Of a stretch of DNA of 64,000 nt, positions 1-64,000 are shown piece after piece (the first letter of the stretch is position 1; the number at the start of each line of letters is the position of its first letter). The notes below the pieces were generated by a model. That model saw only the letters and a program-made list of their open reading frames with translations, made no database searches and was not told the DNA's origin. The stretch is from Bacillota bacterium (GTDB lineage Bacteria > Bacillota > TC1): positions 1-64,000 of the forward strand of contig JAQUGR010000005.1 in assembly GCA_028683955.1 (NCBI GenBank). The letters are read 5' to 3'. A program made the position numbers and the translations under genes.

Positions 1-199
1 GTGCTGTATTGATTGTTATGCCTCTTTCTCTTTCTTCTGGGGCATTATCAATTTGATCGTAAGCTTTGGCTACTGCTCCACCAACTGTTGACAATGTATA
101 TGTAATTGCCGCTGTTAGTGTAGTCTTACCATGGTCTACGTGTCCTATTGTTCCTATGTTTACGTGTGGTTTATTTCTCTCGAATTTAGCTTTTCCCAT
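1..199 (-). CDS. tuf: Elongation factor Tu, N-terminal part (runs off left edge)
   Basis: EF-Tu delivers aminoacyl-tRNA to the ribosome as a GTP complex. Reading leftwards from the ATG at 199, the protein begins [20 protein letters not shown] and continues with the P-loop [11 protein letters not shown] and the switch region [11 protein letters not shown], all diagnostic of EF-Tu. About 66 residues are inside the window and the rest lies beyond position 1. An AGGAGG ribosome binding site lies 7 bases before the start. It follows fusA by only 16 bases and is the last visible gene of the str operon (L7Ae-like, rpsL, rpsG, fusA, tuf). Confidence 0.97.
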
Positions 200-215
200 T
201 TCTTATTCCTCCTAT

Positions 216-2294
216 TTAACCTTGTCTTTTGGTTATAATTTCTTCAGAAATACTCTTAGGCACTTCTGTGTAATGATCGAATTGCATTGTATATTGACCT
301 CTTCCTTGCGTTCTAGAACGTAAGTCAGTAGAATATCCAAACATTTCTGCTAAAGGCACAAAACCTCTAATAGCTGTAGCTTTTCCTGGTCTAGGATCCA
401 TACCTTCGATTCTACCTCTTCTTGAGTTAATATCTCCAATAACATCTCCCATATAATCTTCAGGAATCAAGACTTCAACTTTCATAACAGGCTCCACAAT
501 TGCAGCTCCCGCTTTTTTAGCTCCATCTTTAAAAGCCATACTTCCAGCAATTTTGAAGGCCATCTCAGATGAGTCAACATCATGATATGATCCATCAACA
601 AGAACAATTTTAACGTCCATAACTGGATATCCAGCTAAAACTCCATTTAACATTGCTTCTTGTATACCAGCATCTACTGCAGGTATATATTCTTTAGGAA
701 TAGCTCCACCTGTAATTTTGTTTTCAAATACATAACCAGTTCCTCTTTCGAGCGGTTGTATTTCAATAACAACATGACCATATTGTCCTTTACCACCTGA
801 TTGACGAGCATATTTACACTCAGCACGGTGTGATTTAGTAATAGTCTCTTTATAGGCAACTTGAGGTTTACCAACAAGAGCATCAACTTTGAATTCCCTT
901 AGAAGACGGTCAACGATAATTTCAAGGTGTAATTCACCCATTCCAGAAATAATTGTTTGACTTGTTTCTTCGTCAGTGTGAACTCTAAATGTAGGATCTT
1001 CTTCAGATAATTTTTGAAGAGCCATACCCATTTTTTCTTGGTCTTGCTTTGTTTTAGGTTCAATAGCAACATCAATAACTGGATCTGGGAATTCCATTGA
1101 TTCAAGGACGATAGGATTTTTCTCATCGCACAATGTATCTCCAGTAGATGTATCTTTAAAGCCTACCGCAGCGGCAATATCACCAGTTCTAACTTCTTTT
1201 ATCTCTTCACGTGAATTAGCATGCATTTGTAGAATACGTCCCAATCTTTCTCTTTTACCCTTTACAGAGTTAAAGATATATGAGCCGGCTTCAGCAACAC
1301 CTGAATAAGTACGGAAGAAAGTAAGCTTACCAACAAATGGATCAGCCATTATTTTAAATGCTAATGCAGAAAATGGTTCCCCATCGTCAGCTTTTCTAAC
1401 TTCAACTTCTCCTGAGTCTGGATTAACCCCTTCAATAGGAGGTACGTCCAAAGGAGATGGTAATAAAGCAACAATTGCATCAAGCAATGGTTGTACACCT
1501 TTATTTTTAAATGATGATCCACATACAACAGGGATAATAGTAACGGCTAGCGTTCCTTTTCTTAAGCCTAACTTGATTTCATCAACTGTTAGCTCTTCCC
1601 CTTCTAAATATTTCATCATTAATTCTTCATCGTTTTCAGCAGCTGCTTCAACTAGTTTTTCTCTGTATTCTGCAGCTTGCTCTTTCATTTCATCAGGAAT
1701 TTCGCTTGAGCTTGATGTTTGACCAAGATCATCTGTATAGATGATAGCTTTGTTTTCAATCAAATCAATAATACCCTTGAAATTTTCTTCAGAACCAATT
1801 GGTAATTGTAAAGCAATAGGATTAGACCCTAGTCTTGTTCTAATCATATCCAATCCATTAAAGAAGTTTGCACCAGTTCTGTCCATTTTATTTATATATG
1901 CTATTCTAGGAACACCATACTTGTCCGCTTGTCTCCAAACTGTTTCAGATTGAGGTTCAACCCCAGCAACTGAACAGAATACAGCTACAGCTCCATCAAG
2001 TACACGAAGAGATCTTTCAACTTCCATTGTAAAGTCCACGTGCCCTGGTGTGTCTATTATGTTAATTTTATGGTTATCCCATTTTGCTGTTGTAGCAGCA
2101 GAAGTAATTGTAATACCTCTTTCTTGCTCTTGAACCATCCAGTCCATAGTGGCTGCGCCATCATGAACTTCTCCAATTTTATGCACACGTCCTGTGTAAA
2201 AGAGGATTCTTTCTGTAGTTGTAGTTTTACCAGCATCAATATGGGCCATAATGCCAATATTTCTAGTACTCTCTAAACTATTTTCTCTTGCCAT
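216..2294 (-). CDS. fusA: Elongation factor G
   Basis: This is the translocase GTPase EF-G, 692 residues, the usual length. The G domain shows the P-loop [13 protein letters not shown] near residue 17, the switch RGITITSAA near 59, DTPGH near 82 and NKMDRTG near 136. Domains II to V follow, including GMGELHLEI and the C-terminal [14 protein letters not shown]. It lies in the str operon between rpsG (15 bases upstream) and tuf. A second, divergent EF-G-like gene lies at the other end of this window, so this operon copy is the one expected to be the canonical factor. Confidence 0.98.
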
Positions 2295-2309
2295 TACTTC
2301 CCCTTCCTT

Positions 2310-2780
<471 letters not shown>

Positions 2781-2798
2781 TTATATTTCACCTCTTTA

Positions 2799-3173
2799 CT
2801 ATTTCTTTGGTCTTTTCGCTCCATATTTAGAACGTGATTGGTTTCTGTTAGCCACTCCAGTTGAATCTAGAGCACCTCTTACGATGTGATAACGTACACC
2901 TGGAAGGTCTTTAACTCTTCCACCTCTGATTAATACCATTGAGTGTTCTTGTAAAGAATGACCAATACCCGGTATGTAAGCAGTTACTTCAATTTGGTTT
3001 GTCAAACGAACTCTTGCCACTTTACGTAATGCAGAGTTTGGTTTCTTTGGTGTAGCAGTATATACTCTAGTGCAAACGCCTCTTTTTTGTGGGCATTCTT
3101 TTAATGCTGGGGCAGTTGATTTTTTAGCACTAACGCTTCTGCCGTTTTTTAATATTTGGTTAATTGTAGGCAT
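2799..3173 (-). CDS. rpsL: 30S ribosomal protein S12
   Basis: S12 lies at the decoding centre. It has 124 residues, begins [12 protein letters not shown] and contains the conserved [17 protein letters not shown] and the loop [20 protein letters not shown]-type segments in which streptomycin-resistance residues occur. An AGGAGGTGT ribosome binding site precedes the ATG. It lies between the L7Ae-like gene and rpsG in the str operon. The Lys in TPKKPNS is the wild-type, streptomycin-sensitive-type residue. Confidence 0.98.
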
Positions 3174-3185
3174 ATGACACCTCCT

Positions 3186-3443
3186 TTATTTTTCTTCTTT
3201 TAAAACACCTGCTATTGCAGTGTCTACTTCAATTTCACAAGCAGCTCCAAGCTTTTTCATCGATTCCACATAATATATTGGAATGTTTCGCTCTTTTGCT
3301 GCTGCTATGACGGGTTTTATCAATCTATGTTCAGCATCCATAGCTATAAAAATTCCGACAAGTTGGCCCTTTTCAAGAGCCTTGTTAGTTTGTTTGGTAC
3401 CGACAGTCCGTCTTTTAGCTTCCTTTATAATATCTAAAGACAT
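3186..3443 (-). CDS. rplGB: L7Ae-family ribosomal-associated protein (YbxF type)
   Basis: This 85-residue protein belongs to the L7Ae/L30e/S12e family that binds kink-turn RNA. Family marks are TKQTNKALEKGQLVGIFIAMDA in the N-terminal half and the AAKERNIPIYYVESMKKLG stretch, followed by an AxAGVLK tail. In Bacillus the equivalent gene (ybxF) occupies exactly this place, between rpoC and rpsL, and its product binds k-turns and associates with the ribosome. It is the first gene of the str operon here, immediately behind a consensus promoter at 3477-3505. Confidence 0.92.
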   Translation of the reverse strand: MSLDIIKEAKRRTVGTKQTNKALEKGQLVGIFIAMDAEHRLIKPVIAAAKERNIPIYYVESMKKLGAACEIEVDTAIAGVLKEEK

Positions 3444-3476
3444 ACTTCACCCCTCACATCTAATCATAGCCTTATT

Positions 3477-3505
3477 ATTTTATCATTTTATTATATTGAT
3501 GTCAA
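3477..3505 (-). promoter_or_regulatory. Sigma-A promoter of the str operon
   Basis: On the minus strand TTGACA (3500-3505) and TAAAAT (3477-3482) are separated by exactly 17 bases. The site is 34 bases upstream of the L7Ae-like start codon and directly follows the rpoC terminator, so rpoBC and the str genes can be transcribed independently. Confidence 0.85.
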
Positions 3506-3511
3506 TAATTT

Positions 3512-3553
3512 AAAAATTAAAATAGGCTTGCTCACCTTTTAGGAGAACAAGCC
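3512..3553 (-). terminator. Rho-independent terminator after rpoC
   Basis: The arms 3524-3536 and 3542-3553 form a 12-bp stem with two mismatches and a 5-base loop. On the minus strand it is followed by a T-rich tail. It lies 14 bases after the rpoC stop codon. Confidence 0.8.
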
Positions 3554-3566
3554 CATAAAATCTTTT

Positions 3567-6500
3567 TTATTCCGCTTCTATAATTGGATCTTCTAGTAAT
3601 TCTTCAACTGGTACATTAGTCTGATCACCAATCTTCTTAACTTCTAAAAGATTGTATTTAACAAAGCCTGTTCCTGTTGGGATTAATTTACCAATCTGAA
3701 CATTTTCTTTCAAACCTACAAGTCTGTCATACTTACCTTTAATAGCAGCATCTGTCAGAACTTTTGTTGTTTCCTGGAAGGAAGCAGCAGACAAGAATGA
3801 TTCTGTAGCGAGTGAAGCTTGTGTAATACCAAGTAATATTGGATTTACTTCTGCTTTTGCATTTACATCTTCATTATTTTCTTCTAATGCGAAAATATCA
3901 ATCATTGTAGATTCTAGCAGATTTGTATCTCCACTATTTTTAACTCTGTATTTCTTAAGCATTTGTCTGATAATAATTTCAATATGTTTGTCATTAATAT
4001 CAACACCCTGAGTTCTATAAACTTTTTGAACTTCTCTAAGAATATAGTTTTGAACAGCTTTTATGCCTCTAAAGTCAAGTAACACATGTGGATCTAAAGG
4101 ACCATCAGTCATTAAATCACCTTTTTGAACAATATCGCCATTTTCAACTCTCATCTTAGCTGTATTAGCTACCTGTATATCAGAAGTGGTATCTTCATTT
4201 GATATTTTTATCAAAATCTTACCTTTACCGTACTCAATACTGATTACTCCACTAATAGGTGCAAGTTCTCCTTTACCTTTAGGTTTTCTAGCTTCGAATA
4301 GTTCTTCAATTCTAGGAAGACCTTGTGTAATATCATCTCCTGCAACACCACCTGTGTGGAACGTTCTCATTGTAAGTTGTGTGCCAGGTTCACCGATTGA
4401 TTGGGCTGCAATTGTACCAACTGCTTCACCTTTTTCAACTGCGCCACCTGTTGCAAGGTTTCTACCATAACATTTAGCGCAAATACCTTGTCTAGTCTTA
4501 CAATTGAAAGCTGATCTGATTTTAACAACTTTAATACCAGCAGTTACAACTTCTTCAGCTTTATCTTCATCAATGAATTCCCCTATGCCTACAATTACTT
4601 CTCCAGTTTCTGGATGAACAATATTATCAGCAGCATATCTTCCTGTAATTCTTTCTTTTAGAGGTTCAATTACACGAGTTCCTTCTATGATTGATTCAAC
4701 TTCAAAGCCATCTGTATCACCACAATCATCTTCACGAATAATCACATCTTGTGAAACATCAACTAATCTTCTTGTTAAATATCCAGAGTCAGCAGTTCTT
4801 AGTGCTGTATCAGCCAATCCTTTTCTAGCTCCATGAGTTGATAAGAAGTACTCTAACACTGTCAAACCTTCTCTAAAGTTAGCTTTAATTGGCAGGTCAA
4901 CAATTTTACCAGATGGGTCTGTCATTAGTCCCCTCATACCAGCAAGTTGTCTGATTTGTTGTAAGTTACCCCTGGCTCCTGATGTCGCCATCATGAATAT
5001 AGGGTTGAATTCATCCAAGTTATTCATCATGGCTTTGGTTACATCATTTGTAGCCGTACTCCATAAAGAAACAACTTTTTCATGTCTTTCTTCAACTGTA
5101 CAAAAACCTGACTTATATAGATTTTCAATTTTTTCTACTTCAGCATCAGCTGCATCTAAAATGCCTTGTTTTGCTTCAGGTATATTTATATCTGACACGG
5201 CTACTGTTAGACCTGCTTTTGTTGAATACTTATAACCAAGTCTTTTTACTCCATCAAGAAGATTTGCTGTTCTTTGGCTTCCAAGTTTTCTATGACAGTC
5301 ATAAACCATCAAAGCAAGTTTTTTCTTATCCATAGTTTCATTATAGTAGCCTAATTCTTCAGGAATAGGAATTTCTTTGTTAAAAATCAATCTTCCTAAA
5401 GTCGTATCTAAAATTTTACCATTATCTCTTACCTTAACTCTCGCATGTAAGGTTACCACTTCATGTTCATAAGCCATCATAGCTTCGTCATAACTGGCAA
5501 AAATCATACCTTCACCTTTAGCACCTGGTTTTTCGATAGTCAAATAATATGAACCTAAAACCATATCCTGTGTAGGAGTCGCTACAGGGAATCCATCCTT
5601 TGGATTCAAGATATTGTGAACGCTCATCATCAATAAGCGAGCTTCCGCTTGAGCTTCTATTGATAATGGTACGTGTACAGCCATCTGGTCACCATCAAAG
5701 TCAGCGTTGTATGCTGTACATACTAGAGGATGAAGCTTAATTGCTTTGCCATCAACCAACATAGGTTCAAAAGCTTGTATACCTAATCTGTGAAGTGTTG
5801 GGGCTCTGTTTAGAAGAACTGGATGATCTCTAACAACATCCTCTAATATATCCCAAACTCTTTCATCTTCTCTTTCAACCAATTTCTTGGCTTGTTTGAT
5901 ATTTAAGGCATATGCTTTTTCAACTAAACACTTCATAACAAAAGGCTTGAATAATTCTAAAGCCATTTTTCTTGGAAGTCCACATTGATGCATTTCTAAT
6001 TCTGGACCAACAACAATAACTGAACGCCCTGAATAGTCTACACGTTTACCTAATAGGTTTTGACGGAAACGGCCTTGTTTACCTTTTAGCATATCGCTTA
6101 AAGATTTTAAAGGTCTATTTCCTGATCCTGAAACAGGTCTGCCTCTTCTACCATTGTCGATTAATGCGTCAACAGCTTCTTGTAACATCCTTTTTTCATT
6201 TTTAATTATTATTTCAGGAGCAATTAACTGAATTAATTTTTTCAAACGATTATTTCTGTTAATTACTCTTCTATATAAATCATTTAAATCTGAAGTTGCA
6301 AATCTTCCACCATCTAATTGAACCATCGGTCTAAGTTCTGGTGGTATTACTGGAAGTACATCAAGTATCATCCACTCAGGTTTATTACCTGATTTTCTGA
6401 AATCTTCTACCACTTCTAGGCGTCTCAAGAGTTTCATTTTCTTTTGTCCTGAAGCAACTAAAAGTTCTTCTTTTAATTGAGTAGATAATTCAACTATATC

Positions 6501-7097
6501 AATTTGCTGTAATAAGGTTTTAATTGCTTGTGCACCCATATCAGCAGTAAAGTCATAGCCAAATTTGTCTCTGTTTTCTCTAAATTCTGAATCACTAAGT
6601 ATTTGTTTTCTAGTTAAAGGTGTATCGCCTTCATCAGTAACAATATAGCTTGAAAAATATAGAACTTTTTCAATATTCTTTGGTGAAAGGTCTAATAAAA
6701 GACCCATTCTACTAGGAATACCTTTAAAGTACCAGATACTTGAAACTGGTGCAGCAAATTCAATATGACCCATTCTCTCTCTACGTACCTTTGATTTTGT
6801 TATTTCAACTCCACAACGGTCGCAGATTATACCTTCATATTTAACTTTTTTATATTTACCACAGTGACACTCCCAATCCTTTGTAGGACCGAAGATTTTC
6901 TCACAGAAAAGACCATCTTTTTCAGGTTTTAATGTTCTATAGTTAATAGTTTCTGGTTTTCTTACCTCACCAAAAGACCATTCTCTAATTTTTTCTGGAG
7001 AGGCTAAGCTGATTCTAATTGCATCAAAATCACTTGAATCCAAAGCTTTTTCATTGTTTTTACCAAGCTTTTTTATTCCTTCATTTTCTATACTCAT
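3567..7097 (-). CDS. rpoC: DNA-directed RNA polymerase subunit beta'
   Basis: This is the beta' subunit, 1176 residues. It has the N-terminal zinc site (Cys residues of [10 protein letters not shown] and ICDRCGVEI), the rudder/clamp segment [14 protein letters not shown], the catalytic [12 protein letters not shown] triad of aspartates, the bridge-helix/trigger-loop region [20 protein letters not shown] and [20 protein letters not shown], and the second zinc site ending [10 protein letters not shown]. Length is normal for Firmicutes, with no large inserted domains. It follows rpoB by 13 bases and ends in a hairpin terminator. Confidence 0.98.
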
Positions 7098-7110
7098 AAC
7101 CTGCTCCCCT

Positions 7111-10100
7111 CTATTCTTCTTCTAACTCTAGACCTGAATTATCGTCAACTAGTCCAAAATCGATATCATCGTCTTCTTCACTAGTTTCATGCAAGCCAGC
7201 TTCAGCTAAATCAGCATCGTCTAAAATTAGTTCTTCTACTAAATCAGCAGAGATATCATCATCACTTGTACCAAATACATCAGCAGTCATCTCTTTATTT
7301 AAAACTTGAACATCAAGTCCTAAGCTTTGTAGTTCTTTAATCAAAACTTTAAAAGATTCCGGCACTCCAGGATCAGGAATATTTTCTCCTTTGACAATTG
7401 CTTCATATGTTTTAACTCGTCCAACAATGTCGTCAGATTTAATTGTTAAGATTTCTTGTAATGTATGGGCTGCACCATATGCTTCAAGTGCCCAAACCTC
7501 CATCTCACCAAAACGTTGTCCACCAAATTGTGCTTTACCACCAAGTGGTTGTTGAGTTACAAGTGAGTAAGGTCCAGTTGATCTTGCATGCATTTTATCA
7601 TCAACCAAATGGTGAAGTTTCAACATGTATACATAACCAACAGTTACTTGATTATCAAATGGTAATCCTGTTCTTCCATCATAAAGCACTGTTTTACCAG
7701 AAGTATCTAAGCCTACCTCTGTTAGCATTTCATGAATATCGCTTTCTGCCGCTCCATCAAATACTGATGTTGCAACTTTCACACCTTTTTTAGTAGCCGC
7801 CATACCTAAATGACACTCTAATACTTGACCGATGTTCATACGAGAAGGAACCCCTAATGGATTCAAGACTATTTGAACAGGTGTGCCATCTGGTAAATAT
7901 GGCATATCTTCTTTTGGCAGTATTCTGGAAATAACACCTTTGTTACCATGACGTCCGGCCATTTTATCTCCAACTGAAATTTTTCTTTTTTGAGCTATAT
8001 AAACATTTACAATTTTATTAACTCCAGGTGAAAGTGCATTATCTTTATCTTCTTTATTAAATATTTTAATATCGACAATAATACCACATTCTCCATGAGG
8101 AACTCGTAACGAATTGTCCTTAACATCTCTTGATTTCTCACCAAATATAGCTCTTAACAATCTTTCTTCAGAAGTCATTTCAGTTTCACCTTTAGGTGTA
8201 ACTTTTCCAACTAGAATATCTCCAGGATTAACTTCTGCGCCAATTCTGATAATACCATCTTCATCTAAATCATTTATTGCATCTTGGCCAACATTTGGAA
8301 TTTCTCTTGTGATTTCTTCAGCACCAAGTTTTGTATCTCTTGCTTCACAAGAATATTCTTCAATATGTATTGATGAGTAAACATCATCATGTATTAATTC
8401 TTCACTTATTAAAATAGCATCCTCGTAGTTATAACCTTCCCAAGTCATAAATGCAACAAGTACATTTCTTCCTAGAGCAAGTTCACCATTATCTACAGAA
8501 GGCCCATCAGCTAAAACTTCACCAGCTTTAATTTTGTCGCCTTTTTTAACTATAGGTTTCTGATTAATACAAGTTCCTTGGTTAGAACGCTTGAATTTTA
8601 TAACCTTATAGGAATCAAAGCCACCATCAGCTTTTTTAACCACTATTTCTTCGCTAGTTGAACTTTCAATAACACCATCATTATCTGCTAAAATACAAAC
8701 TCCAGTATCTTGAGCGGCTCTTTTTTCCATACCTGTACCAACAACTGGTGACTCAGTATAGACAAGCGGCACAGCTTGACGTTGCATGTTAGCACCCATC
8801 AAGGCTCTGTTAGCATCATCATGCTCCAAGAATGGTATCAATGCTGTCGCAATACTCCATACTTGTTTAGGTGATACGTCCATGTAGTCCACTTCACTAA
8901 TATCAACATACAAGAAATCCTTACCAAAACGAGCATCAACCTTTTTGTCAATAAAGTAACCTTTATCATCAATTGGCGAGTTCGCTTGTGCAACAATATA
9001 CTTCTCTTCTTCGTCTGCTGTTAAATATTCGATTTTAGTTGTAACCTTACCAGTTTTTTTATCAACTTTTCTGTAAGGTGTTTCTATAAAGCCAAATTCA
9101 TTAACTTTTCCGTAAACTCCTAATGCCCCGATCAAACCAATATTTGGTCCCTCAGGTGTTTCAATAGGACACATCCTGCCATAGTGGGAGTGATGTACGT
9201 CTCTAACTTCGAAGCCTGCTCTTTCTCTTGACAATCCGCCAGGTCCTAGAGCTGATAGTCTTCTTTTGTGAGTTAGTTCTGCTAATGGATTTGTTTGATC
9301 CATAAACTGAGACAGTTGGCTGGATCCAAAAAATTCTTTTACAGTAGCAATTACTGGTTTAATATTGATTAATTGACTTGCACTAATTCCTTCAATATCT
9401 TGTTGAGTCATTTTATCTTTTACAGATCTTTCCATTCTGGATAAACCTATTCTAAATTGATTTCTCAACAATTCACCTACTGAACGCAATCTTCTATTAC
9501 CCAAATGGTCAATATCATCAGTTGGGTTCTTTTGATCATCTTCAATAACATCCAAGAACTTTTTCATTGACCACACGATATCATCAATATCAAGCTGTCT
9601 GAAATATCTTTTCTTTTCTTCATCCTCTTTTGTTTTGAATAGAGGCACGTTATGTTTTAATTTTTTATTTATTTTATATCTTCCAACATTATCTAGATCA
9701 TATCTTTTAGGATCAAAGAACATGCTGTTAATAAGATTTTGTGAACTATCCACTGTTGGAGGTTCACCTGGTCTTAGTTTTTTGTAAATTTCAATTAAAG
9801 CAGCTTCTCTGGTTTCGATTTTATCTGCTTCTGTTGTCTTGTTCATTGCTTCGTTATTACCAAACAATGTATTGATTTGTTCTTTGTTTCCACAGCCTAA
9901 GGCCTGGAAGAAAGTACTGGCAGATACCTTTCTGGTTCTGTCAATTCTAACGAAAATCATTCCTTGGTTATCAGTCTCGAACTCTATCCAAGCTCCTCTG
10001 TTAGGTATGATAGTTGTTGTGTATTTAGCATCTCCATTCGGCTCAACTTCTTTACCGTAATAGACACCAGGTGATCTTACCAACTGGCTTACTACAACCC

Positions 10101-10491
10101 TTTCCGCTCCATTGATGATAAAGGTTCCTGTACCAGTCATTAAAGGAAAATTACCTAAGTAAACTTCATCTTCTTTAACTTCTCCAGTATCCTTGTTGAT
10201 GAGTCTTGTCATCACTCTTAGGGGAGCTTCATAGTTGACGTCTTTTTCTACAGCTTCTTGAACTGTGTACTTTGGGTCTCCGAATTTGTGTTCTAGAAAT
10301 TCTAAGACTAATCTTCCGCCAAAATCTTCTATTGGTGATATGTCCTGAAGAATAGATGAAATACCATCATAAAGAAACCACTCATATGATTTCTTTTGGA
10401 TTTCGATCAGATTTGGCATTTCTAAAATTTCATTAATTTTAGAAAAATTGACACGTTCTGCTTGTTTGTTCTTTTGTGGAGTATAAGCCAC
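7111..10491 (-). CDS. rpoB: DNA-directed RNA polymerase subunit beta
   Basis: This is the beta subunit. I place the start at the GTG at 10491 (1126 residues, [18 protein letters not shown]), because AGGAGGT lies 7 bases upstream; an upstream in-frame ATG at 10557 has no such signal. The rifampicin-binding region is present and wild-type-like ([26 protein letters not shown]). Further blocks include [17 protein letters not shown] and the C-terminal [25 protein letters not shown]-type region. The tail is very acidic. It is co-transcribed with rpoC and has its own promoter behind the rplL terminator. Confidence 0.98.
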
Positions 10492-10571
10492 GCTCGACAC
10501 CTCCTGGATTTCTATTATTTTGAAATAGTAAAAATGTAAATGAGAAAATTCACCCATTATTACATTTAATC

Positions 10572-10600
10572 ATTATACTGTTTATTTTTATCAAAGTCAA
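10572..10600 (-). promoter_or_regulatory. Promoter of rpoBC
   Basis: On the minus strand TTGACT (10595-10600) and a perfect TATAAT (10572-10577) are 17 bases apart. The site is downstream of the rplL terminator and about 80 bases before the rpoB start codon. Confidence 0.85.
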
Positions 10601-10610
10601 CAGTTATAGT

Positions 10611-10644
10611 AAAAAAAAGAACCTGTGTAGACACAGGTTCTTTA
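10611..10644 (-). terminator. Terminator after rplL
   Basis: A perfect 12 to 13-bp stem (10616-10628 with 10631-10643) with a tiny loop is followed on the minus strand by eight T. It begins about 13 bases after the rplL stop codon and separates rplJL from rpoBC. Confidence 0.9.
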
Positions 10645-10656
10645 AATAAAATCAAA

Positions 10657-11022
10657 TTACTTGATTTCTACTTTTGCGCCAGCAGCTTCTAATTTAGCTT
10701 TAACTTCTTCAGCTACATCTTTGCTTACTGCTTCTTTAACTTTTTGAGGTGCGCCTTCAACTAACTCTTTAGCTTCTTTTAGGCCAAGACCAGTTAGGTC
10801 TCTAACTACTTTAATAACACCAATTTTTGTTGGACCAACTTCAGCAAGAATTACATCAAATTCAGTTTTTTCTTCTTCTGGAGCTGCTGTTGCTGCTGCT
10901 GCTGCTGCTACTGGAGCTGCTGCTGTTACACCAAATACCTCTTCAAATGTTTTTACTAATTCGCTTAATTCTAAAACCGTCATTTCTTTAACGATATCGA
11001 TTACTTGTTCTACTTTACTCAT
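10657..11022 (-). CDS. rplL: 50S ribosomal protein L7/L12
   Basis: This is the flexible stalk protein that recruits translational GTPases, 121 residues. The N-terminal dimerization helix ([22 protein letters not shown]) is followed by an Ala-rich hinge ([18 protein letters not shown]). The C-terminal domain contains [21 protein letters not shown] and [14 protein letters not shown]. It is the second gene of the rplJL unit, 32 bases after rplJ, and is under control of the L10 leader. Confidence 0.98.
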
Positions 11023-11054
11023 TAATATATTCTCCTCTCTGTCCTTTAAATCTT

Positions 11055-11546
11055 TTACGCTTCTTCATTTTTTTCTCTTAGTACATCAACTGCTCCAATG
11101 AAATTCCTCATTGCAGTAACAAATACTCCAACTAACTGACTTAACAGAATGTCTTTTGAAGGTATGTTACCTAACGCTTCAAGTTGAGCTATGTCCATAA
11201 CTTTTCCTTCAAGCAATCCGCCTTTAACTTCTAAGTTTTTATGTTTTTTTAAGAATTCAAATATTATTTTTGCAGGAGCAATTGGATCAGCACTAAAGGC
11301 TACAGCTGTAGGACCCTTTAGAACATCATCAAAGCCTTCTATTCCAGAATCGGCACAAGCTCTTCTTATCAAATTATTTTTAAGAACTTTATACTCAACA
11401 CCTTCGCTTCTTAATTTGTTTCTTAATTCGGTTACCTCGTCTACTCTTAAACCTCTATAGTCAGTTACGACCATAGATGTGGAAGCGGCAATCTTTTCTT
11501 TTATTTCAGAAACCAATGCTTGTTTTGCAACTATTACTTGTTTCAA
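11055..11546 (-). CDS. rplJ: 50S ribosomal protein L10
   Basis: L10 is the base of the ribosomal stalk and the autogenous regulator of its operon, 163 residues. Typical blocks are [33 protein letters not shown] and [18 protein letters not shown]. The start codon is TTG at 11546, supported by GAGGAGG 7 bases upstream and by the canonical beginning [18 protein letters not shown]. The C-terminal helix that binds L7/L12 dimers follows residue 130. It is preceded by an L10 leader RNA. Confidence 0.97.
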
Positions 11547-11568
11547 TATTACACCTCCTCACTATATA

Positions 11569-11690
11569 AAAACCCTAGCTATAGACAGCTAGGGTTATAT
11601 GATATTACATCATTATTAACCTCGGTAGGAAATTAAGACTTAGCACCTACTGTCTACAGTATTCGTTATTTATTTTTCACTCCCATAATA
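11569..11690 (-). ncRNA. Ribosomal protein L10 leader (autoregulatory RNA)
   Basis: The untranslated region before rplJ contains the characteristic L10-leader segment, read leftwards as AGTAGGTGCTAAGTC then TTCCTACCGAGG. A strong 10-bp hairpin follows (11571-11580 with 11587-11596) ending in five T, which can act as the attenuator. In other Firmicutes L10-L12 complex binds this RNA. Family assignment is from recognised sequence and position; I could not run a covariance search. Confidence 0.85.
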
Positions 11691-11716
11691 CTAACATCAT
11701 AAGGAGAAATAGTCAA
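11688..11716 (-). promoter_or_regulatory. Promoter of the L10 leader / rplJL
   Basis: On the minus strand TTGACT (11711-11716) and TAGTAT (11688-11693) are 17 bases apart, placed just after the rplA stop codon and just before the L10 leader. Confidence 0.65.
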
Positions 11717-11722
11717 ATCAAT

Positions 11723-12418
11723 TTATTTGTTTACTTCAGCAACCGCTACTTTAATTCCAGGGCTCATTGTTGATTTAACAGTGATTGATTTAATATATTG
11801 TCCCTTTGCTGCTGATGGTCTTACTTTAACTACTGCGTTCATGAAAGTTCTGAAGTTATCTTCAAGTTTTTCAGGATCGAAGGAAGCTTTACCAAAACCG
11901 ATGTGTAAAATTCCACCTTTATCAACACGGAACTCAATTTTACCTGCTTTAATTTCATCAATTGCTTTTTTAACGTCCATTGTAACTGTTCCAGTTTTAG
12001 GATTTGGCATTAAACCTCTTGGTCCTAGGATTTTACCTAGTTTACCAACAATAGCCATAGTATCTGGTGTAGCAACAACTACATCGAAATCTACCCAACC
12101 ACCTTGTATTTTAGTTACATATTCATCTACTCCAGCATAATCAGCACCAGCGTCAAGAGCTTCTTTTTCTTTTTCACCCTTTGCGAATACTAATATTCTT
12201 TTGTTTTTACCAGTCCCATGTGGTAACACAACTGTATCACGAACTTGTTGATCAGCGTGTCTTGGATCTACTCCAAGTCTTACATGAGCTTCGATTGTTT
12301 CATCAAATTTAGCATTTGCTACTTCTTTAACTAAAGCCAATGCTTCTTTTACATCATAGAATTTGTCAGTTTCAATTTTCTTGACAGCATCTACAAATCT
12401 TTTTCCTTGTTTAGCCAT
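11723..12418 (-). CDS. rplA: 50S ribosomal protein L1
   Basis: L1 binds the mobile 23S rRNA stalk near the E site and represses its own operon in many bacteria. I use the ATG at 12418 (231 residues, [21 protein letters not shown]), which has GAGGAGG upstream; an upstream in-frame start at 12442 lacks one. Family blocks include [39 protein letters not shown] and the C-terminal STMSPGIKV. It lies directly downstream of rplK. Confidence 0.98.
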
Positions 12419-12466
12419 TAATTTTACCTCCTCGTGGTACAAACGGACATGCCTCCCACTTAATAA

Positions 12467-12892
12467 TTACTCTTCTACAGTAATTCCCATACTTCTTGCA
12501 GTACCTTCAATGATTGACATTGCAGCATCAATAGTATGTGCGTTTAAATCTTCCATTTTAAATTCAGCAATTTCCTTGATTTGTGCTTTGGTAACTTTAG
12601 CTACTTTAGTTTTGTTAGGAACTGCAGATCCCTTGTCTATGCCAGCTGCTTTTTTTAATAAAACTGGAGCTGGAGGGGTTTTCATGATAAAGCTAAAAGA
12701 TCTGTCTTCATATACAGTAATTACTACTGGAATAACAGTACCTTCTTGTTGTTGTGTTTTCTCATTGAACTCTTTACAAAAAGCCATAATGTTAACACCG
12801 TGTTGACCTAATGCAGGACCTACTGGAGGTGCTGGATTAGCTTTCCCACCTTTAACTTGTAATTTAATTAAACCTGTTACTTTTTTCGCCAT
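12467..12892 (-). CDS. rplK: 50S ribosomal protein L11
   Basis: L11 binds the GTPase-associated region of 23S rRNA, 141 residues. The N-terminal [20 protein letters not shown] and the C-terminal RNA-binding segment ending [11 protein letters not shown] are canonical, including [14 protein letters not shown]. The gene is 15 bases after nusG, the conserved secE-nusG-rplK-rplA order. Confidence 0.98.
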
Positions 12893-12907
12893 CTATTTCA
12901 CCTCCTT

Positions 12908-13444
12908 TTAATCTAATTCATTAACCTGATCAAAATCAAGTTCTAAAGGTGTTTCTCTACCAAACATAGATACAAGTACATGTACTCTACCTTTATCACT
13001 ATCAATATCAGTGATTAAACCAATAAAATCAGCAAATGGGCCATCAATAACTTGAACTTTTTCACCAACTTGGCTTTTAAATTCAACTAATTTTTTCTTC
13101 AATCCCATTAGCTTATATATTTTATCCATTTCGTATTCTTCCAATGGCACCGGTTTTGAGCCAGAACCAACGAAGCCAGTTACTCCTTGAGTATTTCTTA
13201 CAATATACCAAGAATCATCTGCCATTATCATTTCAACAAGAATATATCCAGGATAAACCTTTTTGGCAACTATTTTCTTTGCGCCTGATTTTGTTGATAC
13301 CATTTCTTCTTCTTCAGGTATTAATATGCTAAAGATTTTATCCTCCATACCTGTTGTATGAATTCTTTTCTCTAAATTAGCTTTAACTTTTTTTTCATAA
13401 CCTGAATAGACGTGAACAACATACCAGCGTTTTTCGTTTTCCAC
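12908..13444 (-). CDS. nusG: Transcription termination/antitermination protein NusG
   Basis: NusG binds RNA polymerase and couples it to pausing, termination or the ribosome. The 178-residue protein has the NGN domain (KRWYVVHVYSGYEKKVKANL at the start, PGYILVEMIMADDSWYIVRNTQGVTGFVG in the middle) and the KOW domain (GEKVQVIDGPFADFIGLI). It follows secE by 14 bases. Confidence 0.98.
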   Translation of the reverse strand: MENEKRWYVVHVYSGYEKKVKANLEKRIHTTGMEDKIFSILIPEEEEMVSTKSGAKKIVAKKVYPGYILVEMIMADDSWYIVRNTQGVTGFVGSGSKPVPLEEYEMDKIYKLMGLKKKLVEFKSQVGEKVQVIDGPFADFIGLITDIDSDKGRVHVLVSMFGRETPLELDFDQVNELD

Positions 13445-13458
13445 TTAATTCACCCACT

Positions 13459-13704
13459 TTACCAAGATAACAAAGTCTCAATCAAGTTTTTAAGGAATAA
13501 ATCATAAATACCAATCACTAAAGCGAAAACAATTACTGTAACCACTACAACGATAGTGTATACAGTAGTCTCCTTTTTAGTAGGCCATGTAACTTTTTTC
13601 AGTTCACGAAACATACCTTTAAAGATATTTGTCTTTTCCTTGTTTACTTTTTGAGGCTTTTGATTATTCTTAGCCTTGTCCTTTTCCTTAGTTTTCACTG
13701 CCAT
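13459..13704 (-). CDS. secE: Preprotein translocase subunit SecE
   Basis: SecE is the essential small SecYEG subunit. The 81-residue protein has a Lys-rich cytoplasmic N-terminus, the amphipathic motif FRELKKVTWPTKKET (residues about 32-46), which is diagnostic, and one transmembrane segment (YTIVVVVTVIVFALVIGIYDLFL). This is the short, single-span Gram-positive form. It lies between rpmG and nusG. Confidence 0.96.
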   Translation of the reverse strand: MAVKTKEKDKAKNNQKPQKVNKEKTNIFKGMFRELKKVTWPTKKETTVYTIVVVVTVIVFALVIGIYDLFLKNLIETLLSW

Positions 13705-13721
13705 TTTTTATTTTTCCTTTA

Positions 13722-13871
13722 CTACTTAGTTTCTTTATGAACAGTTTGTGCTTTACAATTGTTGCAGTACTTTTTAAGTTCTATACGGTCAGTTGTTTTT
13801 TTCTTGTTTTTACTAGTAGAATAATTTCTATTTTTACACTGTGTGCATTCTAGGGTAATTCCAACTCTCAT
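13722..13871 (-). CDS. rpmG: 50S ribosomal protein L33
   Basis: This 49-residue protein reads [20 protein letters not shown], then a Lys-rich stretch and [19 protein letters not shown]. It has the two CxxC pairs (Cys9/Cys12 and Cys36/Cys39) of zinc-binding (C+) L33. An AGGTGT ribosome binding site precedes the ATG. It is the first gene of the secE-nusG-rplKA block, behind a strong promoter. Confidence 0.96.
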
Positions 13872-13917
13872 TTTTCTACACCTCCAGCCTTTATTAGCCA
13901 CTTACTTAGACCAATCA

Positions 13918-13946
13918 ATTTTATAACAAATAGGGTTGTCTGTCAA
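13918..13946 (-). promoter_or_regulatory. Promoter of rpmG-secE-nusG-rplKA
   Basis: On the minus strand a perfect TTGACA (13941-13946) and TAAAAT (13918-13923) are 17 bases apart, 47 bases before the rpmG start. Confidence 0.85.
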
Positions 13947-13965
13947 GATACAACTCATTTCTCTT

Positions 13966-14004
13966 CAATTAAAAAGGACTTCTCCGATTTGGAGAATTCC
14001 TTTT
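13966..14004 (-). terminator. Terminator after glmS
   Basis: The arms 13971-13985 and 13991-14004 form a stem with one bulge/mismatch and a 5-base loop. On the minus strand it is followed by TTTTTAATT. A smaller 8-bp hairpin (about 14011-14030) lies just before it. It lies between the glmS stop codon and the rpmG promoter. Confidence 0.8.
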
Positions 14005-14065
14005 AACACCTATCCTTTATTAAGGATAGCATATCAGCATAAAAAAAGCATTAGTTTTATTTAAA

Positions 14066-15883
14066 TTATTCAACTGTTACACTTTTGGCTAAATTTCTTG
14101 GTTTATCAACATCATTACCCTTTACTACAGAAGTGTAATAAGCAAGCAATTGTAAAGGCAGTACAGCCAATAATGGTGCCAAAGCTTCATCAACTCTTGG
14201 TATAGGCATAAAATAGTCAACTTCATCTTTTAATTTTATTTCATCTTCAAATGCAACTCCATAAGTAACTGCACCTCTAGTTTTAACTTCCTCTATATTA
14301 CTGATAATTTTATCCATTAAGGACTTATTGGTCGCAACTGCTATAACAGGTACATCATCAGTAATCAAGGCAAGTGTCCCGTGTTTTAACTCTCCAGCAG
14401 GGTATGCTTCTGCATGAATGTATGATATTTCTTTTAATTTAAGAGCTCCCTCTAGACAACTTACACTATCTACTCCTCGACCAATGAAAAATAAACTTGT
14501 GCTATCTTTAATTTGTTCTGCATATTTTTTTATCAACTCAGAATTTTCAAGAATTATTTGCATTTTTTCTGGAATACCAATCAACTCTGTTACCCAGTGC
14601 TTTACTGTTGATTCATCTAAACTACCTCTTTTATAACCTAATTCCATCAATAACATAAATAAGGCTGCAATTTGAGTGCTATATGCTTTTGTAGATGCTA
14701 CAGCTATTTCTGGTCCCGCTTGTGTATATATAACATAGTCGGCCTCTCTTGCTACAGAAGACTCAACTACATTGGTAATAGCTACAATTTTTGAGCCTCG
14801 GCTTTTTGCTTCTCTTAACCCTGCCAAGGTATCAGCTGTTTCACCAGACTGACTTATAACAATGGTTAGTGTATTTTGATCAATAATCGGGTTGTTGTAT
14901 CTAAATTCTGAAGCATAAGAAATCAATACTGGTATTCTTAATTTATCTTCAATTAAATGCCCAACTACTCTTCCTGCATAATTAGCTGTCCCACATGCTA
15001 CAACTGCTATTTTATTAATTGATTTAACATATTCTTCACTCATATCAAGATTAAGATTAATTAATCCATTTTTTATTCTTCCAGCTAAGGTTTTTCTTAT
15101 AGCTTCAGGTTGTTCATTTATTTCTTTAAGCATAAAGTGTTCATAACCTTGCTTTTCAGCTGATTCTAAACTCCAGTTTATTTCTCTTATTTCTTTTATG
15201 ATACGTTTCCCATTACCATCAAATATCTTGACATCACCTCTACTAATCAGTGCCATTTCATCATCGTCAAGTATGTATATTTTCTTAGTATATTCTAATA
15301 TAGCCGGAATGTCAGAGGCAATGAAGTTTTCTCCTTCACCTACGCCCACAACTAAAGGACTATCTTTTCTAACTACTAAAAACTCATCTTTATTTTCTTT
15401 ATTGACCACTCCAATAGCATATGAACCTTCAAGTTTTTCTGTAACTTTTTTAGCTGTTGAAAGTAAATCCCCATCATTTAAATATTCAAACAAATTAACT
15501 ATAACTTCAGAATCTGTTTCAGATTTAAAATCAAAGCCTTTCTCTGTCAAATCTGTTTTTATCTCATTATAGTTTTCTATAATCCCATTATGAACCAAAC
15601 AAAACTGACCACTATTACTTAAATGAGGATGTGAGTTTTCATCAGAAGGTTTTCCATGAGTAGCCCACCTTGTATGACCAATACCTTGAGAACCAAATGT
15701 TTGGTCATCAACTTTCTTAATTAAAACCTCAAGGTTACCTTTTGATTTTATAACTTTTATATCATTATCTTCTAAAATACAAATTCCGGCTGAATCATAT
15801 CCTCTATATTCTAATCTTTTTAAGCCGCTAAGCAAGATATCTTGAGCTCTTTTGTCGCCGATATATCCTACAATTCCACACAT
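14066..15883 (-). CDS. glmS: Glutamine--fructose-6-phosphate aminotransferase (isomerizing)
   Basis: GlmS makes glucosamine-6-phosphate from fructose-6-phosphate and glutamine, the first step towards UDP-GlcNAc. At 605 residues it is full length. It starts MCGIVGYIGDKRAQD, with Cys2 as the Ntn glutaminase nucleophile, then TRWATHGKPSDENSHPH and LVHNGIIENY. The two SIS isomerase domains contain ACGTANYAGR, SQSGETADTLAGLREAKSRG and the C-terminal DKPRNLAKSVTVE. A good promoter precedes it with only about 45 bases of leader, so there is no room for a glmS ribozyme. Confidence 0.98.
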   Translation of the reverse strand: MCGIVGYIGDKRAQDILLSGLKRLEYRGYDSAGICILEDNDIKVIKSKGNLEVLIKKVDDQTFGSQGIGHTRWATHGKPSDENSHPHLSNSGQFCLVHNGIIENYNEIKTDLTEKGFDFKSETDSEVIVNLFEYLNDGDLLSTAKKVTEKLEGSYAIGVVNKENKDEFLVVRKDSPLVVGVGEGENFIASDIPAILEYTKKIYILDDDEMALISRGDVKIFDGNGKRIIKEIREINWSLESAEKQGYEHFMLKEINEQPEAIRKTLAGRIKNGLINLNLDMSEEYVKSINKIAVVACGTANYAGRVVGHLIEDKLRIPVLISYASEFRYNNPIIDQNTLTIVISQSGETADTLAGLREAKSRGSKIVAITNVVESSVAREADYVIYTQAGPEIAVASTKAYSTQIAALFMLLMELGYKRGSLDESTVKHWVTELIGIPEKMQIILENSELIKKYAEQIKDSTSLFFIGRGVDSVSCLEGALKLKEISYIHAEAYPAGELKHGTLALITDDVPVIAVATNKSLMDKIISNIEEVKTRGAVTYGVAFEDEIKLKDEVDYFMPIPRVDEALAPLLAVLPLQLLAYYTSVVKGNDVDKPRNLAKSVTVE

Positions 15884-15931
15884 ATTATGACCTCCAATTT
15901 TTTATCTAAATTAAAGCTTTTTAACCACTTA

Positions 15932-15960
15932 ATTTTAACTTTTTAACTATAAAAATGCAA
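15932..15960 (-). promoter_or_regulatory. Promoter of glmS
   Basis: On the minus strand TTGCAT (15955-15960) and TAAAAT (15932-15937) are 17 bases apart, about 50 bases before the glmS ATG and just after the glmM terminator. Confidence 0.65.
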
Positions 15961-15961
15961 G

Positions 15962-15992
15962 TTAAAAAAAGGCCCTGTTATTAGGCCTTTTT
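15962..15992 (-). terminator. Terminator after glmM
   Basis: A 7-bp GC-rich stem (15968-15974 with 15984-15990) is followed on the minus strand by seven T. It starts within a few bases of the glmM stop codon. Confidence 0.85.
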
Positions 15993-15993
15993 A

Positions 15994-17325
15994 TTAGTTC
16001 ACTAATAATTCGCTCAATCTCTTAACAATTCCCTCTATTTCATCTAAATCTTCACCCTCAGCCATAATTCTGATTAGTGATTCAGTTCCAGAAGGTCGTA
16101 CTAAAATCCTGCCTTTTCCACCTAATTCCTCTTCAGCATTTTTAATACCTTCAAGAAAAGCTTCTTTATTCATTGCTGTTTCTTTATCTTTAACTTTTAT
16201 ATTTTTCAGAACTTGTGGATATATTTTCATTATATCTGCTAATTCTGATAGTTTCTTGCTACTATTTTTCATAGCCTTAATTAACATTAAGGCAGATAAG
16301 GGTCCGTCTCCCGTAGTGTTAAATTCACTGAAGATAACATGTCCTGATTGTTCCCCACCTAGAACAGCACCACTTTTTTGCATTTCTTCTAAAACATAAC
16401 GATCTCCAACATTTGCAGCGATAAATTCTATATCACTTGCTTCACAAAATTTTCTTAGTCCAAGATTACTCATTACTGTACCTATTAATTTCCCACCTGC
16501 TAATTCATTTCTATCCTTTAAATATTTAGCGCAAATAGCCATTATTTGATCTCCATCAACTATTCTGCCAAGTTCATCTACAGCAAGCATTCTATCCGCA
16601 TCTCCATCATGAGCTATGCCAATGTCAGCTTTGTGTTGAATTACATTATCTCTTAGGTGTTCCATATGAGTTGATCCACAGTCATCATTAATATTTAAGC
16701 CATTTGGCTCATCTGCTATAGAGATTACCTTAGCACCTAAACTTTTAAAAAGACTTGGAGTTATATCTGAAGCAGCTCCATTTGCAGAGTCAACTACAAT
16801 TTTAAGACCTTTCATACTTTCGCCAAATATATTACTCAATCTAGTCTTATAAATATTTTTACCTTTATCCAATTGAATTATTCTGCCAACACCTCTACCA
16901 ACTGGTCTAGGTATTTCATTTTTTCTCTCGCCAACAAAACTGGCAATCTGATCTTCAATTTCATCTGATAACTTAAATCCATGTTGATTGAAAAATTTTA
17001 TACCATTATCTTCAACTGGATTATGAGAAGCTGATATTACTGCTCCTGCATGCGCTTTTAAATGTTTTGTAAGATAAGCAATTGCAGGTGTAGGCACTAC
17101 CCCTAATAAATATACATCTACTCCTCGAGAACAAATACCAGCAGCTAATGCGGCCTCAAGCATATCTCCAGAAATTCTTGTATCCTTACCTATAGTTATT
17201 ACTGGATTTTCATAATCACTTGTTAATACATGAGCTACAGCTCTCCCAAGATCAAAGGCTAGTTCAGGTGTTAAACCTTCATTTGCAATTCCTCTTATTC
17301 CATCTGTTCCAAATAGTCTTCCCAT
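15994..17325 (-). CDS. glmM: Phosphoglucosamine mutase
   Basis: GlmM interconverts glucosamine-6-phosphate and glucosamine-1-phosphate, 443 residues. It begins MGRLFGTDGIRGIANEGLTP. The phosphoserine loop VISASHNPVEDNG puts the catalytic Ser at residue 100, the metal site is DGDADRM, the sugar-binding loop GGEQSGH and the phosphate-binding loop RPSGTES near the C-terminus. Its ATG overlaps the stop codon of the upstream FAD-protein gene by one base (TAATG), so translation is probably coupled. The common cdaA-ybbR neighbours are absent here. Confidence 0.98.
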   Translation of the reverse strand: MGRLFGTDGIRGIANEGLTPELAFDLGRAVAHVLTSDYENPVITIGKDTRISGDMLEAALAAGICSRGVDVYLLGVVPTPAIAYLTKHLKAHAGAVISASHNPVEDNGIKFFNQHGFKLSDEIEDQIASFVGERKNEIPRPVGRGVGRIIQLDKGKNIYKTRLSNIFGESMKGLKIVVDSANGAASDITPSLFKSLGAKVISIADEPNGLNINDDCGSTHMEHLRDNVIQHKADIGIAHDGDADRMLAVDELGRIVDGDQIMAICAKYLKDRNELAGGKLIGTVMSNLGLRKFCEASDIEFIAANVGDRYVLEEMQKSGAVLGGEQSGHVIFSEFNTTGDGPLSALMLIKAMKNSSKKLSELADIMKIYPQVLKNIKVKDKETAMNKEAFLEGIKNAEEELGGKGRILVRPSGTESLIRIMAEGEDLDEIEGIVKRLSELLVN

Positions 17326-18932
17326 TAATTATTCACTCCATCATATTCTTTTAATATTCCATAAGCCATTTTTAATCCATCTATTCCTGAACTTACAATA
17401 CCTCCAGCATATCCGGCACCTTCTCCAATGGCATATACTCCATTATATCCTAAAATCATGGCATTTTCATCTCTTAATATTCTAACTGGTGATGAGGTTC
17501 TAGTTTCTGGTCCTGTGATAAATCCTTTTTCGATAAATCCAGGGATTTTTCTATCAAAGTCAATTAGTCCTGCTCTTAATTCTTCACAAATATTTTCTGG
17601 TAAAACTTCCCAAAAGTCTCCCATAATTATACCAGGTATATATGAGGGCTTAAAGTCCACTTTTATTTCAGGTGATTTAACTTTGTTTATAAAATCTTTT
17701 GCATTTTGACCAACAGCCAAATAATTTTCACTCGCATATTTATAAGCTTTTTGCTCTATCTTTTCTTGATATGCAATACCACCTAAAGCACCTTGTTCAA
17801 AGTCATCAGGACCTACAGTAGCAACTATTGCTGCATTACTAAGTTTACCTGCTCTATTTTTATAACTCATACCATTTGTTACTATTTCTCCATTATGGGA
17901 GTTACTTGGCACAACTACTCCACCAGGACACATACAGAAGGAGTATACGCCTCTATCACCTTTGTATGTAAGATGATATTCACTATTACCTAATAGTTTT
18001 TGTGTAATAATATCATCTCTACCATATTGGTTTTTGTTGATTAAACTCGCTTCGTGTTCAATTCTAAAACCAACGCTAAAAGGTTTAGCTTCAAGGGGTA
18101 TTCCGGCTGTATATAAATACTTAATTGTATCCTTTGCACTATGACCTATGGCTAGTATAAGCGTATTGGTTTTTATATAGGTTTTATCATCAAGATAGAT
18201 ACCTTTTAATTTTGAATTTTCTTTATCATAATCTAGTGATGAAAAAGCTTTGTTAAAGATATATGTTCCACCTTTGTCAATAATCTTGTTTCTTAGTTTC
18301 ATAACTATGTTTCTTATTCCATCTGTTCCAAGGTGTGGATTATTAATATAACTTATATCCTTGTCAGCGCCTCCGGCAATTAAAATTTCTAGTACGTCTT
18401 TAACTAGTGGGCTTTTTGATCTAGTTGTTAATTTACCATCGGAAAATGTTCCAGCTCCACCTTCACCGAAGGCAATGTTGGTATTTTCATTGAATTCTCC
18501 TGTTTTTATAAATTTATTAACTGCATCAACTCTTACTTCTACTGATTCTCCTCTTTCAATAATAATTGGTTTTAATCCTTTGGAGGCTAGTTTATAAGCA
18601 CAAAGCAGACCAGATGGTCCACTGCCGATTATAACAGGTCTATATTCTAATTTTAATCCCTTACTGTTTATAACTTCCTTCTGTTTTTCAATTATTGGTT
18701 TGAGAGTTCCTTTTTTAAGTAATATCTGTGCAATTTTATCTTTTAATTCTAATTCAAATTGGAAAGAAAAATAAAGATTAGGTTTTTTTCTTGCATCTAA
18801 TGATTTTTTTGTCATTTTCCAAGACAAGAGTTCATTTCTTTGAATTTTCAGTTTTGTTAATAGAAGTTTATCTAATTCCTCTATTTCTTTTTCTTTTTCT
18901 ATTTCTATTTTCATTTCATATTGATATTTCAA
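17325..18932 (-). CDS. FAD-dependent oxidoreductase (COG2509-type, YtfP/HI0933-like)
   Basis: This 535-residue flavoprotein has a basic N-terminal domain of about 95 residues, a dinucleotide-binding fold (VIIGSGPSGLLCAYKLASKG near residue 100, then IIERGESVEVRV), the segment FGEGGAGTFSDGKL and a C-terminal AIGEGAGYAGGIVSSGIDGL typical of FAD closing motifs. It is a common but uncharacterised clostridial family often found beside glmM. The start is TTG at 18932, with AGGAGG seven bases upstream. That ribosome binding site abuts a terminator-like hairpin, which may attenuate the gene. The substrate is unknown. Confidence 0.88.
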   Translation of the reverse strand: MKYQYEMKIEIEKEKEIEELDKLLLTKLKIQRNELLSWKMTKKSLDARKKPNLYFSFQFELELKDKIAQILLKKGTLKPIIEKQKEVINSKGLKLEYRPVIIGSGPSGLLCAYKLASKGLKPIIIERGESVEVRVDAVNKFIKTGEFNENTNIAFGEGGAGTFSDGKLTTRSKSPLVKDVLEILIAGGADKDISYINNPHLGTDGIRNIVMKLRNKIIDKGGTYIFNKAFSSLDYDKENSKLKGIYLDDKTYIKTNTLILAIGHSAKDTIKYLYTAGIPLEAKPFSVGFRIEHEASLINKNQYGRDDIITQKLLGNSEYHLTYKGDRGVYSFCMCPGGVVVPSNSHNGEIVTNGMSYKNRAGKLSNAAIVATVGPDDFEQGALGGIAYQEKIEQKAYKYASENYLAVGQNAKDFINKVKSPEIKVDFKPSYIPGIIMGDFWEVLPENICEELRAGLIDFDRKIPGFIEKGFITGPETRTSSPVRILRDENAMILGYNGVYAIGEGAGYAGGIVSSGIDGLKMAYGILKEYDGVNN

Positions 18933-18940
18933 TGTTCCTC

Positions 18941-18971
18941 CTAAAAAAAAGTATAGGTCTCCCTATACTTT
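18941..18971 (-). terminator. Hairpin with T8 run abutting the FAD-protein ribosome binding site
   Basis: A perfect stem (18948-18957 with 18962-18971) and 4-base loop are followed on the minus strand by eight T and immediately by AGGAGG of the next gene. It serves as the terminator of the LacI-type gene, and could act as a leader attenuator for the FAD protein and glmM. Confidence 0.75.
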
Positions 18972-19041
18972 ACCATATAAATCCTACTTATTCTATTATA
19001 AGTCTCCCTATACTATACCACATATTAGCTTCTTATTCTAT
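18952..19041. repeat. Two tandem 45-bp direct repeats
   Basis: Units 18952-18996 and 18997-19041 share TATAGGTCTCCC/TATAAGTCTCCC at one end and CTTATTCTAT at the other, with scattered differences between. The second unit includes the stop codon of the LacI-type gene, so the 3' end of that gene and its trailer have been duplicated. Only the copy nearest the FAD gene keeps the perfect hairpin. Confidence 0.8.
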
Positions 19042-20067
19042 TTTCGCTGTTCCAGTTGATTCACCTTTGGATAAATTAACTCTGATTATATTGTCACTAC
19101 CATGTTGATATACTTCACTGTCGAACTTCTTAAGTATTGCTTCTGCGGCTTGTTTGCCCATTTCATATGCTGGATATTCAATTGTTGTAATGCTTGGGTT
19201 AAGCACATCAATATCTGGAAAACTGTCATATCCTGATATTGAAAAGTCTTCAGGTATTTTATAGCCCATTTTTATTGCCGTATTTACCGCTCCAATGGCT
19301 ATAACATTTGATGCGCAAACTATTGCAGTAAAATCATTACCCTTTTCTAATAGTTTTTCTAAGCCTTCTTTACCTCCACGGAATGAATAGGCTGTGTTTA
19401 CAAAGTATTCATCCATAAATGGCAAGTTGTATTTTCTTAATGCTTTAAGAAACGATTTTGTTAATGTTTTTGAATTATAACTTGATGAGTGCCCTGTCAT
19501 ATGAGCAATTTTTCTATGTCCTAAGTCATATAAGTGACCCACTATTTTCAGCATTGCATCATCATTATCTATTTCATACCTATCAACATAATTATTTTTT
19601 TCAGCTCTTTCAATTAAAACTACAGGTATTCTCCTAGCTAAGATAGAGAAATCGTGAAGTGGTCCACATTGGGCAATAAATATTGCACCTTCAACTAATT
19701 TATCGGAAAGGCTTAAAAATACTCTTTTTTCTACTTCTGGATTTTCATTTGAGTTAAACAGAAGCATGTCTACTTTATTGTCATCTAAGGTAATTTGTAT
19801 CCCTTTTATAATATCAGCAAGTGCATAGTTCATAATATTGGGAACCACAACAGCTACTTTATAAACTTGTTTTTTACCTAATGTTCTAGCTGCAGGGTTT
19901 GGAACATAATTTAGTTCTGCAATTGCTTTAAGGACTTTTTTTCTTTTTTCATCCTTGACTATGTTTTGATTATTCATGACTCTAGATACAGTAGCTACAG
20001 ATACTCCTGCTTTTTTTGCAACTTCTTTTATTGTTGAGCGTTTCTTCTCATTACCGTTAATATCCAT
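19033..20067 (-). CDS. LacI/GalR-family transcriptional regulator
   Basis: This is a 344-residue repressor-type protein. The N-terminal helix-turn-helix STIKEVAKKAGVSVATVSRVMN (residues about 11-32) and hinge helix YVPNPAARTLG are textbook LacI. The periplasmic-binding-like ligand domain follows (VAVVVPNIMNYALADIIKGI; GYDSFPDIDVLNPSITTIEYP). No sugar-uptake genes lie next to it, so the effector cannot be inferred. A cre-like palindrome lies upstream, which suggests autoregulation. Confidence 0.93.
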   Translation of the reverse strand: MDINGNEKKRSTIKEVAKKAGVSVATVSRVMNNQNIVKDEKRKKVLKAIAELNYVPNPAARTLGKKQVYKVAVVVPNIMNYALADIIKGIQITLDDNKVDMLLFNSNENPEVEKRVFLSLSDKLVEGAIFIAQCGPLHDFSILARRIPVVLIERAEKNNYVDRYEIDNDDAMLKIVGHLYDLGHRKIAHMTGHSSSYNSKTLTKSFLKALRKYNLPFMDEYFVNTAYSFRGGKEGLEKLLEKGNDFTAIVCASNVIAIGAVNTAIKMGYKIPEDFSISGYDSFPDIDVLNPSITTIEYPAYEMGKQAAEAILKKFDSEVYQHGSDNIIRVNLSKGESTGTAKIE

Positions 20068-20110
20068 TTTTTCCCTTTTCTAAATTACTATTTTTTACAT
20101 ATTACTATAA

Positions 20111-20147
20111 AAAAAACAGTTTGTAAATGTTTTCAAACTGTTTTTTC
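20111..20147 (-). terminator. Hairpin containing a LacI-type operator
   Basis: The arms AAAACAGTTTG and CAAACTGTTTT flank an AT-rich loop, with a T run on both strands. It can terminate the Imm5-like gene transcript. The centre 20121-20135 (TTGTAAATGTTTTCA) differs from the CcpA/LacI-family cre consensus at one position, so it may also be the operator for the downstream LacI-type gene. Confidence 0.6.
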
Positions 20148-20244
20148 TGTATAAAGTGTTATTTATTCTTCAATTTACTTCTATTTACAATGTTTCTTAG
20201 TGTTCTTTTTCTTTTACTTAAATAGTATATATTATTGTCATTTG

Positions 20245-20832
20245 CTAGTCCTTCCGACTGTTTCTTTTTAAGATTTTCTCCTTGTTCTCTCTAGTATCAT
20301 CTAACAAAAATTTTGCCCAATCCCTTTTTATTTTATCTGTATTTTCTTGCCAGTACAATAGTTTATCATAGTAATAATTAATTTTTTTCCCAACCATAAT
20401 CTGATAGTTTTTCAAACCACAGCTAATAACAATTGAGGTTAGCTCATACATGGGTAAGCCAATTGCATGAGTTTCTACATGTACGGTTGCTCCTGCATGT
20501 CCTATTGCATGACATAAGGCTTCATATTCAGGATCATTAATAGTCTTAGCGACAGCATGTGCTTCTAGTATGGCTTTTTTAGCCAAAGGCATCTTTATAG
20601 TGCCTCTTGACCATGCATCACATAATTCCAGACATATTCTTGGTCTTTTTTCATCTGGATATTTTTCTTCAAATTTCCCCAAAGTTTCTTGGGCACAGTC
20701 TAATGCCCATAGGGCTATAGTTCTGTGTTTTTGTTTTTGTATTAGTTGGATTAACTCTTGTAAGCATAAGCTTTCTCTAGAAAACAATATCTTGTTTTTT
20801 TTCTTCATTTTCACTTCTACATCTGAAAACAT
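20245..20832 (-). CDS. Imm5-like putative immunity protein
   Basis: The 195-residue protein matches the Imm-5-like putative immunity family. The recognisable series is a central ALDCAQETLGKFEEKYPDEKRPR, then DAWSRGTIKMPLAKKAILEAHAVAK, then AIGHAGATVHVETHAIGLPMYE. Such proteins are thought to neutralise secreted or contact-delivered toxins. No toxin, WXG or secretion gene is adjacent, so this is an orphan. The ATG at 20832 has AAAGGA nine bases upstream. A perfect inverted repeat TTGTTC-ATA-GAACAA (about 20881-20895) lies in its promoter region. The function is inferred from family likeness only. Confidence 0.72.
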   Translation of the reverse strand: MFSDVEVKMKKKNKILFSRESLCLQELIQLIQKQKHRTIALWALDCAQETLGKFEEKYPDEKRPRICLELCDAWSRGTIKMPLAKKAILEAHAVAKTINDPEYEALCHAIGHAGATVHVETHAIGLPMYELTSIVISCGLKNYQIMVGKKINYYYDKLLYWQENTDKIKRDWAKFLLDDTRENKEKILKRNSRKD

Positions 20833-20926
20833 AATATTGATTCCTTTCTAACTTACTAAATAAACATTATCATGAATTTGTTCTATGAACAATATTATCT
20901 TCAAAATTATTTTTTACATAAATCTC

Positions 20927-20955
20927 TTGGCAGGTATATATAAAATATATAAAAT
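20927..20955 (+). promoter_or_regulatory. Promoter of the frameshifted membrane-protein gene
   Basis: TTGGCA (20927-20932) and TAAAAT (20950-20955) are 17 bases apart, about 80 bases before the TTG start at 21034. Confidence 0.6.
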
Positions 20956-21033
20956 GGAATTTATATTATAAGTATATACATATTAATTTAAAATCCAAGA
21001 TTAATTATTTTATCGGATAGAAAGGATCTTAAA

Positions 21034-21917
21034 TTGGAAAAAGAAGCAACAAGTTTTATTAAAAAAATTGGGAATCAAATGGTTGGAAGGTTGATCCTAT
21101 AGGTACCGCTGGTAAATTAGAGGGCTATAGTTATTCTGTATTACAACCTAATGAGGTTTCTCCTATTATCCTTAGTTCAAGTTTCACTGATTTATCTCCA
21201 ACAACGCAAGAATCTCTTACCACAGCTATTGAAAGTATTAAATCTAATTATCAAATTGCTAAATTCAATATTTTTGATAAGGTAATAATGCTGAATATTA
21301 CTCCAACTTCTAGCTCTAATGATGATGTAGAAAGTCTCAATACCTTGTTGGGTGTTTTATCTAAGTTATTTGCACGTTTTGAGCTTGTAAATGGTAAAGT
21401 TTCTACTTCAAAGCCTAATCAGATAAAGTCTTATCAGAACAATCCTGGAATGTCTACTATGAAAATAAAGCCTTATGGCAGTTATATATCTGGTGCAGTC
21501 GGGGCCGTATTAGGTGCTATGATTGGTTCTGGTCTTTGGCTACTTGTTTCTTTTCTTGGCTTTTATGTAGCTATTGTCGGTTTTGTTATGTCAATTATTT
21601 CAGAAGCTGGATATCGTCTTTTTCGTGGTAGGTTTGGTATAGGCATGCCTATTATAATAATACTTTCCGTTATTTTTGGTGTCTTTTTCGCTAATACAAT
21701 TGAGATAGCCATTAGACTTTCTCAGGCTACAGGAATATCTTTTGTTAATGCTTTATATTATGCACCCCAGGCCTTTTATAATAATCAGCTATTCTTAGTG
21801 GATAAAGTTTGGTTAAATCTTGGTATAGGATTAGTATTTGCACTTCTAGGAAGTTGGAGAATTATTAAGAAACTAAAGAGTGAAATCAGTTATAAGATGG
21901 ATAAAACAAAATCTTAA
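21034..21917 (+). pseudogene. Predicted four-span membrane protein, frameshifted in an A7 tract
   Basis: A reading frame starts at TTG 21034 (AAAGGA seven bases upstream; protein LEKEATSFIKK) but hits a stop after the A7 tract at 21061-21067. Adding one A joins it in frame to NWESNGWKVDPIGTAGKLEG and the long downstream frame (open ATG at 21288, stop at 21917). The joined product, about 294 residues, has a soluble N-terminal domain of roughly 150 residues, then about four membrane segments (YISGAVGAVLGAMIGSGLWLL; FYVAIVGFVMSIISEAGY; MPIIIILSVIFGVFFA; LNLGIGLVFALLGSW). I do not recognise the family. The shift may be a sequencing error, a true pseudogene or homopolymer phase variation. Confidence 0.65.
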
Positions 21918-21925
21918 TATTAATG

Positions 21926-21969
21926 GAGCTATCGTAAATCAAAATTAGATATATGATAGCTCTATTTTT
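21926..21969 (+). terminator. Terminator after the frameshifted membrane-protein gene
   Basis: An 8-bp stem (21926-21933 with 21955-21962) with a long loop is followed by ATTTTTA on the plus strand, starting 8 bases after the stop codon. Confidence 0.6.
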
Positions 21970-21973
21970 ATAC

Positions 21974-23686
21974 TTAATCTATTTTTATTAATCTAGCATT
22001 AATAGCCACAATTATTGTACTTAAGGACATTAAAACAGCACCTAAAGCTGGACTAATTATAATACCCTGGTTAAATAAGACACCAGCTGCAAGTGGCAAG
22101 GCAATTAAATTATAACCTGTAGCCCAAGCAAGATTTTGTAGCATCTTCCTATACGTTGCCCTAGATAGTTTAATAATATTAACCACATCATTCGGATTAC
22201 TTCTAACCAAGATTACATCAGCAGTTTCTATAGCCACATCAGTACCTGCCCCAATGGCAATTCCCAAATCAGCCATAGCCAAAGATGGAGCATCATTAAT
22301 ACCATCCCCTGTCATACCTACAATTCTACCCTCAGCTTGTAAATCTTTAATCTTTGAAGCCTTCTCTTTAGGAAGAACCTCCGCTATAACTTTATCAATT
22401 CCAACCTTTTCGCCCACATAGGCTGCCACTTTACTATTATCACCTGTTAGCATAATTGATGATACACCCATATCTTTCAAGGTTTCAACAGCATCTTTAG
22501 CTTCTTCTCTAACAATATCTGATAGAGCTATATATCCCAACAGCTTATTCTCTTCCAATATAAATACAACTGTCTTTCCTTGCTGAGCAAGTTTTTCATA
22601 ATTTGTTTCATCGAACTCTATTTTTTCTGATTTCATATATCCAGGACTGACTATCATAGTTTCCTTGCCCTCAACCTTTGCCTTAAGTCCTTTTCCTGAA
22701 ATATTCTGATAATCAGCAACATTTAATCTCTCAAGTTCCCTTTTCTTGCCCTCTTCAACTATTCCTCTAGCTATTGGATGTTCTGAGTTTAATTCCACAG
22801 AATATGCTATTGTTAATAGTTTATCTTTAGAAATTGTAACTTCCTCAATGTCAGTAATTCCAAATTCACCTTTAGTTAAAGTTCCTGTTTTATCAAAAAC
22901 AATAGTATTAATTTTTCTGGCATTTTCAAATGCAGCTCTATCTCTTATCAAAAGTCCTCTTTTTGCTCCAATACTGGTTGAAACAGCAGTAACTAGAGGG
23001 GTTGCAAGTCCTAAAGCATGAGGACAAGATATAATAATAACCGTAACTGCTCTTTCTATTGAAAAATCAAGTCCTTTCCCTAGAATACTCCAGATAGTAA
23101 AGGTAAGTATACCTGAAACTGAGGCAATATAAAAAAGCCATTTAGCTGCTGTATCTGCTAGCCTTTGGGTATTTGATCTTGATGCTTGAGCATCACGTAC
23201 TAGTTTAATTACTTGTGAAAGAAAAGTTTCATCACCAACTTTAGTTACTTTAAATTTTAAAAGGCCTTCTCCGTTGATTGATCCCCCAATTATCTCATCA
23301 TTTTCGTTCTTTTCTACTGGTACTGATTCTCCTGTTATCATAGATTCATTTACTGATGAATTTCCTTCAAATACTATACCATCAATAGGTATTTTTTCTC
23401 CTGTTTTAATTAAGACCATATCACCAGATTGAAGATTCTTTATCAAAACATCTTCCATTTCTCCATTAGCATTAATTCTATGAGCGACTTCGGGCATTAG
23501 TTTAACTAATTCATCAAGTGCCTTTGACGCTCCCATAACTGATTTCATCTCTATCCAATGTCCTAATAACATAATAACAATTAGAGTAGCTAGTTCCCAA
23601 AAGAAATCATTTCCTTTTAAGATAAATATAGTTAAAGAACTATATATATAAGCAACAGATATAGCCATAGCAATAAGTGTCATCAT
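21974..23686 (-). CDS. copB: CopB-type copper P1B-3 ATPase, C-terminal fragment of a frameshifted gene
   Basis: This is the main body of a heavy-metal-transporting P-type ATPase. It has the actuator TGES, the membrane metal motif SCPHALGLATPL (CPH, typical of the P1B-3 subgroup), the phosphorylation site DKTGTLTKG, the hinge MTGDGINDAPSLAMADLGIAIG, and near the C-terminus GYN and MSLST, also P1B-3 signatures. P1B-3 enzymes export copper or silver. The frame stays open upstream to about 23740 (GGKPFLKGAVDELKKKSPAM) and joins the upstream fragment across a TA repeat. The whole gene spans 21974-24003, about 675 residues if restored. Confidence 0.9.
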   Translation of the reverse strand: MMTLIAMAISVAYIYSSLTIFILKGNDFFWELATLIVIMLLGHWIEMKSVMGASKALDELVKLMPEVAHRINANGEMEDVLIKNLQSGDMVLIKTGEKIPIDGIVFEGNSSVNESMITGESVPVEKNENDEIIGGSINGEGLLKFKVTKVGDETFLSQVIKLVRDAQASRSNTQRLADTAAKWLFYIASVSGILTFTIWSILGKGLDFSIERAVTVIIISCPHALGLATPLVTAVSTSIGAKRGLLIRDRAAFENARKINTIVFDKTGTLTKGEFGITDIEEVTISKDKLLTIAYSVELNSEHPIARGIVEEGKKRELERLNVADYQNISGKGLKAKVEGKETMIVSPGYMKSEKIEFDETNYEKLAQQGKTVVFILEENKLLGYIALSDIVREEAKDAVETLKDMGVSSIMLTGDNSKVAAYVGEKVGIDKVIAEVLPKEKASKIKDLQAEGRIVGMTGDGINDAPSLAMADLGIAIGAGTDVAIETADVILVRSNPNDVVNIIKLSRATYRKMLQNLAWATGYNLIALPLAAGVLFNQGIIISPALGAVLMSLSTIIVAINARLIKID

Positions 23687-23724
23687 TGCTGGCGATTTTT
23701 TCTTTAACTCATCTACTGCTCCTT

Positions 23725-24003
23725 TTAGAAATGGTTTCCCACCATATATATATATAGGATTGTAGCTAAAATAAATAATAGGTAGGAATCTCCAGTAAAT
23801 CTCAAATTAACTCCCATAAACATTTGTATCATTGGTGAAAGTATTAGGATTGGCACCATTATAATAAGGGAGAATATAAATCTTCTTTTAAAATCTTCTA
23901 CCATCATTTTATGGTGGTCATGATGTTCTTCATGTTCATCATGACCCATTTCCATTTTCATATCCTTCTCCATTTTTTCATGATCCATCTTGTTATAATC
24001 CAT
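23725..24003 (-). CDS. copB: CopB-type ATPase, N-terminal fragment
   Basis: This 92-residue frame encodes the start of the same ATPase. It has a Met/His-rich cytoplasmic tail (DHEKMEKDMKMEMGHDEHEE then HHDHHKMM), as in CopB proteins, followed by two membrane spans. It ends prematurely (YIYMVGNHF) because of the TA-repeat frameshift, where GGKPFLKG would be expected. A GAGGTG ribosome binding site precedes the ATG. Confidence 0.85.
   Translation of the reverse strand: MDYNKMDHEKMEKDMKMEMGHDEHEEHHDHHKMMVEDFKRRFIFSLIIMVPILILSPMIQMFMGVNLRFTGDSYLLFILATILYIYMVGNHF
23744..23756. repeat. TA dinucleotide repeat causing the copB frameshift
   Basis: Thirteen alternating A/T bases lie exactly where the two copB frames meet. 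Removing one TA unit (or adding one base) would restore a continuous gene. Such a tract is prone to slipped-strand mispairing. Confidence 0.8.
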
Positions 24004-24117
24004 CTTAACACCTCGCTAACTTTTTCAAATATATTGTAACGTATTGTATTTTATTTTTATTATATCACTTAAATAGCTTAATCAGTATTTGTAATTAGTT
24101 CAAGAAAATCAGGCAAT

Positions 24118-24141
24118 AAAAAAGCCCCTATTAGGGCTAAA
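24118..24141 (-). terminator. Terminator after tRNA-Leu(CAG)
   Basis: On the minus strand AGCCC-TAATAG-GGGCT is followed by TTTTTTA, 8 bases beyond the tRNA 3' end. It closes the 6S RNA/tRNA unit. Confidence 0.85.
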
Positions 24142-24148
24142 TATCTTT

Positions 24149-24233
24149 TGGTGCGAGAGATGGGACTTGAACCCACACGATGTTACTCACACGCCTCTGA
24201 AACGTGCGCGTCTGCCAATTCCGCCACTCTCGC
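24149..24233 (-). tRNA. tRNA-Leu (anticodon CAG)
   Basis: The 85-base cloverleaf reads from 24233. The acceptor GCGAGAG pairs with CTCTCGC and an encoded CCA is present. The D arm is GCGGAATTGGCAGACGC. The anticodon stem CACGT/GCGTG encloses loop TTCAGAG, giving anticodon CAG. There is a long class II variable arm (GAGTAACATC), and the T arm is GTGGGTTCAAGTCCCAT. It directly follows the 6S RNA and is probably co-transcribed with it. Confidence 0.95.
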
Positions 24234-24239
24234 TAAAAA

Positions 24240-24457
24240 GAATTCTGGAATTCAGTTCCCTTTATTTTGTAACCTATCCGTTAGAATAGGTGGGTGTCCT
24301 CAATGAAATTTCAACTTTCCTCTGCCCCAAGGGACTTATAATAGGTTTAATATCTAAATCAAAATATTGAACTCCCGATTAAAAAATGTAGATTCAAAAT
24401 AAAGGGAGCTGAATTCCAGATAACTTCAGTAAGTGGTTAAATAATCTCTCTATCTGT
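24240..24457 (-). ncRNA. ssrS: 6S RNA (predicted)
   Basis: 6S RNA mimics an open promoter and sequesters sigma-A RNA polymerase. Here arms of about 25 bases (24246-24270 and about 24396-24420) pair almost perfectly to close a rod-like structure around an internal loop. On the minus strand the 3' half contains GAGGACACCCACCTATTC followed by AGGTT, a well-known conserved 6S block, and the 5' half has GTCCCTTGGGGC. A TATAAT (24465-24470) places the start near 24457. The ends are approximate, and a covariance search is needed for certainty. Confidence 0.75.
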
Positions 24458-24523
24458 TGACTTAATTATAACATAAATAAGAGTTTTTATTTTAACACAC
24501 ATATAAATTCAAATAATTTATTA

Positions 24524-24850
24524 TTAATTTTTCAAATCACTACCACAACAAGTATTTGTAACCTTACCACCATTTTCAATTACTTGTGCATATTCACTTA
24601 TTCTTTCTTTTCTAAGATTAACCAAATCTTCACGATCATAGATAATTTTCATACCATCTATAGGTTTGGTACCACAAGCAAATTTCTGTTTACCGTCGAT
24701 TTCAATGACACAAGTTTTACAACAACCAAATTTCTTTATACTCCTAAAACAAGGAGCCATAATATGCAGACCATTTTCATCCCCAATTTCCACAATATTT
24801 TTACTTGAATCTGACACAATAATTTCTTTTTCATCAATATAAATTATCAT
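24524..24850 (-). CDS. 2Fe-2S ferredoxin-fold protein
   Basis: I use the ATG at 24850 (108 residues, MIIYIDEKEIIVSDS), which has AAAGGAG five bases upstream, rather than an upstream in-frame ATG. The beta-grasp N-terminal fold carries APCFRSIKKFGCCKTCVIEI and later FACGT, a spacing like the plant-type 2Fe-2S domains at the front of NADH dehydrogenase and formate dehydrogenase subunits. The C-terminal part has a further Cys pair (NTCCGSD). It is a single small electron carrier or an orphan domain. The partner is unknown, and neighbours are tRNA and 6S genes. Confidence 0.7.
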   Translation of the reverse strand: MIIYIDEKEIIVSDSSKNIVEIGDENGLHIMAPCFRSIKKFGCCKTCVIEIDGKQKFACGTKPIDGMKIIYDREDLVNLRKERISEYAQVIENGGKVTNTCCGSDLKN

Positions 24851-24939
24851 AATTGCTCCTTTAACAACACAAATCATTTCCCCTTATCTTAATAATAAGT
24901 CTACCATTTCAAATAATAAAAAGTCAAAATAAAAGTAAT

Positions 24940-24967
24940 AAAAAAAGCCCTAAAAAAAAGGCTCTTT
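24940..24967 (-). terminator. Terminator after tRNA-Leu(GAG)
   Basis: A short AGCC/GGCT stem with flanking A/T pairs is followed by seven T on the minus strand, 8 bases beyond the tRNA. Confidence 0.7.
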
Positions 24968-24974
24968 ACTATAC

Positions 24975-25058
24975 TGGTGCGAGGGATGGGACTTGAACCC
25001 ACACGATGTTACTCACACGCCCCTCAAGCGTGCGCGTCTGCCATTCCGCCACCCTCGC
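24975..25058 (-). tRNA. tRNA-Leu (anticodon GAG)
   Basis: The 84-base gene reads from 25058. The acceptor GCGAGGG pairs with CCCTCGC, followed by CCA. The anticodon stem CACGC/GCGTG encloses loop TTGAGGG, giving GAG. The variable and T arms are identical to tRNA-Leu(CAG) 0.8 kb away, showing a recent duplication. The D loop is one base shorter (GGAATGGC). TATAAT on the minus strand lies about 10 bases upstream. Confidence 0.94.
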
Positions 25059-25162
25059 ATCGATACTTATTATAACATATCCAGACCAAATTCTGTAACC
25101 CTATTTTATCAACACTAAATTTGATATAATCATTAATGAATAACAAGCAAAAAGGAGGCCCC

Positions 25163-26371
25163 ATGAACATTAAAGGAAATGCAATCATCGCCCAAGGAGG
25201 CGGACCTACTGCAGTAATTAACCAATCACTAGCAGGAGCAGTTATAGAAATGAAAAAACACAAAGAAATAACCGCAATATACGGAGCACTACATGGAGTA
25301 AGAGGAATAATAGAAGAAAACTTCCTAGATCTTACCAACGCTTCACAACAAAACCTGGAAGAAGTAGCACTCACACCTTGTGCTGCACTACTATCAACCA
25401 GAGACAAACCAGACCAGGAATACTGCGGAAAAATATTCCAAGTCTTCAAAAAATACGATATCAGATACTTCTTCTACATTGGAGGAAATGACTCCTCTGA
25501 TACAGTCAGGCTGGTAAACGAATATGCCGAAAATGAAAACTACGAATTTAAAGCCTTCCATATACCAAAAACCATAGACAATGATTTAGTAATAAACGAC
25601 CATACCCCTGGCTTTGGTTCAGCAGCAAGATTTGTTGCCCAAGCTTTTATGGGAATAAACCTTGAAACAAAAGCCCTAGACGGTATATACATAGGAATAG
25701 TCATGGGTAGACACGCAGGTTTTCTAACAGCAGCTGCAGCCCTAGGCAAAAGAAACGAAGAAGATGGACCACATTTAGTTTATCTTCCTGAAAGAGCCTT
25801 CAATATAGATAACTTCCTCAAAGATATAGAAGCTATATACAAAAAACTTGGACGTTGTGTAATTGCAGTATCAGAAGGCATAATTGACGAAGAAGGAACA
25901 CCAATAGCAGCAAAACTAAAAGCCAGTATCAGCAGAGACTCACACGGTAATATAGAACTAGCAGGTGGTGAACTTGGAGACATGCTTAGTAAGGCAGTTA
26001 AAGAAAACTTAAATATATCAAGAGTTAGAGCTGATACTTTTGGATACCTGCAAAGAAGCTTCCCAGGAAGTATTTCAGACACAGATCAAAAAGAAGCAAG
26101 ACTTGCAGGAATGGCAGCTGTCCAATTTGCCATGATGGAAGAGTACCAAAGTGGCTCAGTAATACTTGATAGAATTGGGGAATATGAAATCCAATATACC
26201 CTAACCCAATTAGAAGACATAGCCGCTAAAACAAAACACATGCCAGATGAATTTATAAATCAAGAAGGCAATAATATAACTGATGCCTTCATAAAATATG
26301 CAAACCCACTTATTGGAACAGACTTTAAAAAAACAGTTTCACTTGATGCACCAATGGTTAAGAAAAAATAG
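25163..26371 (+). CDS. pfp: Diphosphate--fructose-6-phosphate 1-phosphotransferase
   Basis: This is a phosphofructokinase of the PPi-dependent kind, 402 residues from the ATG at 25163, which has AGGAGG four bases upstream. Motifs include IIAQGGGPTAVINQSL near the N-terminus, FYIGGNDSSDT, HIPKTIDNDL and VMGRHAGFLTAAAAL. GGNDS and the Lys of PKTIDND are the changes that favour pyrophosphate over ATP (ATP enzymes have GGDGS and GTIDND). It acts in glycolysis, saving ATP. It is monocistronic and ends in a strong terminator. Its coding strand is unusually A/C-rich. Confidence 0.92.
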   Translation: MNIKGNAIIAQGGGPTAVINQSLAGAVIEMKKHKEITAIYGALHGVRGIIEENFLDLTNASQQNLEEVALTPCAALLSTRDKPDQEYCGKIFQVFKKYDIRYFFYIGGNDSSDTVRLVNEYAENENYEFKAFHIPKTIDNDLVINDHTPGFGSAARFVAQAFMGINLETKALDGIYIGIVMGRHAGFLTAAAALGKRNEEDGPHLVYLPERAFNIDNFLKDIEAIYKKLGRCVIAVSEGIIDEEGTPIAAKLKASISRDSHGNIELAGGELGDMLSKAVKENLNISRVRADTFGYLQRSFPGSISDTDQKEARLAGMAAVQFAMMEEYQSGSVILDRIGEYEIQYTLTQLEDIAAKTKHMPDEFINQEGNNITDAFIKYANPLIGTDFKKTVSLDAPMVKKK

Positions 26372-26402
26372 AACAACAATCAATAAAATAAATAATAAAA
26401 AC

Positions 26403-26448
26403 GGACTATCACAAATCTAATATGATTGGTGATAGTCCTATTTTTTAT
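26403..26448. terminator. Bidirectional terminator
   Basis: A perfect 10-bp stem GGACTATCAC/GTGATAGTCC has T-rich tails on both strands. It serves the rightward phosphofructokinase gene and the leftward lipoprotein gene. Confidence 0.88.
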
Positions 26449-26463
26449 TAATTATCGAGCTAG

Positions 26464-26877
26464 CTATTCATAAATTTTCGCTTTCTTTCTTTCAATTTCT
26501 TTTATAGAATTTTTCACACCTGTAATTGTATCTTTATAATTACTCTCCCAACTTTGCAGTTCACTTGAAGTTAAATCAGAATCTTCTTTTAATTGTGCTT
26601 TAGTTTCATTTAATTTTACTATTTGGGCGTTTAATTCTTTGATGCCATCGTTATAGGTATTAATAAGGATATCTACTGAAGTCTCAGCCCCAAAAGAGAT
26701 TATCTCTCTTTCAATATCTGCAACAGCACGATTAGCATCAGAAATAGCTACGTTATGCTTATATTCTGATGGCTTATAATGGCTATCTTCACCACCATCT
26801 TTATTATCATCACAACCCACAACAAAAAACATGCTAATAGCAAATAAAAGCAAAACTAATATATTATTTTTCCTCAT
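26464..26877 (-). CDS. Putative lipoprotein with coiled coil
   Basis: The 137-residue product has a lipoprotein signal (MRKNNILVLLLFAISMFF then VVGC, so Cys22 is the lipidated residue), an acidic linker (DDNKDGGEDSH) and a helical, heptad-like C-terminal half (KELNAQIVKLNETKAQLKED; GVKNSIKEIERKKAKIYE). It is predicted to sit on the outer face of the membrane. I do not recognise the family. A 228-base gap follows before the ABC exporter gene, in which I see nothing definite. Confidence 0.75.
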   Translation of the reverse strand: MRKNNILVLLLFAISMFFVVGCDDNKDGGEDSHYKPSEYKHNVAISDANRAVADIEREIISFGAETSVDILINTYNDGIKELNAQIVKLNETKAQLKEDSDLTSSELQSWESNYKDTITGVKNSIKEIERKKAKIYE

Positions 26878-27105
26878 AATTACCTCCTTATATGAACAAA
26901 TTTATCTAATTAAATTTTACCACTGCCATTATAAATTATCAACTTTATATAACTCATTTTCGCCTGATTCAATTGCCCAAAGTGGTAGATTTATAAGCCA
27001 GTTTTCTCTATTATAGTCAAGCATTGATAATCTAATAGAAACTAAAGGATATATTACCCTATATTACTAAAGCTCTAAGTCTCTTCAGCTCATATTTGAC
27101 AACTC

Positions 27106-28827
27106 CTACTCAGTAAAAGCCTGATACAAGCCCGTATATACCCCACCAAGAGCCATCAACTCATCATGAGTACCACTTTCCACAATTCCATCATCAGTCA
27201 GCACCAGAATCCTTCCTGCACCCCTGATAGTAGACAACCTATGAGCAATAATAAAAGTAGTCCTATCCTTACACAAAATCTCCATAGACTTTTGAACAAT
27301 CTTTTCACTCTTAGTATCAAGAGCAGAAGTCGCCTCATCAAAAATCAAAATTGGAGGATTCTTAAGGAAAATCCTAGCAATAGCAATACGCTGCTTTTGA
27401 CCACCGGACAATTTAATACCTCTTTCACCAACATAAGTATCATAACCCTCTTCTAAAGACATAATAAAATCATCAATAAAAGCCAACTTGGCTGCAGCTA
27501 TAACATCCTCCATCGAATAATCAGAAATCCTGCCATAAGCGATATTTTCCGCAATAGTACCTGAAAATAAAAATACATCCTGAGCTACAATACCAACATT
27601 TGCACGAAGTGATAACAAAGTAACATCATCAATAGAAACATCATCAACGTAAATCTTACCTGATTCGATCTCATAAAACCGAGGTATTAAATTACACAAA
27701 GAAGTTTTACCAACACCAGATGGCCCCACAATAGCCACAGTCTCACCCGGGGAAACATGAAGATTCAAATTACTAAGAACAAAACTCCCCTCCTCGTTAT
27801 AACGGAAAGAAACATCCTCAAAACGAACATCCCCTCTAACATCCTTTAGTACAATAGCATCCTTCTTATCAGCAATACCAGGCTTTAACTTAATCAATTC
27901 ATAAAAACGCTGATAACCAGCCATCCCTCTTTGATATAACTCTGCAAAAGACGCAACCTTCTTGATAGGTTGCACCATTATACCCATATAAAGAAGATAA
28001 GCCACCATATCACCAACATCAATAGAACCCTTAAAAACAAAATAACCACCAGCTACAAGACTAATCAAGGTCAACATACTCGCAAACCATAAAATACCAC
28101 CACTAAAAATACCCATCAACTTAAAAGCATGAGTCCTTAAATCCTTAAACTTCTTATTTCCTACATCAAACTTTTCTTGCTCATAACCTTCGTTGGCGAA
28201 AGACTGTACAACCCTAATACCAAGCAAACTCTCCTCAACATTAGTATTAACCTCACCGATAACCTTACGAATATCTCTAAAATTAGTACGCATAGCCAGA
28301 TTTATTTTAATTGTAAAATAAATCATAAAAGGAATTAGAGTAAAAGTAATTAAAGTCAAAGGAACATTGATTGAAAGTAAAATAAAAAATGAACCCACCA
28401 ACATAATAACAGAAATAAAAACATCTTCAGGACCATGATGAGCCAACTCAGTAATCTCATTTAAATCATTAACAATTCTAGACATCAACTGACCTATTTT
28501 AGTTTCATCAAAAAAACTAAAAGAAAATTTCTGAATATGAGCAAACAATTCCTTCCTCAAATCATACTCAATTCTAACCCCAAGCACATGCCCATAAAAA
28601 GTTACAATATAGTCTAAAGCAAAACGTATAACATACAAGCCAACAAATACACCAGCAAAGATCCATAAGAAAGAATAATTACCAGAAGGAATTATATCAT
28701 TAATAAAAAACCTGCTTGCCCAAGGAAATAACAAATCAAAAAAAGCCACACCTAAAGCAGCAAACATATCAAGATAAAACAACCTCCTATGAGGTTTGTA
28801 ATATTTTATAAAATCCCTAATCATCAA
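27106..28827 (-). CDS. ABC exporter, fused membrane and ATPase domains
   Basis: This 573-residue half-transporter is of the MsbA/LmrA/YfiB type. Six membrane spans lie in residues 1-310 (LFYLDMFAALGVAFFDLLF at the start), followed by the nucleotide-binding domain: Walker A GPSGVGKTSL near 370, Q-loop VGIVAQDVFLFSG, signature LSGGQKQRIAIAR, Walker B PILIFDEATSALD and H-loop IIAHRLST. It works as a homodimer or with a second half. Its start overlaps rimI by 11 bases, so it ends a long operon. The substrate is unknown. Confidence 0.92.
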   Translation of the reverse strand: MMIRDFIKYYKPHRRLFYLDMFAALGVAFFDLLFPWASRFFINDIIPSGNYSFLWIFAGVFVGLYVIRFALDYIVTFYGHVLGVRIEYDLRKELFAHIQKFSFSFFDETKIGQLMSRIVNDLNEITELAHHGPEDVFISVIMLVGSFFILLSINVPLTLITFTLIPFMIYFTIKINLAMRTNFRDIRKVIGEVNTNVEESLLGIRVVQSFANEGYEQEKFDVGNKKFKDLRTHAFKLMGIFSGGILWFASMLTLISLVAGGYFVFKGSIDVGDMVAYLLYMGIMVQPIKKVASFAELYQRGMAGYQRFYELIKLKPGIADKKDAIVLKDVRGDVRFEDVSFRYNEEGSFVLSNLNLHVSPGETVAIVGPSGVGKTSLCNLIPRFYEIESGKIYVDDVSIDDVTLLSLRANVGIVAQDVFLFSGTIAENIAYGRISDYSMEDVIAAAKLAFIDDFIMSLEEGYDTYVGERGIKLSGGQKQRIAIARIFLKNPPILIFDEATSALDTKSEKIVQKSMEILCKDRTTFIIAHRLSTIRGAGRILVLTDDGIVESGTHDELMALGGVYTGLYQAFTE

Positions 28828-29278
28828 ATCTTCCTTCCTCTAAATCAAGTGATAATAACAAAGCATCCTCAGATGGTTTTTGATAATATCCCTTCCTTGT
28901 ACCTACCAACTTAAAACCATAGTTAAAATATAGTGCCTGGGCAGCCTCATTAGAAGATCTTACATCCAAATTAATCAACTTACCACCACCAACAACAGCT
29001 AATTTAATTAAAGCTTCCAAGATAGTTTTACCAATACCACTACCCCTATACTCACTTAAAACAGCAATATTAGTAATCTCCACCTGATCAATAATAAGAT
29101 AAAAACCACCATACCCAACAATCTTTCCATCATCCTCTTCCGCCACAACATAAGATGACAAAGGAGACTTAACCTCCAATAGGAAACTTTCCCTGCTCCA
29201 AGGTATAGAAAAACTATCCTTATCAACCACCATAACCTTATCTATATCTTCAAGTAACATCTTTCTAACATTTATCAT
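28817..29278 (-). CDS. rimI: Ribosomal protein S18-alanine N-acetyltransferase
   Basis: This is a GNAT acetyltransferase of 153 residues. Family marks are VDKDSFSIPWSRESF near the N-terminus, the acetyl-CoA loop EYRGSGIGKTILEALI and NLDVRSSNEAAQALYFNYGFKLVG, matching RimI. The context supports this: it overlaps tsaB upstream by 14 bases, and tsaE-tsaB-rimI is a common Firmicutes string. RimI acetylates the N-terminus of S18. Confidence 0.92.
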   Translation of the reverse strand: MINVRKMLLEDIDKVMVVDKDSFSIPWSRESFLLEVKSPLSSYVVAEEDDGKIVGYGGFYLIIDQVEITNIAVLSEYRGSGIGKTILEALIKLAVVGGGKLINLDVRSSNEAAQALYFNYGFKLVGTRKGYYQKPSEDALLLSLDLEEGRFDD

Positions 29279-29960
29279 TTAACTTCAACTTCTTTTCTAA
29301 ATTCACATCAACTTCCGGTCTTCTTAAATATAAAGGTTCAACTAATAAAGGACTAATACCTTCACCTTTTCCCATCCCTATTATGCCAAGATTCGCAATA
29401 GCTACTCCACTTAAATTATGAAAACTATCATCAACATCAACAATTTCAAGACCAGTAACTTTTATTTTTTCTCCAAAAAAAAGACACCCATCACCAATAA
29501 ATAAATACTGTCTGTCCCTCTTAAGGCTATTTAAAAACTCATCAATATCAACAACCATATATTCCCCATTATAAGAAACATATGCCTCATTATGCCTGCC
29601 ATAAATCACCGGTATAACCTCTACACTAGAATCGGCCACCAGTTTTTTCCCAACTTCAATTAAGGCATCAAGACCACAAACTCTTACAATAGGTAACTCC
29701 TGACCATAGGCCAAAGAAGATGCCAATGCTATACCAATTCTTAAACCAGTAAAGGAACCAGGACCTACATCAACAGCAATAGCATCAAGATCCTTCAATT
29801 CATAATTAATCAATTTCAATAAATCAGAAACCATTGGAGCAAGAGCAATTGAATGATTTTTCTTTACATTGATAGTAATTTCACCAATAACTTTATTCTC
29901 ATCTCTTATTGCAACACTACCTATATCTGCACAACTTTCAATTCCTAAAACTATCATCAT
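29265..29960 (-). CDS. tsaB: tRNA threonylcarbamoyladenosine biosynthesis protein TsaB
   Basis: TsaB is the inactive paralogue of TsaD needed for t6A37 in ANN-decoding tRNAs, 231 residues. It begins MMIVLGIESCADIGSVAI and contains the family block NHSIALAPMVSDLL and AIAVDVGPGSFTGLRIGIA. It overlaps tsaE by 23 bases and rimI by 14. tsaD itself is not in the window. Confidence 0.95.
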   Translation of the reverse strand: MMIVLGIESCADIGSVAIRDENKVIGEITINVKKNHSIALAPMVSDLLKLINYELKDLDAIAVDVGPGSFTGLRIGIALASSLAYGQELPIVRVCGLDALIEVGKKLVADSSVEVIPVIYGRHNEAYVSYNGEYMVVDIDEFLNSLKRDRQYLFIGDGCLFFGEKIKVTGLEIVDVDDSFHNLSGVAIANLGIIGMGKGEGISPLLVEPLYLRRPEVDVNLEKKLKLNDKC

Positions 29961-30378
29961 TCCATCCTTCTATTATCATCTCACGACTATTATCTCCAAG
30001 ATCATTAATTTTAATGTCAATTACTTTATTCTCAAAAAATGGAGATAATAAATCTCCCCATTCAAGAACAACTACCCCATCATCGTTAAAAACTTCAGCC
30101 AATCCAGCATCAATTGCTTCTTCAATATTTTTAAGACGATAAGCATCAATATGAAATAACTTCATATTTCTACCTTCATAAATATTTAAAATACTAAAAG
30201 TAGGGCTGGTTATTTCTTCTCTAACACCCAAACCAAGAGCCAGGCCCTTGGTAAAATGAGTCTTACCAGTTCCCATCTCTCCGTCCATTCTAATTATAAC
30301 AGACTCTGTTAAGCTTTTACCTAACAGTTCACCTAACTTAATCGTCTCATCTACACTATTTAAAATATATTTGGCCAA
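29938..30378 (-). CDS. tsaE: tRNA threonylcarbamoyladenosine biosynthesis ATPase TsaE
   Basis: TsaE is the P-loop ATPase partner of TsaB/TsaD, 146 residues. It has the Walker A motif GEMGTGKTHFTKGLALGLG, SPTFSILNIYEG, LFHIDAYRLKN and VVLEWGDLL, all standard. Its start overlaps the amidohydrolase gene by 19 bases. Confidence 0.95.
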   Translation of the reverse strand: MAKYILNSVDETIKLGELLGKSLTESVIIRMDGEMGTGKTHFTKGLALGLGVREEITSPTFSILNIYEGRNMKLFHIDAYRLKNIEEAIDAGLAEVFNDDGVVVLEWGDLLSPFFENKVIDIKINDLGDNSREMIIEGWNDDSFRN

Positions 30379-31412
30379 GTTATTCTAACTCCTTTTTCAT
30401 ATACTTCCAGAATCCTGTCCTTATATAAAAAAGGACTATGACTATGGATTACAATATCCCCATCTTTACCAACTTCTAAAGAACCAACCCTGTCAGCAAC
30501 ACCTAACATTCTAGCGCTACCCAAAGTAATCATATCAAAAGCCCTCATTTTTTGAACACCATTTTTGATAACCTCTAATAAAGCAATCTTTAGCATTTCT
30601 GGAGGGTTACTTGGATAATCTGTCATAAAAGAAGTTTCAACACCACTATCAACCAATTTAGTTGTTAATCCTCTATCCAAATTAGCCATTTCCAGTTTAG
30701 GCCTTCCTACAAAAAAAGGACCTGTTACAGCCTTTACCCCTGATTTACTAATTTCTTCAAGTATCACATGTCCCTCTGTTAAATGTTCCAAGATCATATT
30801 CAAGTCAAACATGTTTTTTATTTCTAAAGCCAGGCGAATATCATCAGAACAATGACAATGCACCCTTACAGCCATACATCTTACCCTGTCAATATTATCA
30901 GTAAAATACCCAATCAATACTTTCTTTAAACTTTCCCTATCAAGATTATGAGCTTTAGTGACATTCTCTCCAAGAGCAACTTTTAGACATGATTTATTAA
31001 CTAAGATCTCATTTGAACCCACAGTCTTAACAACTGAACCAATTCCACCTACAAGATTTGCACTACCCGGCAATATACCAGCAGTAGTTACACCACCAGT
31101 TAAAGCACTCTCAAACAGTCCAATATTATTAAAATTAATCTGTTCCCAAGCGATAAATTCTTCGGATATTAATTTATCTTTTATATTTAAATTCTCATTT
31201 CCTGTTATTTCTTCATAAAGACCTAAATGACAATGAGGCTCAACAAATCCAGGTAGTATTTTTTCACCATTAGTAAACTTTCTAACTTTCACTCCACTAG
31301 GCACTTTAACATCTTCACCAACAGCGACAATCTTTCCCTGATCAACCAACAAAATACCCCAAGGTATAATCAAATCACTTCTAACCCAGATTTCACCCTC
31401 AAAAGCTAACAT
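30360..31412 (-). CDS. Amidohydrolase-family protein (imidazolonepropionase-like)
   Basis: This 350-residue metal-dependent hydrolase has the beta-sandwich front (GILLVDQGKIVAVGED), the metal-binding HxH in ILPGFVEPHCHLG, the segment GGVTTAGILPGSANLVGG, later His residues (VRVHCHCSDD; EHLTEGH), and the Asp-containing FMTDYPSNPPEM and LGVADRVGSLEVGKDGDIVI. It resembles uncharacterised imidazolonepropionase-related amidohydrolases. Its stop overlaps tsaE by 19 bases, and its ATG touches the alr stop codon, so it is translationally coupled. The substrate is unknown. Confidence 0.82.
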   Translation of the reverse strand: MLAFEGEIWVRSDLIIPWGILLVDQGKIVAVGEDVKVPSGVKVRKFTNGEKILPGFVEPHCHLGLYEEITGNENLNIKDKLISEEFIAWEQINFNNIGLFESALTGGVTTAGILPGSANLVGGIGSVVKTVGSNEILVNKSCLKVALGENVTKAHNLDRESLKKVLIGYFTDNIDRVRCMAVRVHCHCSDDIRLALEIKNMFDLNMILEHLTEGHVILEEISKSGVKAVTGPFFVGRPKLEMANLDRGLTTKLVDSGVETSFMTDYPSNPPEMLKIALLEVIKNGVQKMRAFDMITLGSARMLGVADRVGSLEVGKDGDIVIHSHSPFLYKDRILEVYEKGVRITWPNIF

Positions 31413-32518
31413 TAACCTTCCAAATAAATCCTTGGAATTCTTTCACTTAGATTACAATAAATTTCATAATTAATTGTATCAAGTAAATCAGCAAAGTATT
31501 CCACTGGATTATCCTCTCCATAAATTATTACTTCCTGAGGAACTTCAATATCAGCAATATCTGTTAAATCAAGCATCACCTGATCCATACAAACATTACC
31601 TATCAAAGGCACCTTAACTCCATTAACCAAAACCTGCCCTCTATTTGATAAGCTACGAGCAAAACCATCTGCATAACCAATTGGTAAAACCCCTATCTTA
31701 GTTTTTCTGGTTGTAACAAAAGTACCGTTATAGCTTACAGGCTCACCTATATCTATTACTTTAATTTGAGTGATTATGCCCTTTAACGTTAAAACTTTTT
31801 TTAAATTCATTTTTTTAATATTCTCATGTTCTGTTGAGGTAGAACCATATAACATCAAACCTGGTCTAACCATATCAAAATGGGCCTCTTTAAATTCAAC
31901 TAAAGTTGCACTATTAGCTAAATGTTTAATAACCTTTCTACCAATAGCCTGCTCTGCTTTTTCTACAAATCTTTTAAATCTATCAATTTGGTAAACGCTA
32001 TAACTTAAATCACTCGAGCCACCATTGGCAATGTGTGAAAAAATACCATCAATATGTATATTGCTCATATTATCAATGGCCTTAATTATATCTAGTGTAG
32101 CATCTCCGTCACCAAAGCCCAGTCTATTCATACCTGTATCAATCTTTATATGAACCTTGGCTACTTTATTTAAACTAATTGCCACCTTGTTAAGTTCTTC
32201 TGCTTGTTTCTTTGAATAAATTGTCTGCATTATTTCGTTTTTAACAAGAACAGCATAATCTACAAACCTAGTATAACCTAAAACTAGAATCGGTTTTTTA
32301 ATGCCACCTTCTCTTAGTTGATGTGCTTCATCCATTATTGCAGCTCCGAACATATCAACCTGTTCTTCAATTTCTAAACTAATAGGTAAAGCACCATGTC
32401 CATAACCATTGGCTTTTACAATAGCCATGATCATAACATCATTTCCTACAAACTTTCTAATTTCTTTACTGTTGCCTATAGCATTTTTTAAGTTAATTTC
32501 GGCCCATATTGGTCTCAT
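31412..32518 (-). CDS. alr: Alanine racemase
   Basis: This PLP enzyme makes D-alanine for peptidoglycan, 368 residues. The PLP lysine is Lys35 in IMAIVKANGYGHGA. Further marks are HIKIDTGMNRLGF, VRPGLMLYG, the catalytic Tyr of GEPVSYNGTF and LPIGYADGFARSLSNRGQVL. It follows nnr in the order acpS-nnr-alr, common in Firmicutes. Confidence 0.97.
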   Translation of the reverse strand: MRPIWAEINLKNAIGNSKEIRKFVGNDVMIMAIVKANGYGHGALPISLEIEEQVDMFGAAIMDEAHQLREGGIKKPILVLGYTRFVDYAVLVKNEIMQTIYSKKQAEELNKVAISLNKVAKVHIKIDTGMNRLGFGDGDATLDIIKAIDNMSNIHIDGIFSHIANGGSSDLSYSVYQIDRFKRFVEKAEQAIGRKVIKHLANSATLVEFKEAHFDMVRPGLMLYGSTSTEHENIKKMNLKKVLTLKGIITQIKVIDIGEPVSYNGTFVTTRKTKIGVLPIGYADGFARSLSNRGQVLVNGVKVPLIGNVCMDQVMLDLTDIADIEVPQEVIIYGEDNPVEYFADLLDTINYEIYCNLSERIPRIYLEG

Positions 32519-32539
32519 CTTCTACTCCTTAATGAATCA

Positions 32540-34012
32540 TTAATATATCTTAACTACTATTTGCTTTTCATCTATAATCTTTTTTACTCTACTTATGGCT
32601 TTTGGTAAATAATCAATCAGGTCACTTGCTATTAAACTTTCCAAGCCAATAACATTACCAGCCAAGTCTCCACTTAAGCCATGAAGATAGGTTCCTAAAA
32701 CCACAGCATCATATACATCAAGTCTTTGTGCCATTAAACTACCAATTATACCTGAAAGCACATCACCACTGCCAGCTGTTGCCATACCAGGATTACCTGT
32801 TAAGTTGACACATAATCTCTTACCATCGCTAATAGAGGTTCTATACCCCTTTATAATAGCTACACAATTATATCTTTTAGCAGCCTCTATCACACTATGA
32901 CTGCGTTCAAGACTCACCCCTAATAACATTTCCATTTCTTTAGGATGGGGTGTTAATACCACCTCTCCCCTGATCCACTCTCTTTTTATCCAACCCTGTT
33001 TCAACCAAAAAAGTCCGTCTGCATCAATTAAAACATTACCCTTAAATGATCTTAATATATTTTCTAAATCAATTGTCTTCATTCTTCCAAGCCCTGGACC
33101 GATAACTAAAACATCAATTTCCTTATTTAAAAATTCTGACCAATTTTCTAACATCAATTCAGGTTCTTGTCCTAAAATACCTTCAAAACTTTCTAACCAT
33201 AAGGTAACCAGACCACAGCCTGCTCTTAAGGCTCCTTTACCAGCAAGTAATCCTGCACCGAGCATTTCTTTTTGACCACCAAGAATACCTACTTTTCCAA
33301 ATGTGCCCTTATGACTTTCCAACTCTCGCTTAGGAATCATTTTACCTGCTTCAAGAGCAGTCAAATATTGAACTTTATCTTCTTCAGCCAATCTATTTTC
33401 TAGTTGACTGGCAATTTCCAGCTTTACTAAATATACACTTTTTAATTTATTACTAATTAAATGTCCTGTTTTCAAGTAACCTAAGGCAATTGTCAAATCA
33501 GCTTCAACATAAAGTTCACCATCACCACTATCACCATTAATACCAGTAGGAATATCTATAGCTACCTTAATACAAGTACAATTATTAATCCATTCAACAC
33601 AACTTTTAACAATACCTTCAAGACTGCCTGAAAAACCAGTACCTAAAATACCATCTACAATCAAATCTGGTTTTTCTAGATCTTTATGAAAGGGCTCTAT
33701 TTCTAGGCCCATCTTTTTTGCTACATTTAAATGTATAGTAGCTTCACTACTAAATCCTTCATCAAATAACAAAATAATCTTTACTCTATAATTTCTATTA
33801 AAAAGTATTCTTGCTAAGGCTAATCCATCTCCACCATTGTTACCTTTGCCTACAAAAATATAGATTAACTTATTTTCTAATATATACTTATCATTTAAAC
33901 AACTAAATATACCCAGAGCTGCTTCTTCCATAAGAACAACACCTGGGAGGCAAAAGTCTTCTATCATTAGTTTATCAATTGTTCTTGAACCTTTATTGCT
34001 TAGTCCAATCAT
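32540..34012 (-). CDS. nnr: Bifunctional NAD(P)H-hydrate epimerase / ADP-dependent dehydratase
   Basis: This 490-residue fusion repairs hydrated NAD(P)H. The N-terminal YjeF_N epimerase half (residues about 1-215) has FVGKGNNGGDGLALAR and VDGILGTGFSGSLEG. The C-terminal ribokinase-like dehydratase half (about 225-490) has VGILGGQKEMLGAGLLAGKG, VIGPGLGR, VVLTPHPKEMEMLLG and the ATP/ADP-site TAGSGDVLSGIIG. It overlaps acpS by four bases. Confidence 0.96.
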   Translation of the reverse strand: MIGLSNKGSRTIDKLMIEDFCLPGVVLMEEAALGIFSCLNDKYILENKLIYIFVGKGNNGGDGLALARILFNRNYRVKIILLFDEGFSSEATIHLNVAKKMGLEIEPFHKDLEKPDLIVDGILGTGFSGSLEGIVKSCVEWINNCTCIKVAIDIPTGINGDSGDGELYVEADLTIALGYLKTGHLISNKLKSVYLVKLEIASQLENRLAEEDKVQYLTALEAGKMIPKRELESHKGTFGKVGILGGQKEMLGAGLLAGKGALRAGCGLVTLWLESFEGILGQEPELMLENWSEFLNKEIDVLVIGPGLGRMKTIDLENILRSFKGNVLIDADGLFWLKQGWIKREWIRGEVVLTPHPKEMEMLLGVSLERSHSVIEAAKRYNCVAIIKGYRTSISDGKRLCVNLTGNPGMATAGSGDVLSGIIGSLMAQRLDVYDAVVLGTYLHGLSGDLAGNVIGLESLIASDLIDYLPKAISRVKKIIDEKQIVVKIY

Positions 34013-34368
34013 TGTCCTACACCTATTACAAAAGCCAGTGCATATTCTTTTTCATGGCTTATTGATACTTTAAATTCCTTAATTCCTTTTAGTTCCATGA
34101 CAACTTTAGCCTGTCCCTCTAAAGTTACTCTTCCTTTTTCTAAAACTATAATATTTTTAGCTTCCATAATTGTTACATCTTCTAAAATTTTAATTATACT
34201 TTCTTTTACTGCAAATCTTGCAGCCAAATAGGGTAGAGGGTCCTTGTGCTTACAGGCATAATCCATTTCTTGTGGATTAAAGGCCATTGCTCCAAGAGTT
34301 TCTCTTTCTAGAAACTTTTTCATTCTTTTAACTTTAACTATATCAGTACCAATTCCTATAATTTCCAT
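34009..34368 (-). CDS. acpS: Holo-[acyl-carrier-protein] synthase
   Basis: AcpS transfers phosphopantetheine from CoA to ACP. The 119-residue protein has the metal-binding GIGTDIVKVKRMKKFL at residues 5-20, the motif YLAARFAVKESIIK and the C-terminal VSISHEKEYALAFVI. It overlaps nnr by four bases and is 4 bases after the YgjP-like gene. Confidence 0.95.
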   Translation of the reverse strand: MEIIGIGTDIVKVKRMKKFLERETLGAMAFNPQEMDYACKHKDPLPYLAARFAVKESIIKILEDVTIMEAKNIIVLEKGRVTLEGQAKVVMELKGIKEFKVSISHEKEYALAFVIGVGQ

Positions 34369-34372
34369 GTTC

Positions 34373-35014
34373 CTATTTTACCATAAAATCCCTGCCAATT
34401 AAATGACCATTATCCTTAAGCCATCTTTTAGATTTCCTATAGTTGGGTAATATTGCTTCTAACCTGTCCCAAAAGGTTCTACTATGGTTTCTAATCTCTA
34501 AATGAACCAGTTCATGGATATATATATATTCAATAACTTCAATTGGTGCTTTTGCTAACTTTATATTAAGGTTTATTTTCCCCTTTATAGTACAACTGCC
34601 CCAGATAGTTTTTTGTTTTCTATAGGTTATTGAGGTCGGTTTGTTTATATGGCTCCATTTTATTATTAACTCTTCAATTATGTTATCAAGTTCTTTCTTT
34701 AAAAAAATATCTATTTTACTATCAATACCAATATAGATATATTCACCATCAACAAAAATCTTTTTACCTTCAGTCTTCACAACTTTTAAATCAATTCCTC
34801 TAAAAAGAAATATTCCATTTTCCAAATACTTATCAACTATTCTATTTTTCTTTTCTTGTTCTGATACCTTTTCACTAATCCAAAGTTGGTGATCTTTAAG
34901 CTCTAATTTAATTTCTTCATCACTTAAATAATGAGGTGCTCTTACGACCACCTCATTTGCACCTACAATTATTCCTATAGATTTTCTTTGACTTCTTATT
35001 ATTTTAAAATCCAA
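34373..35014 (-). CDS. YgjP-like metallopeptidase-domain protein (DUF45)
   Basis: The 213-residue protein belongs to the YgjP/DUF45 family of M48-like zinc peptidases. The zinc motif is YIHELVHLEIRNHSRTFWDRL (HELxH), preceded by IWGSCTIKGKINLN and followed by NYRKSKRWLKDNG, all characteristic. Cytosolic; its physiological substrate is unknown. It is 2 bases after mscL and 4 bases before acpS. Confidence 0.88.
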   Translation of the reverse strand: MDFKIIRSQRKSIGIIVGANEVVVRAPHYLSDEEIKLELKDHQLWISEKVSEQEKKNRIVDKYLENGIFLFRGIDLKVVKTEGKKIFVDGEYIYIGIDSKIDIFLKKELDNIIEELIIKWSHINKPTSITYRKQKTIWGSCTIKGKINLNIKLAKAPIEVIEYIYIHELVHLEIRNHSRTFWDRLEAILPNYRKSKRWLKDNGHLIGRDFMVK

Positions 35015-35016
35015 TC

Positions 35017-35412
35017 CTATTTCCCGCTATTTCTTAGTGTATCTCTTATTTCTCTTAGCAATAGTACTTCTTCTGCTACAACTGCTTCAATTTCTGCTAC
35101 TTCTTCCACTACTCTTTTTCTTTGCATCTTAGCTAATAACTTAATTATAACAAAAATCACAAAGGCAATTATTAGAAAGTTGATTATTGCATTTATAAAT
35201 AGACCATAGCTTACTGCTATTCCTCTAATATTAAAGGTTAGAGATGAGAGATCAACTCCTCCTGTAATACCTCCAATAATTGGCATTAGTATATCTTTGA
35301 CTAAGGAATCAATTATGGTCTTAAAGGCTCCACCAATAATTACACCAACTGCTAAATCCATAACATTTCCTCTTGAAATAAACTCTTTAAACTCTTTAAC
35401 AAATTTCTTCAT
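35017..35412 (-). CDS. mscL: Large-conductance mechanosensitive channel
   Basis: MscL is the pentameric emergency osmotic-release channel. The 131-residue protein has the first span FISRGNVMDLAVGVIIGGAFKTII-type motif, the PIIGG-containing periplasmic loop, a second span (LFINAIINFLIIAFVIFVII) and the charged C-terminal helix. Length and order are standard. Confidence 0.96.
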   Translation of the reverse strand: MKKFVKEFKEFISRGNVMDLAVGVIIGGAFKTIIDSLVKDILMPIIGGITGGVDLSSLTFNIRGIAVSYGLFINAIINFLIIAFVIFVIIKLLAKMQRKRVVEEVAEIEAVVAEEVLLLREIRDTLRNSGK

Positions 35413-35522
35413 AAAGCTCCTCCTTATTTTTTATCATATACTTATTCTAAAAAAATATTAAGCAAGTTGCAATAGTTTTTGTTCTTTGATATTCTAATAA
35501 AAATGAGATAAGGAAAATATGC

Positions 35523-36920
35523 ATGAACACAAAAAATCATCTAGAAGAAAAAAGCATACCAGCCTTACTTTGGCTTTATGCTCGTCCATCAATGTTCGCA
35601 TCACTCATAACCGGACTATATGGTATAATAGACGGTATCTTCATAGGACAAAAAATGGGCCCAGAAGGTATAGCAGCCATAACATTAGCATTCCCAATAA
35701 CTTCTCTACTAATAGGTTTAGGAGTACTACTTAGTATTGGCACATCTATATTAGTAAATAAAAACACAGCCTCTGGTAATCATGAAATGGCTAAAACATA
35801 TATATTTAAAGGAAGAAACCTATTTTTACTATTTGCTTTCATAACCACAATAGGCACTTTCTTCGCACCACAAATAATGTCATTTCTCGGGAAGGGAACA
35901 AATGCCTATATAGTAGATTTAAGCCAAAGTTTTGTCTCAGTACTTCTACTAGGTAGTGTTATCTATCTAGCCCCAATTTTCTTAAATGATATTTTAAAAA
36001 ATCTCGGTAAACCAAGAGAAGCCATGTTCGCAATGATAGCAGGAACAATTACCAATATAATCTTAGACTATATCTTTATTTTCATCTTCAATATGGAACT
36101 TGTAGGAGCTGCACTTGCCACCATAACAGGCCAGCTAGTAGCCACTTTAGTCATCCTTTTATTTATAAGAAAACATAATATCTGGAAAGTAAAAAGAAAC
36201 AAATATCACATAAGATACAGATCCTATCTTAATATTATTAAAACAGGATCCACCTCATTTATAATCCAAATTTCCACCATGTTAATTCTAATTATTCATA
36301 ATCGTTTATTTTTACAATATGGTCATGAACTGTATGTATCAAGTTTTGGTATCATCGGATATGCACTAACTGCCTTTTGGTTATTGATAAATGGATTTGT
36401 AGGTGGTAGCCAACCTATTATAAGTTTTAATCACGCAATTGATAAAGGGAACAGGGTACGTAAAACAGTGAAGATAAGTTTTATCTTCATAATTGCTTTT
36501 TCAACCTTTTTCAGCCTTTTATTCTATATATTCCCAGAACAAATCATATCCATTTTCAGCCAACATGACCCTCAACTTTTCAATATCACTAAACATGGTT
36601 TCTACCTAGTGATGTACGCTCTACCCTTTGCGGGAATCAATGTACTTGTAGCTATGTACTTCCAATCAATCGGCAAAAGTAAAACCAGTATTTTCCTGGC
36701 AGTTTCAAGAGTACTTTTCTTTATGCTACCCTTGATTTTAATATTACCAAAAACTTTTGGAGTAAATGGCATTTACCTGATTGTACCTTTATCAGAAGTA
36801 GGAACTGCAATAGTCTCAATACTCTTTATCAGATATAATCTAAATAAAGGCAAAGTATACTTTTCCTCAGGGAGGCAAAATGTTAATACAAATACCGAAC
36901 AAACCAAAATTAATAATTGA
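35523..36920 (+). CDS. MATE-family multidrug/Na+ efflux protein
   Basis: This 465-residue protein has about 12 membrane spans and the MATE arrangement: SIPALLWLYARPSMFASLIT, IDGIFIGQKMGPEGIAAITLAFP, ILKNLGKPREAMFAMIAGTITNIILDYIFIF and, in the second half, GFVGGSQPIISFNHAIDKGN. It is likely an Na+ or H+ coupled drug or metabolite exporter. An AAGGA site precedes the ATG. It overlaps the start of cca by 41 bases in another frame, so the two are co-transcribed. Confidence 0.93.
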   Translation: MNTKNHLEEKSIPALLWLYARPSMFASLITGLYGIIDGIFIGQKMGPEGIAAITLAFPITSLLIGLGVLLSIGTSILVNKNTASGNHEMAKTYIFKGRNLFLLFAFITTIGTFFAPQIMSFLGKGTNAYIVDLSQSFVSVLLLGSVIYLAPIFLNDILKNLGKPREAMFAMIAGTITNIILDYIFIFIFNMELVGAALATITGQLVATLVILLFIRKHNIWKVKRNKYHIRYRSYLNIIKTGSTSFIIQISTMLILIIHNRLFLQYGHELYVSSFGIIGYALTAFWLLINGFVGGSQPIISFNHAIDKGNRVRKTVKISFIFIIAFSTFFSLLFYIFPEQIISIFSQHDPQLFNITKHGFYLVMYALPFAGINVLVAMYFQSIGKSKTSIFLAVSRVLFFMLPLILILPKTFGVNGIYLIVPLSEVGTAIVSILFIRYNLNKGKVYFSSGRQNVNTNTEQTKINN

Positions 36921-38037
36921 CATACTACTAGACCAGGGCTATCAAGCAGGTCTAGTAGGTGGCTGTCTTAGAAATATACTTCTTGGAATAGAAGTAAAGG
37001 ATTATGATATAGCCACCTCAGCAACTACACTACAAATGAAGAAAATACTAAATCAATTTACAATAATTGACCTTGGAGAAAAATTCGGGACTTTAGTAAT
37101 TGTAGTTGAAGGAGAAAATATTGAAGTTACAACCTTTAGAAAAGAAAGTAACTATACTGATAATCGCCACCCTGATAAAGTTGAATTTATTAATAATCTT
37201 GAAGAGGATTTAAAAAGACGTGATTTCACCATCAATGCCTTATACTATAATGATAAAGTTGGTTTAATAGACTTATTTAACTCTATTAATGATCTAAATA
37301 TGAAAATAATAAAAGCAGTAGGCGATCCATTAGAGAGATTCAAGGAAGATTCCCTTCGAATCTTAAGAGGTATTCGTTTTTCTGCAAAACTAAAATTCCA
37401 ATTAGAAATTAACACAAAGCTAGCAATGGAGAAATCATATCCTCTCCTATCAAATATAACCAAGGAAAGAACAGCTATAGAATTAATCGAAATACTTAAT
37501 TGTTCAAATATAGAAAGCACAATTAATGAATTCTTACCAATATTTCAATATCTAATACCTGATTTAGGTATAGTAAATAGTAAAAAATTAGATAGTATGC
37601 CCTCTCTAAAACTTAAACTAGCGGTCTTTTTTTCAGCTTTAAGTAACCCTGAAATTGCCTATGATAAAATGATGGAGCAAAAATTGACAGTTAGTTCTAG
37701 AATAAGAAAAAGTGATTTAAGAGACATTGCCATAATTATAAAATATGCAAATATTGATGCCTTAGATATTATAAATACCTATAAAGAAATTAGATGGAAT
37801 AAGGAATTATTAGAAGATATATACAAATTCAACAACCAGTTTGATTTATTAACTCCCATCTTTTCAATAACCTATAAAGAAATGAAAATTAAAGGAAATG
37901 ATATATTATCTCTTGGTTATAAAGATGAAATAATCCAGCAAATATTAGACGAATGTTTCACTAATTTACTTCTTAGAAAAGTTTCTAATATAAAATCAGC
38001 TTACTGTGACCTAATCACAGAAATATTTCCTAAATAA
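36880..38037 (+). CDS. cca: CCA-adding tRNA nucleotidyltransferase (class II)
   Basis: The 385-residue protein has the poly(A) polymerase/CCA head: AGLVGGCLRNILLG, the catalytic DYDIAT (two Asp), TTFRKESNYTDNRHPDKVEF, then LKRRDFTINALYYN and the RILRGIRFSAKL neck. These define class II enzymes that build or repair the tRNA 3' CCA. The C-terminal half is helical with no HD phosphodiesterase motif. GGGAGG lies just before the ATG, inside the MATE coding region. Confidence 0.94.
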   Translation: MLIQIPNKPKLIIDILLDQGYQAGLVGGCLRNILLGIEVKDYDIATSATTLQMKKILNQFTIIDLGEKFGTLVIVVEGENIEVTTFRKESNYTDNRHPDKVEFINNLEEDLKRRDFTINALYYNDKVGLIDLFNSINDLNMKIIKAVGDPLERFKEDSLRILRGIRFSAKLKFQLEINTKLAMEKSYPLLSNITKERTAIELIEILNCSNIESTINEFLPIFQYLIPDLGIVNSKKLDSMPSLKLKLAVFFSALSNPEIAYDKMMEQKLTVSSRIRKSDLRDIAIIIKYANIDALDIINTYKEIRWNKELLEDIYKFNNQFDLLTPIFSITYKEMKIKGNDILSLGYKDEIIQQILDECFTNLLLRKVSNIKSAYCDLITEIFPK

Positions 38038-38078
38038 GCTATAATTACATTAGATACTAAAAACAAAGGAGAATATTT

Positions 38079-38390
38079 ATGAGTACAATCAGAATAACAA
38101 AAGATAATTTCGAACAAGAAGTTTTAAAATCAGACAAACCGGTATTATTGGATTTTTGGGCTGAATGGTGTGGACCATGTAGAATGGTAGGACCTGTAGT
38201 GGAAGAAATTTCCAATGAGGTGGCCGGATCAGCAAAAGTCGGAAAAATTAACGTTGATGAAGAAATGGAACTTGCTCAATCATTTAATGTAATGAGTATA
38301 CCTACACTAGTCGTTGTTAAAGATGGAAAAGTTGTTAATTCAACAGTTGGTTTCCAATCTAAAGCAGCTTTAATGAATTTATTGAAGTAG
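38079..38390 (+). CDS. trxA: Thioredoxin
   Basis: This is a 103-residue thioredoxin with FWAEWCGPCRMV (catalytic Cys31 and Cys34), the cis-Pro loop SIPTLVVVKDGKV and the usual fold and length. It lies 8 bases before the rhodanese gene, which points to a shared role in sulfur or thiol handling. An AAAGGAG site precedes the ATG. Confidence 0.97.
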   Translation: MSTIRITKDNFEQEVLKSDKPVLLDFWAEWCGPCRMVGPVVEEISNEVAGSAKVGKINVDEEMELAQSFNVMSIPTLVVVKDGKVVNSTVGFQSKAALMNLLK

Positions 38391-38398
38391 GAGATAAA

Positions 38399-38680
38399 AT
38401 GATTAAAAACATTGAAATTGAAGAGCTAGTAACAATAGAAGATAAAAGTAACATTATCGATGTTAGAGAACCTTATGAGTTAAACAGTGGTTATATTGAA
38501 GGGGCTAAAAATATTCCTATGGGAATTTTATTAATGGATCCTGATAATTACATTAACAAAGATCAAACGTATTTTATAATTTGTGCGTCAGGCAGTAGAA
38601 GCGGAAGAACATGCATGATGCTACAAAATAAAGGATTTAACGTAGTTAACGTTTCTGGTGGAATGTATTCCTATAGATAA
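38399..38680 (+). CDS. Rhodanese-domain sulfurtransferase
   Basis: The 93-residue single-domain rhodanese has NIIDVREPYELNSGYIEGA, AKNIPMGIL and the active loop ICASGSRSGR with Cys62 as persulfide carrier. It is translated right after trxA and converges on a Crp/Fnr regulator with a shared terminator. It likely moves sulfane sulfur to or from thioredoxin. Confidence 0.92.
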   Translation: MIKNIEIEELVTIEDKSNIIDVREPYELNSGYIEGAKNIPMGILLMDPDNYINKDQTYFIICASGSRSGRTCMMLQNKGFNVVNVSGGMYSYR

Positions 38681-38703
38681 CATTAATTAAAGTAAAGTAA
38701 AGT

Positions 38704-38738
38704 AAAAGGGTTTAGAGATATTTCTCTAAACCCTTTTC
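38704..38738. terminator. Bidirectional terminator between rhodanese and Crp/Fnr genes
   Basis: A perfect 14-bp stem AAAAGGGTTTAGAG/CTCTAAACCCTTTT has a 6-base loop. The stop codon of the Crp/Fnr gene at 38712-38714 lies inside the stem. Confidence 0.88.
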
Positions 38739-39386
38739 ATTTAATATTTTTATACGTCCTCTACCTTGTTCTATCAGTCCTTCTTCATGAAAGACTTTTA
38801 ACATCCTTGTTACAACTTCTCTTGCACTACCTATATTTTTAGCTATCTGATCATGTGTTACTTTTATTTTATTTTCTCCTATCCGGTCCGATTCCTCTAA
38901 AAGAAAATTAGCTAATCTTTTTTCAATACTGCTAAATAAAACTTCCTCAACAGCATACATAACTTCCGAAAATCTCTCCATGGCATTACGCAAAGAAAAA
39001 TTCTCCGCATAAACATTTTCTTTTGTCACTTTCCCAAAAGCTGCTATGTTAATCAGTAACACTTGAGTGTCTTCATCAGCTGATATATGAACTTCAAAAC
39101 TCATACTGTTTAAAATACATGATGCAGAAAGTATACAAGTATTACCAGGATACAATCTATATAAAGTAACCTCTCGGCCATCCTCTGAAAGAATAAATAC
39201 CCTTAATACTCCTGATTTTATAAGTAAAACACCAAGACACTCTTCATCAGCGCTATGTATACTATCCCCTTTAATAAAATTCTTTTCTGCAATATTATTC
39301 AAGAGAATATTTTTTTGTTTGTCTTCTAATTTGTTCCAAAAGGTCAAATGTTTTTCAACTAATTTTTGATTCTCCAAGTTAATCAT
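38712..39386 (-). CDS. Crp/Fnr-family transcriptional regulator
   Basis: This 224-residue regulator has an N-terminal cyclic-nucleotide-binding-like barrel and a C-terminal winged helix (VTHDQIAKNIGSAREVVTRM then GLIEQGRGRIKIL). There is no FNR-type N-terminal Cys cluster, but Cys84 and Cys90 occur in NTCILSASCIL, with Cys50 elsewhere. The CxxxxxC arrangement in the barrel suggests a thiol or persulfide switch. It overlaps the deacylase gene by 8 bases and converges on the trxA-rhodanese pair. Confidence 0.88.
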   Translation of the reverse strand: MINLENQKLVEKHLTFWNKLEDKQKNILLNNIAEKNFIKGDSIHSADEECLGVLLIKSGVLRVFILSEDGREVTLYRLYPGNTCILSASCILNSMSFEVHISADEDTQVLLINIAAFGKVTKENVYAENFSLRNAMERFSEVMYAVEEVLFSSIEKRLANFLLEESDRIGENKIKVTHDQIAKNIGSAREVVTRMLKVFHEEGLIEQGRGRIKILNEKGLEKYL

Positions 39387-40932
39387 TAATAACTCTCCTT
39401 ATTAACTGACCGTACTCTCCTAAAACTTTACCATCACTACAGACAATCTTACCACCTATTATAACTCTAGATATACCGACAGGTGATTTATTAACACCAC
39501 TATAACTTTCCTCATGACTAATAGTATTATAATCAAAAATCACAAGATCAGCAATATTACCCTCACTTATAATACCTCTATTCTTAAAACCAATATTATG
39601 ACCACCTGTCATTTTATATATAGCTTGTTCTAAACTTAAATCTCCTCTATTCCTCACATAATCGCTTATCACCTTGGGAAAAGCCCCATAAAGTCTTGGA
39701 TGAGGTCTACCACTAGGAAGACCATCACTACCAATAAAGGTTTCTTGATCTTTTAAAAGAAGACTGATTTCATCAATATCAAACATCTCTTGTACAACCA
39801 TGGCAATTTTGCCATTTTCTAATTTAAGAATTTCAATTAACTTCCTGAAGTTACTTACTCCATCAGCCTCCGCCAAGTCCTCAACAGTACAACCATAAGT
39901 TGGTAAATAAATATTATTAAAGCCGACCATAAGGGACATATTATCCCAACCCTCTATCAAAAGACTTTTATCATTTATTTTCTTTTCTACTAATGAACAA
40001 TAATCCTTGTCCTCATACTTATCAAGTTCTCTATCTTCAGGAGGAAGGAGTTGATTTAAGAATGTACTTCCTGTTGTATAAGGATGTTGATCCAAACTTA
40101 TTTTCACGCCCTCTTTTCTCACTTTTTTTATATAATTTAGTATTTCACTAGCAGTTATACCAAAATCTTTATTCTTATATGATCTACAATGTGAAATATG
40201 AATTCGCGCTCCAGTTTCTCTACCAATATTAATAAACTCTTCAATTGCTTTAAGCATATCTACTCCATGACTTCTTATATGAGCCATAATAATACCGTCA
40301 TATTTTTTTGTAAGTTTTGCCAAGCCTATTAATTCTTCATGATTTGCAAAAACGCCAGGAAGATAAGATAAGCCCATTGACATTCCTAATGCTCCTTGCT
40401 GTAATTGTTCTTCATAAATCTGGAATAAAGCTTTCATTTCTTTAGGGTTTAATCTTCTAAACTCTAGACCACTTATGTAGCTTCTTAATGCACTTAATCC
40501 AATTAAATAGCCCATGTTATGAGGCATTTTATCTTTTGTTAGATTTGTTAGGCTATTTAGATCTGTAAAATTCCACTTACTCTTCAAATCACCTAACACT
40601 GGCTGTGTATATATTTTATACTCTGCCATAGTCTTCTGATTATAGGGTATTGGACCTATCCCACACTGACCAACAATTTCTGTTGTAATACCTTGTTTAA
40701 TTCTTGAATACTTATAATCATCTTCTAATAAAGGTAAAAAATCACCATGACTATGCATATCAATAAATCCTGGAGACACTATTAAGCCGGTAGCGTCATA
40801 GACTATTCTACCGGCTAAATTATCCTGGCTTATTTCTATTATTTTATCACCTGTTATACCAATACTACCAGTATATGCTGGTGTTAGATTACCATCTACT
40901 ATTAATCCATTATTTATAACTAAATCATACAT
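39379..40932 (-). CDS. N-acyl-D-amino-acid deacylase family amidohydrolase
   Basis: The 517-residue amidohydrolase begins MYDLVINNGLIVDGNLTPAY and has the metal site PGFIDMHSHGD, QGITTEIVGQCGIGP, IMAHIRSHG, RIHISHCRSY and FIGSDGLPSGRPHPRLYGAFP, the pattern of D-aminoacylases and dihydroorotase-like deacylases. These hydrolyse N-acyl-D-amino acids. It overlaps gatD by 8 bases and the Crp/Fnr gene by 8 bases, tying it to the MurT/GatD peptidoglycan operon. Confidence 0.88.
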   Translation of the reverse strand: MYDLVINNGLIVDGNLTPAYTGSIGITGDKIIEISQDNLAGRIVYDATGLIVSPGFIDMHSHGDFLPLLEDDYKYSRIKQGITTEIVGQCGIGPIPYNQKTMAEYKIYTQPVLGDLKSKWNFTDLNSLTNLTKDKMPHNMGYLIGLSALRSYISGLEFRRLNPKEMKALFQIYEEQLQQGALGMSMGLSYLPGVFANHEELIGLAKLTKKYDGIIMAHIRSHGVDMLKAIEEFINIGRETGARIHISHCRSYKNKDFGITASEILNYIKKVRKEGVKISLDQHPYTTGSTFLNQLLPPEDRELDKYEDKDYCSLVEKKINDKSLLIEGWDNMSLMVGFNNIYLPTYGCTVEDLAEADGVSNFRKLIEILKLENGKIAMVVQEMFDIDEISLLLKDQETFIGSDGLPSGRPHPRLYGAFPKVISDYVRNRGDLSLEQAIYKMTGGHNIGFKNRGIISEGNIADLVIFDYNTISHEESYSGVNKSPVGISRVIIGGKIVCSDGKVLGEYGQLIRRVIND

Positions 40933-41644
40933 TTTTTTTAACCACTAGCTTTCTATACTTAATTTCCAAAGGATCATTTAAATTAACCAATTTAAAATTA
41001 TCAAATTTCTTTTCACCAGCCCATTTAATTAATATATCAGCTAATTCTTTATTTTTAGCCAAGACTGGACCATGTAGTGTGGTTCCAACCAATCTCTTAT
41101 AAAGTAATCCCTCTTGGATTTGCTCATTTTTTTTAGTTAAATCTTCATTGGCATACACATATTGCTCTTTTAAATTTTGATAGCCTATAAGGGCTAATTT
41201 TCGACCTTCAATATCTATATCCAAGACAGTTTGACCTTTAATTTCATCATCAAGTTTTTTTGTAGTAAAATCAAGTATTCCAAGTCCGGGGATTTCTTCT
41301 TCTTGATTTAGTACTGTTTTTCCAAACAACGACAAACTAGACCCTGTAACTAATAGGGGTTTACCGCTATCAATATATTCTTTTAATTCTACAAGCCAAT
41401 CTCTAAGACAATCTGCAACTAATCTTTTTTCTCGATTTTTGCCACCACCTATGTATATGATGTCAAGTTCATCAAATTCGATATTTTCGTTGATTGCATA
41501 TTCTCTGACTTCAACCTCGATATGCCTTTCTAATAATCTAGTTTTTAAAACTTCAACATTTCCAGCATCTCCATAGGAGTTTAACTGTTCTTTAAAGAGA
41601 TGACCTATAACTATTTTCCTGTCCATTTCTTGTTTTTGCTCCAT
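40925..41644 (-). CDS. gatD: GatD-like subunit of lipid II isoglutaminyl synthase, catalytic Cys missing
   Basis: GatD is the glutaminase partner of MurT that amidates D-Glu of lipid II. The 239-residue protein has the family start KIVIGHLFKEQLNSYGDAGN, IYIGGGKNREK and the catalytic-His segment GTTLHGPVLAKN (His191). The nucleophile elbow, normally ICGG, reads LLVTGSSLSLFG, so Gly101 stands where the Cys should be. It may therefore be unable to hydrolyse glutamine. It overlaps murT by 34 bases. An internal ATG at 41626 (MDRKIVIGHL) fits family starts better and may be the true start. Confidence 0.85.
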   Translation of the reverse strand: MEQKQEMDRKIVIGHLFKEQLNSYGDAGNVEVLKTRLLERHIEVEVREYAINENIEFDELDIIYIGGGKNREKRLVADCLRDWLVELKEYIDSGKPLLVTGSSLSLFGKTVLNQEEEIPGLGILDFTTKKLDDEIKGQTVLDIDIEGRKLALIGYQNLKEQYVYANEDLTKKNEQIQEGLLYKRLVGTTLHGPVLAKNKELADILIKWAGEKKFDNFKLVNLNDPLEIKYRKLVVKKNV

Positions 41645-42960
41645 TTCTTTTCCATTGTTACTAGTGTTTTTTCAAAATTTTTATCACTATCACCTTTTGT
41701 AACTATGTAAAGTTTTTCCCCTTTACCATTTATTGCCTGATTTAAAATCGTTTCTTCATTTTCTTCTACAATTATTTTTTTGCAAGCATTCGTTAAATAC
41801 CTGATGCAAAAGCCTAAATCATAAGCCCTGTCGCCACTTACATATATTTTCCCAACATTTCCTTTATCAAGCACTGACCAATCACAATCATATATAAAAG
41901 TTATTTCTTCTTCATCATCCTCATCATCAAAAATAAATAGAATATCAATTTTACCTTCATCTTCACCTATTATTTCCAAGCCCTGTTCAAAGCTGGATAT
42001 ACTATTTGCTTCCTTTAGAAATATCGGTTTTTTTATATAGAATGTATCTACAAAAATATCTTCTATGTCAATTTTTTCTAGTGCTAATTCTCCAGCCTCA
42101 ATGCCTATATCTAATTCATCCAAAATAGCTAAGGTAGCTAGAATATTATATATATTATGGTAACCCTGTGAAGGTAAATCAAAAGGATACTCTTCTCCTT
42201 TAGTCCATAAATCAAAGTAAATTCCATCTTTTAAAGAAACGTTAGTTGCTAAATAGTCTATTTCCGGATTTTCTAAATCGCAACTTTCACAACTGTATTT
42301 ACCTAATTGACCATAATTCAAGTATTCGTAATTAAGTTTCCCACCACATCTGATGCATTTTTTCACTTCTGTTACATCATCTTCATTATAATCATCTATC
42401 CCATAATATATAACATGACTTTTTATATCCATGCCTATATTTACAACAACTGGGTCATCTCCATTAAATATCATTGTTGTATTTTCCAATGATTGTAAAC
42501 TTGTTTTTAAATTTTCTATAGTAGATTGAAATTCACCATTTCTTGATAATTGCTCTTTTATAAGGTTAGTAATTATTAAATACTCTGGAACAATTTCCTT
42601 ATATAAAGACAAGGTGGTTATGTCTTTGATTTCAATGACCATATAATCCACCTTGGTTTTACCAAATATTTTTATTTTTTCAATTAACGCAGACAACACA
42701 CCATAGTAGCTATCTTTACTATGGTGATTATTACCTGTATTCAAACCTTCTTTTTCAAATATCTCTACTAGCAAATGTCTTGTTGTAGTCTTACCATTTG
42801 CTCCTACGATAAAGATAAAATCTCCAGTTATTTTTTTCTTTAACCTTTGCAGAATATTCTTTTGCAATTTAGAAGCTATTTTACCTCCAATGCTAATATC
42901 CTTTTTGGCTAAACAAGCTAATTTTATTGCTAATTTGCCTAAAATTAATGTGAAAAACAC
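41611..42960 (-). CDS. murT: Lipid II isoglutaminyl synthase, MurT subunit
   Basis: MurT is the Mur-ligase-like ATPase that activates the alpha-carboxyl of D-Glu in lipid II, 449 residues. It has the P-loop FIVGANGKTTTRHLLVEI near residue 52, NNHHSKDSYYGVLSALI, a zinc ribbon (KCIRCGGKLNY then YSCESCDLENP) and the C-terminal DUF1727 region with FDDEDDEEEITFIYDCDWS. It follows degV by 10 bases and overlaps gatD. Confidence 0.94.
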   Translation of the reverse strand: MFFTLILGKLAIKLACLAKKDISIGGKIASKLQKNILQRLKKKITGDFIFIVGANGKTTTRHLLVEIFEKEGLNTGNNHHSKDSYYGVLSALIEKIKIFGKTKVDYMVIEIKDITTLSLYKEIVPEYLIITNLIKEQLSRNGEFQSTIENLKTSLQSLENTTMIFNGDDPVVVNIGMDIKSHVIYYGIDDYNEDDVTEVKKCIRCGGKLNYEYLNYGQLGKYSCESCDLENPEIDYLATNVSLKDGIYFDLWTKGEEYPFDLPSQGYHNIYNILATLAILDELDIGIEAGELALEKIDIEDIFVDTFYIKKPIFLKEANSISSFEQGLEIIGEDEGKIDILFIFDDEDDEEEITFIYDCDWSVLDKGNVGKIYVSGDRAYDLGFCIRYLTNACKKIIVEENEETILNQAINGKGEKLYIVTKGDSDKNFEKTLVTMEKKWSKNKKWTGK

Positions 42961-42970
42961 TTTTTACTCC

Positions 42971-43801
42971 TTAACAACTTATAGCTATCGTTCCTGGTCC
43001 AACATGAGTTCCAATAACTGCTCCAATTTCTGCAATCATATCTACCTGTAAACCTAGTTCTGATTCAATAGCATTTTTAACTTCAGTAACAAACTCTTCA
43101 TTAACTGCATGAGCTAATAATAGTCTATTACCTTCTACTCTATTCTTTCTAATATATTCCAAAATTATTTTAACTGCTTGTTTTTTTCCTTTGGCTTTGT
43201 CAAAAGATATAATTTTTCCTTCATTAGTGTATTTTAAAACAACCTTAATATTTAACAAACCACCAACTACTGACTGTGCAAAGGAAATTCTTCCACCTTT
43301 TCTAAGAAATTCTAAGGTATCAAGCACAAATATTGCTTCTCTATTAAATTTTTTCACTTCCAGTACTTTTACAATTTCCTCAAGACTTGCTCCGTTTTCA
43401 GCCATTTCTGCTGCTGTTATTGCAAGATCGCCAATCATTATTGTTGCAAGATTACTGTCTAAAACATACACTCTATCAGAATCAATATTTTCTTTTGCTC
43501 TTACTGCTTCATTATATGTTCCACTTAAAGTTGAAGATAAGGTAATTACTAAAACTTGATCATCTTCATTTTCTAATAATTTTCTTATTGCTGGTTCAAA
43601 CTGTTCACAAGTTACTTGAGATGTTTTTGGTATTATACCTGTTTCTTTTATTTTATTATAGAACTCTTCAACGTTCATATCTTTTCGATCTAAGTAAGAC
43701 TCTGTATCAAAAGCTATTGGAAAATATACCCACTCAATATTGTATTTTTCTCTGTATTCCTTGGGTAAATCACTTGAAGTATCAACTAATATTCTAACCA
43801 T
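42971..43801 (-). CDS. DegV-family fatty-acid-binding protein
   Basis: I use the ATG at 43801 (276 residues, MVRILVDTSSDLPKEY), which has AGGAGG six bases upstream; two upstream in-frame ATGs overlap that site. The EDD fold is shown by VTCEQFEPAIRKLLE, VLVITLSSTLSGTYNEA and FVLDTLEFLRKGGRISFAQ. DegV/FakB proteins present fatty acids to the kinase FakA. It is the first gene of the murT-gatD operon. Confidence 0.93.
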   Translation of the reverse strand: MVRILVDTSSDLPKEYREKYNIEWVYFPIAFDTESYLDRKDMNVEEFYNKIKETGIIPKTSQVTCEQFEPAIRKLLENEDDQVLVITLSSTLSGTYNEAVRAKENIDSDRVYVLDSNLATIMIGDLAITAAEMAENGASLEEIVKVLEVKKFNREAIFVLDTLEFLRKGGRISFAQSVVGGLLNIKVVLKYTNEGKIISFDKAKGKKQAVKIILEYIRKNRVEGNRLLLAHAVNEEFVTEVKNAIESELGLQVDMIAEIGAVIGTHVGPGTIAISC

Positions 43802-43889
43802 GCCCATCCTCCTACACATTACTTATTAATTAAATCAACTATCTCGATTATATAATATTTGGCAAGAAAAATAAACAAGGTTTTTATCG

Positions 43890-43925
43890 TAAAAAAAAGA
43901 ACTGTCATTTAATTAACAGTTCTTT
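43890..43925 (-). terminator. Terminator of the first small membrane-protein gene
   Basis: The stem AAAGAACTGT/ACAGTTCTTT is followed by eight T on the minus strand. It is nearly identical to the terminator after the neighbouring paralogue. Confidence 0.85.
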
Positions 43926-43941
43926 CAGTCTTTTTAATTAT

Positions 43942-44187
43942 CTATCTTCTAAATCCACCACAGAAATCGCTATCATATGCATTATTTCCTCTTGCTTCAA
44001 TTATTCCAGATCTATCATTTCTGAATTCATCCATCATATTATATCTAGCACCGCCAAAAAATAAACCGACTAATATTATTAGTAAAGCTAATACTCCTGT
44101 AGATGTGCCGATAATACCAAGTATTAAAGCAGCATTGCTATTCTTTTGAGGTTTTTCTTGAACAATAGTATTTTTATTTTCTTCCAT
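43942..44187 (-). CDS. Small membrane protein, tandem copy A
   Basis: The 81-residue protein has a charged N-terminus, the block QKNSNAALILGIIGTSTGVL leading into one long hydrophobic span (LALLIILVGLFFGG), then an acidic/Asn-rich tail ending DSDFCGGFRR. It is a close paralogue of the next gene upstream (44345-44599). GGAG precedes the ATG. The function is unknown, and I do not recognise the family. Confidence 0.72.
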   Translation of the reverse strand: MEENKNTIVQEKPQKNSNAALILGIIGTSTGVLALLIILVGLFFGGARYNMMDEFRNDRSGIIEARGNNAYDSDFCGGFRR

Positions 44188-44296
44188 TACTATTCTCCTT
44201 TCATCTTTATATATACATCATAATAATTCTATGTGAAAACTAGATGAACTTTAACTGAATTTCCCATTAATCTAGTATGAATTGTTCCTTAAAACA

Positions 44297-44327
44297 AAAG
44301 AACTGTCACTTTAGTGACAGTTCTTTT
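44297..44327 (-). terminator. Terminator of the second small membrane-protein gene
   Basis: The perfect palindromic stem AAAGAACTGTCAC/GTGACAGTTCTTT with loop TTTA is followed by TTTGTTTT on the minus strand. Confidence 0.88.
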
Positions 44328-44344
44328 TAAATCAATCGCTATGA

Positions 44345-44599
44345 TTATCTTCTCATTCCTGTTTCAGAACTACCATTTCCCATTCTTACTTCTATACCAC
44401 TAGCTCTGTCATTACTGACATTATCTATCATATGTTCTCCGGCTCCTTGAAAAAAGAACCCTCCAACTAATAGCATTAAAGCAACTATTCCAGTTGATGT
44501 TCCGATAATGCCAAGTATTAATGCAGCATTACTATTTTTTTTAGGTTTTTCTTGAACAATAGCATCTTGATTGGATTCTATAATTTTATCTTCTTCCAT
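44345..44599 (-). CDS. Small membrane protein, tandem copy B
   Basis: The 84-residue paralogue of 43942-44187 shares AIVQEKPKKNSNAALILGII and GTSTGIVALMLLVGGFFF, with a diverged acidic tail. The upstream 60 bases (GGAG site, TTTCATCTT, TATATACATCAT) and the downstream hairpin are also shared, so a complete transcription unit of about 400 bases was duplicated. Function unknown. Confidence 0.72.
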   Translation of the reverse strand: MEEDKIIESNQDAIVQEKPKKNSNAALILGIIGTSTGIVALMLLVGGFFFQGAGEHMIDNVSNDRASGIEVRMGNGSSETGMRR

Positions 44600-44702
44600 T
44601 ACTATGCTCCTTTCATCTTTGATATATACATCATACTAATATCATGTGTATATCAGATGTACTTCTACTGAAAAGCCCATTAACATTATCTGAATAGTGC
44701 AT

Positions 44703-45803
44703 TTATAAAATTAAATTATGTTCTTCTTCTTCTTCAGGCTTATGATAAAAACTTCCGATAATCAAACCATACCCAAAAATAACTACTAACATACTTATCA
44801 TAGGACTAATAAAAGGAACTAGTTTAATCAAACTATATATAACTGAAAAGCCAATAACATATATAATATTGTTACCACCAGCAAATTTAGGATATTTACT
44901 GCCAATAATATCACTTAAAGTAACAATAAAAATTCCTGTTGCTACATAAAGCAAACCAAACATTAATAATAGGACAAATAGTCCAAATGGAATACCTATA
45001 TAAGATATTAAAAATACTATGCCTATACCTACAGTTGCTAGCAATCCTACTAAACCATATAGGAAAAACAACTTATTTTTATTGGCCTGTAGTAAACTGC
45101 TTGTCTTTTTCCTTGTATCCTTAAAGACAAAAGCTAATAAGAACCATATGATTAAATTTGTAAAAATGAAACTTATAGTTGAAAATAGTCTGCTTTGGGT
45201 AGTTTCAAATAATTTATTTGCATCATTTTCAGCAACCTTATTAACTGTTGTTTGACCCTTAACACTACCTTCTACTATATTAGTTGTTTGAGAGTTATAT
45301 TTAAGATCTCCTAAAATAACACCTTTAACAAGTAAATTATTGCTCGCATAGAGATTTGCATTCCTATCGATTATTCCATAAACATTAATCTCTTGTCCTA
45401 CTGCATATAAACTTCTATTGATATTCGCTCTTGATTCTATAGATACAACATTACTTACAACAAAAATACTACCATCAACTCTACCAGTTATACTAATTTT
45501 ACTTGTTGCAGCGATGTAAATATCCCCTTTAACTTCTCCATTAATAATGGTTTCATTTTGGGATAAAATAAATATATTTCCATTTATATCACCATTAATT
45601 AATACATCTTGAGCTATTACAAATAAACTGCCATCGATAGTTCCATTATTTTCAAATTTATCTCCAGTGAAAAAATGGTTTTCTTCTATAACTGTTCCGC
45701 TTGGAATAATTTCTTCTGTAATATCATTAGTTTTAGCTGCCCCAACCAATAAAATGGAACCTAACATCAATAATGCTATAATCATCGCCTTTTTAAATTT
45801 CAT
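44703..45803 (-). CDS. Exported bactofilin-like (polymer-forming) membrane protein
   Basis: The 366-residue protein has an N-terminal signal/anchor (KAMIIALLMLGSILLVGAAK), then a right-handed beta-helix-like array of short repeats such as GTIDGSLFVIAQDVLINGDI and NGEVKGDIYIAATSKI (residues about 45-190), then about four membrane spans and an acidic tail. The repeats resemble the polymer-forming cytoskeletal (bactofilin) family, here on the outside of the membrane. Its start overlaps the CmpB-like gene by one base. Confidence 0.78.
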   Translation of the reverse strand: MKFKKAMIIALLMLGSILLVGAAKTNDITEEIIPSGTVIEENHFFTGDKFENNGTIDGSLFVIAQDVLINGDINGNIFILSQNETIINGEVKGDIYIAATSKISITGRVDGSIFVVSNVVSIESRANINRSLYAVGQEINVYGIIDRNANLYASNNLLVKGVILGDLKYNSQTTNIVEGSVKGQTTVNKVAENDANKLFETTQSRLFSTISFIFTNLIIWFLLAFVFKDTRKKTSSLLQANKNKLFFLYGLVGLLATVGIGIVFLISYIGIPFGLFVLLLMFGLLYVATGIFIVTLSDIIGSKYPKFAGGNNIIYVIGFSVIYSLIKLVPFISPMISMLVVIFGYGLIIGSFYHKPEEEEEHNLIL

Positions 45804-46552
45804 TATTTATCCTCCTTAAGCCACTTGATAATTTTCATATTCTTGCCAGTTTCCTTTATACTTTTTATTACTTTAGGAAATTTTGTTGAGCTAATTCTAT
45901 ATATAAATATATTTTTATTAACCTTTAATAATTTTCCTAACAGTTCTTCATAGTCCGCTTTCAAACTTTCTATTTTTTCTCCAGCATTATCTTTTAAGTC
46001 TTCCATCTCAATTAATATTAAATCAAGTGCAGAAATTTCTTTTCTTGTAAATATTGCCTTATTAACAGAAAATACAAAATCCACAAAAAGAATCGGTATT
46101 AACAAATATTTCAGCCAAACTAAAACACCAATACTGGCTAAATATTTAGGCATAACATAGAATACGGGATGAATAAAATATATAAACAAATATGCCAAGA
46201 ATGTCCAATAAATTGAAAATTTTAAAGAAATTCTACCATTAATATTCATTTTGTTTTGTCTATAATCCCAAAGTCTAATCCCTAAAAGCTTTTCTAATAA
46301 ATAACTAGTTACATATTCTAAAATTGAAGTTAAAATAAAGGCAGCAGGTAAAAATAACCAAAGACCACCTTTTAAGGGAACTAAAAATATAAGTAAGGCA
46401 ATTAACCCAAATCCATAAATTGGACAATAAGGTCCAAACAAAAAACCTGGATAAACTAACCTTTTACTTATAATCGACCTGTAGATTGTTTCCAAAATAA
46501 AACCTAGAAAGCTATATATAATAAAATAAAAAAACAATTGGTCGAAATCCAT
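45803..46552 (-). CDS. CmpB-like putative ABC transporter permease (PF06541-type)
   Basis: The 249-residue multi-span protein matches the clostridial CmpB-like family: FFYFIIYSFLGFILETIYRS, YPGFLFGPYCPIYGFG, ILEYVTSYLLEKLLGIRLWDY and GRISLKFSIYWTFLAYLF. The C-terminal 80 residues are a charged coiled coil. The family name is historic and no transport partner is adjacent. One-base overlaps on both sides couple it to the LRR protein and the bactofilin-like protein. Confidence 0.8.
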   Translation of the reverse strand: MDFDQLFFYFIIYSFLGFILETIYRSIISKRLVYPGFLFGPYCPIYGFGLIALLIFLVPLKGGLWLFLPAAFILTSILEYVTSYLLEKLLGIRLWDYRQNKMNINGRISLKFSIYWTFLAYLFIYFIHPVFYVMPKYLASIGVLVWLKYLLIPILFVDFVFSVNKAIFTRKEISALDLILIEMEDLKDNAGEKIESLKADYEELLGKLLKVNKNIFIYRISSTKFPKVIKSIKETGKNMKIIKWLKEDK

Positions 46553-47739
46553 TAAAATCCTCCTTTGTTTTTAAAAACTCTCGTGGATACTAATAATACT
46601 AAACCTAGACAAAAGGCTCCTATTGAACCATATAAATATATAATTCTGTCATTTTCAGGTAGTTTTTTAGACTCATTTATTTCAAATTTTTGTTCATAAA
46701 CTGACGGTATCATTTCTTCGTCTCCAAATGAATTTTTTGTGCCACCTGTTAAAGTAGTCCTAAGTGTATAATCACCACTATAATCTAAATCATTAGCTGA
46801 AATTATAACAAAATCTCCATGAATAGCATTTTCTATATTAACCTCTGTACCATCTGGTTTAACTAAAACTTGATTTATATTAAAGCCTAAATCTAAAGTA
46901 TAGATATCTAAGCCCTTGAATTCCATATCTTGAAATACAATTCCCTGGTAATCAATGTTTTCACTATAATATTGATTGAAAAAATATACAGCTTTTATAC
47001 CATCTAGTTTATTAAAAAGGTGAATATCCATTTTATGTATTTTATTGGAAGAAAAATCTAAAAAATAGACTTTACTTAAATCCCCAATTTCCCAAGGAAT
47101 ACTCTCTAGTCTGTTTCCTCTCATATCTAGAATTGTAAGATTATTTAATTCTCCAATTCCTTTTGGTAGTTCTTTAATTAAATTTCCTTCTAGAATAAAT
47201 AATTCCAGAGCCTTTAATCCAGATATTTCTTTTGGCAGGCTGGTTATTAAATTACCTTGTAATTGAAGTTGTTCTAATTTATCAAAGTTTCCTATATCAC
47301 TTGGTAAATCATTAATTTTATTACCATTTGCTGCTAAAACTTCTAGTTTTGTTAAGGACATGATTCCTGATCCAAGTTCACTTATCTGGTTATCATTTAT
47401 TATCAAAATTCTAAGACTTTGAAGTTTACTCATATCTTTTGGTATTTCTTTTATTTCATTTTCACTTAAATCTAGTAAAAGAAGGTTGGTAAATATATCC
47501 AAGCCTTCGATGCTTTTAATCCCTTTTGCATTTAATACTAAACTTCTTACTTCTTCTGCTTCACTTGTTGTTATTGTATCTGTTTCAGTTTTATTTAAAT
47601 TTAGACATATTTCTGTTCGTAAGTTTTGGTCAGGAAATATTTCCTTTATTGAATATATTTCTTTCGCTCTAACTGAGCCTCCCATTAATCCAGTAAAGCT
47701 TATTGTTAGAACAAATAATAATAATAAAATCTTTTTCAT
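46552..47739 (-). CDS. Membrane-anchored leucine-rich-repeat protein
   Basis: The 395-residue protein has a signal peptide (KKILLLLFVLTISFTGLMGG), about seven leucine-rich repeats of 23 residues between roughly 80 and 250 (for example LQSLRILIINDNQISELGSG), an Ig-like or beta domain (about 270-355) and a C-terminal membrane span followed by RVFKNKGGF. It is an extracellular protein-interaction module anchored to the membrane and the first gene of a three-gene coupled envelope operon. Confidence 0.85.
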   Translation of the reverse strand: MKKILLLLFVLTISFTGLMGGSVRAKEIYSIKEIFPDQNLRTEICLNLNKTETDTITTSEAEEVRSLVLNAKGIKSIEGLDIFTNLLLLDLSENEIKEIPKDMSKLQSLRILIINDNQISELGSGIMSLTKLEVLAANGNKINDLPSDIGNFDKLEQLQLQGNLITSLPKEISGLKALELFILEGNLIKELPKGIGELNNLTILDMRGNRLESIPWEIGDLSKVYFLDFSSNKIHKMDIHLFNKLDGIKAVYFFNQYYSENIDYQGIVFQDMEFKGLDIYTLDLGFNINQVLVKPDGTEVNIENAIHGDFVIISANDLDYSGDYTLRTTLTGGTKNSFGDEEMIPSVYEQKFEINESKKLPENDRIIYLYGSIGAFCLGLVLLVSTRVFKNKGGF

Positions 47740-47805
47740 TACATCTACCTATCATTTCATAAATTTAATAATTTCATCTAATTATATCATTAAGGTTGTT
47801 ATTTA

Positions 47806-47850
47806 AAAAGAAAAAAAGGAAGGAATCTAAAACAATTCCTTCCTTTTTAT
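47806..47850. terminator. Terminator after the small Cys-rich protein gene
   Basis: A perfect stem AAAAAGGAAGGAAT/ATTCCTTCCTTTTT with a short loop has A/T runs on both sides. It mainly serves the leftward Cys-rich gene. Confidence 0.85.
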
Positions 47851-47865
47851 TAAAATAAACAATAT

Positions 47866-47994
47866 TTATTTATACATTTGGCAATTTTGACAATTACCAC
47901 CACAAGTTGACTTTTTCTTCTTATGAAAGAAAATCCTTTTAATGCTAAGTCCAATTGCAGAAATGATAAATGCATATATTAAAAAGTCAATCAT
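47866..47994 (-). CDS. FeoB-associated Cys-rich membrane protein
   Basis: The 42-residue protein has one membrane span (MIDFLIYAFIISAIGLSIKR) then a basic stretch and CGGNCQNCQMYK. A single span followed by CGGNCxxC is the signature of the small FeoB-associated Cys-rich family. GGAGG lies eight bases before the ATG at 47994. No feoA or feoB is in the window, so it is an orphan here. It was too short for routine gene calling. Confidence 0.78.
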   Translation of the reverse strand: MIDFLIYAFIISAIGLSIKRIFFHKKKKSTCGGNCQNCQMYK

Positions 47995-48048
47995 CAATCA
48001 TTCCTCCTTCCGATAACAATATAAGTTTAGCACTCTTAACTTTTTTTG

Positions 48049-49158
48049 TCAATTATCATTTTTTTTAATAATATCAGTCATTTCTTGACCTATTACTGTG
48101 GTTATAACAACACAACTTTTAAAACCTGCTGCTACATACAACCCTTCAATTTCTGTTTTGCCAAAAACCGGTTCTAGATCTTGAGTATATGGAGAAGGAA
48201 CACTGAATGTTCTAATAATTTTCAAATCTTTTAAAACAGGATAATACCTAGTTGCGAGCCTGCCCATTTCTCTTAAATGTAATTTTGAAGGTAATCTATT
48301 AATGGTATCAGGGTCCTTGGGACCAGCACTTCCAGTCTCTCCTAGTAAAAAGTTGCCATCGTGACTTTGCATCATGGCCAGGGCACAATTACCAGATCCT
48401 CCATGAGCATCGGTAAAAAATGCAGCTGAAGATAAATAATTAAACATCATCGGTTTAACTGCTTCTGTAACTAAAGCCTCCCCTTTAATATAATCTACGG
48501 GAATACCTATACCCGCCAATTCTCCTAGTTTCTTAGAATAAGCACCGGCTGTTATTATTACATGACGTCCATAAATCTTATCCCCATTTTCAAGTACTAC
48601 TCCTTTAATAACATCACCAACTCTTATATAATCTACAACTTTTGAACCTTCTCTAACATTCAATCCATATTCTTTGCCCTTATTAACAAAAGCATAAACT
48701 AATTTCCAGGGTGTAAGTCTGCCTTGCTTCATATAGGAGGCTCCTTTTAAGATACTTTCATTAATATATGGTTCTATTTTCTTTATAGCCCTAGGATCAA
48801 GGAATTCCACAGGTAGACCATAATCTCTTTTAGAATTATATAATTTTACCAATTCACTCATTTCTACATCATTTTCTGCCACTATCAGACTTCCCATTTC
48901 TCTTAGGTCCAAATTACAACCAAGTGTTTTTTCTAATTGCATTGCTTCTTTAAAACCTCTTAGTGTACGTTCCAAACTAATTCCCATATTAGAATCTTGC
49001 ACTTGAATACAACCATAATTTGCCCCACTGGAACCTGATGCTATTTCTTTTTGTTCAAGTAATATAGTCTTAAAACCTGCTTTGCTTAAATGGTAACTTA
49101 TAGATGAACCAAAGTAACCTCCACCAATAACAATTACATCATAACTATTACTTATCAT
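48049..49158 (-). CDS. FAD-dependent D-amino-acid oxidase-fold dehydrogenase subunit
   Basis: The 369-residue DAO-family flavoprotein begins MISNSYDVIVIGGGYFGSSI. It has the FAD-binding GxGxxG and ADP-ribose acidic end LLEQKEIASG, then GSSGANYGCIQVQDSN, and the C-terminal LYVAAGFKSCVV. It corresponds to the beta subunit of D-hydroxyproline or sarcosine/opine (HcnC/OoxB) dehydrogenases, which oxidises the substrate C-N bond. I start at the ATG at 49158, which has GGAGG six bases upstream. It overlaps the BFD gene by 11 bases. Confidence 0.87.
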   Translation of the reverse strand: MISNSYDVIVIGGGYFGSSISYHLSKAGFKTILLEQKEIASGSSGANYGCIQVQDSNMGISLERTLRGFKEAMQLEKTLGCNLDLREMGSLIVAENDVEMSELVKLYNSKRDYGLPVEFLDPRAIKKIEPYINESILKGASYMKQGRLTPWKLVYAFVNKGKEYGLNVREGSKVVDYIRVGDVIKGVVLENGDKIYGRHVIITAGAYSKKLGELAGIGIPVDYIKGEALVTEAVKPMMFNYLSSAAFFTDAHGGSGNCALAMMQSHDGNFLLGETGSAGPKDPDTINRLPSKLHLREMGRLATRYYPVLKDLKIIRTFSVPSPYTQDLEPVFGKTEIEGLYVAAGFKSCVVITTVIGQEMTDIIKKNDN

Positions 49159-49411
49159 CACCTACCTCCAAATCTCCAATTCTTATTGGTAAATATGGGA
49201 AATTAGGTTTATCCTCTGCTAAAACTTCAATATTTTGGCTTTTTAAGATTTTAATAATTATGGGAGCACAAATTCGCCCTTGGCAACTTCCCATTCCACT
49301 TCGTGTATATTTTTCAATACTAGTTACATTGTGACAGCCGGCTTTAATAGCCAAGATTATTTCACCATAGGTTATTTCTTCACATCTACATATGATTAAA
49401 TTATCATCCAT
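49148..49411 (-). CDS. BFD-type 2Fe-2S protein
   Basis: The 87-residue protein carries the bacterioferritin-associated-ferredoxin fold: LIICRCEEITYGEI (CxC), then GMGSCQGRICAPII (CxxxxC), which together bind one 2Fe-2S cluster. In related dehydrogenases the same domain is fused to the alpha subunit; here it is a separate gene. The ATG at 49411 has AAGGTG upstream. Confidence 0.88.
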   Translation of the reverse strand: MDDNLIICRCEEITYGEIILAIKAGCHNVTSIEKYTRSGMGSCQGRICAPIIIKILKSQNIEVLAEDKPNFPYLPIRIGDLEVGDDK

Positions 49412-49412
49412 T

Positions 49413-49814
49413 TTATTCACCTTTCACTATTCCTCTTGTTATTTCTAAAAATTCAACAGGACCCTTTACTTTTATTAGTGTTGTCTTGTTAAAGGCTTTT
49501 TTCTCAATATATTCAACAACTTCTCCCAATCCAAGAATAAAGCCAAATTCATCTACTAAATTAACTATCTCTCCAATATCAGGTCTATTAACAAACTCAT
49601 AGGGAAATATTAATTCACCCTTTTCTTGATTAATATAAAAAAGAGCTTGACCTGGACAGTTGGCAACGCACAATAAACAACCAACACATTTTTCATCATC
49701 AAATATTGGAGGAGTTGTGAGAGTTTTTTTGAAAATAGCACCCCTCACACATGAAGCAGCACAGGGATTACATGGTATTTCTTGTTTGCAATAGACTTTA
49801 ATTTGATGTTTCAT
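49413..49814 (-). CDS. Ferredoxin with two 4Fe-4S clusters
   Basis: The 133-residue protein has CKQEIPCNPCAASCVRGAI (Cys 9, 15, 18, 22) and CVGCLLCVANCPG (Cys 43, 46, 49, 53), enough for two 4Fe-4S clusters, followed by an 80-residue domain. It probably passes electrons out of the flavin dehydrogenase. AGGAGG is seven bases from the ATG at 49814; another in-frame ATG lies at 49820. Confidence 0.86.
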   Translation of the reverse strand: MKHQIKVYCKQEIPCNPCAASCVRGAIFKKTLTTPPIFDDEKCVGCLLCVANCPGQALFYINQEKGELIFPYEFVNRPDIGEIVNLVDEFGFILGLGEVVEYIEKKAFNKTTLIKVKGPVEFLEITRGIVKGE

Positions 49815-50865
49815 CCTCATACCTCCTAATTATCTCTTGCTTGAAAGTTTTTCGTTTTTCTCCAAAAAAGCCACTTCTTAAATCGGATAATCTTTCAATA
49901 ATTACTTGAATTTCTTTATCATCAACTTTAAATCCAATATTTTGAGCAGCTGCTAGTCCTGCTATGCGTCCTTCATCTAAGGCTGTATTTGCTTCTTCTA
50001 TGGCTGTTAGATCTCCTGCTACAAAGATATTATTTATAGTAGTTTCCATTCTACTATCATGTAATGGGATCATCCCTCCAAATGCCTCACTATATATAGT
50101 CTTACAACCAAGGCTTACAGCGACTCTACTGTTAGTCCTTAGTCCTACTGCTAAAACTATTGTGTCACAATCAATTATCTTTTCTTCCTTAGTCAATAAA
50201 TCTACTATTTTCCCAGCGATAACATGGTCTTTTCCAATAGCTTCTACAATTGTATGGCTAGTAAATATTGGTATACCGAGTTTTCTGATTTTATTTAAAT
50301 GGACTTCATATCCGGTCACTCTATCTTGGAATTCAACAATTGCTTTTATTTTGATTCCAGCCTGTATAAGTTGATAGGCTGTTATCAAGCCAATATTTCC
50401 TGATCCTATAATAACTATTTCTTGTCCTACTTTTATTCCGTGTATGTTGGCAAAGGTTTGGGCACAGCCTGCGGTCATTACTCCTGGAATTGTCCAGTTT
50501 TTAAAAGGCAAGCCTTTTTCTATTCCTCCAGTTGCGAGTATTAGAGCTTTTGTTGAAATAAAATCTACACTGTTATTATGACTTAATATAATATTGCCCT
50601 TATCGTCAAAGCCTTGACAGATTGTTTCTCCCATATAGGTAACTCCATTGTCCAATGCTTGTTTTATAAGTGTTTGGGCAATTTGATTACCTCTCATACC
50701 TGCATAGTGTTCTTTAGAGCCAAAGAATTTATGTATTTGTTTAAAGAGTTGTCCGCCTGGTAGTTTATTTTCATCTACTAATAGAACTTTTGCTCCCTTT
50801 TTGCTAGCTTCTATTGATGCTCCAAGGCCAGCAGGTCCTCCGCCAATTACTACAATATCCCACAT
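49798..50865 (-). CDS. FAD/NAD(P)-binding dehydrogenase subunit (HcnB/OoxA-like)
   Basis: The 355-residue pyridine-nucleotide-disulfide-type flavoprotein begins MWDIVVIGGGPAGLGASIEA, then LLVDENKLPGGQLF, ALILATGGIEKGLPF, a second nucleotide site EIVIIGSGNIGLITAYQL, and the FAD-closing IFVAGDLTAIEEAN. It corresponds to the alpha subunit of hydrogen-cyanide-synthase-like or D-hydroxyproline dehydrogenase complexes, without the fused BFD domain. Its ATG lies one base from the previous stop. Confidence 0.88.
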   Translation of the reverse strand: MWDIVVIGGGPAGLGASIEASKKGAKVLLVDENKLPGGQLFKQIHKFFGSKEHYAGMRGNQIAQTLIKQALDNGVTYMGETICQGFDDKGNIILSHNNSVDFISTKALILATGGIEKGLPFKNWTIPGVMTAGCAQTFANIHGIKVGQEIVIIGSGNIGLITAYQLIQAGIKIKAIVEFQDRVTGYEVHLNKIRKLGIPIFTSHTIVEAIGKDHVIAGKIVDLLTKEEKIIDCDTIVLAVGLRTNSRVAVSLGCKTIYSEAFGGMIPLHDSRMETTINNIFVAGDLTAIEEANTALDEGRIAGLAAAQNIGFKVDDKEIQVIIERLSDLRSGFFGEKRKTFKQEIIRRYEDETSN

Positions 50866-51165
50866 TTATTCACCTTCTCCTTGTGTCTCTATTTTTTGAT
50901 TTGCTTCTAATTTGGTTATACAGCTTTTTATATTGGGAATTCCATTTAAGATAACACTACAATCTGAACACTGACCTATGCCGCAAAACAACCCTCTTTT
51001 TTCTTTTAACTTTCTTGTTATTCTAAAATATTTTATACCATTGGCAATTAATGCTCCTGCAATAGTGTCTCCTTCTTTGCCAATATATTCCACACCATTG
51101 AAGGTAAAGGGTATATCAGCCCTCTCTTCAAAGTCTAGTATTGGATGTTCTTTAATTCTGTTCAT
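50866..51165 (-). CDS. HcnA-like 2Fe-2S small subunit
   Basis: From the ATG at 51165 (AAGGGG seven bases upstream) the product has 99 residues. It has a beta-grasp 2Fe-2S domain with FTFNGVEYIGKEGDTIAGAL, RGLFCGIGQCSDCSVILNG (CxxxxCxxC) and SCITKLE, as in HcnA and the gamma subunit of D-hydroxyproline dehydrogenase. It is the first gene of the five-gene flavin/Fe-S operon. Confidence 0.87.
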   Translation of the reverse strand: MNRIKEHPILDFEERADIPFTFNGVEYIGKEGDTIAGALIANGIKYFRITRKLKEKRGLFCGIGQCSDCSVILNGIPNIKSCITKLEANQKIETQGEGE

Positions 51166-51186
51166 AACAAGCCCCTTTCCGTTTTT

Positions 51187-51224
51187 AACAAAAAAGACCC
51201 ACACTGCATCAGCAGTATGGGCCC
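51187..51224 (-). terminator. Leader terminator before the flavin/Fe-S operon
   Basis: A 12-bp GC-rich stem with a G-T pair or two (51196-51207 with 51212-51223) and loop ATCA is followed by six T on the minus strand. It lies between the promoter at 51255-51283 and the first gene, so most initiations would have to read through it. It is either a conditional attenuator or the terminator of the upstream lipoprotein gene. Confidence 0.75.
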
Positions 51225-51254
51225 AAACCAGTTAATAATATCTAATTCAATTGC

Positions 51255-51283
51255 ATTATATAATATGTTTTTTTAAATATCAA
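51255..51283 (-). promoter_or_regulatory. Promoter of the flavin/Fe-S dehydrogenase operon
   Basis: On the minus strand TTGATA (51278-51283) and a perfect TATAAT (51255-51260) are 17 bases apart. The expected transcript start near 51248 gives a leader of about 83 bases containing a terminator hairpin. Confidence 0.8.
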
Positions 51284-51300
51284 GTTTTTGATTAAATTAT

Positions 51301-52362
51301 TTAATTCAACTTAATAGCTTTTGAATAATCTGCTTTTAAATATTCACCGTTTTGAAGGTAAATATGTCCTGATGAATAATTATCTCCATCAATTGTTGGA
51401 ATTACTTTATCAGCACTGTAATATGATCCAAATGTGCTTACTATTGAGTGAAGTAACATTGTTTCATAATATGATCCTGCACTCATTTCAGATATAAAAG
51501 CCCCACTTAAATCGATATGTACTGTGGCATATTTATCAAGGTACAAAGAATTTATCTTAGTATTGGTTGTTAGAACATTTCCAATATTCAGATTTTTCAT
51601 GCCATCTGTATATTTAGCTTTATAGGCACTTTCAAGCACTTGTCTTGTAATGTCGTTAGTGTTAAATTCTACATTGGCTACTATGTAGTAGTATTTATCC
51701 TTATCAAGATTAGGGTAATAAAATCTTACTTGGCTAGTATATGGCATATCATTTACTACTTTTTCTAGTGAAGAGCTTATTTCATCTGTACCAGTTATAT
51801 ATTTACTTTGAACTAAGCCTACATCTTTAGCATAATAATCTTTTGTAGTTCCATTTGAATCTATAGTTGTTACTTCTATTGCATTAAATTCTCCATAAGG
51901 AACTGTGACTTTAACATCTATTCCTGTAATTTCTCTTTTGTTCCCATCAGCCAATGTCCAAGAATTACCTTTTACTAACGGTTCTTGTAACAAGATATTT
52001 TCAGTAAAATCACTTATTAAACTTGGATTTCTAAGATAGTCTTCTCTATAATAGGTTTCGCCTTGTGTATAAAGTTCCTTAAGTACTCCATCTTTAAGTT
52101 CATAAATTTTAGCAAGTGATGTTCCAGGATTGTCGACTTTTACTTGGAATCTATCTTCTAGCGTATAGTCAACAAAAGTGGAATATTCTGCAAACTCATT
52201 ACCATCACCTTTATAAAAATATTTAGTGTCTTCTAATACTGGGTAATAGTCTGCAAGTTTTAATTCATCAGTTGTATTATTATTATTGTTGTCTGTTGTC
52301 TGATTGCAACCAAAGGCTAAAACAACCATTAATAGCAACAATATTGTTAAAATTCTTCTCAT
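51301..52362 (-). CDS. GerMN-domain lipoprotein
   Basis: The 353-residue protein starts at the ATG at 52362 (GAGGTGAT upstream). It has a lipoprotein signal (ILTILLLLMVVLAFGC, Cys19-20 region), an Asn/Thr-rich linker, a beta-rich middle domain and a C-terminal GerMN domain (VRFYYPNLDKDKYYYI; INSLYLDKYATVHIDLSGAF; LLHSIVSTFGSYYSADKV). GerMN domains occur in spore-germination and sporulation lipoproteins, but also in non-spore lipoproteins, so sporulation is not proved. Confidence 0.83.
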   Translation of the reverse strand: MRRILTILLLLMVVLAFGCNQTTDNNNNNTTDELKLADYYPVLEDTKYFYKGDGNEFAEYSTFVDYTLEDRFQVKVDNPGTSLAKIYELKDGVLKELYTQGETYYREDYLRNPSLISDFTENILLQEPLVKGNSWTLADGNKREITGIDVKVTVPYGEFNAIEVTTIDSNGTTKDYYAKDVGLVQSKYITGTDEISSSLEKVVNDMPYTSQVRFYYPNLDKDKYYYIVANVEFNTNDITRQVLESAYKAKYTDGMKNLNIGNVLTTNTKINSLYLDKYATVHIDLSGAFISEMSAGSYYETMLLHSIVSTFGSYYSADKVIPTIDGDNYSSGHIYLQNGEYLKADYSKAIKLN

Positions 52363-52440
52363 TGAAATCACCTCATTTCAGTATATTTCCTAAATTAATT
52401 ATATCATATATAAAATTTATTTTATCAATATTTTGACAAA

Positions 52441-52472
52441 TAAAAGTCCCACCTTAAAACATAAGGTGGGAC
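52441..52472 (-). terminator. Terminator after the TM2-domain gene
   Basis: A perfect 11-bp stem GTCCCACCTTA/TAAGGTGGGAC with a 5-base loop is followed by TTTTATTT on the minus strand. Confidence 0.85.
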
Positions 52473-52496
52473 ATATAAGACATTTTTAATTTAATT

Positions 52497-52718
52497 CTAT
52501 TTAGCATCCCAATTTGACACTGGAAGTCCAGCTTGATCTGTAAAACTACCAACTATAATCATAATCAGGTCAATCAATGTACCAATACCACATATTCCAC
52601 CAGTTAATAACCAAAGAATCCCTGTTCCTGTTTTACCTACATAGAAACGGTGAATTCCCAATACTCCAACAAAGATACATAATAAAAGGGCTGTTAATCT
52701 TGATTTTGATGATTCCAT
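52497..52718 (-). CDS. TM2-domain membrane protein
   Basis: From the ATG at 52718 the product has 73 residues with two spans: [23 protein letters not shown] then [22 protein letters not shown]. GxxGxHRFYxG followed by a Gly-rich second span and Asp is the TM2 signature. It ends [15 protein letters not shown]. Its role is unknown. Confidence 0.87.
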
Positions 52719-52789
52719 AATTTTACCGCCTTCCAAAAATATTTTATTATTTATATTATATTACTCAACAATCTTATAGTCAAATATAT

Positions 52790-53293
52790 CTATGATTTCG
52801 ATCTTTTCCTATTTATTATCATATAATATATAATATAACCAATTATTGCTCCCATAACATTAAAGATAATATCATCAATATCACTAATACCATTATTAAA
52901 AATCCATTGAAGAAACTCAATGGAAAAAGATATTAAACCAGCAAGTAATATTGTGGATAAAAACTTAAACTTTCTACCCAATAAAATCCCCATTGGAATA
53001 AACCAGATAATATTACCAAGAGAAGGATATAAAAAGGTCCATAGGCCACCTCTTAATTGATAAATTGTCCATACCAGAGGTTCCATTTGCCATTGTCCTC
53101 TAATCCCAAAAGGGTTTATACCACCTCTAATAACAGTTATCTCAATAAGTGCACCTAAATAAAAAATAGACAAAACAACCGGAATGGATATTTTTTTATT
53201 TCTAAATTTTTGTACAACACTATAAACTATCAAAAGACCAAAAGCAAAAAGCAATGCTCTTAGAGTATAGAACAAAATACCTTGAAGTGACAT
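52790..53293 (-). CDS. VanZ-like family membrane protein
   Basis: The 167-residue protein has about four spans and VanZ-type marks: LGNIIWFIPMGILLGRKFKF, then ISFSIEFLQWIFNNGISDIDDIIFN and GAIIGYIIY. VanZ relatives raise teicoplanin tolerance in some species by unknown means. It lies just downstream of the bacteriocin transporter genes. Confidence 0.87.
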   Translation of the reverse strand: MSLQGILFYTLRALLFAFGLLIVYSVVQKFRNKKISIPVVLSIFYLGALIEITVIRGGINPFGIRGQWQMEPLVWTIYQLRGGLWTFLYPSLGNIIWFIPMGILLGRKFKFLSTILLAGLISFSIEFLQWIFNNGISDIDDIIFNVMGAIIGYIIYYMIINRKRSKS

Positions 53294-53310
53294 GATTACT
53301 CCTTAATATA

Positions 53311-53341
53311 AAATAGGTGAAGTATAACTTCACCTATTAAT
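53311..53341 (-). terminator. Terminator after the DUF5362-like gene
   Basis: A perfect 12-bp stem AATAGGTGAAGT/ACTTCACCTATT with loop ATA is followed by TTATATT on the minus strand, just upstream of the VanZ-like ribosome binding site. Confidence 0.7.
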
Positions 53342-53362
53342 AACTAATGTATAAAAATAATA

Positions 53363-53713
53363 TTAGTATGCATAACCACTATAACTTGCAACAATAGCCA
53401 TTATAAAAAGAAAATAAAATATTGCTAAAATTATTCCCATTGCAATTGAAACTATAGTACCAATACCAATCATCTTAAAAAACTTACCATAAAGTGTAAT
53501 AACTTCCTCATAATCTCCAGCTGTTAAATCATCAGTTCTCATACTGATTTTTTTCAACTCATCAGTTGCATTGTTTAATTTAATATAACCAAGTAACATG
53601 ATAACCCCAACTGGAATACCAACACATGATAACATTGATAATCCACTAGTAATAAACCCAAATATTGCTACAACTCGACCCCATGTAACGGCTTCTTTAA
53701 TTTTTAAATTCAT
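53363..53713 (-). CDS. Small integral membrane protein, DUF5362-like
   Basis: The 116-residue protein has two pairs of spans (VVAIFGFITSGLSMLSCVGI, GVIMLLGYIKL and IGIGTIVSIAMGIILAIFYF, FIMAIVASYSGYAY) around a soluble loop (LKKISMRTDDLTAGDYEEV). The layout resembles DUF5362 proteins. It lies between the bacteriocin ABC ATPase and VanZ and could contribute to producer immunity, but this is a guess from position. Confidence 0.65.
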   Translation of the reverse strand: MNLKIKEAVTWGRVVAIFGFITSGLSMLSCVGIPVGVIMLLGYIKLNNATDELKKISMRTDDLTAGDYEEVITLYGKFFKMIGIGTIVSIAMGIILAIFYFLFIMAIVASYSGYAY

Positions 53714-53762
53714 TTAATTCACCCTCTCAACATTATTTAGTTAATTGTATCATATCTTATCC

Positions 53763-54431
53763 TTATATTGAAGATGATATTAAATTGTCCATGGTAATCT
53801 TAATAATCTGGTTACATTCTTTTGCCACTTCCAGATTATGAGTTACTATCAAAATAGTTTTACCCTGTTTGTTCAAAGTATGCAGGAAGTCTAAAATCAT
53901 GGAAGCATTTCTATCATCTAGCGAACCTGTAGGTTCATCAGCTAAAATTACCTCACAAGGTTTAAGCAAAGCTCTGGCAATGGATACTCTTTGTTGTTCT
54001 CCCCCACTTAGTTGAAATACTTTCTTATTACCAAAGCCTTCTAGACCTACTTTAGCCAGTATCTTCTTCTTCATTTCTTCTTTTTTAAAAATACTTTCAT
54101 TAACATACTTTAATCCAATGTCCAGATTATAGTCTACTGTTTGATTATCTATTAAGGCAAAATTTTGAAAAAGATAATTAATCTTCGACCTTAAATATCT
54201 GGTCTTTTGACCTACGTATTTATCATTGATTGTCTCTTCGTCAATTATCAGTTTACCCCTATCAGCCTTCTCTAAAAGTCCAATAATATTTAAAAGGGTG
54301 GTTTTACCAGATCCACTTTCGCCTACTATTGCGGTCATACTTCCTCTTGGTATTTCTAGATTAATATTTTTTAATATGACCTGGTCTCCGAACTTTTTAC
54401 TTATATCTTTTAATTTTATTATTGGTTCCAT
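53763..54431 (-). CDS. Lactococcin 972-type bacteriocin ABC transporter ATPase
   Basis: The 222-residue ATPase has Walker A GESGSGKTTLLNIIGLLEKA, Q-loop INYLFQNFALIDNQTVDYNL, signature QLSGGEQQRVSIARALL, Walker B VILADEPTGSLDD and VTHN. The ALIDNQTVxxNL wording is typical of ATPases paired with lactococcin 972 precursors. The ATG is one base from the permease stop codon, so the two are coupled. It probably powers export or self-protection. Confidence 0.9.
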   Translation of the reverse strand: MEPIIKLKDISKKFGDQVILKNINLEIPRGSMTAIVGESGSGKTTLLNIIGLLEKADRGKLIIDEETINDKYVGQKTRYLRSKINYLFQNFALIDNQTVDYNLDIGLKYVNESIFKKEEMKKKILAKVGLEGFGNKKVFQLSGGEQQRVSIARALLKPCEVILADEPTGSLDDRNASMILDFLHTLNKQGKTILIVTHNLEVAKECNQIIKITMDNLISSSI

Positions 54432-54432
54432 T

Positions 54433-56637
54433 TTAGTTTCCTTTCAGTATGTCCTTAATATTTTTTCTTTCATATATTCTAATGAAAATATATGAAGTAA
54501 TTAAATCAAGAAGGAGTATACAAATTAATAAAATAGTCAAGGCTATCATCTCTGTTTTATTCCAGTGGACAAAGTAGAAAGCTGGTAAATAGATGATATA
54601 TAGCAACATAGTATTTAAAAGTTTCTTCCCATGTCGTGCCATAAAACTGTAGCCATTTAGCATTTTAATGCTTAATTCCATTTTTTCCTTTTCCATATAG
54701 ATCATGATGGAGTAGGCTATTAGTATTCCAATGGTTATGCCAGCAATCCCGAATATAACTGCTATTTGACTAAGTGCATCAAGGTAGAAGTTAACTTGAC
54801 CTGCAACACTTCCATATATACTGTAAGCTTGAAAATAATAGGCACTAAGTCCTAGTTCAGCTACCTTATCACTTATGGAAATAAAGGGTTCTTCCGGATT
54901 ATCAGTCTTAATAAAGTAACCTCCATTATTTGATATATCATATATCATACTTGCTTTATTAGTATTTACAACTACCACTCTATCCTTGACCATATTATTA
55001 GTCTCAGGACTGATAGATAAATCATAAGTAAAGTATTCCTGGCCATTTCTTATTATTATAATCTCTAACTTCCCAAACTCCTTGTCAAAATATTCTGGTG
55101 CAGCTTCAAAACCTGCTTTTTGCTCTTTTAATCTCCCCTCTTTAAATTGGATTGGCATATCATGAATTGAATACCAATTATTTTCAAAACTATATTTAAT
55201 ATCATCTGCGTAGCTAGCATATTTTTCAGGCACCAATATATAATTAATATTTTCACTATCGTTAACAACAACCTTTTTATTATTAATATCATAAATAGGA
55301 TATTTTTTTAGATAATTATTATTTATATTAATACTTCTATATATAATATTTTCTAATTCTCTTAGTTTTGGATCTATTGCCTCACTTTTAGAGTCTTCAT
55401 CTACTTTAAATTGAATACCACCTTGTTCATTAGCATATACATAAAGTTTTTTATTCTGAACCATTTCCCATATCATATCTTCGAAGGTAGGATTTTGATT
55501 ATCATAACTTAAAGATACTTGAGCATAATTGATGGTATCCTCCCATTTCTTAACATTCTCAAAATAGAAGTTATATACAGGAACATATAGCTTTAGCGCA
55601 AAAATGAATAAACCAATAAGAATACCAGTAAAAACAATCTTAAAACCACCGCTTAAACGTTTAACAATATGTACAGGTTTCATATTCTTAATAGCAGAAG
55701 AAATTGTAATTCTATTAATGTATGACAGAGGTATTAAAAGAATTAACAAAACTACTAAAAATAAAATACTTGTATATATAAAGGATTTAAATACTAACTC
55801 CATATATAACAAACTACTAAATTTAAAATACAAAAGACCAATAATTATATAGCTAATTATTACCCCAATCAAAAAGACTAGCCCAATACCTCTAACATAT
55901 TCCCACTTTAATCTTCTAACACTATAACCATTTAACTTTTTAACTCCAAGATCCTTAAATCTTGATATTAAATCATAAACAACTACCAATATAGATAAAA
56001 GAAAGACAATTATCATAGGTATAATTTTTAAGATTGGTGGTATTACTACTCTTGTATTATGAAAACCACTTTCTCTACTAACTTCCACCCCTAAATTACT
56101 TTTAAGGTCATTTAGGAATGAATCAAATTTAGCCTTTTCAACATTTACTGAGTAATACCCAGATAAGACATATTTCTCACTTTTTAGGTTTTCAAAGGTA
56201 GCTATTTTAAAGCTAATATCAGGGTTTAAAACTAATATTTTCCCCACCATACTTTTATCTTCAGTATTTTTACTGCTTAAATAATTGTTGCTCTTATCAT
56301 AATCACCTAACCCTTTGCCTGTTATCCTTATATTCCCAAAAACCTTATTACTATCTTTCATATATACGTATTTAATTAAATTCAAGGTCTGACCTGGTGG
56401 GTTGTTATAGACCTTATATATAATATCCGCATCATACTCTTCTGCTACTTTTTGTATGGTATCTATTGTTGAAACTCTATTGCGTTCATTAATTTCTTTT
56501 TCAATTTTTATTGTTATCGATTGTTCTTCTCCGCTTTTAAATATTTTATCGTTCAAAGAATTGTTTTGCATATCATAAAATACAAAGAAAGAGAGGAGAA
56601 TATTGATTATAAATAGACTTAATAATATTTTACGCAC
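54433..56637 (-). CDS. Lactococcin 972-type bacteriocin-associated permease (DUF1430)
   Basis: The 734-residue membrane protein has an N-terminal span, an extracytoplasmic domain of about 160 residues, a group of spans near 205-300 (ILKIIPMIIVFLLSILVVVYDL; GVIISYIIIGLLYFKFSSLL), a span near 335, a second large outside domain (about 360-600) and three C-terminal spans with the FtsX-like ELSIKMLNGYSFMARHGKKL. This is the bacteriocin-associated seven-span architecture found next to lactococcin 972 genes. It lies 46 bases after the precursor gene. Confidence 0.88.
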   Translation of the reverse strand: MRKILLSLFIINILLSFFVFYDMQNNSLNDKIFKSGEEQSITIKIEKEINERNRVSTIDTIQKVAEEYDADIIYKVYNNPPGQTLNLIKYVYMKDSNKVFGNIRITGKGLGDYDKSNNYLSSKNTEDKSMVGKILVLNPDISFKIATFENLKSEKYVLSGYYSVNVEKAKFDSFLNDLKSNLGVEVSRESGFHNTRVVIPPILKIIPMIIVFLLSILVVVYDLISRFKDLGVKKLNGYSVRRLKWEYVRGIGLVFLIGVIISYIIIGLLYFKFSSLLYMELVFKSFIYTSILFLVVLLILLIPLSYINRITISSAIKNMKPVHIVKRLSGGFKIVFTGILIGLFIFALKLYVPVYNFYFENVKKWEDTINYAQVSLSYDNQNPTFEDMIWEMVQNKKLYVYANEQGGIQFKVDEDSKSEAIDPKLRELENIIYRSININNNYLKKYPIYDINNKKVVVNDSENINYILVPEKYASYADDIKYSFENNWYSIHDMPIQFKEGRLKEQKAGFEAAPEYFDKEFGKLEIIIIRNGQEYFTYDLSISPETNNMVKDRVVVVNTNKASMIYDISNNGGYFIKTDNPEEPFISISDKVAELGLSAYYFQAYSIYGSVAGQVNFYLDALSQIAVIFGIAGITIGILIAYSIMIYMEKEKMELSIKMLNGYSFMARHGKKLLNTMLLYIIYLPAFYFVHWNKTEMIALTILLICILLLDLITSYIFIRIYERKNIKDILKGN

Positions 56638-56683
56638 TGGTTCACCTCTCTTTCTTCTTTTGACTAGATAGAACTTTTATTAA

Positions 56684-57061
56684 CTAATAATTTAAATAAT
56701 CATAGTAGGAACGCCATTGCCAAGGATACCAATAGGTCGCTATTTTTGCATAAGACCAAGAATTCGCGATTTTATAATACCTTTGATTCACAAATAGAGT
56801 GCCAGATGAAAATACCTGAGTAGTATCCTGAATTACTGATGAACGATGCCAATTAGGATGCCAATAATTAGAATATTGCCTTTGTTGCCATATCGCATTA
56901 TACTGAACACCATAATCCCAAAGACCACCACCTACATTTACCACCATTGCTTTTGCAGGATTTGTAATGACCAAACCCATACCTAAAAGCAAAACTGCTC
57001 CCAAGATTAATTTTATCTTTAAGCTGCTCCAAATACCTTTCATTGCTTTGTTTTCTTCCAT
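56684..57061 (-). CDS. Lactococcin 972-family bacteriocin precursor
   Basis: From the ATG at 57061 (AAAGGAG upstream) the precursor has 125 residues. It has a basic N-region, a hydrophobic core (LILGAVLLLGMGLVI) and a likely signal-peptidase site after NPAKA. The mature part begins MVVNVGGGLWDYGVQYNAIW, the lactococcin 972 GGGxWDYG hallmark, then YSNYWHPNWHRSSV and a Trp/Tyr-rich C-terminus (YYKIANSWSYAKIATYWYPW). In the type member the mature peptide blocks septum formation through lipid II. There are no Cys residues in the mature part. Confidence 0.9.
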   Translation of the reverse strand: MEENKAMKGIWSSLKIKLILGAVLLLGMGLVITNPAKAMVVNVGGGLWDYGVQYNAIWQQRQYSNYWHPNWHRSSVIQDTTQVFSSGTLFVNQRYYKIANSWSYAKIATYWYPWQWRSYYDYLNY

Positions 57062-57185
57062 GTTTTTTCTCCTTTCTTTAAAATATTTATTCATTGCAAT
57101 AAATAACAAACATAAGTAACACTCTAATCTATATTTCATAAATCCTAATTAAAAAACTCATCTACATCAAATAAAACACCAATTA

Positions 57186-58055
57186 TTAAATACTCTTAAT
57201 TAACCTAAATAATAAAAATCCTACTGAAAGTCCTAAAGAAATCATAAATACATATTTAAATACAAAATAACCTTTAATAATATTTTTATTACCACCAAAA
57301 ATTTCCCTAACTCTTAGCTCTTCACTGTAGGTAGACCACCAAACTTTACTAATTAAAATCAAAACAATCATCCCCACTAATATTAAGCCATAGTAAAATT
57401 TAAATTTCATACTTTTAAATTCATCACCCGCTGTATCAAAATAAGATAATTCCAAAGGCTTAAGCTTAATCACCTTTTCTTCTTCTAATTCTTTAAACAA
57501 TGCCAGACTATTATTACCCTCTATTTTATAAATACCGTTATAATTTTTAACCTCATCTCCAAAATTCATTATTAAATAATAACTATTCTCTTTAAAATCA
57601 AACTCGCTATTTTTAATGTATCCAAAAATATCCACTTTCAATTTATTATTATTTCCAGTAATTATGTATTTTTTCATAACTACCCTGTTATATTTCACAT
57701 ATTCCTTTTCACCTAGATAAACACCCAAAGCACCTGCCACATAATTTTTATTCTTCACCAAAAAAGGCTTATAGCTGCTTTTTGGGTTAAAATAGTAATA
57801 AGTGAAACCATCATCAGTTTTTATTTCTGTAACATTCGTTTCTTTAATAACCTTCTTTAGTTTTTCCAGGTCCTTTTCATTTGCAACTTGCAGAAAGAAT
57901 TCATTGGCATCCTTTGTAAAATAATTATTTGAATTAATGGTTATTATCCTTAAATTATTAACATTAGTTATTAAAGTAAGAATCGAAAAACTTATAATGA
58001 TACCAACTATAATCAAATATTTATTTCTTAAAAGACTTATAAGTACTCTTTTCAT
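57186..58055 (-). CDS. FtsX-like membrane protein of the bacteriocin locus
   Basis: The 289-residue protein has one N-terminal span (NKYLIIVGIIISFSILTLITN), an outside domain of about 180 residues (LQVANEKDLEKLKKVIKETN) and two C-terminal spans separated by VWWSTYSEELRVREIFGGNK, which echoes FtsX/MacB permease loops. It is about half of a normal permease and lies just upstream of the bacteriocin precursor, in the same direction. A role in export or immunity is inferred from position only. Confidence 0.72.
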   Translation of the reverse strand: MKRVLISLLRNKYLIIVGIIISFSILTLITNVNNLRIITINSNNYFTKDANEFFLQVANEKDLEKLKKVIKETNVTEIKTDDGFTYYYFNPKSSYKPFLVKNKNYVAGALGVYLGEKEYVKYNRVVMKKYIITGNNNKLKVDIFGYIKNSEFDFKENSYYLIMNFGDEVKNYNGIYKIEGNNSLALFKELEEEKVIKLKPLELSYFDTAGDEFKSMKFKFYYGLILVGMIVLILISKVWWSTYSEELRVREIFGGNKNIIKGYFVFKYVFMISLGLSVGFLLFRLIKSI

Positions 58056-58116
58056 GAAATTCTCCTTATTTTTAAAGTTTCATTTATAAATTCAAATATT
58101 TAATGACAATTCATAA

Positions 58117-58395
58117 TTAAAAAACATCATCACCTAACAACCCCAACCTTTTAAACAACCTAATATTCCTATAAATACTCATCAAAGAAATAAAATAACC
58201 CTCCTCCATAAGAGCATCATGAACCCTCTTTGCTAAAATAAGCTCCTTTTCATCACCCACAATCATAAATGAATCCGGCCTCCCATACTCACTCAGAAAA
58301 AAAGACAACATCCTCAATCTCTGTGAAGTCGCCACCAGACCATGACACCTTAAAATATTCAAAACATCCCATCTATCCATCAAAAATACACCCAA
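58117..58395 (-). CDS. Truncated Fur-like winged-helix protein
   Basis: The product (92 residues from TTG 58395 with GAGGT seven bases upstream, or 87 from ATG 58380) aligns by eye with the DNA-binding half of Fur/PerR proteins: RCHGLVATSQRLRMLSFFLS, then RVHDALMEEGYFISLMSIYRN and IRLFKRLGLLG. The whole metal-binding/dimerization half is missing, yet the frame ends cleanly. It follows the XRE gene by 26 bases, and an operator-like sequence overlaps the gap. It could be a new regulator or a relic. Confidence 0.6.
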   Translation of the reverse strand: MGVFLMDRWDVLNILRCHGLVATSQRLRMLSFFLSEYGRPDSFMIVGDEKELILAKRVHDALMEEGYFISLMSIYRNIRLFKRLGLLGDDVF

Positions 58396-58406
58396 AATAA
58401 TTACCT

Positions 58407-58419
58407 CAACTTTAAATTG
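58407..58419. promoter_or_regulatory. Second copy of the XRE operator-like palindrome
   Basis: CAACTTTAAATTG differs by two bases from the perfect palindrome in the XRE promoter. It lies between the XRE stop codon and the Fur-like start, next to the GAGGT site. Confidence 0.45.
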
Positions 58420-58421
58420 AA

Positions 58422-58619
58422 TTAATCCCCAAAAAAAATTGCATCCAACGATATATCCAAAACAACACAAATAGCCTGAAGTCTTTCTATACTAGCCGCT
58501 TCAACATTCTTTTCTATTCTAATATAACTTGTATAGGGTATATTACTTAATTCAGCCACTCGCTTCTTGCTAAAACCCTTGTTTTCTCTATGCTCCCTTA
58601 AGGATAAAACCCTAGCCAT
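58422..58619 (-). CDS. XRE-family helix-turn-helix regulator
   Basis: From the ATG at 58619 (GGGAGGTG upstream) the product has 65 residues and is almost only a Cro/C1-type domain: ENKGFSKKRVAELSNIPYTS then YIRIEKNVEAASIERLQAIC and LDISLDAIFFGD. Its promoter contains a perfect palindrome between the -35 and -10 boxes, the typical autorepressor design. It is divergent from another XRE gene and heads towards the Fur-like gene. Confidence 0.85.
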   Translation of the reverse strand: MARVLSLREHRENKGFSKKRVAELSNIPYTSYIRIEKNVEAASIERLQAICVVLDISLDAIFFGD

Positions 58620-58641
58620 CAACGTCACCTCCCTAACCAAC

Positions 58642-58670
58642 ATCATAATCAATTTAAAATTGAATGTCAA
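58642..58670 (-). promoter_or_regulatory. Promoter of the XRE/Fur-like pair with an operator in the spacer
   Basis: On the minus strand TTGACA (58665-58670) and TATGAT (58642-58647) are 17 bases apart. The palindrome CAATTT-A-AAATTG (58650-58662) fills the spacer, so a bound repressor would block RNA polymerase. Confidence 0.75.
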
Positions 58671-58733
58671 TAATAATATAAACTTTTAACATAAATTAAA
58701 TAGATAAAAAACCAACTAAATATAAAATATATA

Positions 58734-58762
58734 TTGTTAGCCATAATAAAATAACATATAAT
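58734..58762 (+). promoter_or_regulatory. Promoter of the rightward XRE gene
   Basis: TTGTTA (58734-58739) and TATAAT (58757-58762) are 17 bases apart, 18 bases before the ATG at 58780. Confidence 0.7.
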
Positions 58763-58779
58763 GAATGAGAGGTGATCAA

Positions 58780-59133
58780 ATGATCTCAGACAGAATAAAA
58801 AAACTAAGAGAAAAAAACAATATAACCCAAGCAGACCTGGCCAAAGCCATTGGAGTAACAACCAGTGCCGTATCAGCCTGGGAAAAGGGAGTCAACGAAC
58901 CAAGAATGGGCGCAGTACACAAAATAGCCCAATACTTCAACGTTACCAAAAGCTATTTGGTCAATGATGAAGACTCTCCAATATATGATCAACAAGCAAT
59001 AATGATAGCAGAAACACTAATCAAATATGAAAACCAAGACCTTGCCCAACTGATGAAAAAAATAAGCAAAATGGACAAGAAAGAAAAAGATAAAATAATC
59101 AAAATCATACAAACACTAGTCAACGAAGACTAG
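58780..59133 (+). CDS. XRE-family regulator with C-terminal dimerization tail
   Basis: From the ATG at 58780 (GAGGTGAT upstream) the 117-residue protein has a canonical helix-turn-helix (NITQADLAKAIGVTTSAVSA then WEKGVNEPRMGAVHKIAQYF) and a Lys-rich helical C-terminal half (MKKISKMDKKEKDKIIKIIQ). It resembles phage-type or SOS-like repressors without a protease domain. Its coding strand is A/C-rich. It is divergent from the small XRE gene and monocistronic. Confidence 0.9.
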   Translation: MISDRIKKLREKNNITQADLAKAIGVTTSAVSAWEKGVNEPRMGAVHKIAQYFNVTKSYLVNDEDSPIYDQQAIMIAETLIKYENQDLAQLMKKISKMDKKEKDKIIKIIQTLVNED

Positions 59134-59147
59134 ACTATAAAAAATAA

Positions 59148-59186
59148 ACAAAAGGCTAAAGGTTTTCACCTTTAGCCTTTATTTTC
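59148..59186. terminator. Bidirectional terminator
   Basis: The stem AAGGCTAAAGGT/ACCTTTAGCCTT with a 4-base loop has A/T runs on both sides. It serves the rightward XRE gene and the leftward SPFH copy. Confidence 0.88.
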
Positions 59187-59238
59187 ACCTCATCTAATTC
59201 ATTAATATCATTTAATTCATTAATATCATTTAAACTTT

Positions 59239-59847
59239 TTACGGCGCCTCTGTTTTTTGTGCTAATGCTGCTTTATAATCTGCAGGTAATTCTACATTTA
59301 CAATTTCTATAGATATAATCTTAATACCATAACCATCTAATCTTGCTCTGGCATTATCTGTAATTGCTTGACCAAGTTCTGCACGCTTTGTTATCAAATC
59401 TTCTATCGTATACTTAGAAGTTACCTCCTTAATACTCTGACTCAAGATTGGCTTAATAATAGAATCAACATGAGTATTTAAAAACTTCAAATATAAACTC
59501 TCTGCCATTTTGCTATCAACAGTAAATTGAGTTTGAACAATCTGCTTTACTGCATAAATATCACTAGTAGCTGTAGTGTATAAAGCTCTAATATTTTGTT
59601 GGTTGATTTGTATTTTATTATAGAAATCAATACCTCTTAATCCATAATGGACTCCAGCTGGTTGAACAGCCACGATTTTCCCAAATCTTTCAACCACAGC
59701 TACTTCTGTTGCACTTACTAATCTAAACCCTGAAATCAAATAAACAGCCAAAGCTATCAGAATACCTAATATAATAACAAACTTTTTATTTTTACTCTTT
59801 TTCCCATTTAAGTCCAACTTATTAACAGCTTCATTATTGTTTTCCAT
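59239..59847 (-). CDS. SPFH-domain membrane protein, shortened copy
   Basis: The 202-residue protein is an HflC/prohibitin-like SPFH protein. It has an N-terminal span (KFVIILGILIALAVYLISGF), then VSATEVAVVERFGKIVAV, GVHYGLRGIDFYNKIQINQQ and LSQSIKEVTSKYTIEDLITK. It is a close paralogue of the next gene but stops at YKAALAQKTEAP, lacking the coiled-coil tail that SPFH proteins use to oligomerise. The function is unknown; the family scaffolds membrane microdomains and regulates proteases. Confidence 0.87.
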   Translation of the reverse strand: MENNNEAVNKLDLNGKKSKNKKFVIILGILIALAVYLISGFRLVSATEVAVVERFGKIVAVQPAGVHYGLRGIDFYNKIQINQQNIRALYTTATSDIYAVKQIVQTQFTVDSKMAESLYLKFLNTHVDSIIKPILSQSIKEVTSKYTIEDLITKRAELGQAITDNARARLDGYGIKIISIEIVNVELPADYKAALAQKTEAP

Positions 59848-59932
59848 ATTAATTCCTCCAAAAATTCTTTGTAATTAATATACTATAAGAACCATTAAAT
59901 TGCAAACCTACAAGTCCTGTTCTTAATACAAC

Positions 59933-59967
59933 AAAAGAGACTAAAGGAAAATCCTTCAGTCTCTTTT
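59933..59967. terminator. Terminator between the SPFH copies
   Basis: The stem AAAAGAGACTAAAGG/CCTTCAGTCTCTTTT has one mismatch and T runs on both strands. Each SPFH gene is thus its own transcription unit. Confidence 0.8.
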
Positions 59968-59995
59968 TTCATTCATAAATTTCTTTAATATCTAA

Positions 59996-60790
59996 TTATT
60001 GAACACTAGGTAATAACATATTCAAGCCACCATCTCCACCTTGGTATAAAGGCAACTTGCCATCCCACTTATCTAGAAACTCCTTGTATTTAATATTCTC
60101 ATCATAACTTGCAGAAGTAACCTTGTTTGCCTCAGCCTTAATTTTAGCTTCAGCCAATTCAGCAGTTGCCTTTTGTACCCTTTGCTCTGCAACTTTCTTT
60201 TGTTCTACTGCATTTCTATATTCTTCCGGCAATTCCAAATTCACAATCTGAATAGAAATTATCTTTATCCCATAACTTTCTAGTCTCTCCTTGGCTGTAT
60301 CAGTCATATTTTGACCAAGTTCAGCACGTCTTGAGATCAATTCCTCAATTGTAAACTTAGAAGCAGTCTCCTTGATACTTTGACTCAATATAGGCTTGAT
60401 AATAGAATCTGCATGATTATTCAAAAACTTCAAGTATAAACTCTCAGCCTTAGAGCTATCAATAGTATACTGAGTCTGCACTATCTGATTAACAGATTGC
60501 ATATCTCTAGTAGCCGTATTATATTCATCCTGGACGTTTTGTTGATTTATTTGTATCCTGTTATATACATCAATCCCCCTAAGACCATAATGGATTCCAG
60601 ATGACTTAACAGCCACAATCTTACCAAATCTTTCCACCACAGCAACCTCTGTAGGACTTACTTGCCTAAAGCCAGAAATAAGCCAAATACTCAAGGCTAT
60701 CAAAACTACAAATAAAGGGAACAATTTAGAATATTTTCCATTGCTCCCTTTAAAATTATACACATTCATAGGTTCATTACTATTTTCCAT
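59996..60790 (-). CDS. SPFH-domain membrane protein, full-length copy
   Basis: The 264-residue HflC/prohibitin-like protein has one span (LFPLFVVLIALSIWLISGFR), the SPFH core (SPTEVAVVERFGKIVAVKSS; IHYGLRGIDVYNRIQINQQN; LELPEEYRNAVEQKKVAEQR) and a coiled-coil tail (VQKATAELAEAKIKAEANKV) followed by DKWDGKLPLYQGGDGGLN. It is paralogous to the shorter copy downstream. Confidence 0.9.
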   Translation of the reverse strand: MENSNEPMNVYNFKGSNGKYSKLFPLFVVLIALSIWLISGFRQVSPTEVAVVERFGKIVAVKSSGIHYGLRGIDVYNRIQINQQNVQDEYNTATRDMQSVNQIVQTQYTIDSSKAESLYLKFLNNHADSIIKPILSQSIKETASKFTIEELISRRAELGQNMTDTAKERLESYGIKIISIQIVNLELPEEYRNAVEQKKVAEQRVQKATAELAEAKIKAEANKVTSASYDENIKYKEFLDKWDGKLPLYQGGDGGLNMLLPSVQ

Positions 60791-60851
60791 TTTATATCCT
60801 CCAAAAAATTCATTGTACTAAATATACAACATTAGAGGACATATTGCAACC

Positions 60852-62075
60852 TTACAAGTCCCTTTCTTTAAGGTATTTAGGTATCATTACCAAATAATGA
60901 GTACCAGCAATAAACATACCCATAATAGGCAAATAATCAGTCAAAACCTCTCCAAGAGTAAAGGAACTCACAATCTCCCCACTACTTCCAATATCAATAT
61001 AGTATTGTGATGTAGCCTCTACTGCCTGTTGCTCTCCTACCCCACATTGTGGAGCGCTAAGAGGACAATGCCTGCTACAACCATTACAAACAAGCTTACT
61101 TAAATACTCCTCAAGAGTAGCAGGTGCAGTAGTTGTTGTTGTATCAGCCAGATCACTGGTTTTTGCTGGATTTTCTGATGGAGCATCTGGTGTAGTCTTT
61201 GTAGTTTCTGTAGTGATATATGTTGTTGTCTGTGTAGCCTTGTATTCATCAGCTGCCTGGATTGCCTGCTGTTCTCCAATACCACACTGTGGTGCAGTAA
61301 GTGGACAATGTTTATTACAACCAGTACAGTGTAGTTTACTTAAATACTCCTCAAGACTAACTGGTGCAGTAGTTGTTGTATCACTACTTACAGTAATTTT
61401 TTCTTCATCATCACTTCTATTTTCATGATTATCAGTCTCTTCCTCATCATGTTCATCATAATCATCACTTGTTTCCTCTTTACTAAAACCAACTGGTTGA
61501 ATGTCGCTATCTGTTTTATCATCAACCCCATTAACAACCTCAAGTAAATTACCACTAAGATCCTGACTAAAAGAACCCTTAATTCCAAAGATAACAATAA
61601 ATATTGTAACCACCCTTAAAAAATATGTTCTCCCCTTATTTAGTGTTTCGAGTCTAAATAGTTTTCTTAATCCTCCCATAATTTCCAACCAATGTAGACC
61701 TATATGGACTGATATTAAAATTAAGGCCAAATAGCTTAAACTATGATGCAGACTTGATACAAAACCAGTCATAGCAAAGGGGAACAATTCCTTGGAAATT
61801 AATATTCCAGTAAATATAATTCCAACCACAACCAAGGTTAGTAGAATATCAAGAACAATCCCTACTTTTGTTTTAGTTTTAATACTTTTTGAGTTGAATT
61901 TTAATAATACTGTTTTAAAACATTTAAAGTTCAATATGTTGTGAACAATAAAAAGAAACAGTATTCCAAGACCTAGTATCTCATGCCAAAGTATTCCTAC
62001 AAATATTATCTTCATTAATAGAACCATAATAATAGTCATAATCAGGTCTAATATATATTTATGGTGTTTTTTCAT
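60852..62075 (-). CDS. Cytochrome b561-like (DUF4405) membrane protein with two Cys-rich modules
   Basis: The 407-residue protein starts at the ATG at 62075 (AGGAG upstream). About four spans (residues 8-50, 72-95, 110-130, 152-168) carry His31, His45, His110/111, His124 and His128, suiting them to bind b haem as in DUF4405 proteins. An acidic Thr-rich outside segment follows. It carries two 43-residue modules (about 238-280 and 318-360) with Cys250/253/257/264 and Cys330/333/337/344, that is CxxCxxxCPLxxPQCGxGEQQA. A last span is at 377-397. It probably binds a metal cluster outside the membrane for electron transfer. The Cys module is not one I recognise. Confidence 0.8.
   Translation of the reverse strand: MKKHHKYILDLIMTIIMVLLMKIIFVGILWHEILGLGILFLFIVHNILNFKCFKTVLLKFNSKSIKTKTKVGIVLDILLTLVVVGIIFTGILISKELFPFAMTGFVSSLHHSLSYLALILISVHIGLHWLEIMGGLRKLFRLETLNKGRTYFLRVVTIFIVIFGIKGSFSQDLSGNLLEVVNGVDDKTDSDIQPVGFSKEETSDDYDEHDEEETDNHENRSDDEEKITVSSDTTTTAPVSLEEYLSKLHCTGCNKHCPLTAPQCGIGEQQAIQAADEYKATQTTTYITTETTKTTPDAPSENPAKTSDLADTTTTTAPATLEEYLSKLVCNGCSRHCPLSAPQCGVGEQQAVEATSQYYIDIGSSGEIVSSFTLGEVLTDYLPIMGMFIAGTHYLVMIPKYLKERDL
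61018..61144. repeat. Cys-module coding repeat, copy 2
   Basis: This stretch is about 80% identical by eye to 61258-61384, sharing the segment TTACTTAAATACTCCTCAAG and the GGTGCAGTAGTTGTTGT end. It encodes the second EEYLSKL-CxxCxxxC module of the DUF4405-like protein, so the module arose by internal duplication with a 240-base period. Confidence 0.8.
61258..61384. repeat. Cys-module coding repeat, copy 1
   Basis: This is the partner of the repeat at 61018-61144. It encodes APVSLEEYLSKLHCTGCNKH and the following CPLTAPQCGIGEQQA. Confidence 0.8.
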
Positions 62076-62200
62076 CTTATACACTCCTAGATTTAATTTA
62101 TCTTTAATATAATTCTACTAATGTACTGTGTAATATACTTGGACTCAAACTGAATATCTCTTGACAACTATGTGTTAATAGACTGAACCTTACATAAGAA

Positions 62201-62230
62201 CAAAAGAAAAGAGGCTATTAGCCTCTTTTC
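62201..62230 (-). terminator. Terminator after the EF-G-like gene
   Basis: The stem AAAAGAGGC/GCCTCTTTT with loop TATTA is followed on the minus strand by CTTTTGTT, starting directly after the stop codon. Confidence 0.8.
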
Positions 62231-62232
62231 CT

Positions 62233-64000
62233 CTATTTCTCTATTTTTGCTTCACTAATAATCTTGTCTGCTATATGTACTGGTACTTCATCATATCTGA
62301 CAAACTCAATATCAAAGCCACCTCTAGCATGAGTCATGGATCGAAGATCTATGGCATATTCAAATAGTTCACTATGTGGTGCTTCAGCTATTACAAGCTC
62401 GAAGCCATCTTCTAGTTGTTCCATTTTTAGAATCTTGCCTCTTTTTTTATTAATATCTCCCATAACATCACCCATATAGACTTCTGGCACTTTGACTTCT
62501 ATCTTCATTATAGGCTCTAGCAGAATTGGACTTGCTACCTCCATACCTTTTCTAAAAGCTAAGGCTGCCGCTAGTCTAAAGGCCATTTCATTAGAATCTA
62601 CCGGGTGATATGAACCATCATGTAGAGTTGCTCTAATATTAACAACAGGATATCCTGCCAGTACTCCTTTTTCTAGAGAGTCTCTTAGACCTTTTTCTAC
62701 AGCAGGGAAGAAGTTTTTAGGAACTGCTCCACCAAATACTTCTTCTTTAAATTCAAACATCTCATCGCAGTGTTCGAATTTTATATGAACATCACCGTAT
62801 TGTCCTGCTCCACCTGATTGTTTTTTATGTTTTCCTTGAACATCTGCTGTGCCTTTGATTGTTTCTCTATAGGCTATTCTAAATGGTATTATCTTAGCTT
62901 CTAGCCCAAAGGTATTTTTTAATCTATCCAGGATTATTTGTAGTTGAACGTCTCCTTGTCCTCCTATTGTTAGTTGTTTAGTTTCGCTGTTTCTAACAAC
63001 AACAAAGCTTGGGTCTTCTTCGTGTAGTTTATGTAACGCCGCCCCTATTTTTTCATCATCACCTTTATTCTTTGGTTCTATAGCAATGTAGAGGTTAGGT
63101 TGTGGGTATTTAATTGGTTTAAAGACCATAGGGTGTGCTTTGTCTGAGAGAGTATCTCCTGTCTGGGTTATGGTTAGCTTGGAGAAGGCTCCTATGTCTC
63201 CGGCTACTACTTCGTTAGTCTCCAGCTGAGTCTTGCCTCGTAAATAAAATAACCCGCCGACCTTATCCATTTTTTCTTTTGTGCTGTTGTATATTTCGTT
63301 TTCTTTTTTTATTTTTCCTGATATTACCTTAAAGATTGATATTTTACCAACGAAGGAATCGACTATGGTTTTAAATACTACTGCACAGTATGGTTGGTTT
63401 ACATCTACTGGTCTGTCTTCTTCCATATCATGTCTAAAGCCGTATTTTGCTCCTTCGTAGTTTGGTGCTGGCATGTATTCTAGGATTAGATCTAATAGTA
63501 GGTCTATGCCTATGCCTTTTGTGGTACTTCCTACTAATAGGGGTACTACTGTTCCGTTTAATAGTGCTGTATTTACTCCTTTTAAGAACTCATCGTGGTT
63601 AAATACTTCTCCTGAGAAGAATTTTTCCATTAGTCCATCGTCTGTGTCTGCTACTATTTCGGTTATTTCTCCAAATAGTTCTTCTACTTCTGCTACCATA
63701 TTTTCTGGTATTGGTATTTGTTTTCTTTCGCCACTTGAGTTGTCGTAGGCTACTTTGTTTATTATGTCTACTATTCCGTTAAAGTTTTCTCCTTCTCCTA
63801 TTGGTAGGGTAAAGGGTACTATGATTTTTCCGTATTTATTTCTTAATTCTCCAACAAGCTTATGTAAATTAACATTCTCCTTGTCCATTTTGTTGGCGAA
63901 GATTATTCTTGGTAGTTCTATGTCGTGTGTATAGCTTAATACTTTCTCTGTTCCTACTTCTATTCCTGATGAGGCGTCTACTACTACTAGGGCTGCTTCA
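62233..64000 (-). CDS. EF-G-like translation factor (second copy, runs off right edge)
   Basis: The open frame continues to the window edge: residues before the internal ATG at 63888 read AALVVVDASSGIEVGTEKVL and then RIIFANKMDKENV, which contains the G4 motif NKMD of an EF-G G domain. Downstream come domain II-V blocks (ALHKLHEEDPSFVVVRNSET; GGQGDVQLQIILDRL; GGAGQYGDVHIKFEHCDEMF; MGDVMGDINKKRGKI). Divergence from fusA in this window and GGQGDVQ in place of GMGELHL place it in the EF-G2/FusA2-like group, whose role is poorly known. The P-loop lies outside the window. Confidence 0.9.
   Translation of the reverse strand, partial: EAALVVVDASSGIEVGTEKVLSYTHDIELPRIIFANKMDKENVNLHKLVGELRNKYGKIIVPFTLPIGEGENFNGIVDIINKVAYDNSSGERKQIPIPENMVAEVEELFGEITEIVADTDDGLMEKFFSGEVFNHDEFLKGVNTALLNGTVVPLLVGSTTKGIGIDLLLDLILEYMPAPNYEGAKYGFRHDMEEDRPVDVNQPYCAVVFKTIVDSFVGKISIFKVISGKIKKENEIYNSTKEKMDKVGGLFYLRGKTQLETNEVVAGDIGAFSKLTITQTGDTLSDKAHPMVFKPIKYPQPNLYIAIEPKNKGDDEKIGAALHKLHEEDPSFVVVRNSETKQLTIGGQGDVQLQIILDRLKNTFGLEAKIIPFRIAYRETIKGTADVQGKHKKQSGGAGQYGDVHIKFEHCDEMFEFKEEVFGGAVPKNFFPAVEKGLRDSLEKGVLAGYPVVNIRATLHDGSYHPVDSNEMAFRLAAALAFRKGMEVASPILLEPIMKIEVKVPEVYMGDVMGDINKKRGKILKMEQLEDGFELVIAEAPHSELFEYAIDLRSMTHARGGFDIEFVRYDEVPVHIADKIISEAKIEK

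Follow-up and report, generated by a model that had tools for sequence, protein, structure and literature searches.

Two four-cysteine modules in the predicted outer loop of a DUF4405 cytochrome from a Bacillota bacterium

A gene at positions 60852 to 62075 on the minus strand of the window, i.e., the whole stretch of 64,000 nucleotides analyzed here, raises the question of what an unfamiliar cysteine module, present in two copies, might contribute to a membrane protein of the cytochrome type. The reading frame starts with an ATG at 62075 (a GTG at 62084 was listed by the ORF finder as an alternative start) and translates without interruption into 407 amino acids; no other DUF4405 protein is encoded in the genome. 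A preliminary description of the locus as encoding a membrane haem protein is borne out by the Pfam match of residues 74 to 129 to DUF4405 (PF14358; 33.9 bits versus a cut-off of 26.7) and by an Oscillospiraceae relative with six spans and four histidines, for which the binding of haem b was shown experimentally in 2024 (PMC11334425). That description had also proposed a four-span core and a final membrane span; the final span was recovered, but five spans precede the linker, giving a total of six. The five were recognized by hydropathy, and the sixth helix (residues 374 to 406) comes from the AlphaFold model. Pfam, hydropathy and the AlphaFold helices together delimit the five-span core (residues 8 to 170; 61566 to 62054, minus strand, as for all further features of this gene), while the alignment and AlphaFold place span 6 at residues 374 to 398 (60882 to 60956), followed by a basic, predicted cytoplasmic tail. 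Span 6 represents the usual final span of DUF4405 proteins.

When two haems are stacked in a membrane, their ligands are usually two histidine pairs located on two spans, with the members of each pair 14 residues apart. The predicted haem ligands of the 407-aa protein are His31 (61983 to 61985) at the outer end and His45 (61941 to 61943) at the inner end of span 2, and His110 (61746 to 61748) at the outer end and His124 (61704 to 61706) at the inner end of span 4, with 14 residues from the first to the second of each pair. In an alignment with 24 relatives, only H31, E32, G35, H45, S94, H110 and H124 were invariant; all 24 aligned proteins matched DUF4405 at E values of up to 0.1. Paired histidines had been noticed before, and two pairs are indeed present, but the conserved set of the haem type comprises these four residues only. 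They match the two-haem arrangement, in which, judging from their spacing, they would be placed around the haems, and the family assignment provides strong grounds for regarding the core as a putative two-haem electron wire through the membrane. The same four-helix, two-haem logic applies to the Ni-hydrogenase cytochrome b/cytochrome b561 family (PF01292), for which a weak profile match was obtained in 21 of the 24 relatives; however, the 407-aa protein scored 21.9 bits versus a cut-off of 30.1 and showed no significant fold match. No ferrochelatase was recognizable in the genome, and the haem would accordingly have to come from uptake or another synthesis route. With its six spans, four invariant histidines and a domain match above the cut-off, the protein resembles the DUF4405 cytochromes described previously (PMC11334425), from which it differs by having neither an apbE neighbour nor an FMN_bind domain and by carrying two C4 mini-domains in the loop between spans 5 and 6; neither "cysteine" nor "CxxC" appears as a term in the main text of the published account. 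A nearby apbE gene, as a link to flavinylation, is common among DUF4405 cytochromes without defining them. A structural relationship to the ferrosome cytochrome FezC, another haem protein, has been described (PMC11334425), and the linkers of some module relatives, which are rich in histidine (nine in L049), would agree with a role in metal reduction at the outer face.

The N-terminus, the loops between spans 2 and 3 and between spans 4 and 5, and the C-terminus contain three, seven, five and three Lys/Arg charges, respectively, and are assigned to the inside because they are rich in basic residues. The 209-residue loop that bears the modules is strongly acidic (40 Asp/Glu versus 11 Lys/Arg) and therefore probably lies outside, so that the charge distribution predicts a probable extracellular position for both modules. 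The loop begins with an acidic, Ser/Thr-rich and disordered linker (residues 171 to 237; 61365 to 61565), predicted to be extracellular from hydropathy and AlphaFold, in which Asp and Glu account for 35% of the stretch measured and the pLDDT drops below 50 at residues 185 to 235.

Module 1 (residues 241 to 288; 61212 to 61355), delimited by motif and AlphaFold, consists of a short helix, a C-x2-C-x3-C-x6-C loop and a long helix; its cysteine motif, CTGCNKHCPLTAPQCGIGEQQA, has its first cysteine at residue 250 and its cysteine codons at 61284 to 61328. It is separated by a Thr-rich, flexible spacer (residues 289 to 319; 61119 to 61211; translation and AlphaFold) from module 2 (residues 320 to 364; 60984 to 61118), for which motif and AlphaFold indicate the same mini-fold and whose motif, CNGCSRHCPLSAPQCGVGEQQA, has its first cysteine at residue 330 (cysteine codons at 61044 to 61088). 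The two modules thus follow the acidic linker with their first cysteines exactly 80 residues apart, as initially stated. A degenerate DNA pattern of the motif found two sites in the window, both within the modules, and none in 100 shuffles. An AlphaFold prediction made with 32 module sequences yielded a compact helix/Cys-loop/helix with a pLDDT of about 90 from residue 11 on, and the full-length model shows the mini-fold twice, on disordered tethers. The four cysteines and a leucine two residues past the third cysteine are invariant in all 32 modules, a set that was partly selected by motif, although exactly the same cysteine spacing is seen in nine modules whose alignment preceded the motif scan; the consensus beyond the cysteines reads CTGCxKHC[PS]LxxPQCxxG. 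The impression of an unfamiliar module was confirmed, since there was no Pfam match above the threshold and no significant match in the PDB by sequence or fold. The preliminary description would have been refuted by a match to an established zinc or disulfide domain of structural type with no redox role; no such match was detected above the threshold, and the nearest family, DUF3079, is uncharacterized. The earlier suggestion that CxxCxxxC might hint at haem attachment did not hold: in both window modules the motif is CxGCxxHC, with two residues between the second cysteine and the histidine, so that CxxCH is absent and standard attachment of haem c to the module is excluded.

The closest named family to the module, as judged by profile comparison, is DUF3079 (PF11278), represented here by three database proteins from plasmid records that were fetched with an approximate query sequence. 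Both share the C-x2-C-x3-C-x6-C spacing, the glycine in CxGC and a GxG past the fourth cysteine, and PF11278 recurred as a sub-threshold match in module proteins, all of which, among those scanned, remained below the cut-off (20.6 versus 27 bits for the 407-aa protein). A probability of about 70 to 74% was obtained with hhalign, and none of 60 shuffles with fixed cysteines reached the module-DUF3079 score of 27.1, the best one coming close with 26.1. In contrast to the modules, the DUF3079 proteins seen here are stand-alone beta-proteobacterial proteins of 72 to 75 aa with a tryptophan and no membrane domain, and their loop, CWGCxxYC-x6-CGNG, is flanked by conserved HPxHPER and HPxE motifs that are both absent from the modules. 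A common origin of the module and DUF3079 is plausible on the basis of these comparisons.

The preliminary description had further proposed that the module carries an Fe-S cluster relaying electrons outside the cell. A C-x2-C-x3-C-x(n)-C spacing is known for Fe-S ligands, e.g., from molybdopterin oxidoreductases, and the first half of the module is resembled by the sequence CxGCxNHC[SH]LTVN...GNxCE in two large proteins (L092 and L093), which we take to be acyl-CoA dehydratase activases, an Fe-S-associated group. This 13-residue match (CxGCxNHC[SH]LT) to the loop is weaker than that of DUF3079, and the fourth cysteine is spaced otherwise. The match to a ferredoxin domain of Pfam (Fer4_10) reached only an E value of 0.1, and no ferredoxin match to the module was found in the PDB. 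Moreover, Fe-S assembly is cytosolic and a folded holo-domain cannot pass Sec; because the modules are predicted to lie in an outer loop, beyond the reach of this machinery, we consider an Fe-S cluster very unlikely.

The internal duplication is real, as already recognized from the preliminary description: two stretches of 125 nt (61015 to 61139 and 61255 to 61379), 240 nt apart, are 79% identical, and the module copies have 72% protein identity over 46 residues. Of the 46 codons compared, 10 differ synonymously and 13 non-synonymously, corresponding to a dN of 0.16, a dS of 1.02, which is imprecise because it is close to 1 and based on a short stretch, and a dN/dS of about 0.16. The difference between dN and dS argues that both copies were kept by selection, and on this codon comparison the modules are under purifying selection. 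The conclusion that the duplication reflects functional importance is not supported, however, as the two closest relatives within the genus (G002 and G003) carry one module, and the pair is therefore not essential. Module 2 is the copy closest to the one module present in G003; two further genomes of the genus (G001 and G004) gave no match. Two modules were also present in L041, L051, L052, L054 and L046, the last in an ORF in which no DUF4405 core was seen, and this pattern suggests that doubling may have had more than one origin, a point for which the module tree is too short to be decisive.

Within a phylum sample of 399 genomes, 30 contained a whole-protein profile match and eight a strong module match, the latter always in proteins that also matched over their whole length, indicating that many DUF4405 proteins are devoid of the module. 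Scanning about 85,000 genomes for the motif retrieved 35 stretches, about 32 of which were judged real from their translations; L042, L065, L070 and L076 were discarded as chance or off-target pattern matches. Viral scans revealed no real member, and a plasmid search gave no match. Most carriers are DUF4405 proteins from Pelotomaculum/Desulfoscipio-type, Lachnospiraceae, Oscillospiraceae, Christensenella-type and Eubacterium lineages, in which the module stands singly at the C-terminus, or once or twice in the loop between spans 5 and 6. Soluble stand-alone carriers of 62 to 66 aa were found in L058 (with a MarR gene adjoining), L069 and L071, further small carrier proteins in L044, L063, L068/L075 and L072, and a MarR-family regulator with a C4 module fused to its N-terminus and no membrane part in L059 (4956 to 5663, minus strand). 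In the MarR fusion and the stand-alone proteins of L058, L069 and L071, the same loop possibly senses metal or redox state. Two carriers deserve a separate comment: the two-module DUF4405 protein on a contig labelled Candidatus Sumerlaeota (L051) has modules that group with the Christensenella-type one, which makes mis-binning or transfer likely, and in Peptococcaceae UBA2264 (L061, 6146 to 6421, plus strand) a DUF4405-module gene has seemingly lost its middle, so that the span 3 region is joined to the module, through decay or an assembly error.

The many DUF4405 proteins without a module, the variable number of copies and the existence of soluble and regulator-fused relatives would all agree with a purely structural or binding role, i.e., a zinc knuckle or a disulfide-stapled peptide docking a partner or the cell wall, while the haem core alone moves electrons. 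The strong constraint that extends beyond the cysteines, in a loop adjoining the haem wire, makes this explanation an unlikely one in our view.

The gene neighbourhood was considered as a functional clue and discarded. The cytochrome gene is followed, 61 bp past its end, by the start of a same-strand SPFH (Band 7) gene and then by a second copy, and an EF-G-like gene, recognized by eye, lies upstream (62233 to 63999, minus strand). The tandem SPFH/Band 7 (HflK-like) paralogues occupy positions 59239 to 60790 of the window (minus strand) and encode 264 aa and then a shorter 202 aa; G003 has a single SPFH gene at the corresponding place (L002). G003 (L002) retains the order EF-G/DUF4405/SPFH; G002 does not, its DUF4405 gene being followed by a response regulator and a kinase-like ORF. 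Outside the close kin, the neighbours differ from locus to locus, with no obvious redox partner among those scanned, and Rfam detected no RNA in the region. Genes for apbE and FMN_bind were found solely in an Rnf-type cluster on another contig (C5; L102, 258 to 5768), away from the cytochrome gene; since this cluster holds both an FMN_bind subunit and apbE, flavinylation is explained by Rnf. The Rnf-type genes are followed there by apbE, a gene for a NusG-like domain protein and a Gx-transporter-like gene.

Four invariant cysteines with CxGC pairs on a mobile tether, a predicted outer location and a supply of electrons through the membrane could also constitute a thiol-disulfide redox centre, in which the haem wire would reduce the CxGC pair and this in turn outer disulfides or other acceptors, comparable to a cytochrome-fed output of the DsbD/CcdA kind; four-cysteine sites that face outward may just as well form disulfides. 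The predicted helix-loop-helix is not a thioredoxin fold, however, the loop also occurs in soluble proteins without any cytochrome, and no Dsb-like neighbour was present among those scanned, so that such a centre appears improbable to us.

The reading that we prefer, though tentatively and with somewhat less than even confidence, is a two-haem b cytochrome with Cys4 mini-domains that are tethered at its electron exit and each hold a single metal, presumably Zn or Fe. One Zn or Fe on four cysteines is favoured because it would suit both the closely spaced cysteines and the existence of soluble relatives, and an autonomous metal site is in agreement with the recurrence of the loop in small soluble proteins, the MarR fusion and DUF3079. 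Electrons would enter, presumably at the cytoplasmic face, and cross via a haem between His45 and His124 and then via one between His31 and His110, if the ligands pair as predicted. On the outer face, the long, flexible, acidic tether would hold the two mini-domains of about 45 residues, each of them binding one Zn or Fe through its four cysteines. A mini-domain at the electron exit would provide the docking site for an extracytoplasmic acceptor or, if the metal is Fe, might itself be the last relay; an electron relay by the modules is possible. Against this reading speak the absence of a recognizable ferrochelatase, the variable neighbourhood with no obvious redox partner, the location of the apbE and FMN_bind genes in the Rnf cluster, and the lack of any match above cut-off to a named metal-site family.

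The cytochrome type has been described before, whereas the module is not named in the libraries searched; it is without a Pfam family of its own, which could be defined from the present alignment, and the soluble proteins with the same loop represent easy material for metal work. A more far-reaching proposal, which we consider rather doubtful, is that of an undescribed extracytoplasmic redox mini-domain (a rubredoxin-like single-Fe(Cys)4 centre or a thiol switch) tethered, as one copy or several, to a two-haem b cytochrome across Clostridia; it would provide a flavin-free electron exit from Gram-positive anaerobes, and its metal loop would recur in DUF3079 and in MarR regulators that possibly sense redox state or metal. 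DUF4405 cytochromes have been recognized only recently, and their outer electron acceptors are discussed mainly for flavinylated partners. A compact Cys4 domain is attached to DUF4405 cytochromes of many Clostridia, and the scanned neighbours include no flavin gene; this points to a second kind of output.
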